In this document: piece by piece, positions 1-64,000 of the stretch | How the letters are laid out: the number at the start of each line of letters is the position of its first letter | Position numbering within the stretch: the stretch's first letter is position 1 | Assembly: GCF_005435165.1 (NCBI RefSeq) | Contig: NZ_SGUC01000005.1 | Coordinates: forward strand, 1 to 64,000 | Direction: 5' to 3' | Source of the DNA: Halorubrum sp. GN11_10-6_MGM | GTDB taxonomy: Archaea; Halobacteriota; Halobacteria; Halobacteriales; Haloferacaceae | Length of the DNA stretch: 64,000 bases | Notes under the pieces: generated by a model | Told to the model about the DNA's origin: nothing | The model's input: only the letters and a program-made list of their open reading frames with translations | Databases searched by the model: none | Translations under genes and position numbers: made by a program

Positions 1-81
1 GTCAGATTGAGCTTGATCGATCGCCTCATCGAGTTCCTCTTCACTCAGATGTTCGAGGTGATCTTTCGACGGTCCAGGCAT
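1..81 (-). CDS. Partial N-terminus of a probable IS630-like transposase
   Basis: A minus-strand frame opens with ATG at 81 and runs off the left edge after 27 codons, reading MPGPSKDHLEHLSEEELDEA and on. This resembles the start of haloarchaeal IS630-type transposases, which begin with a short charged helix before a helix-turn-helix. A TATA-like element (gtaatatta on the minus strand, 102-110) sits about 25 nt before the ATG and the region is AT-rich, unlike the flanking genes. Only the N-terminus is visible, so family and integrity cannot be settled; another small DNA-binding protein is possible. Confidence 0.35.
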   Translation of the reverse strand, partial: MPGPSKDHLEHLSEEELDEAIDQAQSD

Positions 82-144
82 AGTTCGTACTTACACTCTA
101 ATATTACAAATTTTTCGGCTATCACTAAAGGCGTCTCGAACGAC

Positions 145-190
145 AACGAGCGTCTGACCGCCTCGCGACCGGGGCTTCGGTGGTGTTTGT
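145..190. repeat. Truncated copy of the dispersed structured repeat
   Basis: This segment aligns with 15244-15291 at most positions: both read aacgagcgtctg, then a gcctc core, then ggggcttcgg and a gt-rich tail. Only this end of the element is present. It lies between the partial transposase and the gene at 267, suggesting a decayed copy. The fuller copies are near 15.0-15.35 kb and 36.2-36.4 kb. Confidence 0.6.
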
Positions 191-266
191 GTCAATCCGG
201 GACGTATAAAAGAGTACGACGACGTACAGCCGAGGGTTCAAATTCGGGGCCGTCGAATCGGGGCGC

Positions 267-797
267 ATGTACGCGGTCGTCGGCTGCAACGAGTGCGCCA
301 ACATGTGGCTGGTCACGGACCCGGAGACGAGCGAGACGGCGAGCTGCTCGCGGTGCGGGAAAACTCACCGCACCGCCAAGCTCAAGCGTTTCTTCGAGTC
401 GGAGGACCGCGCGGCGGCCCGGCAGGCTCGCTCGGCGCTGCTCGCGAAGAAGCGCGGCGACAGCGCCGCGTTCGCCGAGGTCGACCACGTCTCCGACCTC
501 GAAGCCGCCGTCGAGGACGCCGGGCTCGACGACCGCGAGTATCTCGAAGCGTCCGGCCTCGACGCCGACGCGGTCGACGCTGCCGGCGAGCGCGCCGAGG
601 GCGGCGGGAGCGGCTCGCGGAGCCGCACCGAGGTCGTCCGCGACGCGGTCGACGCCGTCGACGAGCCTACCGAGTCGGCGGTCGTGGAGCGCGCCGCGAC
701 CCACGGCGTGCCCGCCGAGGCGGCCCGCGAGATCCTGGCCCGACTCGCGCGCCGGGGCGAGGTCACCGAGTCGAACGGACGGTATCGCGTCCTCTGA
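267..797 (+). CDS. DUF5817 protein: zinc ribbon plus C-terminal winged helix
   Basis: The 176-residue product starts with a zinc ribbon: CNEC near residues 7-10 and CSRC near 27-30, followed by KTHRTAKLKRF. The middle is acidic and Ala-rich with low-complexity linkers. The last ~50 residues look like a small winged helix (EILARLARRGEV...NGRYRVL). This arrangement matches the haloarchaeal DUF5817 family, of unknown function; nucleic-acid binding is inferred from the two domains. The start is fixed by the MYAVVGC N-terminus typical of the family. A strong TATA box (cgtataaaag, 203-212) lies about 60 nt upstream, so a leader of roughly 30 nt is likely. Confidence 0.85.
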   Translation: MYAVVGCNECANMWLVTDPETSETASCSRCGKTHRTAKLKRFFESEDRAAARQARSALLAKKRGDSAAFAEVDHVSDLEAAVEDAGLDDREYLEASGLDADAVDAAGERAEGGGSGSRSRTEVVRDAVDAVDEPTESAVVERAATHGVPAEAAREILARLARRGEVTESNGRYRVL

Positions 798-866
798 GGC
801 TGATTTTCCGCCGTTCGAGCCGACGGCTGGACAAAGCACTTATATCACGCTCGTAACTGGTCGCAT

Positions 867-1877
867 ATGGACACCCGCACGGCCCTCCTGACGGCGGCCG
901 CCGCGCTCCTCGTCGCGGGCGCGGTCGGCGCCGTCGCCGCGCCCGGCGCCCTCACCGATCCCGGAGCGACGGACGAGCCGCCCGGCCGGGTCGACATCGC
1001 GGGCGCGACCGTCGCGCCCGGCGAGGTCCGCGGCGAGACCGCCGAGCTCCGCCTCGGAACCGACCTCCGCCACCGCGGCGGGACGGTCGCGAACGTCACC
1101 GTCCGCCACCGCGCGATCGGCGCCGAGTCCGGCCTCCTCGTCGACGAGACCACCGTCGACGTCGGCGACGTCGACTTCGAGGGCGAACGCACCGTCAACG
1201 GCACCGTCACCGTCGAGCGCGAGGGAGGCTACCGAGTCGAGACCGTCGTCTTCGCGGATGGCCAGCGTCGCGAGCAGCAGACCACCCGCGTCGCCGGCGT
1301 CGCGGCGCTCACGCCCGACTACGCCGACACGCAGGTCGGCTTCACCGAGGGCGCCGTCTGGCCGACCGTCGCGGTGAGCGTCGTCGAGGTCGACGGCGAG
1401 ACGGCGACGCTGTCGACGTCGGTGTCGGTGACGAACCGCGGCGACGAGGCCTCCGACGACGTCGACCTCCGCCTCCTCCTCCGACAGGCGGAGTCCAACG
1501 TGATCGCCGCCGAGGCAACGGAGACGGTCGGGGCCGTCCGCCCCGGCCGCACCGCTACCGTGACGACGACCGTCGAGGTCCCCGAGGGGTACAACTACTA
1601 CGTCGACGCCGCGCTGTTCGACGACGACGTGCTCGTCGACGAGACGCGGGGCGTCGCGAACCTGAACCCGCGGGAGACGATCACCGCGAACGAGACGGTC
1701 CGCGACGTCGCGTTCTCGGTCGAGGACTTCGAGCGCGAGGACACCGCGGGCGGCGACGGGTCCGACGGCGCCTCGCGCCCCGACGGTTCGACCGACGGCT
1801 CGACGCCCGGGTTCGGCCCGCTCGTCGCGCTCGTCGCGCTCGTCGTCGCGGCCCTGACCGCGCGGAGGCGACGATGA
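867..1877 (+). CDS. PGF-CTERM anchored surface protein (DUF7490-like)
   Basis: The 336-residue protein begins with a hydrophobic signal-type segment (residues ~5-27). Two beta-rich domains follow, carrying N-glycosylation sequons (NVT, NGT, NET). It ends in an acidic Ser/Thr/Gly linker, then PGFGP, a hydrophobic helix and RRRR. That tail is the PGF-CTERM signal processed by archaeosortase A, which links the protein to a lipid on the cell surface. The body resembles the haloarchaeal family I know as DUF7490; no enzymatic motif is visible. The stop overlaps the next gene's ATG by 4 nt (ATGA), so the two are translationally coupled. Confidence 0.85.
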   Translation: MDTRTALLTAAAALLVAGAVGAVAAPGALTDPGATDEPPGRVDIAGATVAPGEVRGETAELRLGTDLRHRGGTVANVTVRHRAIGAESGLLVDETTVDVGDVDFEGERTVNGTVTVEREGGYRVETVVFADGQRREQQTTRVAGVAALTPDYADTQVGFTEGAVWPTVAVSVVEVDGETATLSTSVSVTNRGDEASDDVDLRLLLRQAESNVIAAEATETVGAVRPGRTATVTTTVEVPEGYNYYVDAALFDDDVLVDETRGVANLNPRETITANETVRDVAFSVEDFEREDTAGGDGSDGASRPDGSTDGSTPGFGPLVALVALVVAALTARRRR

Positions 1878-2341
1878 CGGACGGACCGCCGCGCGACGAC
1901 GCGGCCGACGACCGACCGACAGATCACCGAGCGACCGACGACCCAGCGACCGAACGGCCGAACGACCGAACGACCGACGACGGCGACCGCGACTCACCAC
2001 AGCCAATGACAGACGACACCGACACGACCGACCGCACGGGGACGGACGCCGACCGAGCCGACGCGAGCAACCGGACGGAGCCGGCCGACTCCTCGGGGTT
2101 CGGCGGCCTCTCGACGGACGGCCTCCGCGGGCTGCTCGACCGCGTCGGGCTGGCCGCGCTGTCGCTGTTGGCGGTGATCGCCGGGTGGGGCTTCTACAGC
2201 CAGACCGGGAACGCGATCCGGACGTGGTTCGATCCGGCCTACCAGTCCGTGGCGCTCGCCCTCTTCAACCTCGCGGTCCTCCTCGTCGCGCTCGCCGGCG
2301 TGGCTCACCAGCTCCGCCGGATTCGCGCGAGCGAATCCTGA
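1874..2341 (+). CDS. Small membrane protein with acidic N-terminal tail
   Basis: The first ~100 residues are very polar (Asp, Arg, Thr repeats). Two transmembrane helices follow near residues 95-112 and 125-145, with a short basic C-terminus (HQLRRIRASES). The ATG at 1874 overlaps the stop of the PGF-CTERM gene. An in-frame ATG at 2006 (residue 45) would give a more compact 110-residue protein and may be the true start, because residues 1-44 are repetitive. Function unknown; coupling to a surface protein gene suggests an envelope role, which is inference. Confidence 0.7.
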   Translation: MTDGPPRDDAADDRPTDHRATDDPATERPNDRTTDDGDRDSPQPMTDDTDTTDRTGTDADRADASNRTEPADSSGFGGLSTDGLRGLLDRVGLAALSLLAVIAGWGFYSQTGNAIRTWFDPAYQSVALALFNLAVLLVALAGVAHQLRRIRASES

Positions 2342-2360
2342 CCCGGCCGGAACCGCGCCG

Positions 2361-2720
2361 CTACTCGTCCGGGATCTGGTCCGTGTCCGTCGGGAGCTGT
2401 TCCACCTGCCCCGCGAGCGTCGCGGCGTCGCCGGCGACGGTGGAGGGCTCGACGCCCGCCTCGCCCGCGACCAGCCTGACGTGCGCGGCCAGCAGCGCGA
2501 GCGCCCGGAGACCGGCCCCCTCGGGGTCGTCGTCGGTGCGCTGGGCGAACGTGGTGTCGACCTCGCCGTCGCGGACGACGCCGACGTGGACCGCGTCGAT
2601 GTCGTCGCCGTCGAGGAGCTCTCGGGCGCGCGTGAGCTCCGCCTCGAAATCGTCGCCCGCGGCGTCGGCGGCTTCGGCGCTGGCGGCGGCGGACTCGTCG
2701 GAAGCGGGGTCGTCGCTCAT
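2361..2720 (-). CDS. Conserved haloarchaeal hypothetical protein
   Basis: A 119-residue acidic protein. After an Ala/Asp/Ser-rich N-terminus it has a compact alpha/beta region (DAVHVGVVRDGEVDTTFAQR, then helices containing GLRALALLAAHVRLVAGEAG). No metal site, nucleotide loop or membrane segment is visible. It lies between a convergent membrane protein gene and the Rieske gene, in the same direction as the latter, about 110 nt downstream of it. It looks like a haloarchaea-specific family of unknown function. Confidence 0.75.
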   Translation of the reverse strand: MSDDPASDESAAASAEAADAAGDDFEAELTRARELLDGDDIDAVHVGVVRDGEVDTTFAQRTDDDPEGAGLRALALLAAHVRLVAGEAGVEPSTVAGDAATLAGQVEQLPTDTDQIPDE

Positions 2721-2832
2721 GTCGCCCTCTCGGGCGAGCGAAGTGAAAAGCGCGGCGGCCCCAAGGACGGTCGGGAGGTTGGGAGAGGTCCGAAGAAGTC
2801 GGAAGAGGTCGAGAGAACGGAAGAGTCGCGAG

Positions 2833-3672
2833 TTACTCTTCGGGCCGCGGCCGAGCGATGAACAGCGCCTCTTCGAGGGTGAACGGGTCGTACGTCGACT
2901 GGTGGCAGACGCAGTACGTCCCGTCGGCGGCGTCGTAGCGGGCCGACTCCTCTAACACCTTGTACCCCGGGATACAGCAGAAGTGGGTACAGACGTTGAG
3001 GTACGCCATGAACCCCTGATCGGTCGAGGCCTGAAGCCACTCGTCGTTCTGGGCCGCCTCCTCGATCTCCGGGGAGCGGATCACGATCGCGTTGAGGTTG
3101 GTGTCGGCGTCCTCCGAGCGCCACGTGACCGACGCGGGCTTGCCGACGCCCTCGCTGCCGATCCCGTTGCCCCACTCCTCGTAGTCCGAGAAGTCGTCGA
3201 CGTGGATCCGGTCGCCGCCGGAGTACGTGTTCGACTGCCAGTCGTACGGCGGGCCGCTGGCGGAGCGGAACAGGTTGTCGGACTCGAAGTTCGGCTGGAC
3301 GTTCTCCTGCGACTCGACGCCGCAGTACTGGAACCACGCGCCGGCGTAGGTCTTCCCGCCGAGGTCCTGCTGGGCGACCTCGATCTCCTGTCCCTCTTGC
3401 GTGACGGTCGTCGTCTCGGGCCAGATACCCTCGATGTACCCCTCGTCCGTGACTCGGACCGGGATCTGCGGCAGACCGCGCGGCGCAGGGCCACCGGTGT
3501 GCGCGATGGTCGTCGCGACCGTCGACCCGCCGCCGACCCCACCGGCGGTCGTCAGCGTGTTCACGGTCGCCGACCCCATCGCGCCGACCCCCGCGAGGGC
3601 CGCACCGCCGACGACGCCCTTCACGAAGCGTCGCCGCCCGGACTCAGACGGATACTTGTCGGACGCACTCAT
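2833..3672 (-). CDS. Rieske [2Fe-2S] protein, Tat-exported
   Basis: The 279-residue product has a twin-arginine signal (RRRFVKGV at residues 13-20 followed by a hydrophobic Gly/Ala stretch), so it should cross the membrane folded. The C-terminal cluster motifs are CTHFCC (228-233) and CVCH (254-257), giving the Cys-His/Cys-His ligands and an extra Cys pair for the usual disulfide. It resembles Rieske subunits of bc-type complexes. No cytochrome b or halocyanin gene is adjacent, so its partner is not shown. The ATG at 3672 is preferred over an upstream frame because it places the Tat motif correctly and a TATA-like cttttta box lies about 25 nt upstream. Confidence 0.88.
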   Translation of the reverse strand: MSASDKYPSESGRRRFVKGVVGGAALAGVGAMGSATVNTLTTAGGVGGGSTVATTIAHTGGPAPRGLPQIPVRVTDEGYIEGIWPETTTVTQEGQEIEVAQQDLGGKTYAGAWFQYCGVESQENVQPNFESDNLFRSASGPPYDWQSNTYSGGDRIHVDDFSDYEEWGNGIGSEGVGKPASVTWRSEDADTNLNAIVIRSPEIEEAAQNDEWLQASTDQGFMAYLNVCTHFCCIPGYKVLEESARYDAADGTYCVCHQSTYDPFTLEEALFIARPRPEE

Positions 3673-3801
3673 ACACGCACCTGCGGTTGGATCGGTAAAA
3701 AGGGTGACGAACCCTCCACCGGCGTGAGAATCGAGCGCTCTGCGACGGCGGGGCCGAGCCGCCGGTCGGAGCCGCCGCCGACCGCGGGACTCAGTCAACG
3801 A

Positions 3802-3820
3802 ACGAACAGGAACGTTCGTG
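3802..3820. promoter_or_regulatory. Imperfectly spaced inverted repeat upstream of ppc
   Basis: The arms acgaac (3802-3807) and gttcgt (3814-3819) are exact inverted repeats 6 nt apart, about 45 nt before the ppc TATA box and 130 nt from the divergent Rieske start. The 11 bases gaacgttcgtg (3810-3820) recur exactly beside the icd start (22378-22388). A regulator site is possible but unproven. Confidence 0.3.
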
Positions 3821-3864
3821 AATGAATTAACTCGGAAACGAGGCAAACATTCGTCTAGACCGCG

Positions 3865-3871
3865 GTTTTAA
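3865..3871 (+). promoter_or_regulatory. TATA box of ppc
   Basis: The sequence gttttaa is centred about 30 nt before the ATG at 3898. This spacing predicts a start of transcription within a few bases of the start codon, as for most leaderless haloarchaeal mRNAs. Confidence 0.65.
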
Positions 3872-3897
3872 CCGACCGCGACCGCAGTGTGCGTGGT

Positions 3898-6600
3898 ATG
3901 GAGTTGCACAATCGGGACGTGCGGACGGACGTTCGAGAACTCGGGGCGCTGGTGGGGGACGTCCTCGCGGCGCAGGCCTCCACCGAGGCGTACGAGACGG
4001 TCGAGACGCTGCGGAACGCCGCGATCGGCTACCGACGGGGTGACGCCGCGAACCGCGACGCCCTCCACGAGGCGGTCGACGACCTCTCGTCGACTCGCGA
4101 GGAGGTCGTCGCCCGCGCGTTCACCACCTACTTCGAGCTGATCAACCTCGCCGAGGAGCGCGAGCGGGTCCGCGCGGTGCGAAACGCCGACGACGGGACC
4201 GCCCTCCACGACTCCTTCGACGCGACGATAGCCGAGTTCGCGGAGGCCGGCGTCGACGCCGACGAGTTGGAGGCGCTGCTCGCCGACGTGCTCATCGAGC
4301 CGACGTTCACCGCCCACCCCACGGAGGCCCGGCGGTCGACGGTGAAGTCCAAGCTCCGCTCGATCGCGAACCACCTCGGGGAGCTCGACGAGCGCAACCT
4401 CACCGACCGCGAGCGCCGGGCCGTCTGGCGCGACGTCACCGCCGAGGTGACCAGCCTGTGGGGGACCAGGCAGGTCCGCCAGCGGGCGCCCGAGCCGGAA
4501 GACGAGGCGCGGAACGTCCAGTGGTACCTCGAGAACACCCTCTTCGACGTCGTCGGCGACGCCTACGAGGAGTTCGAGGAGACCATCTCGAAGGAGTACG
4601 ACGACGTCGACTGCCCGAAGCTCTTCGAGTTCCGCTCGTGGGCGGGCTCCGACCGCGACGGCAACCCGTTCGTCACCCCCGAGGTGACCGATGAGACGCT
4701 CGAACGCCAGCGCGAAGTCGCCGTCGAGAAGTACCGCGACCGCTGTAAGCGGCTCTCGGCCGTGCTGAGCCAGGACGGCGACCGGTACGCCGACGGCGAC
4801 GCGCTGGCGCGGTCGCTCGCGGCCGACGCCGAGCGGTTCCCGACCGTCGTCGAGGAGGCCCGCGAGCGCTACCCCGACGAGCCGTACCGGCAGAAGCTCC
4901 GGCTGATGCGCGAGCGCCTCGACCGCGTCAACGACGTCCGCCCGGGCGAGTACCCCGACGGTGACGCCTTCCTCGACGATCTCGACGTCATCGCCGAGTC
5001 GCTGCGCGAGGACGGCCAAGAGTCGGTGCTGGAGTCCTTCGTCGAGCCGTTCCGCCGGCAGGTGGACACGTTCGGGCTCACGCTGGCGTCGCTCGACCTG
5101 CGCGACCACCGCGAGAACCACACCGAGGCCGTCGCCGAGGCGGTCGCGGTCGAGGGCGTCGACTACGACGGGATGGACGAATCCGAACGCGTCGACTTCC
5201 TCACCGAGGCGATCCTCCAAGACGAGCCGGTCGTCGACGTCGACGAACCGGGCGAGGTCTCGGAGACGACCGAGCGCGTCCTCGAACGGTTCCAGTCGTT
5301 CGCGGAGTGGCAGGAGGAGTACGGCCAGCAGGCGATCGACACCTACTGCATCTCGATGACGGAGGAGCCGAGCCACGTCCTCGAAGTGCTCTTCTTGGCC
5401 GACCAAGTCGGCGTCGTCTCCCTCCCCGACCACTGCGCGGTCGACGTCGTCCCCCTCCTGGAGACCGAGTCGGCGCTCAACGGCGCCGAGCGCATCCTCG
5501 GCACGCTCTTCGAGAACGAGGCGTACGCGACCGCGCTGGAGGCGCGCGGCGAGGTCCAAGAGGTGATGCTCGGCTACTCCGACTCCAACAAGGAGAACGG
5601 GTTCCTCGCCGCGAACTGGGACCTCTACGAGAACCAGCGCCGGATCGCCCGGTTCTGTCGCGAGGAGGACGTCACCCTCCGGCTGTTCCACGGCCGCGGC
5701 GGCTCCATCTCGCGCGGCGGCGGCCCGATGAACGAGGCGCTGACCGCGCTCCCGAACGAGACGGTCACCGGACAGGTGAAGTTCACCGAGCAGGGCGAGG
5801 CGATCGCCGAGAAGTACGCCAACCCGCGGATCGCCGAGCGCGAGCTCGAACAGATGCTCGACGCGCAGATCCGCGCCCGGAAGGAGGCGAACGAGGAGCC
5901 GGTCGAGGACGTGCCCGACCGCTGGGTCGAGGCGATGGAGATCATGGCGCCCGCGGCCCGCGAGACGTACCGCGAGCTGCTGAACGCCGACGGGTTCGTC
6001 TCCTACTTCGAGCAGGCGACGCCGATCAGCGTCGTCGAGGACCTCAACCTCGGATCGCGGCCCGCCTCGCGCTCGGGCGAGCGCAGCGTCGAGGACCTAC
6101 GCGCCATCCCGTGGGTGTTCTCGTGGACGCAGACCCGGCTCATCCTCCCCGGCTGGTACGCGATCGCCTCCGGGATCGACGCCTATCTCGACGAGGTCGG
6201 CGAGGAGGCGGGGATGGAGACGCTCCGCGAGATGTTCGACGAGTGGCCGTTCTTCCGGACCACGCTCGACAACGCCTCGCTGGCGCTCGCGCGCACCGAG
6301 CCCGAGATCGCCGCCGAGTACGCCGACCTCGCGGACGACGACCTCCGCGAGCGCTTCTTCCCCGACCTCGTCGACGAGTACGAGCGCGGGCGCGAGCTGG
6401 TCTTGGAGATCAGCGGCCGCGACCGACTCCTCCGCCGCGAGTGGCTCGAAGAGAGCCTCGACCGACGGAATCCCTACGTCGACCCCCTCAACCTCCTCCA
6501 GGCGAACCTGCTCGGGCGCACCCACCGCACCGACGAGGAGGAACGCACCCTGCGGCTTACCGTCAACGGCATCGCCGCCGGGATGAAGAACACCGGATAG
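3898..6600 (+). CDS. ppc: Phosphoenolpyruvate carboxylase
   Basis: PEP + HCO3- gives oxaloacetate + phosphate, the anaplerotic feed into the citric acid cycle. The 900-residue length is that of the bacterial-type enzyme, not the short archaeal PpcA. Family motifs are all present: TAHPTE with catalytic His140, GSDRDGNPFV, GYSDSNKENG, the LFHGRGGS phosphate loop, and the C-terminal NGIAAGMKNTG that ends classical PEPC chains. A GTG nine bases upstream is possible, but the ATG fits the TATA box better. It is transcribed alone, divergent from the Rieske gene. Confidence 0.97.
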   Translation: MELHNRDVRTDVRELGALVGDVLAAQASTEAYETVETLRNAAIGYRRGDAANRDALHEAVDDLSSTREEVVARAFTTYFELINLAEERERVRAVRNADDGTALHDSFDATIAEFAEAGVDADELEALLADVLIEPTFTAHPTEARRSTVKSKLRSIANHLGELDERNLTDRERRAVWRDVTAEVTSLWGTRQVRQRAPEPEDEARNVQWYLENTLFDVVGDAYEEFEETISKEYDDVDCPKLFEFRSWAGSDRDGNPFVTPEVTDETLERQREVAVEKYRDRCKRLSAVLSQDGDRYADGDALARSLAADAERFPTVVEEARERYPDEPYRQKLRLMRERLDRVNDVRPGEYPDGDAFLDDLDVIAESLREDGQESVLESFVEPFRRQVDTFGLTLASLDLRDHRENHTEAVAEAVAVEGVDYDGMDESERVDFLTEAILQDEPVVDVDEPGEVSETTERVLERFQSFAEWQEEYGQQAIDTYCISMTEEPSHVLEVLFLADQVGVVSLPDHCAVDVVPLLETESALNGAERILGTLFENEAYATALEARGEVQEVMLGYSDSNKENGFLAANWDLYENQRRIARFCREEDVTLRLFHGRGGSISRGGGPMNEALTALPNETVTGQVKFTEQGEAIAEKYANPRIAERELEQMLDAQIRARKEANEEPVEDVPDRWVEAMEIMAPAARETYRELLNADGFVSYFEQATPISVVEDLNLGSRPASRSGERSVEDLRAIPWVFSWTQTRLILPGWYAIASGIDAYLDEVGEEAGMETLREMFDEWPFFRTTLDNASLALARTEPEIAAEYADLADDDLRERFFPDLVDEYERGRELVLEISGRDRLLRREWLEESLDRRNPYVDPLNLLQANLLGRTHRTDEEERTLRLTVNGIAAGMKNTG

Positions 6601-6893
6601 CGCGACCAATCGCTCGGACGACGCCCGCGGCCCACCCTTTCTCCGTCGCCGATTCCCGAGGAGCGCTCTCGCTTCCCCGCTCGACCGCGCGAGAGTCGGA
6701 ACCACGTTCGCACGGAAGGGGGTCGTCGGTGTCGAACAAATTCGATATAGCGTTATGAAATACATCGGCTATCGATCGCCCGATGCTACCGAGCAACGGG
6801 GAGGGAGAGGAAAAGCCGCGAAACAGGCGTCGCAGCGGCGCTGAGCGCGGGCGTCGCTAACGAGTTTCGGCGAAAACGAGCGGCAGAAACGAT

Positions 6894-7349
6894 CTACGCG
6901 TAGCGTTCGAGTTCCGGCCGGTCGAGATCCTCGAAGACCTCGGTCGCGACCTCCGAGAGGAACGCCTCGCCCTCGTCCGAGAGGCGGCGACCCTCGCCGG
7001 AGGCGGTCGTGACGAGCCCGTCCTCTTCGAGCGCCTGAAGCGCCGAGCGGATGAGCTTACGCGAGCCGCCCTCGTGCTCGCCGGGACGGACGACGTAGCG
7101 GTTCGAACCGCGCTTCTTCGAGCCGTACTCGGTCGCGAGCCGCTCGATGCCGATCGGCTCGTTTTGGGCGACCTTACGAAGGAGGCTCGCGGAGCGGACG
7201 TACCAGAAGTCGTCCTGTTCCGGCGGGAGCTCCTTGCCGGCGCCGCTCTTGGTGAACTCGACCCAGTTGGGCTCGTCGATCCGGTCCTCGAGTCGCGCGG
7301 CGACCGCCTCGATGAGGGCGTCGGCCGGCACGTCGTAGATGGTTACCAT
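6894..7349 (-). CDS. rps19e: 30S ribosomal protein S19e
   Basis: A 151-residue archaeal/eukaryotic-type small-subunit protein. Signatures include MVTIYDVPADALIEAVA at the start, the WVEFTKSGAGKELPP stretch, WYVRSASLLRKVA and the basic YGSKKRGSNRYVVRPGEH segment. The family is needed for late 40S/30S maturation. The ATG at 7349 is chosen over an in-frame start 36 nt upstream because it begins at the conserved N-terminus and a TATA box (gttttaaac on the minus strand, 7374-7382) is centred 29 nt upstream. The 290 bases before ppc's end hold no gene I can support. Confidence 0.96.
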   Translation of the reverse strand: MVTIYDVPADALIEAVAARLEDRIDEPNWVEFTKSGAGKELPPEQDDFWYVRSASLLRKVAQNEPIGIERLATEYGSKKRGSNRYVVRPGEHEGGSRKLIRSALQALEEDGLVTTASGEGRRLSDEGEAFLSEVATEVFEDLDRPELERYA

Positions 7350-7484
7350 TGGGTGTCGATTCACGCCAGCGTCGTTTAAAACCATCGTATCGCGTACGGC
7401 CCGTGTGAGCCGTTTTCACGGGGTTGCGGGCCGCTGCGGGCGACTCGCGGATCGTCGAAAAGTCGGTCGGGGGCGACCGCGGCC

Positions 7485-8828
7485 CTACTCGACGTACTCG
7501 TACTGCCGCTCGTTCATCCGGCCCCAGCCGGTGAAGACGAACTCGCCGTCGGGCTGGGTGAACTCCTCGACCTCGCGGCCGAGGTCGGCGTCGTACTCGT
7601 GGACGTCGTGGACGTCCTCGTACTCGTCCCACGTGAGGTCGTAGCGGGCGTCGAGCTGGGCGTCGACGTCGAGCCCCTCGATCTCCGCGCGCCACCCCTC
7701 ACGGACCGTTTCGGCGTGGATCTCTGCCTGCGCACCGGAGCCGTAGGAGGCGACGAGCAGCGTCTCGCCGACGAAGTCGCGGTCGCGGGCTAAGGCGTCG
7801 CGAAGGGCGCTCACGCGGGCGATGTGGACGGAGCTGGTGTACCAGTTGCCGACCTCGCGCGAGAGGCCGAGCGTCGGCTCGACGGCGGCGTCGTACCACG
7901 ACTGGTACTGCTCGGTGGTCTTGAGGTCGTCCATGTAGCCGCGGATCGCTTCCTCGTAGGCCTCGCGGTCGTCGTAGTCGTCCTCGCGGGGCTGGCGGCC
8001 GATCTCGTCGGCGAGCGCGTCCTCGTGGGGCGTGCCGCGGATGACGTGCCGGTAGGCCAACAGCGCCGCCTTCCGGACCATGCCGGGGAACGGCGTGTGG
8101 AACGGCGCGTACGCGAAGTCCTCCAGCTCGATATCGTCGGTGACGGACTCGTAGTCCTCTAAGGCCTCACGCATCCGGGAGAGATACACCTGAACGGAGC
8201 GTTTCCCGTCGACGCTCGGGAACTGCTGGTTCGGCTTGAGGAAGTCCGTCTCGTCTTTCGAGCCGTATCCCTGTTCCGTCGACAGCTCGACGATCGAGGG
8301 GTCCTCGTCGATGAGCATCGCGACGGCGCCCGCGCCCTGCGTCGCCTCGCCGGGGTCGCCGCGGGCGTACAGCGCCGTGTCGGTCGTGATGACGATCGCC
8401 GGTCGGCCGCGGTTGCGGCCGGCGCGGATCCAGTTGTACGCGTCGTCGATGGCCTGCGTGCCGGCGAGGCAGGCGAACTTCCGCTCGCCCTTGTTGGCGT
8501 GGGTGAAGTCGCCGTCGTACACCTGTTCGAGACAGCCCGCGATGTACGTCGACACCGGCTTCGAGTGGTCGAACGCCGACTCCGTGGCGACGTCGATCCG
8601 GCCGACGTCCTCGGGTTCGAGCCCCTTCCGGTCCATCAGCCCCTTCGCGGCGTTCGCGCCCATCGTGACGATGTCCTCGTACACGTCGGGGAACGAGGAG
8701 TTCGTCAGCCCGAGCCCCTTCGTGTACTTCTCCGGATCGTCACCCTTCTCGGGCGCGAACGTGCCCGGCAGGTCGAGCTTGAGCTTTCCGGTCCAGATCT
8801 CGACGCCATCGATCCCGACTGCGGTCAT
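7485..8828 (-). CDS. hmgB: Hydroxymethylglutaryl-CoA synthase
   Basis: Condenses acetyl-CoA with acetoacetyl-CoA to HMG-CoA, the step before HMG-CoA reductase in the mevalonate route to archaeal isoprenoid lipids. The 447-residue protein carries the catalytic triad context: Glu83 in ATES, the nucleophile Cys120 in KFACLAGTQA, and the His of the HTPFPGMVRKA segment. The C-terminus GWGRMNERQYEYVE matches haloarchaeal homologues. The ATG at 8828 is selected over an upstream frame because it starts at MTAVGIDGVEIW. It appears to be a single-gene unit. Confidence 0.95.
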   Translation of the reverse strand: MTAVGIDGVEIWTGKLKLDLPGTFAPEKGDDPEKYTKGLGLTNSSFPDVYEDIVTMGANAAKGLMDRKGLEPEDVGRIDVATESAFDHSKPVSTYIAGCLEQVYDGDFTHANKGERKFACLAGTQAIDDAYNWIRAGRNRGRPAIVITTDTALYARGDPGEATQGAGAVAMLIDEDPSIVELSTEQGYGSKDETDFLKPNQQFPSVDGKRSVQVYLSRMREALEDYESVTDDIELEDFAYAPFHTPFPGMVRKAALLAYRHVIRGTPHEDALADEIGRQPREDDYDDREAYEEAIRGYMDDLKTTEQYQSWYDAAVEPTLGLSREVGNWYTSSVHIARVSALRDALARDRDFVGETLLVASYGSGAQAEIHAETVREGWRAEIEGLDVDAQLDARYDLTWDEYEDVHDVHEYDADLGREVEEFTQPDGEFVFTGWGRMNERQYEYVE

Positions 8829-8915
8829 ACACGGTCGTTCATGCGGCCGGCATATGGCTTTGTCGATGCCGAGTACGTCGATCGTGGAACCCAACGGCAG
8901 CAACGGCCGAAGCCG

Positions 8916-10835
8916 TCAATTCGGATCGTTCCCGTCGGCCGTGTCCTCCACGACTACCGCGTCAACGACCACTCCGTCGTCGTCTACCACGAGCGCGACG
9001 ACTTTGAATTCGGAGTTGTTGCCGTACGGATCTAGGTCAATCTGTCCGCTGACCGCAGTGTTCTGTCCCTCGTCGCGTCCCCCGGTGTTGGGACTAACGC
9101 TTACCACGTACGCGTCGGTACGGGTGTATTCACCGGCATCGTTGACCGTGTATTCGATCCGATATCGGGGGCCCCGGCCCGGGTTCGAGCGGTCGGTAAT
9201 AGTCGTTGAATCGAACGTGGAACTGCCGGTTCCCAGGTCGTCTTCCACGGGATTGGTAGCGTCGGCCGTGGCCGTGATCGTGCGGCTGGCGAGTGCGAAC
9301 TCGTTACCGCTGGAGTCCACTCCGAACGCGGTGAGCGTGATCTCGAACTCCCCGTTCGCGGTGCCGCCGGCGGTGTACTCGGAGCGGCCACGCGGGGCAG
9401 TAATCGAGTCGGTCTGGTCTTGCCCACCGCCGCTCAGGTAGTCGTATTCGACCTCGACGCGCTCGAAGTCGTTACCGGGATTCACGACCTCGAACGAGGT
9501 GATGAACCGCCCGTTGTTCTCGTTCACGTGCGAGAGGTCGTCGATACGGACGTCGATCGACGTGCTCGCTTCGTTCGGATTACCGGAGACATCGAGCGTG
9601 ACGCCGTCGACGTCATCGCCCGACGCGGCGAACAGTCGAGCCGTCCCGTTCGACGAAATATCGAGAGACGAATCGAATGCGCCGGCGTTGCTCGTGACCG
9701 AATCGTCCGAGAACCCCGCGATCGACGGGTCCGTCGTCGAGAGATCCACGAGGCTGCCGGTGACTGGTTCGTCGTCGGCTCGGACGCTCCCGTTCACGGC
9801 GATCACGGAGCCGGCCTGACTGCGGTTGACCGAGAGTCTGTCTCGGCTCGCGTCGTACGACACGCCGTCGTTCGACAGCGCGGTTCCAGAACCGCCCCAC
9901 TCGACGTCGAACGTCCTAGAGAGGTTCCCGGCGACATCCGAGGCCGTGTCGACATGTGTGACGTTCGAGAACGGCGTTTCGTCGACGGAATTGACGTTGT
10001 AGCCGACGCGAGCCATCTGGAGGTCCCACGTGCCGGTGAGTTCGATAGTGACGGACTGAGCCGTGCTGCCGACGACTCTGGCATCGGCCTCGCCCTCGTC
10101 CGTCGTCTCGCCGATCAGGTCGGTCCATACGGTCGGCGAATGGGTCGGGAGAGTGACCGTGAAATCGTCGCTGGTCTCACCCTCGATCGGGATCGTCGGA
10201 GTTCTCCCGTCCAGCGTTTCGGGGTCGATAGTCGTCGAAAATCTCTGCCTGTCGAGGTCGCCGCTGTACGCGACGAGCAGCAGCTGCCGATCGTCGCCGT
10301 CCACCGTCCGCTGTCCGGTCACCGTTCGGTTGGCCCCCTCGAATCGATTGTACAGGAGCGAGTGTTCGAACGTCGTTCTCGGGGGGTTCTGATACTCGTT
10401 GTATCCCGGACGGTACGTGAGCAGTCGAGTGTCGTGTTCCTGCTCGAACAGGGGAGTCGTGTTCTCGTAGCGGTCCGCGTCGCTCGGAACGACCCTCGCG
10501 TCTTGAATGTCGATCGGCCCTCGATCCTGCGTCGCCAGCGTTCCCCTCGGTGAGGGCGGATTGACCGCGAACAGACGCGAGTCGTATCGAAATCCGAGAG
10601 AAACGCGAACAGGGCGCTGATACGGATTCCGACTTGCCGCGCGGATGTCGAGAAGCGACGCCCGTAGGTCCTGCATGTCCGACTGTAGATCCTGACTGTG
10701 ATCGAACTCGGCTTGATTGTTCTGTGCAGGCACGGCGAGGGCCTGATAGCTGGCAAGAGCGACGATCAGGAACCCGAACAGGATCACCGTCCCGACCACG
10801 ACCGACTGGCCCCGACGGTCGCGACTGAATCGCAT
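8916..10835 (-). CDS. Pilin-like/secreted surface protein, large, low GC
   Basis: The 639-residue protein opens with a type IV pilin or archaellin-like N-terminus: basic RDRRGQS, then one hydrophobic helix (VVVGTVILFGFLIVALASYQ, residues ~11-30). The rest is predicted extracellular beta-sandwich material rich in Ser, Thr, Asp and Asn. It has many N-glycosylation sequons (NTT, NRT, NVT, NLS, NRS, NGS, NGT) and no C-terminal anchor. A good TATA box (gtataaaag, 10859-10867) is centred 28 nt before the ATG. Base composition is visibly lower in GC than the neighbours, suggesting a fast-evolving or acquired surface gene. Function unknown: envelope, adhesion or S-layer-associated roles are all possible. 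Confidence 0.8.
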   Translation of the reverse strand: MRFSRDRRGQSVVVGTVILFGFLIVALASYQALAVPAQNNQAEFDHSQDLQSDMQDLRASLLDIRAASRNPYQRPVRVSLGFRYDSRLFAVNPPSPRGTLATQDRGPIDIQDARVVPSDADRYENTTPLFEQEHDTRLLTYRPGYNEYQNPPRTTFEHSLLYNRFEGANRTVTGQRTVDGDDRQLLLVAYSGDLDRQRFSTTIDPETLDGRTPTIPIEGETSDDFTVTLPTHSPTVWTDLIGETTDEGEADARVVGSTAQSVTIELTGTWDLQMARVGYNVNSVDETPFSNVTHVDTASDVAGNLSRTFDVEWGGSGTALSNDGVSYDASRDRLSVNRSQAGSVIAVNGSVRADDEPVTGSLVDLSTTDPSIAGFSDDSVTSNAGAFDSSLDISSNGTARLFAASGDDVDGVTLDVSGNPNEASTSIDVRIDDLSHVNENNGRFITSFEVVNPGNDFERVEVEYDYLSGGGQDQTDSITAPRGRSEYTAGGTANGEFEITLTAFGVDSSGNEFALASRTITATADATNPVEDDLGTGSSTFDSTTITDRSNPGRGPRYRIEYTVNDAGEYTRTDAYVVSVSPNTGGRDEGQNTAVSGQIDLDPYGNNSEFKVVALVVDDDGVVVDAVVVEDTADGNDPN

Positions 10836-10932
10836 TGTCCGGTGTCGTCGCCGAGCGGGTATAAAAGCCTCCGTCGACCTCTCAGTCGCGATACTCGGGG
10901 CGGTGCGGCCGGGTGTCCGGAAACGAACGCGT

Positions 10933-11127
10933 TCAGTCGTCGCCCGCCCGCCGCTCCGTCAGCCACGCCGACGCGACGGCCATGACGCCCGCGAACCCGC
11001 CGAGCAGCACCGCCTGCGTCCAGTTGAAGTCGAGCAGCGTCCCCGCGACGAGCGTGACGAGAACGAAGGCGACTGTGAGGGCACCGAGCGTCGAGCCGAG
11101 GTCGGCAGAAGCGTCCGCGTCGGTCAT
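10933..11127 (-). CDS. Small two-helix membrane protein
   Basis: A 64-residue protein with a polar N-terminus (MTDADASADLG), two transmembrane helices (about residues 14-32 and 38-56) and a charged tail (TERRAGDD). The ATG at 11127 is chosen because longer readings upstream have non-protein-like composition. No family assigned. Confidence 0.7.
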   Translation of the reverse strand: MTDADASADLGSTLGALTVAFVLVTLVAGTLLDFNWTQAVLLGGFAGVMAVASAWLTERRAGDD

Positions 11128-11362
11128 GGGTCTGCGATCGCGCGTTCGGGCGATAAAACCGGCCGGTTCGTCCGACCGATCCGGCCGGCCGACTGGTCGC
11201 GGAGTTCGCGATCGACCCGCCGAGGAACTCGACGGATCGAGACGCGAGCGGCGGCGTCTCGACCACTCGTAAACTACATTTCGCGATATCAAATATCGAT
11301 GGCGGCGTCTCACCCGCCCGCCGACCGGTCCGTTTTTGCGCGCGGCGGCTGTTGCCGCGCGT

Positions 11363-12088
11363 ATGGCGAAACAGCCGCACCTGCTGGTCGAGGAGGGCGA
11401 CGTCCACGAGATCGCGGTCATCCCGGGCGACCCCGGGCGCGTCGACCGGATCGCGGATCTGTGTGACGACAGCGAGGTCGTCGCGCAGAACCGCGAGTAC
11501 AAGGTCGTCAACGCGAGCTACGAGGGCGTCGACCTCACGATCTGCTCGACGGGGATCGGCTGCCCCTCGGCGGCGATCGCGGTCGAGGAGCTCTCGCGCG
11601 TCGGCGTCGAGACGTTCGTCCGCTGTGGCACCTGTGGCGCGCTCCAGCCCGACATGGAGGTCGGCGACATGGTGGTCGCGACCGGCGCGGCCAAAGAGGA
11701 AGGGACGAGCAAGCGCTACGAGTCGGCGAACTACCCCGCAGTTCCCGACTACGACGTGCTCACCGGGCTCGTCGGGGCGGCCGAGGACAACGACGAGGAG
11801 ATCCACGTCGGGCCGATCGTCTCGGACGACGCGTTCTACAACGAGGACGACGAGTACGTCGCGGACTGGAACGACGCGAACCTGCTCGCGATCGAGATGG
11901 AGGCGGCGACCGTCTTCTCGCTCGCGCGGCGCAAGGGGCTCGCGGCGGGCGCCATCTGCACCGTCGACGGCAACCTCGTCGCGGGGACGCAGAAGGGCGC
12001 GGACTCGGACGACGAACTGCCGGAGAAGGCGAAAGACAACGTCGAGCGCGCGATCCGGATCACGCTGAACGCGATCACGTCGCTGTAG
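11363..12088 (+). CDS. udp: Uridine phosphorylase-type nucleoside phosphorylase
   Basis: Phosphorolysis of nucleosides (probably uridine) to base plus ribose-1-phosphate, feeding salvage or the haloarchaeal pentose bisphosphate route. The 241-residue chain has the PNP/UDP-1 phosphate motif IPGDPGRV near residues 20-28, RCGTCGALQ in the core, and EMEAATVFSLA near 180-190, the substrate-binding Glu-Met-Glu typical of this family. The final helix INAITSL-like end is normal for the family. An 8-bp hairpin (11339-11346 with 11354-11361) sits directly before the ATG. Substrate specificity cannot be read from sequence alone. Confidence 0.9.
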   Translation: MAKQPHLLVEEGDVHEIAVIPGDPGRVDRIADLCDDSEVVAQNREYKVVNASYEGVDLTICSTGIGCPSAAIAVEELSRVGVETFVRCGTCGALQPDMEVGDMVVATGAAKEEGTSKRYESANYPAVPDYDVLTGLVGAAEDNDEEIHVGPIVSDDAFYNEDDEYVADWNDANLLAIEMEAATVFSLARRKGLAAGAICTVDGNLVAGTQKGADSDDELPEKAKDNVERAIRITLNAITSL

Positions 12089-12121
12089 CGGCGGACAGCG
12101 GTAGAGCGGCGGACCGTTCTT

Positions 12122-12568
12122 TCACTCCTCGGCGCGGAACTCCACGAGCGTCAGGTCGCGGTCGAGCGCGCACGTCTCATGGGGCGGCTCGCCGAGCACC
12201 TGATCGATGACGCGCTCCTCGTCGAAGTCGGCGCCGTCGGGGACGCAGTAGCCGTGGCTCGGACAGTCGGTGTGCGGGCACGGCCCCGCGAGCGACGCCT
12301 TGCTCCCGGCGTACGCGCGCTTCGAGGGGACGTTCGCGGGGACCGACGCGGGCTCGACCTCGACCGCGCGGACGCCCGCGTCGTGGACGGCGCAGTCGAG
12401 CGTCTGCGCGTTCTCGCGGATCCCGGTCACTCGGTACCGGGTTCCCTCGGAGAGGTTGAGACACTGGCCGCGGTAGGGACACCCCTCGCAGTCGGTCGAT
12501 TCCCCCTCGTAGACGAACTCGCGGCCCACGTCCGCGAGCCGCGTCCCGATGAGCGTGACCGTGGTCAT
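12122..12568 (-). CDS. UPF0179 family cysteine-rich protein
   Basis: A 148-residue archaeal protein with eight cysteines in paired groups: CEGCPYRGQC near residues 27-36, a single Cys in LDCAVHD, and CPHTDCPSHGYC near 97-108, plus a late ETCALD. This matches the uncharacterised UPF0179 family and suggests a bound metal or Fe-S cluster. The gene is divergent from tmcA with about 120 nt between starts. No function is known. Confidence 0.9.
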   Translation of the reverse strand: MTTVTLIGTRLADVGREFVYEGESTDCEGCPYRGQCLNLSEGTRYRVTGIRENAQTLDCAVHDAGVRAVEVEPASVPANVPSKRAYAGSKASLAGPCPHTDCPSHGYCVPDGADFDEERVIDQVLGEPPHETCALDRDLTLVEFRAEE

Positions 12569-12691
12569 GCCCGGAGCGACGCGCCGAGCGTCCGTAAGCC
12601 TCCCGCCTTCGCGGGCAGAGCCGATTCGCACGCGGGTCCAGCGGCGCGGAGGGCAAGACACATCCGCGCGCCTCGGCAACGACGAGCGGAG

Positions 12692-15007
12692 ATGATCGCG
12701 GGAGTCGCGCGCGAACTGCGCGCCGAGGCCGAGCGGACGAACGAGCGGCGCGTCCTCGTGCTCGCGGGCGACCGCGACCGCGCGATCGACGGCGCCTACG
12801 ACGCGATCGAATCGCTCGGTCTCGACGACGGGACGGTCTCGATCGTCTCGACGCGGGAGGGGTTCCGGTTCGAGGAACACCGTCCCCGAGGGGCCGACGA
12901 GCTGCTGGGTCGCACCCGCGAGGCGGTCGTCGTGGACTGCCACGAGCGGTTCGCTCCAAACGCGCTCGGCCGGGCCGTCGGCGCGGTCGACGGCGGCGGC
13001 CTCCTCGTCCTCCTGACGCCCCCGCTCGACGAGTGGCCCGGGGTTCGCGACCGGTTCGACGACTCGCTGGCGGTGCCCCCGTACCGCGTCGAGGACGTGA
13101 CCGGGCGCTTCCGCCAGCGCCTCGTCTCGACGCTCCGAACGCACCCCGGGATCGCGCTCGTCGCGCTCGGGGACGACCCGGAGGGCGACGTCGTCGAACG
13201 CGACGGACTGACCGGGGAGCAGGCCGCTGAGGAGGCGGCAGACGCGGAAGACGGCGACGATGCGGTCGACCCCAGCGATGCGCGGGGCGTGCCCCCGGGC
13301 GCGACGTTCGCCGCGGGGGCGTACCGCGCGTGCCGCACGGCCGACCAGGCGCGGGCGCTGCGCGCGTTCGAGGCGCTGACCGAACCGGGCTCCGCCGTCG
13401 TGGTCGAGTCGGACCGGGGACGCGGGAAGTCGAGCGCGGCCGGGCTGGCGGCGGGCGCGCTCGCGCTCGCCGGCCGCGACGTGCTCGTCACCGCGCCCGC
13501 GTTCCGGAACGCCGCGGAGGTGTTCGCTCGGGCGCGAGAACTGATCGCGACAGAGGCGGCAGATATCGACCTCGACGGCGAGGGAGGCGAGCGCGACCTC
13601 CGAACGCCCGCCGGAGGTCGCGTGCGCTTCCTGCCGCCCGCGGCCGCCGCGGCGGAGGCGGGCGAGGCGGACGCGGCGATCGTCGACGAGGCGGCGGCGC
13701 TCCCGGTGCGGCTGCTGGAGGGGTTCCTCGACGCGCCCGCGGTCGCGTTCTGTACGACGGTCCACGGCTACGAGGGGGCCGGTCGCGGGTTCGCGGTGCG
13801 CTTCCGCGAGCGACTGCTCGACTCGCGGTTCGCGGTGCGGGACGTGCGCCTCGACGAGCCGATCCGGTACGCGCGAGACGACCCCGTGGAGGCGTGGGCG
13901 TCGCGCGCGCTCCTGCTCGACGCGCGGCCCGCGGTCGACGCCGCCGTCTCGGGCGCGTCCGTCGGCGACGCGAGCTACCGCGCGCTCGACCCGGACGACC
14001 TGCTCGCGGACGAGACGCTGCTCGGCGAGGCGTTCGGGCTGCTCGTCGCCGCGCACTACCGGACCGAGCCGAACGACCTCGCGCGGCTGCTCGACGCGCC
14101 GAACCTCGCCGCGCGCGCGCTCGTCGCGGACGGCCGGGTCGTCGCGGTCGCGCTGCTCGCGCGCGAGGGCGGGCTCGACGCCGAGACCCGGCGCGGGATG
14201 TACGAGGGCGAGCGCGTCCGGGGCAACATGGTGCCGGACGTGCTCACGAGCCAGCTGCGCGACGAGGCCGCGGCCGAGCCGCGCGGGCTGCGGACGGTCC
14301 GGATCGCGACCCACCACGCGCTCCGGGACGCGGGGTTCGGCTCGCGGCTCCTCGACGAGGTCCACGCGGAGTTCGGCGGCGACGGCCCGGAAGGCGAGGA
14401 CGGCTCCGTCGACTACTTCTCGGTCGGCTACGGCGCGACGCCGCGCCTGCTCCGCTTCTGGCGGCGGGCGAGCTACCGGACCGTCCATCTCTCGACGACT
14501 CGCAACGACGCCTCCGGCGAGTACTCCGCGGTCATGCTCCGGCCGGAGACGGCGGCCGGGCGCGACCTGCTGGACCGCCACGCGGTCGCCTTCCGCGACC
14601 GCGAGCGCGACGGGCTCTCGGACGCGCACCGCGACGTCGACCCGGACGTGGTCCGCGGGGCGCTGCGGGCGTGTTCCGCACCGGTCTCGGTCGACCTCAC
14701 CGAGACCGAGTGGCGCTCCGTCGTCGGGGCCTCGGTCGGCCCGGGGATGTACGACAGCGCGCCCGGCGCGTTCCGCGACCTCGCTATCGCGGCGCTGATC
14801 GAGGGGACCGACCTCAACGGGCGCGAAGAGCGGCTGCTCGTCCGGAAGGTGCTTCAGGGCCGGCCGTGGGAAGCGGTCGCCGACGAGCTCGACTACGTCT
14901 CGACGAGCGCGTGTATGCGCGCGCTCGGCGACGCCGCCGTCCCCCTCGTCGAGCGCTACGGCACCGAGTTCGCGCTTGAAGAGCGGGAGCGATTCGTCGA
15001 CGACTGA
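12692..15007 (+). CDS. tmcA: tRNA(Met)/RNA cytidine acetyltransferase TmcA
   Basis: ATP-dependent enzyme that acetylates cytidine N4 in RNA; archaeal members make ac4C widely in rRNA and tRNA. Domains of the 771-residue chain run as follows: an N-terminal DUF1726-like region, a helicase-type ATPase with Walker A (SDRGRGKSSAAG, ~residues 235-246) and Walker B (IVDEAAALP), a GNAT acetyltransferase core (RIATHHALRDAGFGSRLLDE; FSVGYGATPRLLRFWRR), and a C-terminal tRNA-binding helical region. An acidic linker (EEAADAEDGDDAVD) lies before the ATPase. The ATG at 12692 starts at MIAGVARELR; the frame stays open upstream but there it overlaps UPF0179. Confidence 0.95.
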   Translation: MIAGVARELRAEAERTNERRVLVLAGDRDRAIDGAYDAIESLGLDDGTVSIVSTREGFRFEEHRPRGADELLGRTREAVVVDCHERFAPNALGRAVGAVDGGGLLVLLTPPLDEWPGVRDRFDDSLAVPPYRVEDVTGRFRQRLVSTLRTHPGIALVALGDDPEGDVVERDGLTGEQAAEEAADAEDGDDAVDPSDARGVPPGATFAAGAYRACRTADQARALRAFEALTEPGSAVVVESDRGRGKSSAAGLAAGALALAGRDVLVTAPAFRNAAEVFARARELIATEAADIDLDGEGGERDLRTPAGGRVRFLPPAAAAAEAGEADAAIVDEAAALPVRLLEGFLDAPAVAFCTTVHGYEGAGRGFAVRFRERLLDSRFAVRDVRLDEPIRYARDDPVEAWASRALLLDARPAVDAAVSGASVGDASYRALDPDDLLADETLLGEAFGLLVAAHYRTEPNDLARLLDAPNLAARALVADGRVVAVALLAREGGLDAETRRGMYEGERVRGNMVPDVLTSQLRDEAAAEPRGLRTVRIATHHALRDAGFGSRLLDEVHAEFGGDGPEGEDGSVDYFSVGYGATPRLLRFWRRASYRTVHLSTTRNDASGEYSAVMLRPETAAGRDLLDRHAVAFRDRERDGLSDAHRDVDPDVVRGALRACSAPVSVDLTETEWRSVVGASVGPGMYDSAPGAFRDLAIAALIEGTDLNGREERLLVRKVLQGRPWEAVADELDYVSTSACMRALGDAAVPLVERYGTEFALEERERFVDD

Positions 15008-15349
15008 CCACAGGCACGCGACCCGCGAGTGATCGACGCAGTGGCGCGTGCCGACGAGCGCCCGAAGGGCGCGAATCGCACGCGCGAGGGAGTCGGCGGC
15101 GACCATCGGGAGCCGCCGACGAGGCTGGGGAGGCGTGAGGTGCTGTGCGGTCGCGGATGGGCGGGACTCGAAGGGGCAGTCGGGAGGCAGACAGAGGCGA
15201 CGTAAGCACCGCAGGAGCGAGCGAAGCGAGCGACGAGGAGCGCAACGAGCGTCTGTCTGCCTCCCGACTGGGGCTTCGGCGGTCGTGTTCCTAGTGGAGA
15301 CTGCGTCGTAGCGAGCGACTGGGGCTTCGACAGTCGCGTTCTTAGCAGC
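15008..15349 (-). repeat. Structured dispersed repeat, copy A
   Basis: A gene-free stretch made of nested inverted repeats. On the minus strand, in order: two 30-nt direct repeats containing cgaagccccagtcg (plus-strand 15265-15294 and 15316-15345); a 19-bp perfect inverted repeat (15177-15195 with 15252-15270) enclosing a gcgagcgaagcgagcg palindrome; a 25-nt box (15116-15140); hairpin 1 (9-bp arms, 15092-15100/15112-15120); a 19-nt box (15078-15096); and an 8-bp stem (15044-15051/15078-15085) enclosing hairpin 2 (15058-15072). The two boxes are identical in copy B at 36.2-36.4 kb. No protein reading is convincing. It could be a mobile element or a structured RNA. Confidence 0.8.
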
Positions 15350-15412
15350 AACTACATCGTACCGAACGGCGGAAATCCAGACTGCTGACGCCGCGTCAGC
15401 GCACGCGAATAT

Positions 15413-15769
<357 letters not shown>

Positions 15770-15841
15770 TTAAACTCCGCGACGAGAAGATTCGGTCGGA
15801 CGGACGGGAACCCCTCCGTCGGTCGGGTAGCGGAACGCCGA

Positions 15842-17614
15842 CTACGGGTGCGCGTAGTACGCCACGAGATCCTCGGAGCCGTTCGGGCCGTCCTCCTCGT
15901 CGGTCGCCTCGGGGTCGAACGCGTCGATCCGGGCGAAGCCGACGCGCACGAACTGGACGACCGCGTCGGGGTCGACGTCGGCGAGCGCGGGCTCGGCGAC
16001 CCCGCGGACGTCGGCGGAGACGGTTCGGAGGAGCGTGTCGAGCCCCTCCTCGACCGGCGCCCAGTGGACCACGTCCACGTCGCCCTCGCGGACCACGTCG
16101 ATGTCGGCGTCGAGGAACGCCAGCTCGTCGCCCTCGTAGCGGACGCAGCCGTACCCCTTGAGCCAGACGCGCTCGCCCTCGGGCGGGAGGTCCGGCGATT
16201 CGATCGCGATCCGCCCGGCCGGCACCTCGCGGTCGCCGCGGTCCGGGTGATCGGGGTGGAGCGGCGGGTGCCCGGCGTCGGGCGCGGGCGCGTCGCCGTC
16301 GACGATCGGGAGTTCGACCGCGGGGGCGTCCTCGCGGTCGCGGACGAGGAAGTAGCGGTTCGCCCCGTCGTCGACCAGGTCGCGGTTGTTCGCGTAGACG
16401 GACGACATCGCGAGGTCGACGTCGGAGGTGGACATCCCGAGCTCGGTCATCGAGTCGACCAAGGCCTGCCCCTGAATCCCGCGGCGGCGCATGGACCGGA
16501 TCGTCGGCGCGCGCGGGTCGTCCCACCCCGTCAGCTCCCCGTCGGCGATCAGTTGTTTGATCGTCGACGTGGAGAGTTTCACGTCGTACTCGTCGACCTG
16601 AACGTGGCCCCAGTGGAGGACTTCGGGGTACTCCCAGCCGAAGTAGTCGTAGACGAACCGCTGGCGCTTCGCGGAGTCCTGAAGGTCGATGCCGCGGATG
16701 ATGTGCGTGACGCCCGTGAGGTGGTCGTCGACGCCGGACTGGAAGTCGAGCATGGGCCAGCAGCGGTAGTCGGCCGCTTCCTCGCGCGGGTGCGGCGTGT
16801 CGATCATCCGGAAGGCGACCCAGTCGCGCAGCGCGGGGTTCTTGTGGTCGATGTCGGTCTTCACGCGGAGGACCATCTCGCCGGCGCCGTACTCGCCGTC
16901 GACCATCGCCGCGAACTCCTCGCGAACCGTCTCGGCGTCCTTCTCGCGGTGCGGGCACGCCTCGCCCGCGTTCTTCAGCTCGGAGAACTCGTCGCCGGAA
17001 CACGAGCAGGTGTACGCGCCCCCGCGGTCGATCAGCTCGCGGGCGTGGTCGTAGTACGTCTCCAGCCGGTCGGACGCTTTCAGCACGCGGTCGGGCTCGA
17101 AGCCGAGGTACTCGATGTCGTCGAGGATGGCGTCGTACGCGTGCAGATCGGGCCGCTTCGTCTCCGGGTCGGTGTCGTCGAACCGGCAGATGAACTCGCC
17201 GTCGTAGCGCTCCTTGTACGTCCCGATGACGGCGGGCATGCGCGCGTGGCCGACGTGCCACGGGCCGTTCGGGTTCGGTGCGGCGCGCATCACGACTTCT
17301 CCCTCCTCGGCGTTCGGGAGGTCGGGAAGGACGTGTTCGTCCGCTTCGTCATCCGCCTCAAGCTCCGCGAGCTTCTCGGGCGCGAGCTCGCCGAGTCGCT
17401 CCCGGCGGGCCGCCTCGTCCATTTCGCCGACCTCGTTCACGACCGGCGCGAGGACGCCCGGGATCTCGTCGCCGTGCGGGCGGAACTCGGGGTTCTCGCC
17501 CATGATCGGACCCATGATCGCGCCCACGTCCGGGTCGCTGCCGTGCTTGAGCGCGTTGAAGAGCGCCGCGGCCTCGCCGGCCGCCGCGACGCGCTCGCGG
17601 AGTTCGTCGTCCAT
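15842..17614 (-). CDS. gltX: Glutamyl-tRNA synthetase (archaeal, non-discriminating type)
   Basis: Charges tRNA-Glu and, in archaea lacking GlnRS, also tRNA-Gln for later GatDE amidation. The 590-residue class I enzyme has the HIGH motif as PNPNGPWHVGHAR (~residues 112-124), a cysteine-rich insert (CSCSGDEFSELKNAGEACP), and the KMSKS equivalent VKLSTSTIKQ. Its C-terminal anticodon-binding part is the beta-barrel type shared by archaeal GluRS. The ATG at 17614 begins at MDDELRERVAAAGEAAALFNA, the conserved N-terminus. The gene stands alone, with a 400-nt divergent intergenic region upstream. Confidence 0.95.
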   Translation of the reverse strand: MDDELRERVAAAGEAAALFNALKHGSDPDVGAIMGPIMGENPEFRPHGDEIPGVLAPVVNEVGEMDEAARRERLGELAPEKLAELEADDEADEHVLPDLPNAEEGEVVMRAAPNPNGPWHVGHARMPAVIGTYKERYDGEFICRFDDTDPETKRPDLHAYDAILDDIEYLGFEPDRVLKASDRLETYYDHARELIDRGGAYTCSCSGDEFSELKNAGEACPHREKDAETVREEFAAMVDGEYGAGEMVLRVKTDIDHKNPALRDWVAFRMIDTPHPREEAADYRCWPMLDFQSGVDDHLTGVTHIIRGIDLQDSAKRQRFVYDYFGWEYPEVLHWGHVQVDEYDVKLSTSTIKQLIADGELTGWDDPRAPTIRSMRRRGIQGQALVDSMTELGMSTSDVDLAMSSVYANNRDLVDDGANRYFLVRDREDAPAVELPIVDGDAPAPDAGHPPLHPDHPDRGDREVPAGRIAIESPDLPPEGERVWLKGYGCVRYEGDELAFLDADIDVVREGDVDVVHWAPVEEGLDTLLRTVSADVRGVAEPALADVDPDAVVQFVRVGFARIDAFDPEATDEEDGPNGSEDLVAYYAHP

Positions 17615-18016
17615 GATCGTGACTTCTCGGGGTCGGGTCAAAAACGCCGCGAAACGGCGGGGAGGGGCGGGTCCCGGGCGTCGTCGAAGCGAGTGCGCGC
17701 CGACGGGTCCGAGACGGGAGCGGTCCGCGACGGCGGCGGCCGCAGCTCCCGTCGACCCGGGACGGCGGGTAGGGGCACCAGAGACGAGCGGCCGGATGGG
17801 CTTAAACGGCCCAGACCGTTCACGCCGGAAACGGCCCGCTACCGGCGTGAACGGTCGAGAGGCTTTTCTGCGAGCGGAGCCCACCGGAGCGATCGGTCGT
17901 CGCGAGGACGAGGCGTCGGAGCCGGACGAGCCGGTTCGTCGCCTTGATGGTCGCCGGGGCCGTGGTCGGGGCATGAGCGTCGCGTCGGCGGTCGTCGGAA
18001 CGCGGAGGGGATCGCG
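17615..18016. other. Divergent intergenic region with a perfect inverted repeat
   Basis: The 400-nt space between gltX and the small membrane protein gene holds no convincing coding frame. Its notable content is a perfect 15-bp inverted repeat (gaccgttcacgccgg at 17814-17828 and its complement at 17842-17856) with a 13-nt loop, next to a TATA-like cttaaac at 17801-17807. It could be a hairpin in a gltX leader, an operator, or a terminator-like structure. Confidence 0.6.
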
Positions 18017-18256
18017 GTGGTAGGACCCATCTCCAAGGCGGAGCGAGACGCCGGGAACCGGAAGATCAGGCTCGTCCTGCTCGGAATCGTCACGGTCTCC
18101 CCGCCGCTTATCGCCCTCCAGTTAGACCCGTCGCCGGTCCAGCTCCTGGCCGCGGCCGGAGCCGGATTCGGCCTCGGCCTCGTGGTCGTGTGGTACCTCG
18201 GGCGCCTCGCCGCGGAGTTCGCCGGCAGCGGCCGACGACCTCCCCGACGCCGCTGA
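18017..18256 (+). CDS. Small two-helix membrane protein
   Basis: A 79-residue reading with two hydrophobic helices (about residues 18-36 and 42-62) and a basic C-terminal tail (RRPPRRR). The start is GTG at 18017 with no obvious promoter, so the true start is uncertain. No family recognised. The gene is convergent with surE, 38 nt away. Confidence 0.55.
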   Translation: MVGPISKAERDAGNRKIRLVLLGIVTVSPPLIALQLDPSPVQLLAAAGAGFGLGLVVVWYLGRLAAEFAGSGRRPPRRR

Positions 18257-18294
18257 GTCTTGTCGTCCCCCGCTGCCGGCGACCCGGCGTCGAG

Positions 18295-19191
18295 CTAATC
18301 GGCGCCCGTCTCCGCGCCCCGAGCCGACTCGACGAGCTCGCCCGCCTTCTCACCCGCGACGGACCGGGAGCTCGACAGCGGCGAGATGCTCACCTCGCCC
18401 TCGACGGCCGCGCGGCGGTCCGACCCGGGGTCGTCCGGGACGTCGCCGCGCAGGAACTCCCGCCAGAAGCGGTCGCGGAGCTCCATCCCCATCTCGCCGC
18501 GCCGCTCGCCGAACTCCCACCCCTCGGGGACGTTCTCCTCGTCCGGTCCCTCCTCGCCCGGGCGGAACTCGATCACGTCGAAACCGCGTGCGGGCTCGGT
18601 CAGCCGATAGGTGGGGTTCGCCGCCGCCTCGTCGTCCGCGGCCGGGACGTTGACGTTCAGCACGTCGGCGCCGAACGGGAGTTCGAGGGCGCCCTCCCCG
18701 TCGCCGCCGCTCCCGGCCTCGGCGCGGTCGATCAGGTCGGCGACGACCTCGCCGGCGAGCGCGAAGTCGCCGTTGTCGAGCGTCGGCGGCACGGGGAGGT
18801 TGCCGCGGTCGTACAGCGACACCGCGACCGCGGGCGTGCCGAGGAACGACGCCTCCATCGCGGCGCCGACGGTCCCTGACTGCCCGAGGATGTGCGCGCC
18901 GATGTTCGGCCCGTGGTTACAGCCGGAGACGACGACGTCGGGGTCGAGTTCGAGCGCCACGTCCGCGACCGCGACGCAGTCCGCGGGGGTGCCCTCGACC
19001 GCGTAGCCGCGGTCCGTCTCGGTGTAGTCGACCGTCGTCTCCCACCATGAGCGCGCACCGCCGACGCCGGACTGGTTGGTCGCGGGCGCGACCACCGTCA
19101 CGTCGTAGTCGCGGGAGAGCGCGTCCGCGAGCGCCCGGAGCCCGACGGCGTCGATCCCGTCGTCGTTGGTGAGCAGGATCTCGGTTGGCAT
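18295..19191 (-). CDS. surE: 5'/3'-nucleotidase SurE
   Basis: Metal-dependent phosphatase acting on nucleoside 5'- and 3'-monophosphates, implicated in stress and nucleotide balance. Signatures of the 298-residue chain: LLTNDDGIDAVG at residues 6-17 (the Asp-Asp metal site), APATNQSGVG (Asn and Ser ligands), SGCNHGPNIG (Asn ligand). The C-terminal ~50 residues are longer and more polar than in bacterial SurE and may be lineage-specific. Transcribed alone. Confidence 0.94.
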   Translation of the reverse strand: MPTEILLTNDDGIDAVGLRALADALSRDYDVTVVAPATNQSGVGGARSWWETTVDYTETDRGYAVEGTPADCVAVADVALELDPDVVVSGCNHGPNIGAHILGQSGTVGAAMEASFLGTPAVAVSLYDRGNLPVPPTLDNGDFALAGEVVADLIDRAEAGSGGDGEGALELPFGADVLNVNVPAADDEAAANPTYRLTEPARGFDVIEFRPGEEGPDEENVPEGWEFGERRGEMGMELRDRFWREFLRGDVPDDPGSDRRAAVEGEVSISPLSSSRSVAGEKAGELVESARGAETGAD

Positions 19192-19359
19192 ACGACACCG
19201 TGCGCGGGGACGGGAGAAAACGTCGCCGGTCCGGGCGCGTGTAGAGACCGTGAGAGAAAGCGTCGGCGAGGGTCGGCGCGCGTCGCGGGCGTCGGCCGGG
19301 TGGTACTCCGAACGGTCAGTCGGAAGGGCGCGGCAGCGACAGGACGGGGGACCGCCGGC

Positions 19360-20421
19360 TCAGTCGGCTGTGACGCGGCGCGACGAGGTCGCTAGGTCGA
19401 GCACCTCGTCGAAGAAGCCGAGCGAGTCGTGCGGGCCGGGGTTCGCCTCGGGGTGGTACTGGCGGGTGATCACGTCGAGTTCCTCGCTGTCGAGCCCCTC
19501 GACGGTGTCGTCGTTGACGTTCACCTGCGTCACCTCCAGCGGGCCGGTGTCGTCGACCGTGTAGCCGTGGTTCTGCGTGGTCATCACGACCTTGTCGGTG
19601 CGGAGGTCCTTGACGGGCTGGTTGACGCCGCGGTGGCCGAACGCCATCTTCTCGGTCGAGCCGCCGAGCGCGCTCGTGATCACCTGCTGGCCGAGACAGA
19701 TCCCCGCGAGGGGGAGCTCGCCCGCGAAGTCGTCGACGACCTCCTGGGCCGCGACGAAGTTCTCCGGGTCGCCCGGGCCGTTCGAGACGAAGAGCACGTC
19801 GGGGTCGACGGCGGCCACGTCCTCGGCGGTCGCGTCGTACGGGAGGACGTGGACGTCCGCGCCGCGCTCGGTGAGCGAGGAGATGATCGAGCCCTTCGCG
19901 CCGCAGTCGAGCAGGGCCACGTCGACGTCGCCGCCGCCCTCGTGGACGGTCGGCTCCGTCACCGACACCTGCGCGCCGATGTCGACGTGGTCGCTCATCG
20001 GCTTACACGCCTCCATCTCGTCGACCGCGTCCTCGGGGGTCGCATCCGGACCGGCGGCGATCCCGCAGGCCATCGTGCCCTCCTCGCGGACGGTGGTGAC
20101 GATCTCGCGGGTGTCGACGTGGTCGACGGCCGGGACGTCCTCCCCGGCGAGCCAGTCGGCGACGTCGTCGGTCAGCTCGCGGGCGATGGCCGCGCGCGGC
20201 TGGACCGACTCGGACTCGAACCGCTCGGTTCGGACGCCGTAGTTCCCGATGAGGGGGTACGAGAAGGTGAGTACCTGCTCGGCGTAGGAGGGGTCGGTGA
20301 GCGACTCCTCGTAGCCGGTGTACGCGGTCGTGAACACCAGTTCGCCGCGGGTCCGCCCCGGCGCACGGGCGCGCGCTTCGAGCACGCGGCCGTCGGCCAG
20401 CGCGATGTAGGCGTCCGACAT
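19360..20421 (-). CDS. carA: Carbamoyl-phosphate synthase small subunit
   Basis: Glutamine amidotransferase subunit that supplies ammonia to CarB for carbamoyl phosphate, used in arginine and pyrimidine synthesis. The 353-residue protein has the N-terminal CPSase small domain (YTGYEESLTDPSYAEQVLTF) and a class I amidotransferase domain with nucleophile Cys in ICLGQQVI, SNGPGDP, and the His/Glu of QYHPEANPGP. No carB is in the window. A TATA box (atttattag on the minus strand) is centred 28 nt upstream. The divergent lrp gene and a perfect palindrome between them suggest Lrp control. Confidence 0.96.
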   Translation of the reverse strand: MSDAYIALADGRVLEARARAPGRTRGELVFTTAYTGYEESLTDPSYAEQVLTFSYPLIGNYGVRTERFESESVQPRAAIARELTDDVADWLAGEDVPAVDHVDTREIVTTVREEGTMACGIAAGPDATPEDAVDEMEACKPMSDHVDIGAQVSVTEPTVHEGGGDVDVALLDCGAKGSIISSLTERGADVHVLPYDATAEDVAAVDPDVLFVSNGPGDPENFVAAQEVVDDFAGELPLAGICLGQQVITSALGGSTEKMAFGHRGVNQPVKDLRTDKVVMTTQNHGYTVDDTGPLEVTQVNVNDDTVEGLDSEELDVITRQYHPEANPGPHDSLGFFDEVLDLATSSRRVTAD

Positions 20422-20444
20422 TACGAGAAACGTACGCGCAGTGG

Positions 20445-20453
20445 CTAATAAAT
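20445..20453 (-). promoter_or_regulatory. TATA box of carA
   Basis: The minus-strand sequence atttattag is centred about 28 nt before the carA ATG at 20421, predicting a leaderless transcript. It lies 16 nt from the palindrome at 20469-20489. Confidence 0.7.
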
Positions 20454-20468
20454 GCGTCGTTCGAAGGT

Positions 20469-20489
20469 TCGTTACGATATTCGTAACGA
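20469..20489. promoter_or_regulatory. Perfect palindrome between carA and lrp, candidate Lrp operator
   Basis: Arms tcgttacga (20469-20477) and tcgtaacga (20481-20489) are exact reverse complements around a central tat. The right arm ends 28 nt before the lrp ATG, covering where its TATA element should sit. The left arm lies upstream of the carA TATA box. This geometry fits autorepression of lrp together with activation or repression of carA by the adjacent Lrp-family protein. Confidence 0.6.
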
Positions 20490-20517
20490 GTAAGGCGGCG
20501 GGAGAGAGACGGGGAGT

Positions 20518-20931
20518 ATGGACGACCTCGACCGACGGATTCTCTCGATCCTGCGGCGGGACGCGCGGACCCCGTACACGGAGATCGCGGACCGGGTGGG
20601 GACCTCCGAGGGGACCGTGCGCAACCGCGTCGACCGGATGACCGACGAGGGCGTGATCGAGCGGTTCACGGTCACGACCCGCACCGGCAACGTGAAGGCG
20701 ATGATCGAGATCTCGGTGGAGATGAACGTCAACACCGACGCGGTCGGCCAGCGGATGGTGGAGTGGGAGGAGGTCGACTTCGTCTGGCAGGTGTCCGGCG
20801 AGGAGGACATCGTCCTCGTCGTCGACGCGGTCGACACGCGCGCCGTCAACGAACTGATCACGCAAGCGAGGGAGATGGACGAGGTCAAATCGACGAAGAC
20901 GCGGCTCATCCTCGACGAGCGGCTGGGCTAA
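20518..20931 (+). CDS. Lrp/AsnC family transcriptional regulator
   Basis: A 137-residue regulator. Residues 1-50 form the helix-turn-helix (MDDLDRRILSILRRDARTPYTEIADRVG, then SEGTVRNRVDRM). The C-terminal half is the RAM/effector-binding domain (VDFVWQVSGEEDIVLVVDAVDTRAVNELI). Lrp proteins form dimers and octamers and often sense amino acids. It is divergent from carA with a palindrome in the shared promoter, so control of carbamoyl phosphate and arginine synthesis, plus its own gene, is a reasonable inference. Confidence 0.92.
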   Translation: MDDLDRRILSILRRDARTPYTEIADRVGTSEGTVRNRVDRMTDEGVIERFTVTTRTGNVKAMIEISVEMNVNTDAVGQRMVEWEEVDFVWQVSGEEDIVLVVDAVDTRAVNELITQAREMDEVKSTKTRLILDERLG

Positions 20932-21114
20932 GCGAGCGGCGACCCATTTCGACCGTCCCGGGGTGGCCCGTGCCTTCGAGTGGCTCACACGGTCGCCGAG
21001 AGGGAAAAACGAGGGTGCCACTCGATCGCGAGTCGGCTGGCTTCCGCCAGCTCGTCGATCGTCCCGGAGATCCGATCTTCCCGGAGATCCGTTATTTCCG
21101 GCGTAGGGAACCGT

Positions 21115-22377
21115 TTACGACAGCTTTTCGATGTTCTCGACGACGGCGTCGGCGAACTCGCTGGTCGCGAGCTTCTCGCCGCCCTCGATCTGGCGGTGGA
21201 GGTCGTAGGTGACCTTCCCGGACGCGATGGTCTCCTCGACGGCGTCGCGCACGAGGTCAGCGGCGTCCTTCCAGCCGAGGTAGTCGAGCATCTCGCGGCC
21301 CGAGAGGATCATCGCGGTGGGGTTCACCTTGTCCTCGCCGGCGTACTTGGGCGCGGAGCCGTGAACCGGCTCGGCGAGACAGCGACCGTGGCCGAAGTTG
21401 GCGCCCGGCGCGATGCCGAGGCCGCCGATCTGCGCGCCGGCGGCGTCGGACATGTAGTCGCCGTTGAGGTTCATCGTCGCGATGACGGAGTACTCGTCCG
21501 TGCGGGTCAACAGCTGCTGGAGCATGTTGTCGGCGATGCGGTCCTTGACGACGACGGTGCCCTCGGGCCGCTCGCCGTCGTGCTCCTCCCAGAGCTGGTC
21601 CTCGGTGATGACGTCCTCGCCGTACTCCTCCTCGGCGACCTCGTAGCCCCAGTCGCGGAAGGCGCCCTCGGTGAACTTCATGATGTTCCCCTTGTGGACG
21701 AGGGTGACCGAGTCGCGGTCGTTGGCGACCGCGTAGTCGATCGCCTCGCGGACGAGGCGCTTCGAGCCGAACTCGGAGATGGGCTTGACGCCGATGCCGA
21801 CCGGGCCGTCGTGGATGACGTCCGCGATGCCCATGTCGTCTTCGAGGAAGTCGCGTACCTGCTCGACCTCGTCGGTGCCGGCCTCCCACTCGACGCCGGC
21901 GTAGACGTCCTCGGTGTTCTCCCGGAAGGTGACCATGTCCATCTCCTCGGGGCTCTTGACGGGCGACGGGACGCCTTCGAGGTGGTAGGTGGGACGGACG
22001 TTCGCGTACAGGTCGAGCGTCTGCCGGAGCGCGACGTTCAGCGAGCGGAACCCGGCGCCGACCGGCGTCGTCAGCGGGCCCTTGATCGCGACGCGGTGGT
22101 CGCGGATGGCCGAGACGGTGTCCTCGGGGAGGTTCTCGTCGTACTTCTCGCGGGCGGACGAGCCGGCGTAGACGCGCATCCACTCGATGGAGCGGCCCGT
22201 CTCCTCGGCGGCGGCGTCGAGTACCTGCTGTGCGGCCGGCCCGACGTCGGTGCCGATCCCGTCGCCGTGGATGATCGGGATGATCGGGTTCGAGGGAACG
22301 TTCAGCTCGCCGGTCTCCTCGTCGGCGAGCGTGATGGCTTCGCCGTCGTCGGGGACGTCGACCTTGTCGTAGCTCAT
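21115..22377 (-). CDS. icd: Isocitrate dehydrogenase (NADP type)
   Basis: Oxidative decarboxylation of isocitrate to 2-oxoglutarate in the citric acid cycle. The 420-residue protein is nearly collinear with the characterised Haloferax volcanii enzyme as I recall it: N-terminus MSYDKV, PIIPIIHGDGIG, VAIKGPLTTPVGAGFRSLNV, the substrate loop VPSPVKSPEEMDMVTFREN, NLNGDYMSDAAGAQIGGLG, and C-terminus ENIEKLS. The ATG at 22377 is chosen over one 18 nt upstream for that N-terminus. The motif gaacgttcgtg directly upstream is shared with the ppc promoter region. Confidence 0.96.
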   Translation of the reverse strand: MSYDKVDVPDDGEAITLADEETGELNVPSNPIIPIIHGDGIGTDVGPAAQQVLDAAAEETGRSIEWMRVYAGSSAREKYDENLPEDTVSAIRDHRVAIKGPLTTPVGAGFRSLNVALRQTLDLYANVRPTYHLEGVPSPVKSPEEMDMVTFRENTEDVYAGVEWEAGTDEVEQVRDFLEDDMGIADVIHDGPVGIGVKPISEFGSKRLVREAIDYAVANDRDSVTLVHKGNIMKFTEGAFRDWGYEVAEEEYGEDVITEDQLWEEHDGERPEGTVVVKDRIADNMLQQLLTRTDEYSVIATMNLNGDYMSDAAGAQIGGLGIAPGANFGHGRCLAEPVHGSAPKYAGEDKVNPTAMILSGREMLDYLGWKDAADLVRDAVEETIASGKVTYDLHRQIEGGEKLATSEFADAVVENIEKLS

Positions 22378-22484
22378 GAACGTTCGTGGATTCATGTGGC
22401 CCCCTAAAGTGCCTGCCGTTTTCGGCGTGAGCGTCGCGCTCGCAGGGCTTGCCGGTTCTCGCCGGCCGGCCCGCGAAACGCTTC

Positions 22485-22558
22485 GCGGACGCGTCCCGCG
22501 ATGCCTCGCCGACTCGTCCCGTGACGCCCCGCGGACGCGTCCCGCGATGCCTCGCCGA
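22485..22558. repeat. Short direct repeat, two 28-bp copies
   Basis: A 28-bp unit beginning gcggacgcgtcccgcgatgc occurs at 22485-22512 and again at 22531-22558. It lies upstream of icd and just past the end of the glycosyltransferase gene. No protein or promoter role is evident; slippage or local duplication would explain it. Confidence 0.7.
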
Positions 22559-22579
22559 GGGGACCCCGCCGACCGAGGC

Positions 22580-23590
22580 TCAGACCGGTTCGACCGCGAC
22601 GTCGAACAGCGACCGCCAGCGGTAGCGCCGCCCGCCCCAGACGAACGTTCGGCGGGCGAATGCGTACGCCATCAGCGGCGGGGCGATCAGCACGCCGGGC
22701 GCCGCGAGCAGGAACGTCGCGCGGCGGATCCCGAACCGGGCGTACGCGGCCCCCGCGAGCGCCGTGACGAGCGACACCCCCGCGAACGGCGCGAGCAGAC
22801 AGAGCGCGGCCATGACGACGCCGAAGACGGCGTTGAACGCGGTCGCGGCCGGGGCGTGGTACCGAGTGATCGTCAGGAAGCGGACGAACCGCTCCAGCGA
22901 CCCCCGGAGCGAGCCGCCGGCGGGGACGTGGCGCGTCCGGTCGACCGCCGAGACGTCGACGTGTTCCGTGAGCGTCCCGTCGTCGCTGACGGTCCGCCGG
23001 AGGTCGCGCAGGAACGCCGCCTCCCCGTCGCGGAGGTCGTCGCGCTCGAATATCACCGCGCCGCCCCACGCGACGCCGGCCGCGAACACCGCGAGCGTCC
23101 CGCCGATGACGTACGCCGGCTCGAACAGCCGAGCGAGCGGGTCCTCGCCGACGAACACCGGGACCTCCGTGGTCGGCCCCCGTCGGTCGTAGTCGGCGTC
23201 GAGCGTCGCCAGCCACTCCGGCGGATGATGAAAGTCGTCGTCGGTCCACGCGATCCGGTCGTTCGCCGCGGCCTCCATCCCGGCCGCGATCGCGTTCGCC
23301 TTCCCGGAACACCCCTCCGGCTCGCCCGCGACGAGGAGGCGGACGCGGTCGGGGAGGTCGCCGCGGCGCGCCGCGACCGGGTCGTCCGGCGAGTCGCAGA
23401 TCACGAGGAGCTCGTCGGCGGCGCGGTCGCCGCCACCGCCGCCATCGCCGCCGGTGTCGCCTCCGTTCTCGCCGTCGAACGCCCCCGGACCGCGCAGTTG
23501 CTCGGCCACTTCGTCGCACGCGTCGGTCCAGCGGACGGTCGGGAGTAGGACCGAGACCGGCGCGGGGTCGGTCGGTTCCGAAGCTGTCAC
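22580..23590 (-). CDS. Membrane-associated family 2 glycosyltransferase
   Basis: The 336-residue product begins VTASEPTDPAPVSVLLPTVRW and shows GT2 features: the nucleotide-sugar strand VSVLLPT, an acidic site in IAWTDDDFHHPPEWL preceded by GCSGKANAIAAGM, and further acidic residues. Three to four C-terminal hydrophobic helices from ~residue 230 resemble ceramide glucosyltransferase-type enzymes. A Gly/Asp-rich insert (GENGGDTGGDGGGGGD) lies near residue 45. GTG at 23590 is preferred because a TATA box (cgtataaac, 23613-23621) is centred 27 nt upstream, whereas an ATG at 23623 would precede that box. Likely role: lipid-linked sugar or glycolipid synthesis; acceptor unknown. Confidence 0.82.
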   Translation of the reverse strand: MTASEPTDPAPVSVLLPTVRWTDACDEVAEQLRGPGAFDGENGGDTGGDGGGGGDRAADELLVICDSPDDPVAARRGDLPDRVRLLVAGEPEGCSGKANAIAAGMEAAANDRIAWTDDDFHHPPEWLATLDADYDRRGPTTEVPVFVGEDPLARLFEPAYVIGGTLAVFAAGVAWGGAVIFERDDLRDGEAAFLRDLRRTVSDDGTLTEHVDVSAVDRTRHVPAGGSLRGSLERFVRFLTITRYHAPAATAFNAVFGVVMAALCLLAPFAGVSLVTALAGAAYARFGIRRATFLLAAPGVLIAPPLMAYAFARRTFVWGGRRYRWRSLFDVAVEPV

Positions 23591-23641
23591 GCCCCCCGCT
23601 TCGTGCGGTTCACGTATAAACAACGGCGGTCGAGCCGCGGC

Positions 23642-25171
23642 TCACGACCCCGGACACGAGCGCGTCCCCAGTTCGTCGACCCGCGTCTCCCCGTCGGTGA
23701 CGTCCACGTCGACCGCCGAGACGGTGACCGACCGGATCGGACCGCTTTCGGCGTCGGCGAGCCCTGCGGCGCGGTCGCAGAGATGTGCGAGCAGCGGCTC
23801 GACGCGGTCGGGCTCGGGGTCGTCCGCGAGCAGCGTGAGGAGCTTCCGCCAGCGCGCGGTGGGGTACGCCCGGGCGTCGGAGGGCGGTCGGTCGCGCGCG
23901 ACGCGGTCACCGTAGAGGGCGTCGAGCCGCTCGCCGTCGTCGGTCGTCGCGGTCGCCAGCACGAGCGCGTCGGTCGCGGGCGGGTTCGGCGCGAACATGT
24001 CCCAGCCCCCCTCCGTCGGGTCGGCGACCGACGCGACGGGGTCCGGGGTCTCGACGAGCCCGAGCCCCATCGCGTTCCACGCGACGAGCGCGACGAGGAG
24101 GGCCGCGGCGAGGACGGGCACCGCGGCCGCGGCCCGCTCGCGGACGGCGCGAACCGGCCCGCCCTCCGGAGTCGGCCCCGGCGACCGGAGCCGGTCCGCC
24201 GCGCCGCGACGGAGCCGGTCGGCGGTCGGGGCGACCGCGCGCTCGACGCGGTCCCAGACGGACGGCGGGAAGAAGGGGAGCAGCGCGGCCGCCGAGACCA
24301 GCGGGAAGACGCCGATCTGGAGCGTGACGGCCATCGAGAGGTGCGCCGCGAGGAGCGTCCCTGCGAGCGCGGCCCGGAGCCGACCGGCGGCCGCGACGAG
24401 CAGCGGCGAGGCGACGACGAGCGCGAGCCAGCCGTAGGTGGCCGCCGCGAGCAGCGGGGACCACTCGGGCACGACGCCGCCGAACGGGCCGTGGAGGTAC
24501 GTGAGCCGGAAGACGCGCTCGACGGCCTCTCCCGCGGGCCACGCGGTCCCGCGGAGCTTCACGACCGCGTTGGAGACGTACACGACGACGACGAGGGCCA
24601 GGGGGAGCGCCGCGGCGGGACCGGCGACGCGGCCGCTCGCTCCCACCGCGGTCGGTTCCGGGGCCTCGGTCTCCCGGCGCCGCACCGCGTCGAGCGACCA
24701 CCGAGCGCCGAGCGGGCAGAGGAGTCCGGCGCCCAGCAGCTGGAGCAAGAGGGTGTCACCCGCGTTGAGGACGAAGGGATTCCGGGCCTGAAGCGACGCG
24801 AGCAGGACCAGCGAGACCGCGGTCGCGGCGCGGGTCCGGTGGCCGACCGCGAGCGCGGCGGCCGCGGCCGCGGCGACGAGGAACAGCAGCGAGACCGCCC
24901 ACGCCTCGCCGGAGACGGCGTGGATCGAGAGGCGGGCGCCGAGGGGGTACGCGCCCGCGAGCGCCGCGCGGGGGAGGACGCCGGCGTCGGTGTAGAAGGC
25001 CCCGAGGTTTCGCGCACGGAGCGCGAGGTCGACGAGGAGGACGGCCCCCAGCGCGATCCGGAACGCGGCGAAGGCGCGCGCGTCGACCCCGAACCGGCGT
25101 CGGAGCGCGGCGCGGAGCCGGGGGACCGCGCCCGCTCCGGAGTCGGCGTCACCGGCGTCGGCTGTCGTCAC
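23642..25171 (-). CDS. HTTM-domain (gamma-carboxylase-like) membrane protein
   Basis: A 509-residue protein with many transmembrane helices. RIALGAVLLVDLALRARNLGAFYTDAGVLPR at residues ~40-70 and ARNPFVLNAGDTLLLQLL at ~128-145 are hallmarks of the HTTM family, related to vitamin K-dependent gamma-carboxylase. A soluble C-terminal part contains GWDMFAPNPP, also typical. The reaction of archaeal members is unknown. It is transcribed toward the glycosyltransferase gene with about 50 nt between, so the two may share a transcript. Confidence 0.85.
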   Translation of the reverse strand: MTTADAGDADSGAGAVPRLRAALRRRFGVDARAFAAFRIALGAVLLVDLALRARNLGAFYTDAGVLPRAALAGAYPLGARLSIHAVSGEAWAVSLLFLVAAAAAAALAVGHRTRAATAVSLVLLASLQARNPFVLNAGDTLLLQLLGAGLLCPLGARWSLDAVRRRETEAPEPTAVGASGRVAGPAAALPLALVVVVYVSNAVVKLRGTAWPAGEAVERVFRLTYLHGPFGGVVPEWSPLLAAATYGWLALVVASPLLVAAAGRLRAALAGTLLAAHLSMAVTLQIGVFPLVSAAALLPFFPPSVWDRVERAVAPTADRLRRGAADRLRSPGPTPEGGPVRAVRERAAAAVPVLAAALLVALVAWNAMGLGLVETPDPVASVADPTEGGWDMFAPNPPATDALVLATATTDDGERLDALYGDRVARDRPPSDARAYPTARWRKLLTLLADDPEPDRVEPLLAHLCDRAAGLADAESGPIRSVTVSAVDVDVTDGETRVDELGTRSCPGS

Positions 25172-25338
25172 GATGCCCTCGGATCGCCGAGCGGCGGGAA
25201 TAGGTCTTGCGGCGCCGGCGTGCGTCCGGGGTCCCGGGCGGCCGCGAGGCGACCGCCGTCGGGCCGTCGCGGTCGCGTCGCGACCCCCGCGGTCGCCGGC
25301 TTCCGGGCGCTTATGTGGCCGCCGCGGGTGCCACCGGT

Positions 25339-26277
25339 ATGCGAGTCATCGTTCACGGCGGGGCCGGCGGCGCCCCGGACGAGCCGGAGCCCAGACAGGC
25401 GGTCCTCGACGAGGCGGCCACGCGCGGCGCCAAGAGCGGGACGCCGCTCGACGCGGTCGAGTCGGCGGTCAGCGTCCTCGAATCGGACCCCCGCTTCAAC
25501 GCGGGCGTCGGCGGCGCGGTCCAGTCGGACGGCGTCGTCCGCACCGACGCCGGCGTGATGACCTCGGACCGCGAGATCGGCGCGGCCTGCTCGATGCCCG
25601 GCGTCGAACACGCGGCGAGCGTCGCCCGCGTCGTCCGCTCGGAGACGCCGCACGTCTTCGTCTCCGGCGAGCACGCGGTCGAGCTCGCCGACGAGTTCGG
25701 CGTCGAGACCGGCGTCGACCTGCTCACGGACGAGAAACGCGAGCGGTACGAGGCCGAGGACCCGCCCCGAGGCGATCCCCGCGAGCACCTCGACTGGCTC
25801 GCCTCGCGCTTCGGCTCCGGCGACGATCAGGCGGGCGAGCGGTCGGACGGCGACGGAGCGACGAGCGGCGAGTCGGGCCGCGCCCCGGACCACGACACCG
25901 TCGGCGCCGTCGCGACCGACGGCGACCGGGTCGCCGCCGTCACCTCGACCGGCGGGCGGTCGTTCGCGCTGGCGGGGCGCGTCGGCGACGTGCCGCAGGT
26001 CGGCTCGGGGTTCTTCTGTACCGAGGCGGGCGGCGCGAGCGCCACCGGCGCGGGCGAGGACATCGCGCGCGTCACCCTCTCGCGGCGCGCCGTCGACCAC
26101 CTCGACGACGGGCTCGGCGCGCAGGCCGCAGCGGACCGGGCGATCGACGAGTTCGAGTCGATCACCGGATCGGGCGCGGGCGTCATCGTCCTCGACCCGG
26201 ACGCGACCGGCGCGGACGCCGCGGGGAGCGCGTTCAACACCGAGGGGATGCAGACGAGCGTCGCGCTCGACGAGTGA
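25339..26277 (+). CDS. Isoaspartyl peptidase/L-asparaginase (Ntn hydrolase)
   Basis: Plant-type asparaginase that removes isoaspartyl residues or hydrolyses asparagine after autocleavage into two subunits. The 312-residue precursor starts MRVIVHGGAGGAP. The cleavage site is DHDTVGAVATD, where the Thr (~residue 193) becomes the new N-terminal nucleophile. Downstream STGG and GSGFFCTEAGGASATGAGE are the usual active-site loops. An acidic linker (GDDQAGERSDGDGATSGE) precedes the cleavage site, as is common in haloarchaea. Divergent from the HTTM gene. Confidence 0.93.
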   Translation: MRVIVHGGAGGAPDEPEPRQAVLDEAATRGAKSGTPLDAVESAVSVLESDPRFNAGVGGAVQSDGVVRTDAGVMTSDREIGAACSMPGVEHAASVARVVRSETPHVFVSGEHAVELADEFGVETGVDLLTDEKRERYEAEDPPRGDPREHLDWLASRFGSGDDQAGERSDGDGATSGESGRAPDHDTVGAVATDGDRVAAVTSTGGRSFALAGRVGDVPQVGSGFFCTEAGGASATGAGEDIARVTLSRRAVDHLDDGLGAQAAADRAIDEFESITGSGAGVIVLDPDATGADAAGSAFNTEGMQTSVALDE

Positions 26278-26312
26278 GGCGAGCGACAGGGCGCCGGGTC
26301 GCCCGGTCTGTT

Positions 26313-26370
26313 GGTCGGCGCGTTGCTCCCTCCGCCGGTCGGCGCGTCGCCCCGTCCGCGGGTCGGCGCG
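26313..26370. repeat. 24-bp tandem repeat, 2.4 copies
   Basis: The unit starting ggtcggcgcgt recurs at 26313, 26337 and 26361, with diverged remainders. It occupies the space between the convergent asparaginase and TrkA-domain genes. No function evident. Confidence 0.6.
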
Positions 26371-26382
26371 TCCCGTCGGCGC

Positions 26383-27033
26383 CTACCCGCGGAAGAGGTT
26401 CAGCACCTCGTCGACGACCGACGGCTCGACGGCGACGAGGTACGATTCCTCGGGGTAAAGCACCGTCTCGGGACCGGCGAGCGTGTCGCCGGCGGCGTCG
26501 GAGACGACGAGACTGCCGCGGGGCAGCGCCACCTCGTCGAGCGAGCGCCCGGCGACCGGCGCCCCCTCGGCGACGTGGAGTTCGAGGATGTCGAGGGAGC
26601 CGGTGACGTCTTCGAGGGCGCTCACGTCGGGCTCGATGGCGTTGACGGCCGCGCGCGCACCGGCGCGCTCCGGGTAGATCACCTCGTCGACGAAGCGGTC
26701 GAACTCGGTGCCCGGCTCGCTCTCGGTGCGGACGACGGTCTGCGTGTCCGGGGCGAGCTCGCGGGTCAGCAGGCAGACCGCGAGGTTCGTCCCCGACTGG
26801 CTCGTCAGCGCGGCGACCACGTCGGCGCGCTCTAACCCCGCCTGTTCGAGGACCCCCGGCCGCGTGGCGTCGCCCTCGATCACCGTGGCGACGTAGTCGT
26901 CGCTGAGCGCCGCGGCCCGCTCGGAGTCCCGCTCGATGACGGTCACGTCGTGGCCCCTGTCGTCGAGGATGTGGGCGGCCCGGTTCCCGACGCGACCGCC
27001 GCCGGCGATGACGATCCGGAAGTTCCCGTCCAT
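26383..27033 (-). CDS. trkA: TrkA-N/TrkA-C (RCK) domain regulatory protein
   Basis: A 216-residue cytosolic regulator. Residues 5-30 form a Rossmann fold (RIVIAGGGRVGNRAAHIL, then acidic ERDSERAA) that binds NAD(H) or another nucleotide. The C-terminal ~80 residues are a TrkA-C/RCK domain (LDILELHVAEGAPVAGRSLDE...PRGSLVV). Such proteins gate K+ transporters, but here the gene lies 3 nt after an APC permease gene in one operon, so it more likely regulates that carrier. No Trk/Ktr membrane subunit is nearby. Confidence 0.9.
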   Translation of the reverse strand: MDGNFRIVIAGGGRVGNRAAHILDDRGHDVTVIERDSERAAALSDDYVATVIEGDATRPGVLEQAGLERADVVAALTSQSGTNLAVCLLTRELAPDTQTVVRTESEPGTEFDRFVDEVIYPERAGARAAVNAIEPDVSALEDVTGSLDILELHVAEGAPVAGRSLDEVALPRGSLVVSDAAGDTLAGPETVLYPEESYLVAVEPSVVDEVLNLFRG

Positions 27034-27036
27034 GGA

Positions 27037-28500
27037 TCAGCCGTCACCGGCCTCCGCATTAGAACTGTCCGTCGGATCGGCGGCGGGTCCCTCGCCGCGA
27101 CCCCGCAGGGCGTAGTACGCGAGGACGCCGGCGAGGATCCAGCCGACGCTCAACGCGAGCGCGAGCGGGTCGGTCCGGACGAGGTACACCACGAGGACGC
27201 CGGTGAGGAGGAGGTTCAGGGCGATCCCGAGCACGGCCGGGATGGGGTAGTACGGCATCTCGTACGGGCGGCGCATGTCCGGTCGCTCGCGGCGGAGCTT
27301 GATCACGGCCCCGTTGACGACGATGAACGAGAGCAGGAAGAAGAGGCTGGAGACGTTACCGGCGCTCTCGGTCGGCAGGGCGACCGATCCGAGCATCACG
27401 ACCGCGCTGACGAGGATGGCGAGGAACGGCGTGCCGTACCGGTGGTGGATGCGGCCGATCCGGGGGAGCAGCTGGCCCTCCCGGCCCATGGAGAATGCGA
27501 CCCGCGAGGAGGCGATGACGACCGCGTTCAGCGCCGTCAGCGTCGAGAAGACCGCGCCGAACACGATCAGCGCGCCCCCGTTCTGGATGATCGGGAGGCC
27601 CGTGGGCATGAACGAGGTCGCGGCCGCCGCGATCCCCGCCTCGCCGGCCTCCGCGAGCCCCTCGGCGCCGAGGGTGCCGATGGCGACGACGACCACCAGG
27701 GCGTAGACAATCACGGTGGCGCCGAGGCTGTAGAAGATCGCCCGCGGGATATTCTCGCGCGGGTTCTCGACCTCCTCGGTGACGGTCGTGATGAGGTCGT
27801 ACCCCTCGAAGGCGATGAACGTCAGTCCCATCGCCGGGAGGATCGAGAACGCCGAGTTCCCCGCCGGAAACAGCGGGTCGAACTGCTGGAAGGTGAAGCT
27901 CGTCTCCCCGCCGCCGCCGGCCGAGAGGAACCCGAAGGCGACGAAGACGACGAGGATGGCGACCTTGACCGCCGTGAAGATCGTCTCCGCGCTGCCGCTG
28001 GCGGCCGTCGAGAGGGCGTTGACCGTCACGAGGAGCGCGACCGCGACGAGCGCGAGCCCCACGGCCGCCGGGACCGACACCGGGAGCAGCGGCACCGCGA
28101 GGGCGCCGACCTCGCCGGGCGCCGCGGTGATCCCGTAGACGTGGAGCAGCTCCAGGAAGTTCGGCGCGAACCCGAGCGCGTAGAGGCCGCCGGCGATCAT
28201 GTAGGCGAACCAGAGCATCCACCCCATCAGGAACGAGGGGAGGTCGTCGAACGTCTCGCGGACGAAGGCGTACCCGCCGCCAGACTTCGGGATCGACGCC
28301 GCGAGCTCGGCGTACGAGAGTCCGGTGAACGCCGTGACGATCCCGTTGAACACGAACACGAGGATCGCCGCCGGCCCCGCGATCTCCGCCGCGAGCCCCG
28401 TCAGCACGAAGATCCCGGCGCCGATCATCGCCCCCATTCCGATCATCGTCGCGTCCAGCAGTCCGAGCTCGGCCGCCGGGGCGCGATCTCCGGCACTCAT
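27037..28500 (-). CDS. APC family amino acid permease
   Basis: A 487-residue carrier with about 12 transmembrane helices. The APC start [24 protein letters not shown] (helix 1 with the GAGIF substrate loop) and the helix 6 motif [28 protein letters not shown] identify the family. Probably amino acid/H+ or Na+ symport or exchange; the substrate cannot be predicted. ATG at 28500 is supported by [17 protein letters not shown]. It is the first gene of a two-gene operon with the TrkA-domain regulator, 3 nt apart. Confidence 0.93.
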
Positions 28501-28642
28501 CGTGGTACCCAACCGTTCCCACGCGAATAGTTGTTTGGCCGGAGACCGTCGGACCGGATGGCGACGGGGCCGCACGCGGCGGGCCGTCGGGTCGTCGCCC
28601 GCGGAGGCGAGGATACAAATCCGGGGGTCGCCTTGCGCCGGT

Positions 28643-29725
28643 ATGGTAACCTTCCTCGCCGGGGGGACGGGCACGCCGAAGCTCCTCGACGGCGCGGCCC
28701 GGGTGTTCGAGTCGGCCGAGACCGCGGTCGTCGCCAACACCGGCGACGACGTCGAGCTCGGCGGCCACCTCGTCTGCCCGGACGTCGACACCGTGCTGTT
28801 CGCGGGCGGCGGCGTCCTCGACCGCGAGACGTGGTGGGGGATCGACGGCGACACGACCGCGACCCACGAGGAGCTGTCCCGGCTCGCCGCGGCCGCGGGC
28901 GACGCGATCGACGGCGAGCCGGGCGCGCCCCGATACCTCGACGACGACGCCCAGACCGCGGGCCGCGATATCGCCCGCTGGCGGCGGTTCTCCGCGGTCG
29001 GCGAGTTCATGGAGATCGGCGACCGCGACCGGGCGGTCCACCTCACGCGCACGAGCCTGCTGGACGAGGGAAAGTCGCTCACCGAGGCGGTGGGGACGCT
29101 CGCGGACGCGTTCGACCTCGACGTCGACCTCCTCCCGATGTCCGACGACCCGGTCGCGACGCTGATCCACACCGAGGCCGGCGAGACGCTCCACTTCCAG
29201 GAGTACTGGGTCGCGCACCGCGGCGAGCCCGCGGTCGCGGACGTCGAGTTCCGGGGCGCCGAGGACGCCGAGCCGACCGACGCGGTGCTGGAGGCCCTCG
29301 CGGATCCGGTCGTCATCGGCCCGTCGAACCCCGTGACGAGCCTCGGGCCGATGCTGGCGTTTCCCGGCTTCGAGCGCGCGCTCCGGGAGACGCCCGTCGT
29401 CGCCGTCTCGCCGTTCGTCGGCGACGAGGTGTTCTCCGGCCCGGCCGCGGAGCTGATGGCGGGCGTCGGGCGCGAGCCCTCGACGGCGGGCGTGGCCGAC
29501 GCGTACCCGTTCGCGGACGCGTTCGTCCTCGACGAGGCGGACCCGACCGAACTCGACCGGCGCGTCGAGCGCACGGACACGCGGATCGACGACGCGGACG
29601 ACGCCGAGCGCGTCGCCCGTGCCTGCGAGCGCGCGCTTCGCGAGGTCGGCGACGACGCGGCCGGCGACGACGCGGCCGGCGGCGACGCGGCGGACGCGTC
29701 GCAGCCGCGGGAGGGCGCGGAGTGA
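28643..29725 (+). CDS. cofD: 2-phospho-L-lactate transferase CofD
   Basis: Transfers a phospholactyl-type group from an activated GPP/EPPG donor to the deazaflavin Fo, forming coenzyme F420-0 (or dehydro-F420-0). The 360-residue chain has the family start [17 protein letters not shown], the [16 protein letters not shown] loop and [15 protein letters not shown] tail of [17 protein letters not shown] repeats is outside the conserved core. TATA-like atacaaat (28613-28620) is 26 nt before the ATG. First gene of a four-gene cluster in which every junction overlaps by 4 nt (GTGA). Confidence 0.94.
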
Positions 29726-30582
29726 CCCAGCGTGCCGCCGAGAGCGAGGTGCCCGCCCGCGGCGGCGACCCGTTCCTCGTCGCCGCGAGCCTCAGCGGCG
29801 CCGCGGACGCCGAGTGGGCCTGCGCCGCGGCCGGGCAGGTCGACGTCGCGCTCCTCGGCGGGGTCGCGCTCGACTCCCCCAGCCGGGCGGCCGCCCGCGA
29901 CCTCGTCGCGCGCGGCCGCGACGAGTTCCTCCCCGCCGACCCGCTCGCGTTCGTCGCCGACCAGCTCGACGCGGTCGCGGACGCGCCGGTTCGGCCCGGG
30001 ATCAACGTCCGGAGCGCGACCCCGGAGCCGGTCAGAGCGGTCGCCCGGATCTGCGCCGACCGCGGCGCCGTCTGCGAGGTCAACGCCCACTGCCGGCAGC
30101 CCGAGCTGCGCGCGGTCGGCTGCGGCGAGTCGCTGCTGGGCGATCCCGACCGCCTCGCCGAGCACGTCGCCGCCGCGGCCGAGACGGGCGCGACGACGAG
30201 CGTGAAGGTCCGCGCCGAGGTGCCCGGCGTCGACCTCGTCGCCGTCGCGGAGCGGGTCGCCGCGGCCGGCGCGGACTGGCTCCACGTCGACGCGATGGAC
30301 TCGGAGGCGGTGCTCGCGGACCTCGCGGCCGCGGTCGCCGCGGCGCCCGACGACGACGCGAACGGCCTCGCCGACCTGACGCTCGTCGCCAACAACGGCA
30401 TCCGCGGGCGCGAGACGGTGGCCGAGTACGCCGCGTACGGCGCCGACGCGGTGAGCGTGGGACGCCCGACGGAGGACCCACCGGTCCTCGCGCGCGTCGC
30501 GGACGCGGTGGCGGAGTGGCGGGCGGGAGGACTGCGGAAGCAAACCGACGAGTCGAGTCCCGAACCGGGGGCCCGGCCGTGA
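29722..30582 (+). CDS. tRNA-dihydrouridine synthase-like TIM-barrel protein
   Basis: A 286-residue protein starting at GTG 29722, overlapping the cofD stop. The Dus-like features are [23 protein letters not shown] (equivalent to the Dus active-site segment with its Cys), [10 protein letters not shown] and the FMN-phosphate region [25 protein letters not shown]. It lacks the canonical NxGCP and the C-terminal RNA-binding helical domain looks absent, so tRNA activity is doubtful. Its place between cofD and a CitG-like gene suggests a flavin-dependent step or partner in cofactor metabolism (inference). Confidence 0.78.
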
Positions 30583-31628
30583 CCGGCGGCTCGTCGCCGG
30601 AACGGGACGCGACGGCGCCGTCGGCCGGAGCGACCGATCCGGTCGACGACGCGACGCTCGCGCTCCTCGTCGAGGTCGCCGGAACGCCGAAGCCCGGGAA
30701 CGTCGACCGGCGGCGCGACCTCGACGACCTGCGGTTCGAGGCGTTCCTCGGCGGCGCCGTCGGCGCCCGACGTGGGCTCGAACTGGCGGCGACGGTCCCC
30801 GAGAGCGAGGGCCGGGCGCCGCCCCCGATCGGCGAGGCCTTCGAGCGGGCCGTGTCGGGCATGGCCGCGCGCGCCGGGACGAACACGCAGTTCGGCTGCC
30901 TGCTCCTGCTCGTCCCGCTGGTCCGGGCGGCCGCAGATCCCGGCCGGGAGCTCGCCCCGGCCGACCTCGACGCGGTCTGTCGCGCGACGACCGTCGACGA
31001 CGCGGTCGCGTTCTACCGCGCGTTCGAGGCCGTCGACGTCGCCGTCGACGACCCGCCCGAAGGCGCGGCCGACCTCGACGTGCGCCGCGGGAGCGACGCC
31101 GAACCCGCGCTCCGCGAGCGCGACGCGACCCTCCGCGACGTGCTGGCGCTGTCCGCGGAGTCGGTCGACTCGGGAGCGACGACCGACTCGACCGACCCGG
31201 ACCGCGTCCCCGACCGCAACGCGGCGGAGTGGGTCGAGGGGTTCCCGCGGACGTTCCGCGCGGCGGAGTGGATCCTGACCGACGAGGGGCCGCTCGCGGA
31301 CCGGGCGGCTCGGGCGTTCCTCGGACTGCTCGCCGCCGAACCCGACACCCTAGTCGCGTCGACGCGCGGGGCGGAGACGGCCCGCGAGGCGAGCGGGCGA
31401 GCGAGGGCGATCCTGCGGCCGGACGAGACCGGTGAGGGCGATCCGAGCGGCCCGCTCGGCGACGTGACCGCGGTTGATGTCGACGCCGTTCACAGCGCCG
31501 ACCTCGACGCCGCGGAGTCGCTCGCCGAGGAGTTCGTCGCGGAGGGGATCAACCCCGGCACGACCGCCGACCTCACCTGCGCGGCGCTGTTCGTCGCGCT
31601 CCGGCGCGGCGCGGAGGTGCCGCCGTGA
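30579..31628 (+). CDS. Triphosphoribosyl-dephospho-CoA synthase-like (CitG/MdcB family)
   Basis: A 349-residue protein starting at GTG 30579 within the previous stop. Family motifs are LVEVAGTPKPGNVDRRRDLDD (nucleotide-binding start), GTNTQFGCLLLLVPL, and EGINPGTTADLTCAALFVAL at the end. Bacterial CitG makes the prosthetic group precursor of citrate lyase, which haloarchaea are not known to have, so an archaeal member probably transfers a ribosyl or nucleotide group in another cofactor path. A low-complexity acidic stretch (SGATTDSTDPD) is inserted mid-chain. Confidence 0.85.
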   Translation: MTGGSSPERDATAPSAGATDPVDDATLALLVEVAGTPKPGNVDRRRDLDDLRFEAFLGGAVGARRGLELAATVPESEGRAPPPIGEAFERAVSGMAARAGTNTQFGCLLLLVPLVRAAADPGRELAPADLDAVCRATTVDDAVAFYRAFEAVDVAVDDPPEGAADLDVRRGSDAEPALRERDATLRDVLALSAESVDSGATTDSTDPDRVPDRNAAEWVEGFPRTFRAAEWILTDEGPLADRAARAFLGLLAAEPDTLVASTRGAETAREASGRARAILRPDETGEGDPSGPLGDVTAVDVDAVHSADLDAAESLAEEFVAEGINPGTTADLTCAALFVALRRGAEVPP

Positions 31629-32287
31629 GCGACGGGACGGCGGACCACGGAGATGCCGTCCCTGAACGCGCCGCTCCCGAGGGCTGGCCGGTCCCGCTCC
31701 GCGGCGTCACGGAGTCAGTGGTGACGACGCTGGGTCCGAACGACCGGTGGAACGTCGCGGCGCTCGGGCTCCACGCGCCGGAGACCGACGCGGACGGCGA
31801 GCCCGCCGGTCCCGTCACCGCGCGAACCTACGGCCGGACCCGGACGTGGCGGAACTTCGCCGAACGCGGCGGCGGCGTGGTCCAGTTCACCGTCGACCCG
31901 CGGACGTTCGTCGACGCGGCGCTGACGGTCCGCGAGGTCGACGAGGCGGTGCTGCCGAGCGCGGACGCGTGGGTGGAGGTGCGTGCCGAGGAGGTCGCGG
32001 CCGAGACCGAGGGGGACACCACGATTCGGACGTGGGAGCTGACGCCGGTCGAGTCCGAGATCCTGAGCGAGCGCGTGCCGACGGTGAATCGCGGGTTCGG
32101 CGCGGTCGTCGACGCCACGGTGGCGGCCTCGCGGCTCGACGTGCCGAGGTTCGACGCCGCCGAGCTGCTCGACCGGCTGCGCTACTTCGCCGACGTGGTC
32201 GAGCGCTGCGGCGGGCCGGCCGAGCGCGAGGCGTTCGCGCGGATCGACGAGGCGACCGGGTGGCGGGAGCGCTCGGACGAGCCGTAG
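31625..32287 (+). CDS. DUF447 family protein (flavin-binding split-barrel-like)
   Basis: A 220-residue protein whose GTG start (31625) overlaps the preceding stop. Conserved DUF447 features include VTESVVTTLGPNDRWNVAALGLHAP, ARTYGRTRTWRNF and VNRGFGAVVDATVAASRL. Structures of related proteins show an FMN-binding split barrel. In methylotrophs, COG2457 homologues sit in tetrahydromethanopterin/methanofuran gene sets together with CitG-like proteins (established association as I recall it). Last gene of the cofD cluster. Confidence 0.87.
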   Translation: MSDGTADHGDAVPERAAPEGWPVPLRGVTESVVTTLGPNDRWNVAALGLHAPETDADGEPAGPVTARTYGRTRTWRNFAERGGGVVQFTVDPRTFVDAALTVREVDEAVLPSADAWVEVRAEEVAAETEGDTTIRTWELTPVESEILSERVPTVNRGFGAVVDATVAASRLDVPRFDAAELLDRLRYFADVVERCGGPAEREAFARIDEATGWRERSDEP

Positions 32288-32365
32288 GAACCCGCCGCAA
32301 CTCCGGCTCGCGGCCGCTCGCGGCGGAACGAACCCTTTTAGTTCGGCCCTCCGGTATCGCTCGGT

Positions 32366-32560
32366 ATGGCCATCAAACCCAAGTACATCAAGCAGCTCGG
32401 GAACGTCCTGCTGGAGCGGTATCCCGACTCGTTCAACACCGACTTCGAGACGAACAAGGAGAGCGTCACGGCCCTGACGACCGTCGAGTCGAAGGGAGTC
32501 CGCAACCGGATCGCCGGCTACGTCACGCGCAAGAAGTCGAACGACGCGCAGACGGCGTAA
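32366..32560 (+). CDS. rps17e: 30S ribosomal protein S17e
   Basis: A 64-residue archaeal S17e: AIKPKYIKQLGNVLLERYPD, then FNTDFETNKESVTALTTVESKGVRNRIAGYVTRK. It is complete, with the short archaeal length. The promoter TATA box cttttag (32335-32341) is centred 28 nt before the ATG, so it has its own leaderless transcript separate from the cofD cluster 80 nt upstream. Confidence 0.97.
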   Translation: MAIKPKYIKQLGNVLLERYPDSFNTDFETNKESVTALTTVESKGVRNRIAGYVTRKKSNDAQTA

Positions 32561-32658
32561 CCGCTCGGTTCGAACGACGCGTATTCTCGGGACCGGAGCG
32601 CGAACCCGTCGAGCTTGTCCGCCGGTTTTACGTTCTCTCCGGCGGCAGACAGACGGGA

Positions 32659-32835
32659 ATGAAGCGAGCGATATCCCTCCTGTTCGCGACGGGCGTCCAG
32701 TCGCTGCCGTTGGCGCCGTTGTTCAAACCGCCGCGGACGAACGCCTCCCCCTCGCGGGCGTTCGGGGTCCTCGCCGGAGTCAGCCTCGTCGCCGGACTGG
32801 GGTGCGAACTCGCGGCGCCACGGGTGAGTCGGTGA
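32659..32835 (+). CDS. Putative 58-residue membrane microprotein
   Basis: The reading MKRAISLLFATGVQSLPLAP continues to a second hydrophobic stretch (FGVLAGVSLVAGLGCELAA). A TATA-like ggttttacg lies near 32623-32631, about 30 nt before the ATG. The stop is followed one base later by the ATG of the next small membrane gene (TGACATG). Promoter plus tight linkage support a real gene, but nothing identifies a family. Confidence 0.5.
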   Translation: MKRAISLLFATGVQSLPLAPLFKPPRTNASPSRAFGVLAGVSLVAGLGCELAAPRVSR

Positions 32836-32836
32836 C

Positions 32837-33046
32837 ATGAGGAAGACCGGACTGACGGTAAGCGCGCTCGGGCTGGCGACGAGCGCACTCGGCACCCTGC
32901 TGCTGTTCGCGCACGCGACCGATCGATACCACGCTGCCATTCAGGACATGGGCACGATAGCCGTCGCGTACCTCGGCCTCATCGTCTTCGGCGCGACGAT
33001 ATCGATAACCGGTGTTGCGCTGCTGGTGAGCGCGCGCGACGAGTGA
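32837..33046 (+). CDS. Small two-helix membrane protein
   Basis: A 69-residue protein with helices at about residues 7-25 and 41-62 separated by a polar loop (HATDRYHAAIQDMG), ending SARDE. It follows the 58-residue reading by one base and is probably co-transcribed. No family recognised; the helix-loop-helix layout is like many haloarchaeal membrane microproteins. Confidence 0.65.
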   Translation: MRKTGLTVSALGLATSALGTLLLFAHATDRYHAAIQDMGTIAVAYLGLIVFGATISITGVALLVSARDE

Positions 33047-33125
33047 ACTCCGGCGGCGGTCGGGAGTTGATTCGACCGCGTCCGCCCCGACGGTTTAAGT
33101 CCGGAGCCGCGGCCATCCCGCCTCG

Positions 33126-34361
33126 ATGGACGCGCTCGTGCGGCCGGTGGTCGACCCGGCGTTCGCGGCCGGCGCGCTCGCGTTCCTGCTCGGCGGGGTC
33201 GCGCTCGGGACCGCGAGCGGGCTGGTCCCGGGGCTTCACGCCAACAACTTCGCGCTGCTGCTCGCCGGGTTCGCGCCGTCGGTGCCGGCCGACCCGCTGT
33301 TCGTCGGCGTCGCGATGCTCGGCGCGGGCGTCGTCCACTCCTTCCTCGACATCGTCCCCGCGCTCGCGCTCGGCGTGCCCGACGCGGCCACCGCGGTCGC
33401 CGCGCTCCCCGGACACAGGTTGGTGATCGCGGGGCGCGGCCGCGAGGCGGTCCGGCTCTCCGCGCTCGGTTCCGGGCTGGCGGTGGCGCTCGCCGTGCCG
33501 CTGGCGGTCCCGATCACGTGGCTCATGGTGCGGTGGTACCCGGTGCTGCGCGCGCACCTCCCGCTGCTGCTCGGCGGCGTCGTCGCCCTGCTCGTGCTCA
33601 CGGAGTCGTCGCGGCGAGCCGCGGTCGGCGGGCTGTTGGCGTTCCTCGCGAGCGCCGCGCTCGGACTCGCGACGCTCGACGCCGACCCCGCCGCGCCGCT
33701 GTCGACCGGGGGCGTCCTCGCGCCGCTGTTCGCCGGGCTGTTCGGCGTTCCCGTCCTCGTCGACGCGCTCGGCGGCGACGGCGTCCCGCCGCAGGCCGAC
33801 CCCCGGATCGCGATGGACGCGCGCGACCTCGGGACGAGCGCCGGCGCCGGCTCGCTCGCCGGCGCGGTGGTCGGCTACGTGCCGGGCGTCTCGGCCGCCA
33901 TCGCCGCCGTCGCCGCGATGCCCGCGGTGCCGCGCGAGTCGGCCGACCGCGGGTTCGTCGTGGCGACGAGCGGCGCGAACACGGCGAACACGATCTTCGC
34001 GCTGTTCGCGCTGGTGGCGCTCGGAACCCCGCGGACGGGCGTGACCGTCGCGGTCGACCGGGCCGGCGTGCCGTTCGCGCTGCCGATGCTCCTCGTCGCG
34101 GCCGCGATTGCGGCGTGCTTCGGGTTCGCCTTGGTCGTGCTGGTCGGCGACCCGTACCTCCGGACCGTCGGCAACGCCGACTACACCCGGCTCTCGGTCG
34201 GCGTGCTGGGGCTGCTCGCCGTGGTGTCGTACGCGTTCGCCGGGGCGTTCGGCGTCGGGGTCCTCCTCGTCGCCGGCGCGTTGGGCCTCGTCCCGCCGCG
34301 GGTCGGCGCGCGGCGCGTCCACCTGATGGGCGTGTTGATCGGGCCGCTGATCGTCGGCTGA
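33126..34361 (+). CDS. TctA/DUF112-like permease
   Basis: A 411-residue protein with about ten transmembrane helices. The first part contains GTASGLVPGLHANNFALLLAGF, the hallmark of the TctA/DUF112 fold (cf. GxxxGxxPGxG in tripartite tricarboxylate carriers). A repeated version, AVVGYVPGVSAAIAAVAAMP followed by ATSGANTANTIFALFALVALG, lies in the second half. Bacterial relatives need TctB and a periplasmic binding protein; neither is here, so it may be a stand-alone archaeal type. Substrate unknown. TATA-like gtttaag lies just before the start. Confidence 0.85.
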   Translation: MDALVRPVVDPAFAAGALAFLLGGVALGTASGLVPGLHANNFALLLAGFAPSVPADPLFVGVAMLGAGVVHSFLDIVPALALGVPDAATAVAALPGHRLVIAGRGREAVRLSALGSGLAVALAVPLAVPITWLMVRWYPVLRAHLPLLLGGVVALLVLTESSRRAAVGGLLAFLASAALGLATLDADPAAPLSTGGVLAPLFAGLFGVPVLVDALGGDGVPPQADPRIAMDARDLGTSAGAGSLAGAVVGYVPGVSAAIAAVAAMPAVPRESADRGFVVATSGANTANTIFALFALVALGTPRTGVTVAVDRAGVPFALPMLLVAAAIAACFGFALVVLVGDPYLRTVGNADYTRLSVGVLGLLAVVSYAFAGAFGVGVLLVAGALGLVPPRVGARRVHLMGVLIGPLIVG

Positions 34362-34491
34362 CGGGTCGTCGAAGGGGATAACTGACCGCCCGCGGCCGGC
34401 CCGACTTCATTCGAGCGGGACGGTACCGGGGCGCACGACCCGTTCCGGGGCAAAGAACAACGGTTAAAAGTCGCCGCCGGTGAGTACGTGT

Positions 34492-34671
34492 ATGAGCCAG
34501 AGCGACTCCCAAGCCACCCCGCAGTGCGTCTCCTGTGGGATTCAGGTGTCCGGCATGAACGCCGCGCAGTTCTCCTGTCCGGACTGCGGCGCCACGATCT
34601 ACCGGTGCGCGAAGTGCCGGAAGCAGAGCAACCTCTACGAGTGCCACGACTGCGGCTTCCGGGGGCCCTGA
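34492..34671 (+). CDS. HVO_2753-like zinc finger microprotein
   Basis: A 59-residue protein with four CxxC motifs (CVSC, CPDC, CAKC, CHDC) that form two zinc sites, ending CGFRGP. It is closely related to Haloferax HVO_2753, a structurally studied microprotein whose loss affects biofilm and swarming. ATG at 34492 is preferred over one 12 nt upstream; the TATA box gttaaaa (34463-34469) is centred 26 nt away. It precedes ef1b by one base in a shared operon, which hints at a translation-related role (inference). Confidence 0.93.
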
Positions 34672-34672
34672 G

Positions 34673-34939
34673 ATGGGCGACGTCGCCGCCAAGATCAAGG
34701 TCATGCCGAACAGCCCCGAGATCGACCTCGACGAGCTCCAGGACCGCCTCGAAGAGGCGCTCCCCGAGGGCGCCAAGATCCGCGGCTTCGAACGCGACGA
34801 CGTCGCGTTCGGGCTGGTCGCGCTCCTGCCGACCGTCATCGTCCCCGACGGCGCGGGCGGCACCGAGGCCGTCGAGGAGGCGTTCTCCGAGGTCGACGAC
34901 GTCGAGTCCGTCACGGTCGAGAACGTCGGTCGCCTGTAA
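34673..34939 (+). CDS. ef1b: Elongation factor 1-beta (aEF-1B)
   Basis: An 88-residue guanine-nucleotide exchange factor for aEF-1alpha. It begins [22 protein letters not shown], with the conserved [24 protein letters not shown] core and [12 protein letters not shown] end. Length is standard for archaea. The start lies one base after the zinc microprotein stop (TGAGATG). Confidence 0.96.
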
Positions 34940-35091
34940 GGCGTCGACCCCGCGTCGCCGCCGGCGACGCACCGGTCCGGTTCTGCGGTTTCGTTCGTCT
35001 CGGTGAGCGGTCGCTCCGGAAATCAGTCACTCCGGAAAGCCGTCGCTTCGAAATTCGGTCGACGCGGCGTCGAACGGTCGGCGCGGTCGGC

Positions 35092-35529
35092 CTATCGGCC
35101 GGATTCGTAGAACTCCTCGCGGTAGACGCGCCCGAAGGCGTTGCGCCGGAGGGTGCTGGCCGCCGCGTCCGGCTCGTCCTGATACGTCGCCGCGATCACG
35201 GTGTCCGCGAAGGGGATCGGGTGCCAGACGACGTTGTCGACGTTCTCGGAGCCGATCCGGGTCACGTCCTCGTCGTCGAACTCGCTGTCCGCGAGCCACG
35301 CGTCGAACTCGCCGCCCTCGCCGACGTGGACAGCGAGCAGCTCGGCGAACGTCGCGTCGCGCGCGGTCTGAACGACTTCGGGCGTGACGCGCTCGTCGTA
35401 CTCGTCGCTATCGAACGACATCGCCTTCGTCGCCTCGCGGACGACGACCTGCGCGACCGGCCCGACCTCTTCGTAGCGTTCGAGCGCGTCGGCCCGCGTC
35501 TCGGGAGCGAACGTGCCTCTTGTCTCCAT
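35092..35529 (-). CDS. DUF5809 family protein
   Basis: A 145-residue acidic soluble protein (METRGTFAPETRADALERYEEVGPVAQVVVREATKAM...). It lies 36 nt downstream of the DUF5810 gene on the same strand; the pair recurs in haloarchaea. A core WHPIPFADTVIAATYQDEP may be structural. No catalytic motif visible; function unknown. Confidence 0.88.
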   Translation of the reverse strand: METRGTFAPETRADALERYEEVGPVAQVVVREATKAMSFDSDEYDERVTPEVVQTARDATFAELLAVHVGEGGEFDAWLADSEFDDEDVTRIGSENVDNVVWHPIPFADTVIAATYQDEPDAAASTLRRNAFGRVYREEFYESGR

Positions 35530-35565
35530 ACACGGAGTTGAGCGGGGGCGGAAAAGGGCGTTCCG

Positions 35566-36114
35566 TTACGCGTCGCGGTCGGCGGCTTCGTCGGCGAGGT
35601 CAGCGTCGGCGTCCGCCGCGTCGCTGTCGTCCGGGGAGTCGGCGTCGGCGGGGACTTCGTCCGCAGCGTCCGCGGCGTCGGCGTCGGTCGCCTCGTCCGT
35701 CGCTTCTCGGGTCATCTCGCGCGCCTCGCGGAGGGCCTCGGCGACCGCGGGGTCGTCGACCTGTTCGGGAGTCGGCATCCCGGCGTCCGCGGGAGAGTCG
35801 TGATCGTGACCGGCGTGGTCGTGGCCGCCGTGATCGGGAGTCGAGGAGGCCGCGTGCCCGCCGGACCCCATTCCGACGTCGGGGCGGCCGCGGGGGACGG
35901 TGTCCTCGAACACCTCCTCGTACTCCGCTTCGTCGGCGTGCGGAGTCACCTCGGCCGCGAGGTCGGCGGGCTCCCGGTCGCTCCAGTCGGCGACGCGCTC
36001 GTCGAGCCACGCCTCGTGGTCGCCGCCGTGGAGCATCGCCGTGAACGCGAGGTGGTGCGCGAGGTGTTCGCCGTCGCGCTGCGGGGTGTCACAGACGGGG
36101 CACGCGTATCCCAT
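35566..36114 (-). CDS. DUF5810 protein with zinc finger and His-rich region
   Basis: A 182-residue protein. The N-terminus GYACPVCDTPQRDGEHLAHHL looks like a CxxC...HxxxH zinc finger. The middle contains DHGGHDHAGHDHD, a metal-chelating stretch. The C-terminal third is low-complexity Asp/Ala (ADADLADEAADRDA), a typical haloarchaeal acidic tail. Upstream of DUF5809, probably one operon. A role in metal handling or nucleic-acid binding is only inference. Confidence 0.87.
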   Translation of the reverse strand: MGYACPVCDTPQRDGEHLAHHLAFTAMLHGGDHEAWLDERVADWSDREPADLAAEVTPHADEAEYEEVFEDTVPRGRPDVGMGSGGHAASSTPDHGGHDHAGHDHDSPADAGMPTPEQVDDPAVAEALREAREMTREATDEATDADAADAADEVPADADSPDDSDAADADADLADEAADRDA

Positions 36115-36186
36115 GTCGGGCGTAGATACGCGGGTCGGCTGTAAAGTCGCGTCGAAGGTGAACCAGTCGGGGACGGGTGGTGTTTA

Positions 36187-36379
36187 TCAGGGAACGACTC
36201 CCTGAGCGGCCACGAACACCCCCGAAGCCCCCTACTACACCGCAACCGCAACCTCACGCCTCCCCAGCCTCGTCGGTGGTCCGTCGCTTCGCTCCGGACC
36301 ACCGACTCCCTCGCGCGTGCTGTCTCGCGGTCGCCGGGGGCGACCGCTCACAGGCACGCGCCACCGCAACCGCGGGAGG
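36187..36379 (+). repeat. Structured dispersed repeat, copy B
   Basis: In the gene-free interval 36115-36546. A 7-bp hairpin tcaggga/tccctga (36187-36205) is followed by aacaccccccgaagcccc-type sequence, then the 25-nt box (36252-36276) identical to copy A. Next come hairpin 1 with 12-bp perfect arms (36272-36283/36295-36306), the 19-nt box (36302-36320) identical to copy A, and the 8-bp stem (36313-36320/36354-36361) enclosing hairpin 2 with 9-bp arms (36327-36335/36339-36347). It lacks copy A's 19-bp inverted repeat module. Orientation is opposite to copy A. Confidence 0.8.
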
Positions 36380-36533
36380 TATTTATAAGACGCCGCCGCG
36401 GTCACTTCTTCCGTTTAAATACTACTTCGCCGCCGATACGCTTCGCCGGTCGGGGTCGTCGGCGGTTCTGACGCCACTATAACAGCAACTTTATCACTCG
36501 CACGGGGCGAAATTCGGGTAAGACTACTCCGTT

Positions 36534-36540
36534 AGGAGGT
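36534..36540 (+). promoter_or_regulatory. Strong Shine-Dalgarno site of aif2g
   Basis: aggaggt ends 6 nt before the GTG at 36547, an ideal anti-16S match. Together with a TATA-like ctttatca (36489-36496) it indicates a leader of about 28 nt, in contrast to the leaderless genes around. It decides in favour of the GTG start. Confidence 0.85.
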
Positions 36541-36546
36541 CCAACA

Positions 36547-37791
36547 GTGACTGAAGCCAACACACAACCGGAGGTGAACATCGGTCTCGTCGGTCACGTC
36601 GACCACGGGAAGACGACGCTGGTACAGGCGTTGTCCGGCTCGTGGACCGACCAGCACAGCGAGGAGATGAAACGCGGCATCTCGATACGGCTGGGGTACG
36701 CGGACGCGACGTTCCGTCGCTGTCCCGGCGTCGACGAGCCCGAGTGTTACACCGTCGACGAGGAGTGCGAGGACGGCTCCGAGAGCGAGCCGATCCGGAC
36801 CGTGTCGTTCGTCGACGCGCCCGGCCACGAGACGCTGATGGCGACGATGCTCTCGGGCGCCTCGATCATGGACGGCGCGGTGCTGGTCGTGAGCGCGACC
36901 GAGGACGTCCCGCAGGCCCAGACGGAAGAGCACCTGATGGCGCTCGATCTCATCGGGATCGAGAACATCGTCATCGCGCAGAACAAGGTCGACCTCGTGA
37001 GCCGCGACCGCGCCGTCGACAACTACGAGCAGATCCAGGAGTTCGTCGCGGGCACCGTCGCGGAGGACGCGCCGATCGTCCCCGTCTCGGCCCAACAGGA
37101 GGTCAACCTCGACCTCCTCATCGACGCGATCGAGTCCGAGATCCCGACCCCGGAGCGCGACCCGAGCGAGCACGCCCGGATGTACGCGGCCCGCTCGTTC
37201 GACATCAACCGCCCGGGCGCGACCGCCGAGGAACTCAAGGGCGGCGTCGTCGGCGGCTCGCTCGTCAGCGGCGAGCTGTCGGTCGGCGACGGCTTGGAGA
37301 TCCGGCCGGGTCGCGAGGTCGACGAGGAGGGCCAGACCGAGTGGCGCCCCCTCGAAACGACCGTCCGGTCGCTTCAGGCCGGGAACCGCGACGTCGAGAC
37401 CGCCCGACCGGGCGGCCTCCTCGGCGTCGGGACGGGCCTCGACCCGAGCCTGACGAAGGGCGACGCGCTCGCCGGGCAGGTCGCGGGCGAGCCGGGGACG
37501 CTCCCCCCGACCCGCGAGGAGTTCGAGATGACCGTCGACCTCCTCGACCGCGTCGTCGGCAAGGAGGACGACGAGAGCGGCGAGAGCGACATCGAGGAGA
37601 TCAGCACCGGCGAGCCGCTGATGCTCACCGTCGGGACCGCCACGACCGTCGGCGCCGTGACGAGCGCGCGCGACGGCGAGTGCGAGGTGAGCCTCAAGCG
37701 CCCCGTCTGCGCCGAAGAGGGCTCCCAGATCGCGATCAACCGGCGCGTCGGCGCGCGGTGGCGGCTCATCGGCGTCGGGACGCTCGCCTAG
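36547..37791 (+). CDS. eif2g: Translation initiation factor aIF2 subunit gamma
   Basis: GTPase core of aIF2, which brings Met-tRNAi to the small ribosomal subunit. The 414-residue chain has G1 GHVDHGKTT (residues ~17-25), the switch region [12 protein letters not shown], a zinc knuckle with [17 protein letters not shown]3 DAPGH, G4 NKVD, and the two C-terminal beta-barrels ([10 protein letters not shown]..., [20 protein letters not shown]). The start is GTG. It heads a run with a PIN protein, RpoE', Spt4 and dephospho-CoA kinase. Confidence 0.97.
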
Positions 37792-37792
37792 C

Positions 37793-38263
37793 GTGTCCGA
37801 CGACGCCCGCGCGGACGGCCCGGAGTCGGCGCCCGCGGGCGACGCCCGAACCGAGGGCTTCGCGGGCGAGGACCGCGCCGGTCCGCCGGTCGTCGCGCTC
37901 GACGCGAGCGCGCTGATGGCGCCGGTCGAGGCCGATCTTCGGCTGTTCGAGGAATTGGACCGCCTTCTCGGCGGCTACGAGACCGTGGTTCCGGCGACGG
38001 TGATCGCGGAGCTCGAAGCCCTCCAAGGCGGCAACGGCGCGGAGGCGACCGCCGCGAGCGTCGGCGCGGACCTCGCGGAGCGGGCGGAAACGGTCGAGAC
38101 GGACGAATCGTACGCCGACGACGCGCTCGTCGCCCTGGCCGCGGCCGGCCGGGTCGACGCCGTCGTCACGGTCGACGGACCCCTCGCGAACCGGGTGCTG
38201 GCCGCGGACGCACCAGTAATCGGTTTAAGGGGTCGGAACACACTGGCGATAACGGAACCCTAG
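37793..38263 (+). CDS. PIN-domain nuclease (Fcf1-like)
   Basis: A 156-residue protein beginning at GTG one base after the aif2g stop. After an acidic disordered N-terminus (~35 residues) the PIN fold carries acidic residues expected for metal-dependent RNA cleavage: VVALDASALM (first Asp), VIAELEAL (Glu), ESYADDALVALA (Asp pair) and VTVDGPLANRVLA (Asp). It lacks a partner antitoxin and sits among translation genes, so RNA maturation or decay rather than toxin action is likely (inference). Inside its 3' end, ggtttaag (38221-38228) may be a promoter for rpoE1. Confidence 0.88.
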   Translation: MSDDARADGPESAPAGDARTEGFAGEDRAGPPVVALDASALMAPVEADLRLFEELDRLLGGYETVVPATVIAELEALQGGNGAEATAASVGADLAERAETVETDESYADDALVALAAAGRVDAVVTVDGPLANRVLAADAPVIGLRGRNTLAITEP

Positions 38264-38284
38264 CGGCCGCGGACAACCAACAAC

Positions 38285-38860
38285 ATGTACAAACGAGTTC
38301 GACTCAAGGACACGGTCGAGGTCCCGCCGAAGCACCTGGCGGACGTCACCGACGAGCGGGTGAAAGCCCTGCTTCAAGACAAGCTGGAAGGACGGATGGA
38401 CGAGGAAGTCGGCAGCGTCGTGAGCGTCATCGAGGTTCACGACATCGGCGAGGGCGCGGTGTTACACAACCGCCCCGGCGTCTACTACGAGGCGGAGTTC
38501 GACGCGCTCACCTACGACCCCGACATGCAGGAGGTCGCCGACGGCACCGTCGTCGAGACGGTGGAGTTCGGCGCCTTCGTCGGGATCGGTCCGGTGGACG
38601 GGCTGCTCCACGTCTCGCAGATCACCGACGAGTACCTCACGTTCGACGGCGCGAACCAGCAGCTCGCCTCGTCGGACTCCGACAAGACGCTCGGCGTCGA
38701 CGACGCGGTGCGCGTCCGCGTCGTCACGAAGAGCATCGACGAGCGCAACCCCCGCGACTCGAAGATCGGGCTCACGGCGAAACAGCCCGGGCTCGGTAAA
38801 CACGAGTGGCTCGAAGGGCAGCGGAAACACCGCGAACAGACCGGTGAGGAGGCGGACTGA
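38285..38860 (+). CDS. rpoE1: DNA-directed RNA polymerase subunit E' (Rpo7)
   Basis: The stalk subunit Rpo7 of archaeal RNA polymerase, binding emerging RNA and aiding open complex formation. The 191-residue protein has the N-terminal RNP-like domain (MYKRVRLKDTVEVPPKHL) and a C-terminal S1 domain (ADGTVVETVEFGAFVGIGPVDGLLHVSQI). Extra acidic residues at the end (EEAD) are typical. Its stop overlaps the spt4 start by one base. Confidence 0.96.
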   Translation: MYKRVRLKDTVEVPPKHLADVTDERVKALLQDKLEGRMDEEVGSVVSVIEVHDIGEGAVLHNRPGVYYEAEFDALTYDPDMQEVADGTVVETVEFGAFVGIGPVDGLLHVSQITDEYLTFDGANQQLASSDSDKTLGVDDAVRVRVVTKSIDERNPRDSKIGLTAKQPGLGKHEWLEGQRKHREQTGEEAD

Positions 38861-39057
38861 TGGCCGAGGACCGCCTGGCGTGTCGGGAGTGCCACCACGT
38901 CAACGACCCGGACGCACAGACCTGCGCGCTCTGCGGGTCGTCGTCGCTGACGGAGGACTGGGCGGGCTACGTCGTCATCACCAAGCCCGAGAACAGCCAG
39001 ATCGCCGAGGAGATGAACGTCACCGAGGCGGGCGCGTACGCGCTCAAGGTGCGGTAA
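38860..39057 (+). CDS. spt4: Transcription elongation factor Spt4 (RpoE'')
   Basis: A 65-residue zinc protein: CRECHHVNDPDAQTCALCGS supplies four cysteines, followed by the Spt5-binding part (EDWAGYVVITKPENSQIAEEM). It partners Spt5/NusG for processive elongation. The start ATG shares its first base with the rpoE1 stop, so the two are translationally coupled. Confidence 0.95.
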   Translation: MAEDRLACRECHHVNDPDAQTCALCGSSSLTEDWAGYVVITKPENSQIAEEMNVTEAGAYALKVR

Positions 39058-39085
39058 CGCCGCCCGGAGACGCCCGACGCGACGC

Positions 39086-39709
39086 ATGACAGACCAATCC
39101 GATCCGCTTCTCACGCTGCCGGAGTCGCTCCGCGACGCGTTCAAAGAGCCGCTGGGTCCGGTGACGACCGACGCCGAAGCGCTGCTCGCTGACGTCGACG
39201 AGACTCGCGAGCGACACGGCTCGCCGGACGAGGGCCCGGCGCGACTGATCGCGGTCGGCGACGTGGTCACCTACCACCTCCGCGAGGCCGGTCGCGCGCC
39301 GGACGTGGCGCTCGTCGACGGGAAGACGGAGCGGGAGGCGGTCCGCGACGAGATCGAGGCGGTGCTCGCGGCCACCGAAGAGCGACGCATGACGGTTGAA
39401 AACCCCGCTGCGGCGCTGTCGGCGGCGCTGCTCGACGCCCTGGCCGTGGCGCTCGCGGCCGACGAGCCGGTGACGATCGAGGTGACCGGCGAGGAGGACC
39501 TCGCGGCGCTGCCGGCGATGCTCGCGGCGCCGCTCGGGTCGACCGTCGTCTACGGCCAGCCCGGCGAGGGGATGGTGGGCGTCGCCATCACGCCGGAGAG
39601 CCGGCGGCGGGCGCGCGAGCTGTTCGAGGGGCTGACCGGCGACACCGCGGCCGCGTACGACGTTCTCGGCGTCGACCCGGACGGGATCGGCGGACGCGAG
39701 TCGAACTGA
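39086..39709 (+). CDS. GTP-dependent dephospho-CoA kinase (DUF359)
   Basis: Last step of CoA synthesis in archaea, using GTP and unrelated to bacterial CoaE. The 207-residue chain has family motifs LIAVGDVVTYHLREAG, DGKTEREAV, MTVENPAAALS, ITIEV-like VTIEVTGEEDLAALPAML and VVYGQPGEGMVGVAIT. Its linkage to rpoE1-spt4 is common in archaea. It begins 28 nt after spt4. Confidence 0.93.
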   Translation: MTDQSDPLLTLPESLRDAFKEPLGPVTTDAEALLADVDETRERHGSPDEGPARLIAVGDVVTYHLREAGRAPDVALVDGKTEREAVRDEIEAVLAATEERRMTVENPAAALSAALLDALAVALAADEPVTIEVTGEEDLAALPAMLAAPLGSTVVYGQPGEGMVGVAITPESRRRARELFEGLTGDTAAAYDVLGVDPDGIGGRESN

Positions 39710-39731
39710 CGGTCGGTTGACCGGCGGACGC

Positions 39732-40313
39732 CTACTCGCGGTCGACGACGACCGTCGCCGCGAGGACGGCGACGCCGACCGGCAGCGCGACCGCGGTCAC
39801 CGAAACTGGAGTGACGGGGAGCCCCGACAGCGGGAGGTACGGCTCGATGCCGTTCCGGTGGAGGCGCTCGACCGCCTCCACTCCCCAGTGTCCGCTCGCG
39901 AGCAGCGCGAGGCCGACACCGACGCCGAGGCCGCCGGTGACGAATCCGACGCCCGTGAGCGCGTCCTCGACCGCAAGGAACGTCCAGACGCTGTCCCCGC
40001 TCGGTTCGGGGCGCCGTGCGAGGCGGCGCCGGAGCTCGACGAGGCCGAGTCCGGCCCCGCCGGCCGCGAGCGTGCCGACCAGCACCACCGCCGCGACGCC
40101 GAGCGGAGTCGCGAGCGGCGGGCCGGAGAAGCTCTCCTCTCGGACGGCGGGCGGCAGCGTCGCGACGATCGGGGCCGTGAGCGACCCAGAGAGTGCCAGC
40201 GCGCCGCAGATGCGCGCCTTCCGTATCGGCGACAGCGGGACGACGACGTTCGCCGCTCGGACGAGCTCGTACCGCGAGCGGTCGGTCGGGTCGGATCGGC
40301 GGTCGTCGGACAT
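39732..40313 (-). CDS. Membrane protein, four predicted helices
   Basis: A 193-residue protein with a charged N-terminus (MSDDRRSDPTDRSRYELVRAANVVVPLS) and four hydrophobic helices, at roughly residues 35-55, 70-92, 120-142 and 165-188. The short acidic/basic C-terminal tail is VVVDRE. ATG 40313 is preferred over GTG 40334. No family recognised; it stands alone, convergent with the dephospho-CoA kinase gene and divergent from S24e. Confidence 0.7.
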   Translation of the reverse strand: MSDDRRSDPTDRSRYELVRAANVVVPLSPIRKARICGALALSGSLTAPIVATLPPAVREESFSGPPLATPLGVAAVVLVGTLAAGGAGLGLVELRRRLARRPEPSGDSVWTFLAVEDALTGVGFVTGGLGVGVGLALLASGHWGVEAVERLHRNGIEPYLPLSGLPVTPVSVTAVALPVGVAVLAATVVVDRE

Positions 40314-40462
40314 CCGCGTGGTAACAAGACTCACGCACCGGAGAACTGAAACCCTGACGCCGAGCGGGGCGCTCGGTCGACGGTCGGTGGGCGGTTCGGC
40401 GGCGACACCCCCGCTTCGAAATCCTTTTACAGCTTTCGAGGGGATATACGCCCAACTGAACC

Positions 40463-40768
40463 ATGGACGTCGATATCATCTCCGAGGAGGAGAACCCGAT
40501 GCTGCACCGCACGGACATCCGTTTCGAGACGACTCACGAAGAGGCCACCCCCTCGCGACTGTCGGTCCGCGACTCGCTCGCGGCCAAGCTCGATAAGGAC
40601 TCCGAGGAGGTCGTCGTTCACGAACTCGACACGAAGTTCGGCATGCGCAAGACGGTCGGCTACGCGAAGGTGTACGACTCCGCGGCCGACGCGCTGGAGG
40701 TCGAGCAGGACCACATGCTCGAACGCAACAAGATCGGCGGCGAAGAGGCGGACGCCGAGGAAGCGTAA
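40463..40768 (+). CDS. rps24e: 30S ribosomal protein S24e
   Basis: A 101-residue protein: MDVDIISEEENPMLHRTDIRF, then LSVRDSLAAKLDKDSEEVVVHELDTKFGMRKTVGYAKVYDSAADAL, the conserved S24e body, with an acidic tail. A TATA-like ttttaca (40424-40430) implies a leader of under 15 nt. kae1-bud32 follows after 9 nt and is probably co-transcribed. Confidence 0.96.
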   Translation: MDVDIISEEENPMLHRTDIRFETTHEEATPSRLSVRDSLAAKLDKDSEEVVVHELDTKFGMRKTVGYAKVYDSAADALEVEQDHMLERNKIGGEEADAEEA

Positions 40769-40777
40769 CCCCGCCGG

Positions 40778-42529
40778 ATGCGAGTTCTCGGCATCGAGGG
40801 TACCGCGTGGTGCGCCAGCGCCGCGCTGTACGACGCCGAGACCGACTCAGTTCTCATCGAATCCGACCCCTACGAGCCGGACAGCGGCGGCATTCACCCG
40901 CGCGAGGCCGCCGAACACATGTCCGAGGCGGTCCCGACGGTCGTCGACGAAGTGTTGACCGCGGCCGAAGCGGAGTACGGCCCGGACGCGATAGACGCCG
41001 TCGCCTTCTCTCGCGGCCCGGGGCTCGGTCCCTGCCTCCGGATCGTCGGGACCGCGGCGCGGTCGCTCGCCGGGACCCTCGGCGTCCCCCTCGTCGGCGT
41101 CAACCACATGGTGGCGCACCTAGAGATCGGTCGCCACCGCTCCGGGTTCGACAACCCCGTCTGTTTGAACGCCTCGGGGGCGAACGCCCACCTGCTCGGC
41201 TACCACGATGGACGGTACCGGGTCCTCGGGGAGACGATGGACGCCGGCGTCGGCAACGCAATCGACAAGTTCACGCGCCACGTCGGGTGGAGCCACCCCG
41301 GCGGGCCGAAGGTGGAGGCGGCGGCCGCGGAGTTCGCAGCCACCGCGAGCGGATCTGAGACGGGGGAGCCCGAGGGCGGCGCGGAGACGAGACCGCTCGC
41401 CGACGCCGAACTCTTGGATCTCCCGTACGTGGTCAAGGGGATGGACTTCTCGTTTTCCGGGATCAGCTCGGCCGCCAACGACGCCGCGGACGACGGCGTT
41501 CCGGTCGAGGAGATCTGCTTTTCGCTTCAGGAGCACGTGTTCGCGATGCTGACGGAGGTGTCGGAGCGCGCGCTGTCGCTGACGGGGGCCGACGAGCTCG
41601 TGTTGGGCGGCGGCGTCGCGCAGAACGACCGACTCCGCGAGATGCTGGCGGCGATGTGCGAGGCCCGCGGCGCCGACTTCCACGCCTCGGAGCCGCGGTT
41701 CCTCCGCGACAACGCCGGGATGATCGCCGTGCTGGGCGCGAAGATGGCCGCGGCGGGAGACACCGTCGCGATCCCGGAGTCCGCGGTCGACCCGAACTTC
41801 CGTCCGGACCAAGTGCCGGTGACGTGGCGAGGCGGCGAGTCGGTCGCGCGGCCGACCGAGGGAGGGACGGCCGCGGACGGAACGACCGGACGCGACCCGG
41901 ACGCGGCCCGCCGCGGCGCGGAGGCGACCGTCACGGTCGTCGGGGCCGAGGGGGACCGCCGCGTGGTCAAGCGGCGCGTCGAGAAGTCGTACCGCCACCC
42001 GGAGTTGGACGAGGCGCTCCGGCGCGACCGGACGGTCGCGGAGGCGCGCCTGACGAGCGAGGCGCGGCGCGCGGGGGTCCCGACGCCGCTCGTGTACGAC
42101 GTCGACCTCGCGGCCGCGACGCTGACCCTCCAACACGTCGGCGAGTGCGACCTCGCGGCCGCCCTCGACGAGCGGGCGACCGAGGCGGTCGGTCGCGACC
42201 TCGCCCGGCTTCACGGCGCCGGGATGGTCCACGGCGACCCGACGACGCGGAACGTGCGGGTGTCGGGCGGCGGTGTCGCGGCTCGATCGGAGAGCGGGGA
42301 GTCCGACCCGGGCCCCGAGACGTACCTCATCGACTTCGGGCTCGGCTACCACACCGGTCACGTCGAGGACCACGCGATGGACCTCCACGTGTTCGAGGGG
42401 TCGATCCGGGCGACCGCGACCGACCCCGACCCGCTGATCGCGGCGTTCGAGGCCGGATACGAGGCAGTCGGGGACGACGAGGTCCTCGACCGGCTTCGGG
42501 ACGTGGCGGGCCGCGGCCGCTATCGGTAG
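40778..42529 (+). CDS. kae1-bud32: Fused Kae1-Bud32 (t6A synthase and its kinase)
   Basis: Makes N6-threonylcarbamoyladenosine at A37 of ANN-decoding tRNAs within the KEOPS complex. Residues 1-325 are Kae1: GIHPREAAEHM, the iron-binding His110/His114 in NHMVAHLE, and GGGVAQNDRLREML with FLRDNAGMIAVLG. After a ~60-residue acidic linker, Bud32 runs to 583: an RRVEKSYRHPELDEALR start, MVHGDPTTRNVRV (catalytic loop) and LIDFGLGYHTGHVEDHAMDLHVFE. Fusion is normal in Euryarchaeota. No other KEOPS gene is present in this window. Confidence 0.96.
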   Translation: MRVLGIEGTAWCASAALYDAETDSVLIESDPYEPDSGGIHPREAAEHMSEAVPTVVDEVLTAAEAEYGPDAIDAVAFSRGPGLGPCLRIVGTAARSLAGTLGVPLVGVNHMVAHLEIGRHRSGFDNPVCLNASGANAHLLGYHDGRYRVLGETMDAGVGNAIDKFTRHVGWSHPGGPKVEAAAAEFAATASGSETGEPEGGAETRPLADAELLDLPYVVKGMDFSFSGISSAANDAADDGVPVEEICFSLQEHVFAMLTEVSERALSLTGADELVLGGGVAQNDRLREMLAAMCEARGADFHASEPRFLRDNAGMIAVLGAKMAAAGDTVAIPESAVDPNFRPDQVPVTWRGGESVARPTEGGTAADGTTGRDPDAARRGAEATVTVVGAEGDRRVVKRRVEKSYRHPELDEALRRDRTVAEARLTSEARRAGVPTPLVYDVDLAAATLTLQHVGECDLAAALDERATEAVGRDLARLHGAGMVHGDPTTRNVRVSGGGVAARSESGESDPGPETYLIDFGLGYHTGHVEDHAMDLHVFEGSIRATATDPDPLIAAFEAGYEAVGDDEVLDRLRDVAGRGRYR

Positions 42530-42622
42530 CCGGGCCGGTCCCGCGGCTCGCGGCCGGGCTCGACACGTAGCCGACGAGCGACGTCGCAACGATTTATGGT
42601 CCCGGCCGATAGAGTAGACGAC

Positions 42623-42922
42623 ATGGCAGACAAACCGTCGTCGGGAGAGATTCTCGGAATCCCGTACAACTTCGAACGTCCGAGCCTCGGGCGGCTGCTT
42701 TCGTCGTACTGGCAGCCCGGGAAGGGGATGCTCGTCGAGAAGCCGTTCGGCATCGGGTACACGCTGAACCTCGCCAACTGGCGGTCGTGGATCGTCCTCG
42801 CGGTCGCCGGCGGGCTCTACTACCAGCAACAGCAGTCCGCCGGAAGCGCTCCGTCCGGCGGTTCTGACGAGGACGCCGCCGAAGACGACGGCCCCGTCGA
42901 AGTGATCGTCGACGACGACTGA
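42623..42922 (+). CDS. DUF5808 membrane protein
   Basis: A 99-residue protein: ADKPSSGEILGIPYNFERPSLGRLLSSYWQPGKGMLVEKPFGIGYTLN is the conserved DUF5808 body, then one hydrophobic helix (SWIVLAVAGGLYYQ) and an acidic tail (EVIVDDD). TATA box atttatgg (42592-42599) is centred 28 nt upstream, ruling out an ATG at 42596. Function unknown. Confidence 0.9.
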   Translation: MADKPSSGEILGIPYNFERPSLGRLLSSYWQPGKGMLVEKPFGIGYTLNLANWRSWIVLAVAGGLYYQQQQSAGSAPSGGSDEDAAEDDGPVEVIVDDD

Positions 42923-43053
42923 CGAGAACTGACGGCGACCGCGGCGGCGAGCGTTCGACGAACCGACCGTGGGTCACGGCGTCGCACGCGCCAATTTTCG
43001 TCGCTGATTCCGTGTCGGGTTCTTTTAAATATGAGGAGCGAGAAGAGAGAATA

Positions 43054-43188
43054 ATGAAGGTACAGTTCGAGTGCTCGTGTTCGGAGGAGATCTCCGAGTT
43101 CACCCGCGGCGAGGCGAGCCGCGGGGTCCACGTCGAATGCGGGAACTGCGGCGCGGTGTACGCCGTGACGATCACCGAACTGGAGTAG
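43054..43188 (+). CDS. 44-residue CxC/CxxC zinc microprotein
   Basis: MKVQFECSCSEEISEFTRGE continues to HVECGNCGAVYAVTITELE. Four cysteines (CSC and CGNC) are set as in a treble-clef or ribbon. A clean TATA box (cttttaaata, 43022-43031) is centred 28 nt before the ATG, and composition is protein-like. The 3' end overlaps the convergent histidine kinase stop by 17 nt. No named family comes to mind; similar haloarchaeal zinc microproteins are common. Confidence 0.8.
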   Translation: MKVQFECSCSEEISEFTRGEASRGVHVECGNCGAVYAVTITELE

Positions 43189-44083
43189 CCGGCCGCGACG
43201 CCGACTCGAACCGAATCCGGACCGTGGTGCCGTCGTCGGTCGCGTCGAACTGGACGGTCCCTCCCTGCGTCTCGCACATCCACTTGACGAGCCACAGCCC
43301 GATGCTGCTCGCGTGCGAGAGGGGCGTCTCCTCTTCGGCCTGTAACACCGCGCGTTCGTCGGGCGGAATGCCGGGGCCGTTGTCGGTGACCTCCAGAGCG
43401 GTGGTCGTTCCGTTCTCGCGGATCGTCGCCGCCACGCGCCGAGTCTCCCCGTCGTTGTGGGTGACCGCGTTCTCGAACACCTCGCGGATCGGGAACGCGA
43501 CCGAGTCGTCGGCACGGATCCACGCCTCGGCGGGGGCCTCGACGGTGACCGCGGTGCCGTCGGCGTCGACGCCGTCGACGGCCTGGTGAACCGCGTCGAC
43601 GAGGTCCACGCGGCCGTCCGGCGGCTCGGGCGACGCGTCCTCGATCACCCTGAGCTTCTCGCTGATCTCGACGACGTCGTCGGTCGTCTGTCGGATCGTC
43701 TCCAGGCACTCCCGGCTCCGCTCGTCGTCGATCCGGTCGGCCAAGAGGTCGGTGTACCCCTGGATCACGTTGAGGTCGTTTCGCACGTTGTGACGGAATA
43801 CGCGGCTCAAAACCTGTAGCTGCTGATTGGACGTTTCGAGGTCCCGCCGGGCGGCCTCCGCCCGGCTGCGGTGGTGAGTGACCGCACCGTAGAGGATCCC
43901 GCCGGAGCCGGCGACCAACAGCCAGTCCCCGGCGAGGCGCCACGGCGTCCATCCGGCCGCGGTCCCGTTCGCCGACGCGGCCGCGAGGTCGATAGCGACC
44001 GCGGACACGGCTCCGAGAAGCAGGTACGTCACCGTAATAGCGGCCGCCGACCGTCCGTAGAGTAGTTCCGAGAAAGATTTCAT
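43172..44083 (-). CDS. Membrane sensor histidine kinase
   Basis: A 303-residue kinase. Two transmembrane helices (about residues 14-34 and 50-68) enclose almost no extracellular sensor. Then comes HisKA with phospho-acceptor His in VFRHNVRNDLNVIQGYTDLL (~residue 98), and a HATPase domain with N-box FENAVTHND, G1 VTDNGPGIP and G2 SIGLWLVKWMCETQGGTV. No response regulator is adjacent, as is usual for orphan haloarchaeal kinases. The signal is unknown; short-loop kinases often sense within the membrane. Confidence 0.93.
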   Translation of the reverse strand: MKSFSELLYGRSAAAITVTYLLLGAVSAVAIDLAAASANGTAAGWTPWRLAGDWLLVAGSGGILYGAVTHHRSRAEAARRDLETSNQQLQVLSRVFRHNVRNDLNVIQGYTDLLADRIDDERSRECLETIRQTTDDVVEISEKLRVIEDASPEPPDGRVDLVDAVHQAVDGVDADGTAVTVEAPAEAWIRADDSVAFPIREVFENAVTHNDGETRRVAATIRENGTTTALEVTDNGPGIPPDERAVLQAEEETPLSHASSIGLWLVKWMCETQGGTVQFDATDDGTTVRIRFESASRPATPVR

Positions 44084-44187
44084 TTATATTGAGTTAACAC
44101 CAAACGAATTTTCTCCGCACGGAACACCTCGACGGCCGACGGCTTAAGCTTTGACCGCCGAGGGCCGGGACGGGCGCATCGGGACGG

Positions 44188-44466
44188 TTACCACGAGGCG
44201 CAGTCGGCACAGACGAAGACGTCCTCCTCGCGCCACCGACGCTGGACTCGCTCGCCGCAGCGGTCGCAGTCGGCGCCGTCCGTGTGCCACGTCGAGGTGG
44301 CGACCGCGGGGGTGACGTCGTCCGCGTCGGTGAGGGCGTTCGCGTCAGCGGCGTCCCGTTCCGATTCAGCTGGGTCGCTTTCCGCGTCGTCCCCGCCGGC
44401 CTCCGCGGTCTCACCGCCCGCGGGGGCGGCCTCGGCGAAGTCGTCGAGTGAGCGGTCCTCGGGCAT
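44188..44466 (-). CDS. Zinc-ribbon protein downstream of lysS (DUF7573-like)
   Basis: A 92-residue protein. The first ~60 residues are acidic and disordered (EAAPAGGETAEAGGDDAESD). The C-terminus WHTDGADCDRCGERVQRRW then VCADC gives two CxxC pairs, a zinc ribbon. Its ATG directly abuts the lysS stop, so it is the last gene of pyrH-lysS. Possibly nucleic-acid or tRNA related, by context only. Confidence 0.85.
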   Translation of the reverse strand: MPEDRSLDDFAEAAPAGGETAEAGGDDAESDPAESERDAADANALTDADDVTPAVATSTWHTDGADCDRCGERVQRRWREEDVFVCADCASW

Positions 44467-46254
44467 CTACGCCTCCCGGCGGAGCCGATTGACGACGTAG
44501 TCGCGCTCCAGTTCTCCGAGGAACTCCCCGAGGCGCGGCCCCTGCGTGTCGTCAAAGAAGAGGCGGTAGCCCGCCGCGAAGAAGTCGCTCACCTCGACGT
44601 CGTGGTCGCGGGCGGTCTCGTACATCGCCCCCTGAATCTCCTCGCCGTCGTGGCCGTCGGCGACGAAGTCGGCGAGGTCGTCGAGCGCGGTCGCGACGTC
44701 GTCGTCGAACTCGACGTCCGGGAGGTCGGTCTGAAGGCGGTAATCGTACTCGTTGCCGGTCCGCTCGGCCCAGTTCCGCGCCTGCTCCACGCGGGCGAGC
44801 GCGGCGTCGACCGCGTCGGGGTCGGCGTCGTCGGGGATGTGTCCCTCGTCGCGGGCGAGGCGCTCGCGGAGCTCGGGGTCGTCGACCATGCCGAGGACCG
44901 CCGCGAACGTGTACGGCAGTCGGATCGGTTTCTCCGTCGGCGGGTCGTCCGCGCGGCCGACGACGAACGGGTAGGCGCGCTCGGCGAAGGCGGTCAGGTC
45001 CGGGTCGTCGACCTCGCCGAAGTACGCGCGCTCGAACCGGTCGAAGCGGTCGACGAGCTGGTCGAGCCGCTCGACGTCGAGGTCGCGGGCCTTCTTCGGG
45101 TGGAGCGCGAAGAAGTAGCGCAACACCTCGGGTTCGAGCAGCTCCAACAGCTCCTGGACGGTGACGACGTTCCCTTCGGAGGAGGAGAACGCCTCGCCGT
45201 TGAGCGTGAACCACTCGTACACCATCGGGACGGGCGGCTCCTCGCCGAAGACGTTCCGGGCGACGTCGACGCCCGAGGGCCACGACCCCTCGGCGTGGTC
45301 CTTCCCGAACGGCTCGAAGTCGACGCCGAGGACGCCCCACTGGGCCGGCCACTCCAGCCGCCACGGGAGCTTCCCCTCGCGGAACGTCGCGGTGCCCTCG
45401 TGACCGCACCCCTCGATGGTGTTGCCGCCGGCGTCCATGTCGGTACAGACGTAGTCGACGGTCTCGCGATCGAGGTCGATCGCCGTCACCGTCTCCGTCA
45501 CCTTCCCGCACGCCTCGCAGACGGGGTTGAAGGGGACGTACTCGTCGTCAATTTTGTCCTGATACGGCGAGAGCACCTCGCGGACGCGCTCGACGTCGCC
45601 GAGGACCGTTCGGAGCGCGTCGTCGAAGGCGCCGTCGGCGTACAGCTCGGTGTTCGACAGCATCTCGACGGGGACGTCCAGCCGGTCGGCGTCGGCCTTC
45701 AGCAGCCCCGCGAAGTGGGCGGCGTACGACTCGGCCTCGCCGAACGGGTCGGGGATCGCGGTGTACGGCTTCCCGAGGTTGCGGCCGAGCGCGCCGGCGT
45801 CGACCTCGCCGAGGCCGACGATCTCGCCGTCCGCGTTCGCCAGCTTGCGCGGGACCTTCCGCAGCGGGTCCTTGTCGTCGGAGGTGAACACCTGCCGGAC
45901 CTCGTGGCCGCGGTCGCGTAACACCTCGGCGACGAAGTAGCCGCGCATGATCTCGTTGAAGTTCCCGAGGTGCGCGACGCCGGACGGCGAGACGCCGCCC
46001 TTGATCACGATCGGCTCGTCGGGGTCGCGCGCCTCGATCTCGTCGGCGACGACGTCGGCCCAGAAGGCGCGGAACGTCTCGGCGGGCCCCTCCGCCGCGC
46101 CCTCGACGTCGTCGCCCCCGGCGTCGTCGGCCGCGCCCTCGCCGAGCGCGGTCTGCTCGGAGAGGATGTGCGGGGAGTCGTCGGGTGCGGCGGTCGCGGC
46201 GTCGGCCGCCTCGTCTCCGGTCGCGGGCTCGTCGGCAGCGTCGTCCGCGCTCAT
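44467..46254 (-). CDS. lysS: Lysyl-tRNA synthetase, class I
   Basis: The archaeal class I LysRS, unrelated to the bacterial class II enzyme. The 595-residue chain has the HIGH equivalent PSGVAHLGNFNE (~residues 89-100), a zinc site (CEACGKVTETVTAIDLD, then YVC and CGHEG) and the KMSKS equivalent FSSSEGN. The C-terminus forms an alpha-helical anticodon cage. The first ~65 residues are an acidic Ala/Asp-rich extension absent in shorter homologues. The start overlaps the pyrH stop by 4 nt. Confidence 0.95.
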   Translation of the reverse strand: MSADDAADEPATGDEAADAATAAPDDSPHILSEQTALGEGAADDAGGDDVEGAAEGPAETFRAFWADVVADEIEARDPDEPIVIKGGVSPSGVAHLGNFNEIMRGYFVAEVLRDRGHEVRQVFTSDDKDPLRKVPRKLANADGEIVGLGEVDAGALGRNLGKPYTAIPDPFGEAESYAAHFAGLLKADADRLDVPVEMLSNTELYADGAFDDALRTVLGDVERVREVLSPYQDKIDDEYVPFNPVCEACGKVTETVTAIDLDRETVDYVCTDMDAGGNTIEGCGHEGTATFREGKLPWRLEWPAQWGVLGVDFEPFGKDHAEGSWPSGVDVARNVFGEEPPVPMVYEWFTLNGEAFSSSEGNVVTVQELLELLEPEVLRYFFALHPKKARDLDVERLDQLVDRFDRFERAYFGEVDDPDLTAFAERAYPFVVGRADDPPTEKPIRLPYTFAAVLGMVDDPELRERLARDEGHIPDDADPDAVDAALARVEQARNWAERTGNEYDYRLQTDLPDVEFDDDVATALDDLADFVADGHDGEEIQGAMYETARDHDVEVSDFFAAGYRLFFDDTQGPRLGEFLGELERDYVVNRLRREA

Positions 46255-46970
46255 CGCTCCTCCGTCCAGTAGCTCGGCGCCTCGCCGTCGACGGGAACGA
46301 CGTCGGTCCCCGTGTGGTCGCCGCGCAACACGGCGTCGACGACGGCGGTCGGATCGGTCCCGTCGAGGACGATCGACCGGATACCGGCACGGTCGATCAG
46401 CTTCGCGGCGAGCAGGTCGACGGGCGCGGACGCGCCCGCGTCGCGGCTCATCGGGAGGACGATATCGACGAGTTCGGCCGGCGACAGCGACGTGAACTGG
46501 GTCGCGTCGGGGTCGGCGTTGGGGTCGGCGTCGTACACGCCGTCGGCGCTCGTGGCGTACACGAGCAGGTCGGCGTCGACAGACTCGGCGAACGCGGCGG
46601 CGACCGCGTCGGTCGTCTGTCCCGGCGTCACCCCGCCCATCACCGCGACCTCATCGCGGCGGAGCGCCGCCGCCGCCTCCTCGGTGTCGGTAGCGGGCGC
46701 GAGGCTCGCGCGATCGCCGAGCGCGGCGATCAGCAGCCGGGCGTTGAGCCGGGTCGTCCCGATGCCGAGCCGGTCGAGTTCGACCTCGTTGGCGCCGATC
46801 TCTCTGGCCGTCTCGATGTACTCCCGGGCGACGCCGCCGCCGCCGACGACGACCCCGACCTCGCAGCCGTCGGCGGCCAGCCGTTCGATCGCCTCGGCGT
46901 ACGCGGCCACGCGCGCGGGGTCGAGGTCCGGCGCGAGTACGCTTCCGCCGACAGAAACGACGACTCTCAT
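46251..46970 (-). CDS. pyrH: UMP kinase (archaeal PyrH)
   Basis: Phosphorylates UMP to UDP in pyrimidine nucleotide synthesis; amino-acid-kinase fold. The 239-residue chain starts MRVVVSVGGSVLAPDLD (phosphate-binding), with VGVVVGGGGVAREYI, GIGTTRLNARLLI, GGVTPGQTTDAVAA and the TSADGVYDADPNADPDA nucleotide loop. First gene of the operon pyrH-lysS-zinc protein, with ATGA overlap to lysS. Confidence 0.95.
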   Translation of the reverse strand: MRVVVSVGGSVLAPDLDPARVAAYAEAIERLAADGCEVGVVVGGGGVAREYIETAREIGANEVELDRLGIGTTRLNARLLIAALGDRASLAPATDTEEAAAALRRDEVAVMGGVTPGQTTDAVAAAFAESVDADLLVYATSADGVYDADPNADPDATQFTSLSPAELVDIVLPMSRDAGASAPVDLLAAKLIDRAGIRSIVLDGTDPTAVVDAVLRGDHTGTDVVPVDGEAPSYWTEER

Positions 46971-47101
46971 TGGCGACGAATACCCCTGTCGCGGGCTTAA
47001 GGATTGTCAAGCGGGGACGCGCGCGGAACCGTCCCCACCGGAGCTCCCGACCGGTCGGGCGACCGGGAAACGCCTAAGCCGGTCGCGACCCGCTCTCGGG
47101 T

Positions 47102-47995
47102 ATGCGACCGATTTCGATCGTCGGCGAGGGGGCCACTGAGCTGGCCCGTCGGCTCGCGGCGCGACTCGACGGCCGAGTCGCCGTCGTCGAGCGCGACGGC
47201 GACTCGCTCGACCGAGGCGGCGATGCGAGCGGGGAGCGGCGCGGCGAACCGAGACGGAGCGAGCCGGATCGGACCGGCCCGACCGCCGACGGCGGTGTCG
47301 TGAACCCGGCGCAGCGACCCGAGGCGGACACGGATATCGCCTTCGACGCCGACGGGAACTGGGCCGGCCGGGGGAGCGTCGAGGGGTTCAACGACCTCCT
47401 CGACGGGCTCGCCCCGGACCACGACTACCTGCTGGCCGTCCGCGAGTCACGGCTGCGCGTGCCCGCGGTCCTCCTCGGTCCGGACCCGGACCCGGAGGGC
47501 GTCCCGGGGACCGTCCTCGCGACCGCGACGGGAGCCGACGAGGTCGACCTCGACGGGCTCGTCGCCGACCTCGACGACGCGGAGCCGTGGGTCACACGCG
47601 AGACGCTGGTACGCCGCGTCGAGGCGTCGGCAGACGCGGATCGGTCGGGGGCTATCGCCACGTTCACCGGTCGGGTGCGCGCCCGCGACACCCCGGACGA
47701 CGACCGGACGACGCACCTCGCGTTCGAGAAGTACGAGGGGGTCGCCGAAGCGCGGATGGACGACATCGCCGACGAGCTGACGGACCGAGAGGGCGTCTTC
47801 GACGTGCGGATGCACCACCGCACCGGCGTGATCGAGGCGGGCGAGGACATCGTGTTCGTCGTCGTCCTCGCCGGGCATCGTCGCGATGCGTTCCGAACGG
47901 TCGAGGACGGGATCGACCGGCTGAAAGACGAGGTGCCGATATTCAAAAAGGAAGCGACGGAGTCGGAGACGTTCTGGGTCCACCGGCGCGACTGA
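47102..47995 (+). CDS. moaE: Molybdopterin synthase catalytic subunit MoaE fused to MobB-like domain
   Basis: Adds dithiolene sulfur to precursor Z in molybdopterin synthesis. The last ~140 of 297 residues are MoaE: GAIATFTGRVRARD, YEKY-like FEKYEGVAEARMDDI, MHHRTGVIEAGEDIVFVVVLAGHR and the catalytic Lys segment FKKEATESETFWV. The N-terminal ~160 residues resemble MobB (GTPase partner in guanine dinucleotide formation). However, the P-loop reads VGEGATELA instead of GxxGxGKT, so nucleotide binding may be lost. A disordered Arg/Gly/Asp insert lies at residues ~40-75. No MoaD nearby. Confidence 0.9.
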   Translation: MRPISIVGEGATELARRLAARLDGRVAVVERDGDSLDRGGDASGERRGEPRRSEPDRTGPTADGGVVNPAQRPEADTDIAFDADGNWAGRGSVEGFNDLLDGLAPDHDYLLAVRESRLRVPAVLLGPDPDPEGVPGTVLATATGADEVDLDGLVADLDDAEPWVTRETLVRRVEASADADRSGAIATFTGRVRARDTPDDDRTTHLAFEKYEGVAEARMDDIADELTDREGVFDVRMHHRTGVIEAGEDIVFVVVLAGHRRDAFRTVEDGIDRLKDEVPIFKKEATESETFWVHRRD

Positions 47996-48387
47996 GCGGC
48001 GCGGATCGGCCGTGGCGGGCGGGCGATCGGAGGCGGCGGACGGGCGATCGGAGGCGGCGGGCGCCAGCGAGACTGTCCGACGGGCGCCCGCGAGATGACC
48101 GCGCGGGACCACGCGGACCGCGCCTGGCGGTCCGAATAGAGCAACGTTTTCCGCTACATGCCCGCCGAACCGGCGGCAAAATGGTTACTCGGTCGCCCGA
48201 GTACACGATCCGAAAAACTTCTTCAGAACAGATTATAAAATGTCTAAAGAGATCTGAAACGGTTATGAAGAGTCTGTCAGACACGTTTTAGCGCGTCGGT
48301 GGTCCGTGAAACGCTCTGAAAGCCCCTGAACACCGCCCAACGGTGTCTCCTTTATAACACCCTTCGGCAGTAAGCGTGAGGTGTACC
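47996..48387. other. Intergenic region with AT-rich island
   Basis: 48000-48170 is GC-rich and contains a 21-bp tandem duplication (gggcgatcggaggcggcg units). From about 48178 to 48300 the sequence turns AT-rich, with a 36-codon open reading from ATG 48180 that I do not trust as a gene, and a gtctg/cagac mini-palindrome. Just before the next gene, acaccg/cggtgt (48330-48346) forms a 6-bp hairpin upstream of the TATA box ctttataac (48350-48358). Confidence 0.5.
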
Positions 48388-48648
48388 ATGAGCGCGACTG
48401 CGAACCCCTCCACGAACGCGAGCGCGAACGACGACCACAGCAAGGAAGAGCGGCTGAAGCAGTACCTGCTCGACCGCGCCCAAGACGGTGAGATGTACTT
48501 CAAAGGGAAGTTCATCTCCGAGGACGTCGACCTCTCGCCGAAGGAGATTGGCGCCCTGATGGTGAAGCTCCGCGACTCCGCGACGGAACTCACCGTCGAG
48601 AAGTGGTCGTACACGGGCGCGACGACCTGGCGCGTCGAGCCCGCCTGA
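48388..48648 (+). CDS. Small winged-helix-like protein (DUF7123-like)
   Basis: An 86-residue protein. After a Ser/Asn-rich start it reads KEERLKQYLLDRAQDGEMYFKGKFISEDVDLSPKEIGALMVKL, a winged-helix pattern, ending EKWSYTGATTWRVEPA. This matches a highly conserved haloarchaeal family I know as DUF7123. TATA box ctttataac is centred about 34 nt before the ATG. Probably DNA-binding; targets unknown. Confidence 0.88.
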   Translation: MSATANPSTNASANDDHSKEERLKQYLLDRAQDGEMYFKGKFISEDVDLSPKEIGALMVKLRDSATELTVEKWSYTGATTWRVEPA

Positions 48649-48678
48649 CGGACTCGCGCCGCCGACCGACGCACACAG

Positions 48679-48726
48679 CACCGACCCCGACACCCGCCGC
48701 CGCACCGACCCCGACACCCGCCGCCG
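48679..48726. repeat. Perfect 24-bp tandem duplication
   Basis: The unit beginning caccgaccccgacacccg occurs twice without mismatch (48679-48702 and 48703-48726), in the gap between the winged-helix gene and the site-2 protease promoter. Likely replication slippage. Confidence 0.8.
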
Positions 48727-48875
48727 GATCGGACCCGGCGGCTCGGTCCCCGACTCGACGACTTTCGACCGCGTGCGCGTCCGCCGCTCGAACCGAGCGG
48801 ACGACCAGTTCGCGTTTCCGGTTCCCGTTCCCGCCGACGCGGGGTTTATACTCGCCGACCAGTTACGACGTGACG

Positions 48876-50024
48876 ATGCCAGAACACGAGGACGCGGCGG
48901 CGGCCGGCGACGGCGCGCCGCGTCCGGAGCCCCTCCGGACGTTCTTTCGGATCGACGAGGTCCGCCGCGAGGACGGTCGAGTGCGATACCGCGGCGAGTC
49001 GTACGTTCCGGAGCGGACGCTGTTGCGGAAGCTGACCCCGCACTTCCGCGAGGCGGGCTACGAGGTCGACGTCGAGGTCGTCGAGGGAGGACACGTCGTC
49101 GTCGCGACGCCCTTCGACCGCGGCCGCGACGGCGTTCCGTGGGTGAACGTCGCCATGTTCGCCGCCACGATACTGTCGACGCTGTTCGTCGGCGCGTACG
49201 GGTGGTACTACGTCCCGCTCGCGGAGATACAGTCGAACCCCCTGACGCTGCTTCAGGCGTGGCCGTTCACGGCCGCCGTCCTCGGCGTGCTGATGACCCA
49301 CGAGCTCGGTCACTACGCCGCCGGTCGGTACCACGGTGTCCCCGTCTCGCTGCCGTACGTCATCCCCTTCATCTTCCCGTTCGGCACGCTCGGCGCGGTG
49401 ATCCGCATCCGCGGCCGGATGCCCTCGCGAAAGGTGCTGTTCGACATCGGCGCGGCCGGACCGATCGCGGGGTTGGTCGCGACGGTCGCCGTGACCGCGA
49501 TCGGGCTGTCGCTCGACCCGATCCGGGTGCCGGCGGAGCTCGCGAACTCCTCGGGCGCGGTGATCCGATTCAACAACCCGCCACTGCTGGAGTTCATCGC
49601 CGGCGCCCTCGGCCAGCCGACGAGCTACGGCGACCCGCGGCTCACCGCCCACCCGGTCGTCATCGGCGGGTGGGTCGGGATGTTCTTCACCCTCCTGAAC
49701 CTCCTCCCGGTGGGCCAGCTCGACGGCGGCCACATGGTCCGGGCGATGATCGGGTCGCGGCAGGAGACGGTGGCGGCGCTCGTCCCCGGGGCGCTGTTCG
49801 GGATCGCCGCCTATCTCTACTTCTGGCGTGGGCTCGGGCTGAACGAGTCGGTCGGCCTGTGGGCGTTCTGGGGCGTGTTCGCGACGGTGATCGCGTTCAA
49901 CGGCCCGGCGGACCCGACCGACGAGGCGGGGATAGGAGCCTCGCGGCTCGCGGTCGGCGCCGCGACGTTCGCCGTCGGTGCGCTCTGTTTCCTCCTCGTG
50001 CCGATCCAGGTCGTCGGCGGGTGA
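48876..50024 (+). CDS. Site-2 protease family zinc metalloprotease (M50)
   Basis: Intramembrane protease that cleaves transmembrane substrates. The 382-residue protein has a soluble N-terminal part (~95 residues) and about seven helices. The catalytic HELGH is in LMTHELGHYAAGRYHGVPVSLPYVIPF, and the third zinc ligand is in NLLPVGQLDGGHM. ATG 48876 is supported by TATA box gtttatac (48844-48851), centred 29 nt upstream. No PDZ domain is seen. Substrate unknown; the FkbM gene follows by 7 nt and is probably co-transcribed. Confidence 0.93.
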   Translation: MPEHEDAAAAGDGAPRPEPLRTFFRIDEVRREDGRVRYRGESYVPERTLLRKLTPHFREAGYEVDVEVVEGGHVVVATPFDRGRDGVPWVNVAMFAATILSTLFVGAYGWYYVPLAEIQSNPLTLLQAWPFTAAVLGVLMTHELGHYAAGRYHGVPVSLPYVIPFIFPFGTLGAVIRIRGRMPSRKVLFDIGAAGPIAGLVATVAVTAIGLSLDPIRVPAELANSSGAVIRFNNPPLLEFIAGALGQPTSYGDPRLTAHPVVIGGWVGMFFTLLNLLPVGQLDGGHMVRAMIGSRQETVAALVPGALFGIAAYLYFWRGLGLNESVGLWAFWGVFATVIAFNGPADPTDEAGIGASRLAVGAATFAVGALCFLLVPIQVVGG

Positions 50025-50031
50025 GGCCGCG

Positions 50032-50940
50032 ATGACCGGGCTCGTGTCGCGGCTGTGGACGCGGGTCGAACGGCTCGGCTACCGGAGCCTCTACCGGATC
50101 GCCGACCTGACGTACGCGCTCGGCGTCGCGACGCCGAAGCGGACGGTCGCCGGGACCTACTGGAGCTACGAGCCGACGAACCCGCACGGCGACGACCCCG
50201 GGCTGGCCGCGCTCGACCGGCTGCCCGACGACGCCGTGGTCCTCGACGTCGGCGCGCACGTCGGCGAACACGCGATCCCGCTGGCGCGCGACACCGACCG
50301 GCGCGTGGTCGCGTTCGAGCCCAACGGGGAGAGCGCGGACCGGCTGGCGCGCAACGCCGAGCGGAACGGTCTCGGCGGGCGGGACGGGCCCGGTGGTCGG
50401 TACGGACCCGGAGACCCGATCAACCTCCGGCGGGCCGGCGTCGGCGACGCGAACGCGACGCTCACCTTCTACCGGTCGACGTTCTCGAAGTGCTCCGCGT
50501 TCGACCGCGAGTCGGCGACCCGGTGGGGGGCGACGGTCGCGGCCGCGGAGTCGGTGCCGGTCCGGCGCCTCGACGACCTCGTCGAAGGGGTCGGGGCGGG
50601 GAGTTCGACGGCCGGCGAGGCGGCGGACGCCGACCCCGTCCCGCCGCCGGACGCGATCAAGGTCGACGTCGAGGGACGCGAGGGGGCGGTCCTCCGAGGC
50701 GCGGCGGAGACGCTCGCGACCCACCGCCCGCTGCTGGTCGTGGAGGTCCACAAGTCGGGAACGGTAGACGGGGATTCAGGGGACGAGGGCTCGGCCGATA
50801 GGGGCTCGACGGGCGGAAGTTCGGCGGACGCCGGCTCCGCCGGCCTCCGCGAGTGGCTGGACGCGCGGGACTACGTCGTCGAAGAAGCGGAGGACGTGTG
50901 GATCTGTCGGCCGGCGGGAGAGTCGACCGAACGTCCGTGA
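50032..50940 (+). CDS. FkbM family SAM-dependent methyltransferase
   Basis: A 302-residue protein with the Rossmann SAM motif VVLDVGAHVGEHAIPLARD (~residues 70-88), the acidic loop FEPNGES, and the FkbM signature IKVDVEGREGAVLRGA. Disordered Gly/Ser/Asp inserts occur near residues 195 and 255. FkbM proteins O-methylate sugars or natural products, so modification of surface glycans or glycolipids is plausible. It follows the site-2 protease gene closely. Confidence 0.9.
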   Translation: MTGLVSRLWTRVERLGYRSLYRIADLTYALGVATPKRTVAGTYWSYEPTNPHGDDPGLAALDRLPDDAVVLDVGAHVGEHAIPLARDTDRRVVAFEPNGESADRLARNAERNGLGGRDGPGGRYGPGDPINLRRAGVGDANATLTFYRSTFSKCSAFDRESATRWGATVAAAESVPVRRLDDLVEGVGAGSSTAGEAADADPVPPPDAIKVDVEGREGAVLRGAAETLATHRPLLVVEVHKSGTVDGDSGDEGSADRGSTGGSSADAGSAGLREWLDARDYVVEEAEDVWICRPAGESTERP

Positions 50941-50941
50941 C

Positions 50942-52615
50942 TCAGTCGTTGCGGCGGTTCTTCATCCCCTGCCGGGTGAACTGCGGCGTCGTGCGGAGCC
51001 CGCGCTTCTTTCGGAACGACCGGTACAAGGCGATCGCGAGCGGCGCGGCCAGCGCGAGGACGACCGCCGCGAGCCGCCAGTTGTTCGCGAACGAGTAGAG
51101 GATCGTCGCCGAGAGGACGCCGACGGCGAGCAGCACGGAGTAGGCGATCCGCATCGCCAGCTTCTCTAACACCTTCGTGTCGTCCTCCAAGACGACGTTG
51201 ACCGTCAGGTCGTCGCGGTTGGCGCGGTCGAGGAACTCGTCGGCCTTCGGCGGGACGGTGAACAGCGCCTCGGTCGTCTTCTGGACCTGGCGACCGGCGT
51301 CCTCGGCGAGGTCGCGGGCGGTCTGCTCGTAGTACCCCTCCTCGCGGAGGTACTCCGTCGCCGTCGAGATGAAGTCGAACTCGGGGTCGAGCGTGACGCA
51401 GACCCCCTCGACGACGGTGGCGACCCGGAGGACCAAGGCGAGGTTCGGCGGGAGCCGCAGCGGGAACTCGTAGATGGTCGACTCCACCTGCTCGATGATC
51501 TGGTTCACCTGGTACTGCTCGATGTCCTCGCCGCTGGCGTCGGCGATGGCCAGCTCCATCACGTTGCCCATCACCTCGCGGTCGGCCTCCGGCGACAGCG
51601 TCCCCATCGAGATGAGCGTGTCGAGGATGGCGTCGATGTCCTGTCGCGCGACCGCGACGTAGAACTCGACGATCTTCTCCTGAACGAACGGGTCCACGCG
51701 CCCGGCCATCCCGAAGTCGTAGAAGATCACGGCGCCGTCGTCCGCGACCGCGAGGTTCCCCGGGTGGGGGTCGGCGTGGAACACGCCGTCTTCGATGATC
51801 ATCTGGAGGTACACCTCCTGAAGCGTCTCCGCGACCGCCGTCCGGTCGTGGCCCGCCTCGTCGAGCGCGTCGATGTCGCTGATCTTCGTCCCCGGGACGT
51901 ACTCCATCGTGAGCACCCGCGGCCCGGACATCGACTCGTACGTCTCGGGGATCCGGATCCGGTCCTCGCCGGCGAAGTTGCCGCGGATCTCTTCCAGCAT
52001 CGTCCGCTCGCGGGCGTAGTCCATCTCCTCGCGGATGGTCTTCGCGAACTCGTCGGCGAGGTTCTCCAAGGAGAACGCCCGCCCGGCGCCGGTGAACCGT
52101 TTGATGAGCGGGATCGACCAGCGGATCGTCCGGAGGTCGGCCTCGACGAGCGACTCGATGCCGGGGCGACGGACCTTCACGGCGACCGTGTCGCCCTCGT
52201 ACGTCGCGGTGTACACCTGCCCGAGGCTGGCGCCGCTTATCGGGTCGCGGTCGAACTCGTCGAAGACGTCGTCGACGGGACCGAACTCGTCTTCTAAGAC
52301 GACCTTCGACTCGGCCCACGGCGCGGGGGGCACGTCGTCCTGAAGCCCCTCCAACACCTCGATGTACGCCGGCGGCAGGATGTCGGGGCGCGTCGAGAGG
52401 ATCTGTCCGAGCTTGATGAACGTCGGCCCGAGCGTGAGCAGGATGTCGAGCAGGATCGCTGCGCGCTCGCGTTGGGTCTCGGCGTCGACCTCGCGGCTCC
52501 CGCCGAACAGGAAGTACCGCCGCCGGTCACGCCAGTACGCGAGGATCAGCGGCGAGAACCGCCGCAGGACGACGACGAACCGCCAGTAGGCGCGAAGGTT
52601 GACCAGCGTGACCAC
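50942..52615 (-). CDS. ABC1/UbiB family atypical kinase
   Basis: A 557-residue membrane protein of the ABC1/ADCK/UbiB family. The KxGQ motif is in FIKLGQILSTRPDILPP (~residues 66-82), with the Ala-rich ISGASLGQVYTA loop, VAVKVRRPG, HADPHPGNLAV (catalytic loop) and FYDFGMAGR (DFG). Two C-terminal helices (VLLAVGVLSATILYSF; LAAVVLALAAPLAIALY) anchor it. Relatives support quinone synthesis; archaeal roles are unproven. The GTG start lies 3 nt after the Hsp20 stop, forming an operon. Confidence 0.92.
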   Translation of the reverse strand: MVTLVNLRAYWRFVVVLRRFSPLILAYWRDRRRYFLFGGSREVDAETQRERAAILLDILLTLGPTFIKLGQILSTRPDILPPAYIEVLEGLQDDVPPAPWAESKVVLEDEFGPVDDVFDEFDRDPISGASLGQVYTATYEGDTVAVKVRRPGIESLVEADLRTIRWSIPLIKRFTGAGRAFSLENLADEFAKTIREEMDYARERTMLEEIRGNFAGEDRIRIPETYESMSGPRVLTMEYVPGTKISDIDALDEAGHDRTAVAETLQEVYLQMIIEDGVFHADPHPGNLAVADDGAVIFYDFGMAGRVDPFVQEKIVEFYVAVARQDIDAILDTLISMGTLSPEADREVMGNVMELAIADASGEDIEQYQVNQIIEQVESTIYEFPLRLPPNLALVLRVATVVEGVCVTLDPEFDFISTATEYLREEGYYEQTARDLAEDAGRQVQKTTEALFTVPPKADEFLDRANRDDLTVNVVLEDDTKVLEKLAMRIAYSVLLAVGVLSATILYSFANNWRLAAVVLALAAPLAIALYRSFRKKRGLRTTPQFTRQGMKNRRND

Positions 52616-52618
52616 CCG

Positions 52619-53008
52619 TCAGGCGCCGGCCCCGTCGTCGTCGGGGGCCTCGTCCGCGTCGTCGACGGGGATGGTCCGGGAGACGTCTCGCTCCCGCTTC
52701 GGGAGCGAGATTTCGAGGACGCCGCGGTCGATCTCGGCGTCCGCGCCCGCGCCGTCGGCGTCGCTCGGGAGGGGGAGCTCCGCGTCGAGGAACAGCGGGC
52801 GGTCCTCGCGAACGTACTCGAACCCGTCGGGAACGGCCTTGTCGCGGCGCCCCTCGATCTCGATGCGCCCGTCCTCGACGAGGACCTCGGTGGTCTCCGC
52901 GGTCGCGCCCGGGAGGTCGACGACGAGGACGTACCCGTCGTCCGACTCGAGTAAGTCCGCAAACACCGCGTCCGGGAGGTCCCGGAGCGCGTCACGTAGC
53001 GCTGACAT
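52619..53008 (-). CDS. Hsp20/alpha-crystallin small heat shock protein
   Basis: A 129-residue protein with an alpha-crystallin core: YVLVVDLPGATAETTEVLVEDGRIEIEGRRD, then DAEIDRGVLEISLPKRE, the GVL-x-LPK strand. A Pro/Asp-rich acidic tail follows, and no IxI motif is visible, which may affect oligomer assembly. Its TATA-like ggtttttc is centred about 30 nt upstream. Co-transcribed with the ABC1 kinase. Confidence 0.88.
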   Translation of the reverse strand: MSALRDALRDLPDAVFADLLESDDGYVLVVDLPGATAETTEVLVEDGRIEIEGRRDKAVPDGFEYVREDRPLFLDAELPLPSDADGAGADAEIDRGVLEISLPKRERDVSRTIPVDDADEAPDDDGAGA

Positions 53009-53089
53009 GGGATCTCGTAGGGTCGCCGCGGCGAAAAACCTGTGGAAAGGGGGGTGGGTCGGCGGGGGATCCGTCTGTCCCGTCCCGGA

Positions 53090-53845
53090 TCAGTCGGTCC
53101 GGTCGCGGTCGTCGGAACCGCGACCGCGGGCGGCGTCGCCAGAGTCGTCGTCGAACGGGTCGAGGTCGAGCGGGCCGATGTCCTCGCCCTGTGACTCGCC
53201 CGGGAGGATGTCGCCGAGCCCCGCGCCGAACGCGGCCGCGGCCCAGACGACCGCGATCCGGCCGAGGCGTTCGAGCGCGGTGGGATCGCCCTCGTGGAGC
53301 CGACCCCAGAAAAGCAGCATGGCCGCCGACGTGGCCAGCGAGACGAGGAGGACGCCGGCGTACCGACGCGGGATGACGCCGAAGATGGGGTGTCGGATCG
53401 CGATCTGCCGGAAGTCCGCGAAGTAGAGCAGTCCGGCGGTCGCGAGGAAGATGAACCCGACGTGGCCGATCAGGAGGACCGGGACGCCGGCGACGGTCGT
53501 CGCCGCGAACCAGGCCGCGATCTCGAAGACGCCGCCCTCGACGAGCAGCGGGAGGGCGAACAGCACCGCCCCCACGAACGACTCGGCGAGGTCTCGGGAG
53601 GTGTACTTGGTGATCCGCTCGGCGAGCGCGCCGGTGCCGGGCATGCGCTCGACGAGGGAGATGGTCTGTCGTACTTTCTCTCGCTCGTGAGCCTCGTCGA
53701 CGGTGTCGCTGAGCGCGTCGAGCTTCGCGAGCAGGTCGTCGATGTCGGGGTTAGCGGGAGCGGCGTCGGCGGGCGCAGAGTCGACCTCCTCCCCCAAGCC
53801 GTCCGGCCGGGCCGTCTCGGCGTCTCGTTCGTCGCTGTCGACCAT
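53090..53845 (-). CDS. DUF2391 family membrane protein
   Basis: A 251-residue protein. An acidic N-terminus and a short coiled-coil (DIDDLLAKLDALSDTVDEAHEREKVRQTISLVERMPG) precede about five helices from residue ~85, with RDLAESFVGAVLFALPLLVEGGVFE as the family signature. The C-terminal tail is again acidic and disordered. Function unknown. Transcribed in the direction of hsp20, 80 nt away. Confidence 0.88.
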   Translation of the reverse strand: MVDSDERDAETARPDGLGEEVDSAPADAAPANPDIDDLLAKLDALSDTVDEAHEREKVRQTISLVERMPGTGALAERITKYTSRDLAESFVGAVLFALPLLVEGGVFEIAAWFAATTVAGVPVLLIGHVGFIFLATAGLLYFADFRQIAIRHPIFGVIPRRYAGVLLVSLATSAAMLLFWGRLHEGDPTALERLGRIAVVWAAAAFGAGLGDILPGESQGEDIGPLDLDPFDDDSGDAARGRGSDDRDRTD

Positions 53846-53960
53846 ACGTCCCCGGGACGCGCAACGACCTAAAAAGGCGGCTACGCGGCGGGAAGAGACC
53901 TGCCGCGCGCTCGACGCGACCGATCGTCGAGGGACGTCCTAGAAGCCGCCGAGAGGCGTC

Positions 53961-54731
53961 CTAGAGACCGTCGAGGAACGCCGAGAGCGCGTCGTTGAAC
54001 GCGGCCGGGCGTTCGAGCATCGCGAGGTGGGCGGCGTCGGGGAGCTCGGCGCACTCGCCTCCCGCGAGCTCATCCGCGAGGTACTCGTGGTAGGCGGGCG
54101 GGGTGAGTCCGTCGTGCGCGCCGACGAGCGCGAGCGCGGGGACGCCGATCTCGTCGAGTCGGTCCCGAACGTCGAAATCGTGGCAGGTCAGGAAGTCGCG
54201 CTCGGTGACCGCTCGCCCGCACGCGCGCATGGACGCCGCCGAGAGCTCGACGTACTCGGCGGGCGCGTCGTGGAACAGTCGGTCCGGCTCGTGGAGCAGC
54301 GAGACCGCTCGGTCGAAGTCGGTCGCGAGCGCGTCGCGGAGCGGCTCGGCCACCGCGAGCTTCGCGCCCGTGCCCGCGAGGACGAGGCCGTCGAGCGCGA
54401 GGTCGCGCTCCAGGGCGATCCACAGCGCGACCGCGCCGCCGAGCGAGTTTCCGCAGAGGACGGTCGCCCCCGTCGCCTCGGCGACGGCGACGACGTCGTC
54501 GGCGTACGCGTCGAGCGTCTCGGGCCCCGCGGGCGTCGAGACGTCGTCGCTGTCCCCGTGTCCGGAGAGGTCGACGGCGACGCCCGGGAACCGGTCGGCG
54601 AGCCGCGCCTGCGACTTCCAGACATCCTTCGTACCGCCGCTGCCGTGGACGAAACAGACCGTCGGCCCGTCGCCGCCGCGGTCGAAGCGGCGGAACGCCG
54701 TCGCGCGACCGTCGTGGGTGATCCGTTCCAT
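53961..54731 (-). CDS. Alpha/beta-fold hydrolase
   Basis: A 256-residue serine hydrolase. The oxyanion loop is VCFVHGSGGTKDVW, the nucleophile elbow is LCGNSLGGAVAL (Ser ~97), the acid is in LVGAHDGLTPP and the His in PDAAHLAMLERP. The cap domain is small. TATA-like cgtttatgc (minus strand, 54756-54764) is centred 29 nt before the ATG. Substrate unknown; esterase or C-C hydrolase are both possible. Divergent from the Cdc48 operon. Confidence 0.9.
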   Translation of the reverse strand: MERITHDGRATAFRRFDRGGDGPTVCFVHGSGGTKDVWKSQARLADRFPGVAVDLSGHGDSDDVSTPAGPETLDAYADDVVAVAEATGATVLCGNSLGGAVALWIALERDLALDGLVLAGTGAKLAVAEPLRDALATDFDRAVSLLHEPDRLFHDAPAEYVELSAASMRACGRAVTERDFLTCHDFDVRDRLDEIGVPALALVGAHDGLTPPAYHEYLADELAGGECAELPDAAHLAMLERPAAFNDALSAFLDGL

Positions 54732-54849
54732 GTCGGGCCGGTTCGACGCCGAGCGGCATAAACGCCGGCGGGGCCGGACCGCGGACGGCGATTCGCGACC
54801 CGCGGCGCGCCGTTGGGATCCACGGTACGTCGTCGGAACCCACGGCACG

Positions 54850-54974
54850 TCGTGGAGACGGCGAACGGGACACGTGGTCGAGACGGCGAACGGGACACGT
54901 GGTCGAGACGGCGAACGGGACACGTGGTCGAGACGGCGAACGGGACGCGTCGTCGAGAGGGGGAGCGGGACGCG
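54850..54974. repeat. 25-bp tandem repeat, five copies
   Basis: Five contiguous 25-bp units with the core gagacggcgaacgggac. Copies 2 and 3 are identical, copy 4 differs by one base, and copies 1 and 5 are diverged. Degenerate remnants continue upstream (cgtcggaacccacgg). It separates the hydrolase start from the Hsp20-like/Cdc48 promoter. There are no spacers, so it is not a CRISPR array. Because 25 is not a multiple of 3 it is unlikely to be coding. Confidence 0.9.
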
Positions 54975-55078
54975 TGGTCGACCGCCGGACGGCGACCGAT
55001 CGGGTGGTGATCTGCCCCGAACCGCTACACTACCGATAGGAGAAAATCACACTCACGTCATGCGATTCTACGCGACAG

Positions 55079-55087
55079 ATTTAAATA
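55079..55087 (+). promoter_or_regulatory. TATA box of the Hsp20-like/cdc48 operon
   Basis: The perfect-looking atttaaata is centred 30 nt before ATG 55113, within a strongly AT-rich stretch (55040-55110) just after the tandem repeat. Confidence 0.75.
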
Positions 55088-55112
55088 GCTATGCGACTAA
55101 CTCGTGGTTAGG

Positions 55113-55364
55113 ATGAATCACAGACAGACCCGATCGACCGGCGACGGCGCGCTGCTGCGTCGGTACGAGTACGACGACGGGTGGATCGTCGCCGCCGATC
55201 TCGGCGTCGACGACGCGGACGTCAGCGTCGACACCGTCGGCGGGACGGCGATCGTCGTCGTGGAGGGACCGGACGGACCGGTCGAATCGGAGTTCGAGCT
55301 GCCCGGAACGGCCGCCGACGCGGTCGTGAACAACGGCGTGCTCACCGTGGAGGGCGAGCGATGA
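55113..55364 (+). CDS. Hsp20-like small protein (DUF7127-like)
   Basis: An 83-residue protein with an alpha-crystallin-like beta pattern: [33 protein letters not shown], then [26 protein letters not shown]; the NNGVLTV segment resembles the conserved sHsp G-V-L strand. ATG 55113 is fixed by the TATA box spacing; a GTG nine bases upstream is less likely. Its stop overlaps the cdc48 ATG (ATGA), so the two are translationally coupled. A co-chaperone or adaptor for Cdc48 is a reasonable inference. Confidence 0.85.
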
Positions 55365-57628
55365 AGCTCACAGTCAAGCCGCTGAAACAGAAGGACGCCG
55401 GGCGCCGCCTCGCGGCGATCGACCGCGTCGCGGCCGAGGAGCTCGGGCTCTCCGGCGGAGATATCGTTCGCGTTGAGGGCTCCGACGGGGCCGCGATCGC
55501 CCGCGTCTGGCCCGGCTACCCCGAGGACGACGGGACCGGCGTGATCCGTATCGACGGCCGGCTCCGGCAGGAGGCCGACGTGGGGATCGACGACCGCGTG
55601 ACCGTCGAGGACGTCGACGTCTCGCGGGCGGACGCGGTGACGATCGCCTTCCCGAGCCAGCTGCGGGTGCGGGGCCAGATCGCCCCGTTCATCCGCGACA
55701 AGCTCTCCGGCCAGCCCGTCACGGAGGGCCAGACGATCCGGACCTCGCTCGGCTTCGGGCTGATGGGCGGCCAGTCGCAGGCCGTCCCGATGAAGATCGC
55801 CGAGACGAGCCCCGGCGGCACGGTCGTCATCACCGACGAGACCGACATCTCGATCTCCGAGATCTCCGCCGAGGAGCTCGCCGACCGCGGCGACACCGCG
55901 GGCGGGACCGGCGAGGGCCCGGACGTCACCTACGAGGACATCGGCGGACTCGACGACGAGCTCGAACAGGTCCGCGAGATGATCGAGCTGCCGATGCGGC
56001 ACCCGGAGCTGTTCAAGCGCCTCGGCATCGACCCGCCGAAAGGCGTCCTACTCCACGGGCCGCCGGGCACGGGGAAGACGCTGATCGCGAAGGCGGTCGC
56101 CAACGAGATCGACGCGAACTTCCACACGATCTCCGGCCCGGAGATCATGTCGAAGTACTACGGCGAGAGCGAAGAGCAGCTCCGCGAGGTGTTCGAGGAG
56201 GCGTCCGAGGAGTCGCCCGCGATCATCTTCATGGACGAGCTGGACTCCATCGCGCCCAAGCGCGAGGAGGCCGGCGGCGACGTGGAGCGCCGCGTCGTGG
56301 CCCAGCTGCTCTCGCTGATGGACGGGCTCGAAGAGCGCGGCGAGGTCGTCGTCATCGGGGCGACGAACCGCGTCGACGCCATCGACCAGGCGCTCCGCCG
56401 GGGCGGCCGCTTCGACCGCGAGATCGAGGTCGGCGTTCCCGACCGCGACGGTCGCAAGGAGATCCTTCAGGTCCACACGCGGAACATGCCGCTGGCCGAG
56501 GGGATCGACTTGGACGAGTACGCCGAGAACACCCACGGCTTCGTCGGCGCCGACCTCGAATCGCTCGCGAAGGAGTCGGCGATGCACGCGCTGCGGCGCA
56601 TCCGCCCCGAGATCGACCTCGAAAGCGACGAGATCGACGCCGACGTGCTGAACAACATTCAGGTGACCGAGTCGGACTTCAAGGAGGCGATCAAGGGGAT
56701 CGAACCCTCCGCGCTCCGGGAGGTGTTCGTGGAGGTGCCCGACGTCACCTGGGACGACGTGGGCGGCCTCGACGACACCAAAGAGCGGCTCCGCGAGACG
56801 ATCCAGTGGCCGCTGGAGTACCCCGAGGTGTTCGAGGAGCTCGACATGCAGGCCGCGAAGGGCGTCCTGATGTACGGGCCGCCGGGCACGGGGAAGACCC
56901 TGCTCGCGAAGGCCGTCGCCAACGAGAGCGAGTCGAACTTCATCTCGATCAAGGGGCCCGAGCTGCTGAACAAGTACGTGGGCGAGTCCGAGAAGGGCGT
57001 CCGCGAGGTGTTCAGCAAGGCCCGCGAGAACGCGCCGACGATCGTGTTCTTCGACGAGATCGACTCGATCGCGACCGAGCGCGGCAAGAACTCCGGCGAC
57101 TCCGGCGTCGGCGAGCGCGTCGTCTCCCAGCTGCTGACGGAGCTCGACGGGCTCGAATCACTGGAGGACGTCGTCGTCATCGCGACGACGAACCGGCCGG
57201 ACCTCATCGACTCCGCGCTGTTGCGCCCCGGTCGCCTGGACCGGCACGTCCACGTGCCCGTCCCCGACGAGGAGGCGCGGCGCCGGATCCTCGAGGTCCA
57301 CACGCGGAACAAGCCGCTGGCCGACGACGTCGACCTCGACGCGCTGGCCCGGAAGACCGAGGGGTACGTGGGCGCTGACATCGAGGCGGTCGCCCGCGAG
57401 GCGTCGATGAACGCCTCCCGGGAGTTCATCGGCAGCGTCACCCCGGAGGAGGTCGGCGAGTCCGTCGGCAACGTCCGCGTGACGATGGCCCACTTCGAGG
57501 ACGCGCTGCGCGAGGTGAACCCGAGCGTCACTCCCGAGACGCGGGAGCGCTACGAGGAGATAGAACGGCAGTTCAGGCGGTCCGAGGTGGAGCGCGACGA
57601 GGCCGAGCCGGGCGCCGCGTTCCAGTAG
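55361..57628 (+). CDS. cdc48: Cdc48/VAT-type AAA+ ATPase
   Basis: A hexameric unfoldase feeding the proteasome. The 755-residue chain has an N-domain (double-psi barrel, residues 1-185), D1 with Walker A GPPGTGKT at 233-240 and Walker [16 protein letters not shown], and D2 with Walker A near 506-513 and [15 protein letters not shown]. Arginine-finger regions are present in both rings. The C-terminal tail ([12 protein letters not shown]) lacks the HbYX ending that would dock on the 20S proteasome. Coupled to an Hsp20-like gene. Confidence 0.96.
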
Positions 57629-57673
57629 AGCGGCCCCCACCGTAGGCGGGGGGTTTTCGCCCGCGCGATTCTT

Positions 57674-57889
57674 TTAGACCAGACCGAGCGTCGACAGGAC
57701 GTAGAACGCGGCGACGACGACGATGCCGATGGTGACGAGCCGCCACGCGAGCTTCAGCACGAACTTGCCGACGACGATGATCAGCGCGACGGCGACTAAG
57801 GCGGCGAGCAGCTGGCCGACCTGGCTGCCGAGCAGCGCGGCCTGCGCCGGCGCGACGAGCCCCGCGAGCGCGAGTGCGGATGCGGTCAT
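57674..57889 (-). CDS. Small membrane protein
   Basis: A 71-residue protein: MTASALALAGLVAPAQAALLGSQVGQ, then two overlapping helices (LLAALVAVALIIVVGKFVLKL; LVTIGIVVVAAFYVLSTLGLV). ATG 57889 fits a TATA-like gcttatg (57914-57920) centred 28 nt upstream, excluding a longer frame. No family recognised. Convergent with cdc48. Confidence 0.7.
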   Translation of the reverse strand: MTASALALAGLVAPAQAALLGSQVGQLLAALVAVALIIVVGKFVLKLAWRLVTIGIVVVAAFYVLSTLGLV

Positions 57890-58339
57890 GTGCTGGCTCA
57901 CGTCGACGCCGGGCATAAGCTTGTGGGCCGATCCCCGCGGGTAGTTATCCGATTGTGACAGTTTCACGGCAAGATCGCCCCGGGGGCGGCCGAGACCGCG
58001 GCGGCACGGCGGCCGCGGCGGCGGTCAGATCCGAGTTTATCGTCGAGATCGACGCCCGAGAACCCCCCTTCTGTTCCGGTGGGAACCCACTCTGGTACGG
58101 CGGTTCGTTCGGTTACGGATCAGTTTCACTCCGGTCTGCCTATGCTTATGTGTCCGGAGCCCCTGCCTAACCGACGTACCGTATTTAGCGTCAGACGAGC
58201 CGGACAGACGTTACATATCGAATCGGACACGTAGAGCCGGTCGGGTCCGTACATCCGAACGTACAAGGGCCCGCCTCGCCAGTACACCAACACTACAAAT
58301 GACCCATCTCTCACGCCAAGCCAGCGGGGTGGCCGCCGA
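57890..58339. other. Intergenic region upstream of nrdJ
   Basis: 450 nt without a convincing gene. From about 58130 the sequence is less GC-rich (tatgcttatgtgtccgg, cgtatttagcg, gttacatatcg) and probably holds the nrdJ promoter; actacaaatg (58291-58300) is a possible TATA element about 45 nt before the ATG, implying a leader. I looked for a cobalamin riboswitch and saw no clear B12 box. Confidence 0.5.
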
Positions 58340-61300
58340 ATGAGCAGCGACGGCGTCTCCGCCGACGGAGTCGAACTGCCGATCAAACGCACCACGGGCG
58401 ACACCATGGAGGAGCGCCTCACGGGCAACGCCTACCAGAACATCCTGCCCGCGCGCTACCTCCGCAAGAACGCCGACGGCGAACCGATCGAAGACCAGGA
58501 GGAGCTGTTCGACCGCGTCGCGCGCAACGTCGCGCTCGCGGAGGCCGTCTTCGAGGCCGAGAAGCAGGACGTCGAGGTCACCGTCACGCCCGACCAGCTG
58601 AAGCCCGACCACCCGCGGCGCGACGAGCTCGCCGAGGACGTGTTCGGCGCGGGCACGACCGCCGAAGACGACGCGGAAGCGACGCTGACCGCCCACAACG
58701 TCAACAAGTTCGCGTACGAGACGGTCGTCCCCGAGCTGCCCGACGAGGTCCGCGAGCACGTCGAGGCGACCGCCGAGACGTTCCGCGACGGGATGGAGCA
58801 GCTCTCCTTCATGCCGAACTCGCCGACGCTGATGAACGCGGGCGACGAGCTCCAGCAGCTCTCCGCCTGCTTCGTCGACTCGCCGGGCGACGACATCACC
58901 GACATCCACCAGACCGCCAAGGAGGCGGCCGAGGTGTTCCAGTCCGGCGGCGGCATGGGGTACGCGTTCTGGAAGCTCCGCCCGTACGGCGACGCGGTCG
59001 GCTCCACCGGCGGCATCGCCTCCGGGCCGATCACGTTCATGCGGACGTTCGACCAGATGTGCGAGACGATCGCGCAGGGCGGCGCGCGCCGCGGCGCCCA
59101 GATGGGCGTGATGCGGATCTCGCACCCGGACGTCATCCAGTTCATCCACGCGAAGAACAAGGACGTCTCGCTGGCCCACTCGCTGCGCCTGAACGACCCC
59201 GACGACTTCACGCACAACTCCTTCGCGGACGCCTTAGAGGAGGCGCGCGAGCTCATCGACGAGGACGGGAAGGTCCCCGAACACCTCCGGAACGCGGTCG
59301 AGGGACACCTCTCGAACTTCAACATCAGCGTCGGCGTCACCGACGACTTCATGGAGGCGCTGGCGAACGACGAGGAGTTCACCTTCACCAACCCCCGAAC
59401 GGAGGAGCCGCACGTCGCGACCCCGGAGACGAAGGAGCTCTACGACATGTTCGGGCTCGGCGAGCACGTCGAGGTCGGCGAGGAGCTCTCGATCCCGGCC
59501 GCCGAGATCTGGGACGACATGATCGAGGGCGCCCACGAGAACGGGGAACCGGGCGTCGTCTACCTCGAACGGATCAACAAAGAACATTCGTTCGACGTAG
59601 ACAAAAATCCAAGCCATAGAATACTCGCAACAAATCCCTGCGGTGAGCAGCCGTTGGAGGAGTACGAGGCGTGTAACCTCGGACACATCAATCTCTCGAC
59701 GCTCGCGGACCTCGACGCGCCGGACTGGCGCGTCTGGTCCGACGAGCACGCCGACGAGTACGACTCCCAGGCGGCCGCGATCGACGCCTTCCTCGAGGAG
59801 GCGATCGATTTCGAGGAGTTCGACGAGCGGATCGCGTACGGCACGCGGTTCCTCGAGAACGTCGTCACGATGTCCGACTTCCCGGTGCCGGAGATCGAAC
59901 AGAAGGTCCGCGACATGCGGAAGATCGGGCTCGGGATCATGGGGCTCGCACAGCTGTACATCCAGCTCGGCGTCCGCTACGGCTCCGAGTCGGGCAACGA
60001 GATCGCCCGGCAGCTGATGACCCACATCAACCACGAGTCGAAGCTCGCCTCCCACGAGCTCGCCGAGGAGCGCGGGACGTTCAACGACTGGGAGGACTCG
60101 AAGTACGCGAACCCGACCGAACACCGCGACTGGTTCGAACACTACACCGGCCTCGACGCCGACGAGTGGGAGGACGGTTTCCCGGTTCGCAACCACAACA
60201 CGACGACGATCGCCCCGACCGGCACGACGTCGATGATCGGCAACACGACCGGGGGCTGCGAGCCCATCTACAACGTCGCCTACTACAAGAACGTCTCCGA
60301 CGACGTCCAGGGCGACGAGATGCTCGTCGAGTTCGACGACTACTTCCTGCGCACGCTGGAGGCCAACGACGTCGACGTCGACGCCGTCAAGGAGGAGGCG
60401 CAGGCGCAGATGGCCGAGAACGCGTTCGACGGCGTCGAGGGACTCGACACCGTGCCGGACGCGATCGGCGAGCTGTTCGTCGTCACCGGCGACCTCTCGG
60501 CGAAGGACCACGCGGGCGTTCAGGTCGCCTGTCAGAAGGGCGTCGACTCCGCCATCTCGAAGACGGTGAACGCGCCCAACGACTCCACGCTGGGCGACGC
60601 CAAGGAGGTCTTCGAGTACATCTACGAGAACGGCGGGAAGGGCGTCACCTACTACCGCGACGGCACCCGCTCGAAGCAGGTACTCACGACGCGCGCGCAG
60701 AACGCGGAGTTCGCCGACGAGAGCGAGGCCGCGGAGACGATCGTCGAGCAGATCAACGAGGTGTTCGGCGGCGTCGAGTCGTTCCTCGACAACGAGGACG
60801 TTCGGGCGGCGATCGACGCGGAGGTCGCGGACTTACTGGAAGCGACCGAGCAGCCGCGGATCGACTACAGCGAGCGCAGCCCGCGCCCCGACTCGCTGTC
60901 GGGCGTCACCCAGCGCGTCGAGACGGGCTACGGGAAGCTGTACGTCACCATCAACGAGGACGAGAACGGCCGGCCGTTCGAGCTGTTCGCGAACATCGGC
61001 CACTCCGGCGGCTACACCAACTCCTTCACGGAGGCGCTGGCGAAGGTCATCTCGACGGCGCTGCGCTCCGGCGTCGACCCCGAGGAGATCGTCGACGAGC
61101 TACAGGGCACCCGGAGTCCGAAGGTCGCGTGGGACAAAGGCGAGCAGATCCAGTCGATCCCGGACGCGATCGGCACCGCGCTGCGGCGCTACCTCGACGA
61201 CGACGTCGACAAGGGGATTCCCCAACAGCAGAGCCTCGACGACGTCGAGGAGGCCGCCTCGGGCGCGAGCCCCCCGAGCCAGACCGACGGCGGCGCGGTC

Positions 61301-61501
61301 GACGCCGGCACGGTGACCGACGACGGCGCCCTCGACGCGCCCGAGGCGGCCGGCGCAGCCGACGCGACGGGCGCGGACGACGCGATGCAGGAGCTCATCG
61401 CGGCGGGCGAGTCGCCCGAGTGTCCCGAGTGCGGCGGGATGAACCTCTACTACTCCGAGGGCTGCAAGACGTGCGAGTCGTGCGGCTGGTCGGAGTGTTG
61501 A
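58340..61501 (+). CDS. nrdJ: Adenosylcobalamin-dependent (class II) ribonucleotide reductase
   Basis: Reduces ribonucleotides to deoxyribonucleotides using a B12-generated thiyl radical. In the 1053-residue chain: SACFVDSPGDDITDI with the first redox cysteine, NPCGEQPLEEYEACNLGHINLS with the radical Cys434, APTGTTSMIGNTTGGCEPIYNVAYYK for substrate phosphates, and a C-terminal zinc ribbon CPECGGMNLYYSEGCKTCESCGWSEC that shuttles reducing power. An acidic Ala/Asp linker precedes the tail. The chain is uninterrupted (no intein), but codons just before Cys434 are strongly AT-rich and unlike the rest of the gene. Confidence 0.96.
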   Translation: MSSDGVSADGVELPIKRTTGDTMEERLTGNAYQNILPARYLRKNADGEPIEDQEELFDRVARNVALAEAVFEAEKQDVEVTVTPDQLKPDHPRRDELAEDVFGAGTTAEDDAEATLTAHNVNKFAYETVVPELPDEVREHVEATAETFRDGMEQLSFMPNSPTLMNAGDELQQLSACFVDSPGDDITDIHQTAKEAAEVFQSGGGMGYAFWKLRPYGDAVGSTGGIASGPITFMRTFDQMCETIAQGGARRGAQMGVMRISHPDVIQFIHAKNKDVSLAHSLRLNDPDDFTHNSFADALEEARELIDEDGKVPEHLRNAVEGHLSNFNISVGVTDDFMEALANDEEFTFTNPRTEEPHVATPETKELYDMFGLGEHVEVGEELSIPAAEIWDDMIEGAHENGEPGVVYLERINKEHSFDVDKNPSHRILATNPCGEQPLEEYEACNLGHINLSTLADLDAPDWRVWSDEHADEYDSQAAAIDAFLEEAIDFEEFDERIAYGTRFLENVVTMSDFPVPEIEQKVRDMRKIGLGIMGLAQLYIQLGVRYGSESGNEIARQLMTHINHESKLASHELAEERGTFNDWEDSKYANPTEHRDWFEHYTGLDADEWEDGFPVRNHNTTTIAPTGTTSMIGNTTGGCEPIYNVAYYKNVSDDVQGDEMLVEFDDYFLRTLEANDVDVDAVKEEAQAQMAENAFDGVEGLDTVPDAIGELFVVTGDLSAKDHAGVQVACQKGVDSAISKTVNAPNDSTLGDAKEVFEYIYENGGKGVTYYRDGTRSKQVLTTRAQNAEFADESEAAETIVEQINEVFGGVESFLDNEDVRAAIDAEVADLLEATEQPRIDYSERSPRPDSLSGVTQRVETGYGKLYVTINEDENGRPFELFANIGHSGGYTNSFTEALAKVISTALRSGVDPEEIVDELQGTRSPKVAWDKGEQIQSIPDAIGTALRRYLDDDVDKGIPQQQSLDDVEEAASGASPPSQTDGGAVDAGTVTDDGALDAPEAAGAADATGADDAMQELIAAGESPECPECGGMNLYYSEGCKTCESCGWSEC
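59579..59635 (+). other. AT-rich codon patch in nrdJ before the active-site Cys
   Basis: Codons for KEHSFDVDKNPSHRILATN use AAA, CAT, GTA, AAT, CCA, AGC, AGA, ATA, GCA, ACA and AAT, which are rare elsewhere in this window; I count 25 G/C in 62 bases (about 40%) at 59579-59640. Upstream and downstream codons return to GC-ending usage. The patch ends at the NPC motif, a region where NrdJ/RIR1 inteins are known to insert. Confidence 0.85.
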
Positions 61502-61530
61502 CGTAGGGACGCGCGCGCTGTCGGACTTTT

Positions 61531-61929
61531 ATGACTGGACACTCGACGCCGGACCACCGTCACAGCGATCCTGATGTGGACTACGTCGTCCACGTTGAGT
61601 ACGGCGTCTCGCGGATCAATCTAGAAATAGGTGTTTCCGACGGGACCGTCGGCTGGTTCGTCGTTCAGTTGGAGCAGAATGTCGGGCATCGGTACGGGGA
61701 ACGCGACTGGCGTCAGGTGGCGCGGTTCGATCACCATCCGGGCTCGGAGTGGGGACACGACATCGAGTCTGAGCGGCTCCACCTCGATCTGTATCGGAAC
61801 GGAAAGAAAGTGGATGTTCAACGCGGCTTCCCGGCAGTAACAGTTGAAAATGCGCCAGCGTACTGCGAACGGTTTCTAAAACAGCGCGCCTCGGAGTTGC
61901 TCGAAACGTACGGCCAGCAGAACAAGTAA
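61531..61929 (+). CDS. Hypothetical protein (DUF7718-like)
   Basis: A 132-residue soluble protein with His-rich N-terminus (TGHSTPDHRHSDPDVDY). The body is rich in aromatic and charged residues (WFVVQLEQNVGHRYGERDWRQVARFDHHPGSEWGHDIESERLHLDLYRNGKK), ending in a helix (YCERFLKQRASELLETYG). GC is lower than in the flanking genes. It resembles a haloarchaeal family I recall as DUF7718; such genes are patchy and often near mobile regions. It is 29 nt after nrdJ and convergent with a 45-residue reading. Confidence 0.7.
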   Translation: MTGHSTPDHRHSDPDVDYVVHVEYGVSRINLEIGVSDGTVGWFVVQLEQNVGHRYGERDWRQVARFDHHPGSEWGHDIESERLHLDLYRNGKKVDVQRGFPAVTVENAPAYCERFLKQRASELLETYGQQNK

Positions 61930-61933
61930 CGGC

Positions 61934-62071
61934 CTACCGCTCCTCTTCCGGGACCGATTCGAGTTCGTCGAGTTCCGGGATGGGCTTCTCATCCGCGGCG
62001 AATTTTTCAGCGGTTTCACCCGTCTTTTCGGCGAGAACGGAATCTGCGGATTTCGTTTCGTGGGCGGGCAT
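61934..62071 (-). CDS. 45-residue acidic microprotein
   Basis: MPAHETKSADSVLAEKTGET continues through FAADEKPIPELDELESVPEEER. It is highly charged and probably partly helical, with no cysteines. A TATA-like gataaatag (62102-62110) is centred about 35 nt upstream. The stop is 4 nt from the end of the convergent DUF7718-like gene. It could be an antitoxin-like or regulatory peptide, but nothing proves this. Confidence 0.55.
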   Translation of the reverse strand: MPAHETKSADSVLAEKTGETAEKFAADEKPIPELDELESVPEEER

Positions 62072-62191
62072 AGCTCTCGTATTCTGACGTACGCCGCCTC
62101 AGATAAATAGTTTGTTCCCTATCGTGTCGTAGAGTTTACAATCTGAGAGCCGACGGCTGTACCGATTAAAAGAAACGCAGCGGGCAGCTTT

Positions 62192-62623
62192 TCAGTCGTC
62201 TTCGAGCGCCTGCGCGATACGCTGGAGCTGGCGGGTGGCGTCGCGGACCTCGTCGCGGAGCTGGCGCACCTCGCGGACGAGTTCCTCGTTGCCGGCGTCG
62301 TCGCCGCGGCCGCCCTGCTCGGCTCCCGCGCCGGGACCGCCGCCCATGCCGGGCGGGCCGCCGGCGCCGCCGGGGCCGCCGCCGCCCATCATACCGGACA
62401 TCATCTGCGCGAAGGGGTTGCCGCCGCCGCCACCGCCCATCCCCGGCGGGCCGCCGCCGCCCATCATCTCCTCGGGCTCGGGCCGGTCGCCCTCCTCGCG
62501 CTCCTGCTCGCGTCGCTCGCGGATCTCCTCGACGCGCTCGCGGAAGGATTTCTCTTCGCCGTCGCCGTCGCCCTGTTCGCCGGCCTCGCCGTTCTCGGGG
62601 TCGGTGGCGTCGTCGTCTGCCAT
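62192..62623 (-). CDS. Gly/Met/Pro-rich low-complexity protein with coiled coil
   Basis: A 143-residue protein in three parts: an acidic/charged helix (SFRERVEEIRERREQEREEGDRPEPEE, ~25-52); a low-complexity middle of Gly, Pro and Met (MMGGGGPPGMGGGGGGNPFA, MMSGMMGGGGPGG, ~53-99); and a C-terminal coiled coil (EELVREVRQLRDEVRDATRQLQRIAQALEDD). The composition recalls flexible chaperone or DNA-binding tails. A TATA-like cttataaaaac (minus strand) near 62679-62688 implies a ~30-nt leader. Function unknown. Confidence 0.8.
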   Translation of the reverse strand: MADDDATDPENGEAGEQGDGDGEEKSFRERVEEIRERREQEREEGDRPEPEEMMGGGGPPGMGGGGGGNPFAQMMSGMMGGGGPGGAGGPPGMGGGPGAGAEQGGRGDDAGNEELVREVRQLRDEVRDATRQLQRIAQALEDD

Positions 62624-62728
62624 GCGCCACGGTTCGGCGGCGCCGCCGAAAAGGGTTGTCGTGGCGTCCGCGACGGTGTTTTTATAAGTCGGCGGCGAGC
62701 GGCCGCGTGCGGTCTTCGCCCGCCGGTG

Positions 62729-62884
62729 TCAGGTCCGAACCATGCGGTGGCAGTTCGGACACTCCGTCGCCTCCGTGTTCCGGCCGGCCGCGGGCACGCG
62801 ATCGCCGCAGTTCGGACACCGCGTCCGGGCGCGGGCGTACTCCGTGCTCGACCGGACCGCGGAGCGATCGGTGTCGTCGCTCAT
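62729..62884 (-). CDS. 51-residue zinc-ribbon microprotein
   Basis: MSDDTDRSAVRSSTEYARAR is followed by TRCPNCGDRVPAAGRNTEATECPNCHRMVRT: two CPNC motifs 19 residues apart, a zinc ribbon. A TATA box (ctatttgtg on the minus strand, 62907-62915) is centred 27 nt before the ATG. Similar tiny zinc proteins are abundant in haloarchaea. The coiled-coil gene lies about 105 nt downstream on the same strand. Confidence 0.8.
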   Translation of the reverse strand: MSDDTDRSAVRSSTEYARARTRCPNCGDRVPAAGRNTEATECPNCHRMVRT

Positions 62885-62979
62885 ATGCGTGTGTTATTAG
62901 CTACCACACAAATAGCTTGCCGACATATCCCTAAAACACGATTTAGGACGCGAACGCCGGCGGTCAGCGGGTACCGTCC

Positions 62980-63957
62980 CTACTCGTGGCCGGAGACGCG
63001 GACGGGCTCGTACGGCTCCTCGAGCCACTCGACGTCCGAGTCGGAGAGGTCGACGTCGAGCGCTTCGACCGCGTCTTCGAGGTGTTCGACACTCGTCGTC
63101 CCGACGATCGGGGTGTCGACCCACTCCTTGTGGAACAGCCACGACAGGGCGATCTGCGCCATCTTCACGCCCTTCTCCGCGGCGAGCTCCTCGACGCGTT
63201 CGTTGACCGCCCGGCCGCCGCCCTCGCGGTACGGGTGCGCGTAGAGGTGCTCTTCCGTCTCGCCGCGGAGCGTCGCGTCGACCTCCTCGTGGGGGCGCGC
63301 CAGATACCCGCGGGCGAGCGGGCTCCACGGCATCACGCCGATCCCCTCTTTCTCGCACAGCGGGAGGGTCTCGCGTTCCTCCTCGCGGTACGCGAGGTTG
63401 TAGTGGTTCTGCATCGTGGCGAACCGCTCGTACCCCTCGCGATCGCTCGTGTGAAGCGACTCCGCGAACTGGTGGGCCCACATCGACGAGGCGCCGACGT
63501 ACCGCACGTCGCCGCGCCGCACCGCGTCGTCGAGCGCGGCGAGCGTCTCCTCGATCGGCGTGTCGTAATCCCAGCGGTGGATCTGGTAGAGGTCGATCGT
63601 GTCGGTACCGAGGCGGTCGAGGGAGTTTTGAAGTTCCTGTTCGATCGCCTTCCGCGAGAGCCCGCCGGAGTTCGGGTTCGACTCGTCCATCTGGAAGTAC
63701 CCCTTCGTGGCCACGACGAACTCGTCGCGGTCGTACCCGTCGAGCGCCTCGCCGAGGACGCGCTCGCTCTCTCCGTCCGAGTACATGTTGGCGGTGTCGA
63801 AGAAGTTCACCCCGAGGTCGATCGCGCACTCCACCAGCTCTTTCCCCGCTTCCTCGTCGAGGACCCACTCGCGCCAGTCGGAGTCGCCGAAGCTCATACA
63901 GCCGAGACAGATCTTCGAGACGGTGGTGCCGGTGGACCCGAGCGTCGTGTACTCCAT
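62980..63957 (-). CDS. Aldo/keto reductase
   Basis: NAD(P)H-dependent reductase of carbonyl substrates, TIM barrel. The 325-residue chain starts MEYTTLGSTGTTVSKICLGCMSFGD. The catalytic tetrad is visible as Asp in NFFDTANMYSDG, Tyr in the same loop, Lys in VVATKGYF and His in YQIHRWDYDTP. The C-terminal NADP region is AQIALSWLFHKEWVDTPIVGTTSVEHLEDAVEAL. The length and YajO/general-stress-like layout are normal. Substrate unknown. Confidence 0.93.
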   Translation of the reverse strand: MEYTTLGSTGTTVSKICLGCMSFGDSDWREWVLDEEAGKELVECAIDLGVNFFDTANMYSDGESERVLGEALDGYDRDEFVVATKGYFQMDESNPNSGGLSRKAIEQELQNSLDRLGTDTIDLYQIHRWDYDTPIEETLAALDDAVRRGDVRYVGASSMWAHQFAESLHTSDREGYERFATMQNHYNLAYREEERETLPLCEKEGIGVMPWSPLARGYLARPHEEVDATLRGETEEHLYAHPYREGGGRAVNERVEELAAEKGVKMAQIALSWLFHKEWVDTPIVGTTSVEHLEDAVEALDVDLSDSDVEWLEEPYEPVRVSGHE

Positions 63958-64000
63958 GGGTCGATCAGTCCGAGGCGGGACAAAAAGCTACGCGCGCGGT

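Follow-up and report, generated by a model that had tools for sequence, protein, structure and literature searches.

The 25-bp tandem array that lies between an alpha/beta hydrolase gene and the DUF7127-cdc48 operon is best explained as a minisatellite that is specific to its lineage and occupies a tolerant spacer, with little or no effect on the promoters; we give this reading a probability of about 0.8, the class being assigned from one genome per species. The array is ordinary and of low interest in itself, and it is the adjoining promoter module that merits follow-up. The predicted regulon to which that module points is a valuable by-product of the analysis, and the predicted operator beside the array is expected to matter more than the array.

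The array and its setting

Tandem Repeats Finder (TRF), run on the whole 64-kb stretch of DNA that was analysed (the window), confirms the array reported in the initial annotation and places it at the top of 72 rows, with 92% matches (Table 1). Five units are in register at 54850-54974, as had been described, with 2, 0, 0, 1 and 5 differences from copy 2, but the full extent is slightly longer, at 5.4 copies. These counts bear out the annotated pattern of identical copies 2 and 3, a copy 4 one base different and diverged edges. Allowing up to 3 mismatches, the unit has 4 matches in the window as against none in 100 shuffles, and in order-3 Markov simulations (5 x 464 kb) the best array scored 79, with none reaching 100. 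One unit of 25 bp corresponds to 2.38 helical turns (10.5 bp per turn), which sets neighbours about 137 degrees apart; the strict alternation of helix faces that had been annotated does not hold. The window also has a further array whose period is not divisible by three at 22483-22558 (23 bp x 3.3, score 110), and a second, weaker tandem repeat lies at the 3' end of the hydrolase gene (53928-53980, 22 bp x 2.4, score 64).

The hydrolase gene runs leftward and the DUF7127-cdc48 operon rightward, and the array lies between them. Its placement between a hydrolase promoter and the cdc48 TATA box likewise agrees with the annotation, the TATA-like box of the hydrolase being putative, from sequence and position. 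The first gene of the operon had been called Hsp20-like; Pfam assigns it to DUF7127, and the label Hsp20/alpha crystallin is given to the DUF7127 gene in one public record, that of a 987-kb plasmid of Natrinema thermotolerans (L196, CP031304.1 352541-358348) in which hydrolase, DUF7127 and cdc48 follow in identical order. The spacer of this plasmid has CTTACCTTGGGTTAG before the start, one mismatch from CTAAC-N5-GTTAG. A separate gene of the window, at 52619-53008 on the minus strand, matches Pfam HSP20. Gene content, together with best plasmid hits that are Halobacteria, points to a haloarchaeal genome. A scan for sigma-70 promoters and terminators, which does not model archaeal promoters, gave no matches.

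Table 1. Coordinates of the array, the neighbouring genes and promoter elements, and the candidate regulator gene
Feature	Position	Strand	Details
Alpha/beta hydrolase gene	53961..54731	-	start codon 54731; Pfam Abhydrolase_6, E 1e-20
TATA-like box of hydrolase (putative)	54757..54764	-	sequence and position
25-bp tandem array, 5.4 copies	54846..54981	.	consensus CACGTGGTCGAGACGGCGAACGGGA; period 25; TRF score 216
Conserved block A, GAACCGCTACACTACCG	55019..55035	+	47/50 loci, 92-95 nt before DUF7127 start
Conserved block B, CACGTCATGCGATT	55054..55067	+	47/50 loci, 58-59 nt before start
TATA box of DUF7127-cdc48 operon	55080..55087	+	48/50 loci, 32-33 nt before start
CTAAC-N5-GTTAG palindrome	55097..55111	.	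50/50 congeneric loci, 0-1 nt before start
DUF7127 gene	55113..55364	+	Pfam DUF7127, E 4e-21
cdc48 gene	55361..57628	+	Pfam AAA (2 stretches), CDC48_N, CDC48_2
Phr/HSR1-like regulator gene	L117:1111-1770	-	220 aa; Phr family E 2e-24

Origin of the array

A set of 52 congeneric genomes was searched and the region upstream of DUF7127 was obtained from 50 (49 relatives and the genome of the window itself); G009, which gave no match, and G071, which matched near a contig end, were left out. In 44 of the 49 relatives a hydrolase orthologue sits immediately upstream; in L020 and L111-L114, where it was not found in that position, 400 nt were used in its place. The spacer of the 44 hydrolase-bearing relatives measures 148-273 bp (median 200), against 381 bp in the array genome. 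The array unit is unique: at up to 3 mismatches it occurs in none of the 51 other congeneric genomes, and its 4 matches in its own genome are every one inside the array. The recent expansion that had been proposed is supported by this absence and by inner copies that are identical or nearly so. A 20-base part of the unit had no match in viral contigs or in genome contigs, collections that may omit the genome of the window; a viral origin was rejected on the viral part of this result.

Other tandem arrays, with periods of at least 20, are present upstream of DUF7127 in 6 of the 49 relatives (TRF score at least 40), namely in L005 (23 bp, alternatively 46), L023 (30), L027 (20), L097 (24), L108 (24) and L113 (23; here the hydrolase is not upstream); at the same threshold the remaining relatives have shorter periods or no arrays there. 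The units of these sister-species duplications are unlike one another. The unit of the close relative L097 has GAACGGGA in common with that of the window, and to judge by this shared segment the two arrays may have grown from a common seed. When six close spacers are aligned, the last window copy falls opposite single-copy sequence, beside a shared stretch around CGACCGCCGGACGGCG, which together with the diverged edges is in keeping with the recent expansion and with the greater age that had been ascribed to the edge copies. Other units in six relatives, and a last copy that stands opposite single-copy sequence, are what one would expect if parts of a tolerant spacer were duplicated time and again; the region between hydrolase and cdc48 accommodates such events more than once.

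Arrays of this kind are common in the genome, and the window instance is a large one. A sample of 464 kb, made up of the window and 400 kb from three contigs of the same genome, contains 31 arrays scoring at least 100. Periods not divisible by three, the sole sign used for non-coding arrays, are seen in 10 of the 31, and 9 of these 10 fall in 23-35 bp. By TRF score the window array leads the 10 and ranks fourth among the 31. It has the head-to-tail units, of about 10-60 bp, that characterise minisatellites (25 bp x 5.4), and the confinement of its unit to one place in the genome sets it apart from a dispersed family. We envisage that about 25 bp of unconstrained sequence in the hydrolase/DUF7127-cdc48 spacer underwent duplication and then amplification, probably via replication slippage or unequal recombination; the inner copies would be young and the edge copies older, and the geometry within the promoter module would be left unchanged.

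Alternatively, the array could be a lineage-specific regulatory device, in which the units bind a protein, or copy number serves to tune the two divergent promoters or to insulate them. Several features count against neutrality in this way: the array lies between two promoters, it has the top TRF score in the window and leads the 10 arrays described above, and its unit includes the palindrome CACGTG. The unit of a protein-binding array would be conserved or present at other targets, but this one is at no other site in its own genome and is confined to a single species, being absent from the other 51 congeneric genomes; different units occupy the same region in other species, and the geometry of the promoter module is kept without the array. 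The repeat-specific binding protein suggested by the initial annotation is disfavoured on these grounds. We regard a regulatory device as unlikely, and hold the same opinion of a private, lineage-specific function of any kind.

The genome is a 3.3-Mb draft in 200 contigs, and the copy number might in part be an artefact of assembly; this is very improbable, given the diverged edge copies and a total length, 136 bp, that common sequencing reads are long enough to span. There is still less reason to see in the array part of a transcribed or coding element (a small RNA or small protein): open frames span it, for example 54813-55010, but there are several on both strands, as high G+C predicts, the period is not a multiple of three, an open frame across the array has no Pfam match, the array has no Rfam match, and it folds no more stably than shuffled sequence (plus-strand z -0.04, minus-strand z +2.58). 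A near-neutral minisatellite, which affects the two promoters little or not at all, is most likely what is present here, and promoter-region arrays are not necessarily regulatory.

The conserved promoter module

The initial annotation had correctly named the TATA box of the operon, but blocks A and B and the palindrome were missing from it. Searched as a GAACCGCWACACTACCG-like pattern and as CACGTC..GCG.TT, respectively, blocks A and B are fixed in position to the same degree as the TATA box, and across the 50 loci the distance of the module from the start codon is constant whatever the length of the spacer (the palindrome count includes two extrapolated starts, L112 and L113). The array stops 37 nt short of block A and therefore cannot alter spacing within the module. 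A role in tuning spacing, as had been proposed, also finds no support in the 44 relatives, whose spacers vary over more than 100 bp with no disturbance of the promoter geometry. In L023 the 30-bp tandem duplication covers the opening bases of block A, which shows that the conserved module itself can be affected.

CdrS is reported to bind upstream of Haloferax cdc48d at -110 (PMC8406309). Block A is a possible CdrS site. Among the matches to it at up to 4 mismatches in the DNA scanned from this genome, the one followed, with 3 mismatches (L177), falls in a tRNA-Gly gene.

A predicted heat-shock regulon and its known counterparts

The palindrome of the module, CTAAC-N5-GTTAG, is the published motif of HSR1, a heat-shock regulator of Archaeoglobus (PMC9133787). 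HSR1 and Phr are placed together in arCOG01684, with HSP20 and CDC48 as targets (PMC5852551), and their regulons are described as having an sHSP gene and an AAA+ ATPase gene in common (PMC10653856). The window site is the sole exact occurrence in its genome. Within the order, exact sites are found in 104 of 146 genomes (147 sites), while a reversed control pattern gives 164 sites in 86 genomes; with the control this frequent, presence alone means little and it is position that constitutes the evidence. Loci were fetched from three other haloarchaeal families, one per genome, and in 28 of these 30 the site is beside the DUF7127-cdc48 pair, no more than 15 nt from the extrapolated start. An operator motif at the cdc48 operon, the mark of the HSR1/Phr regulons, is thus present there as well as in all 50 congeneric loci. 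A further 20 sites were picked by hand among the matches listed: 10 precede a TFB gene (in 8 genomes from a single family), 3 precede DUF7127-cdc48, including one in G088, which is one of the two genomes without such a site among the 30, and 7 have none of the five proteins tested nearby.

In the genome of the window, the motif is found at 10 places with at most one mismatch and the control pattern at 11, so that here too position decides. Three of the 10 are at promoter positions, those of cdc48, of a regulator gene and of a TFB gene; no such promoter setting was seen for the remaining 7. A search of this genome with the NCBI Phr family gave one good homologue, the regulator of Table 1, and two weak ones; HTH_20 candidates in L067 and L068, entertained as the HSR1 homologue, were dropped because the L117 protein is better. 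Regulators of the L117 type are present in 52 of 52 congeneric genomes and in 140 of 146 in the order. The motif copy CTAACCACACGTTA, with one mismatch, runs directly into the regulator ATG. The best motif site at the regulator start has one mismatch in all 33 congeneric loci (fetched loci only, own included; L159, lacking upstream DNA, was excluded), as compared to an average of 5.2 and a minimum of 3.0 for 29 permuted palindromes. Outside the genus this motif site is much weaker, with a mean of 4.4 mismatches in 21 fetched loci against at least 4.9 for the controls.

The third place, CTAACTACACGTTAA (one mismatch), is upstream of a gene for a 350-aa TFB (L199:1501-2627) and follows TTTATATA by 9 nt, a spacing equal to that at cdc48. 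The exact motif is upstream of TFB genes in another family (L206-L209, L211, L212, L214-L216 and L219). From the arrangement of these sites we consider it fairly likely that haloarchaea possess a heat-shock switch in which a Phr/HSR1-like regulator would repress its own gene, the DUF7127-cdc48 operon and the TFB gene. Repression is predicted to act through CTAAC-N5-GTTAG sites close to where transcription should begin; heating would relieve it, and the resulting rise in TFB would drive further heat-shock genes. No description of this regulon or of the array was recognised in the literature searched, mainly openly accessible papers. An HSR1-type site at the cdc48, TFB and regulator genes allows a specific and cheap test in model haloarchaea.

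Both parts of this locus can be set beside known systems. Like the prokaryotic minisatellites and VNTR loci treated in a satellite survey (PMC6749651), the array consists of short tandem units, recently expanded at one locus; unlike the satellites which that survey describes as predominant in Halobacteria, with multiple-of-three periods within genes, it has a period of 25 and is intergenic. The HSR1 operator of Archaeoglobus fulgidus, as reported (PMC9133787), has the identical motif and is likewise beside a cdc48 operon, whereas the candidate regulator gene for this putative site is on another contig, outside the operon. Phr of Pyrococcus furiosus (2p4w) is the best solved relative of the L117 regulator (E 1.1e-20, residues 6-156); the latter is under the NCBI Phr cut-off (87.5 of 320 bits), and its C-terminal half matches Pfam HTH_Cmi2_C.

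Haloarchaeal heat shock is attributed in one review to general transcription factors, and in that account an HSR1-type mechanism had not been identified there (PMC9133787). The review relates that heat shock raises TFB2 and TFBb, which drive hsp5, and that in the TFB-directed system of Lu et al. (2008) the core promoter was sufficient, its account of that work naming no dedicated regulator. A TFB gene, which may or may not be the orthologue of TFB2 or TfbB, is likewise among the targets predicted here. If the predicted switch is true, the dedicated-repressor and TFB-directed models would be joined in one cascade.
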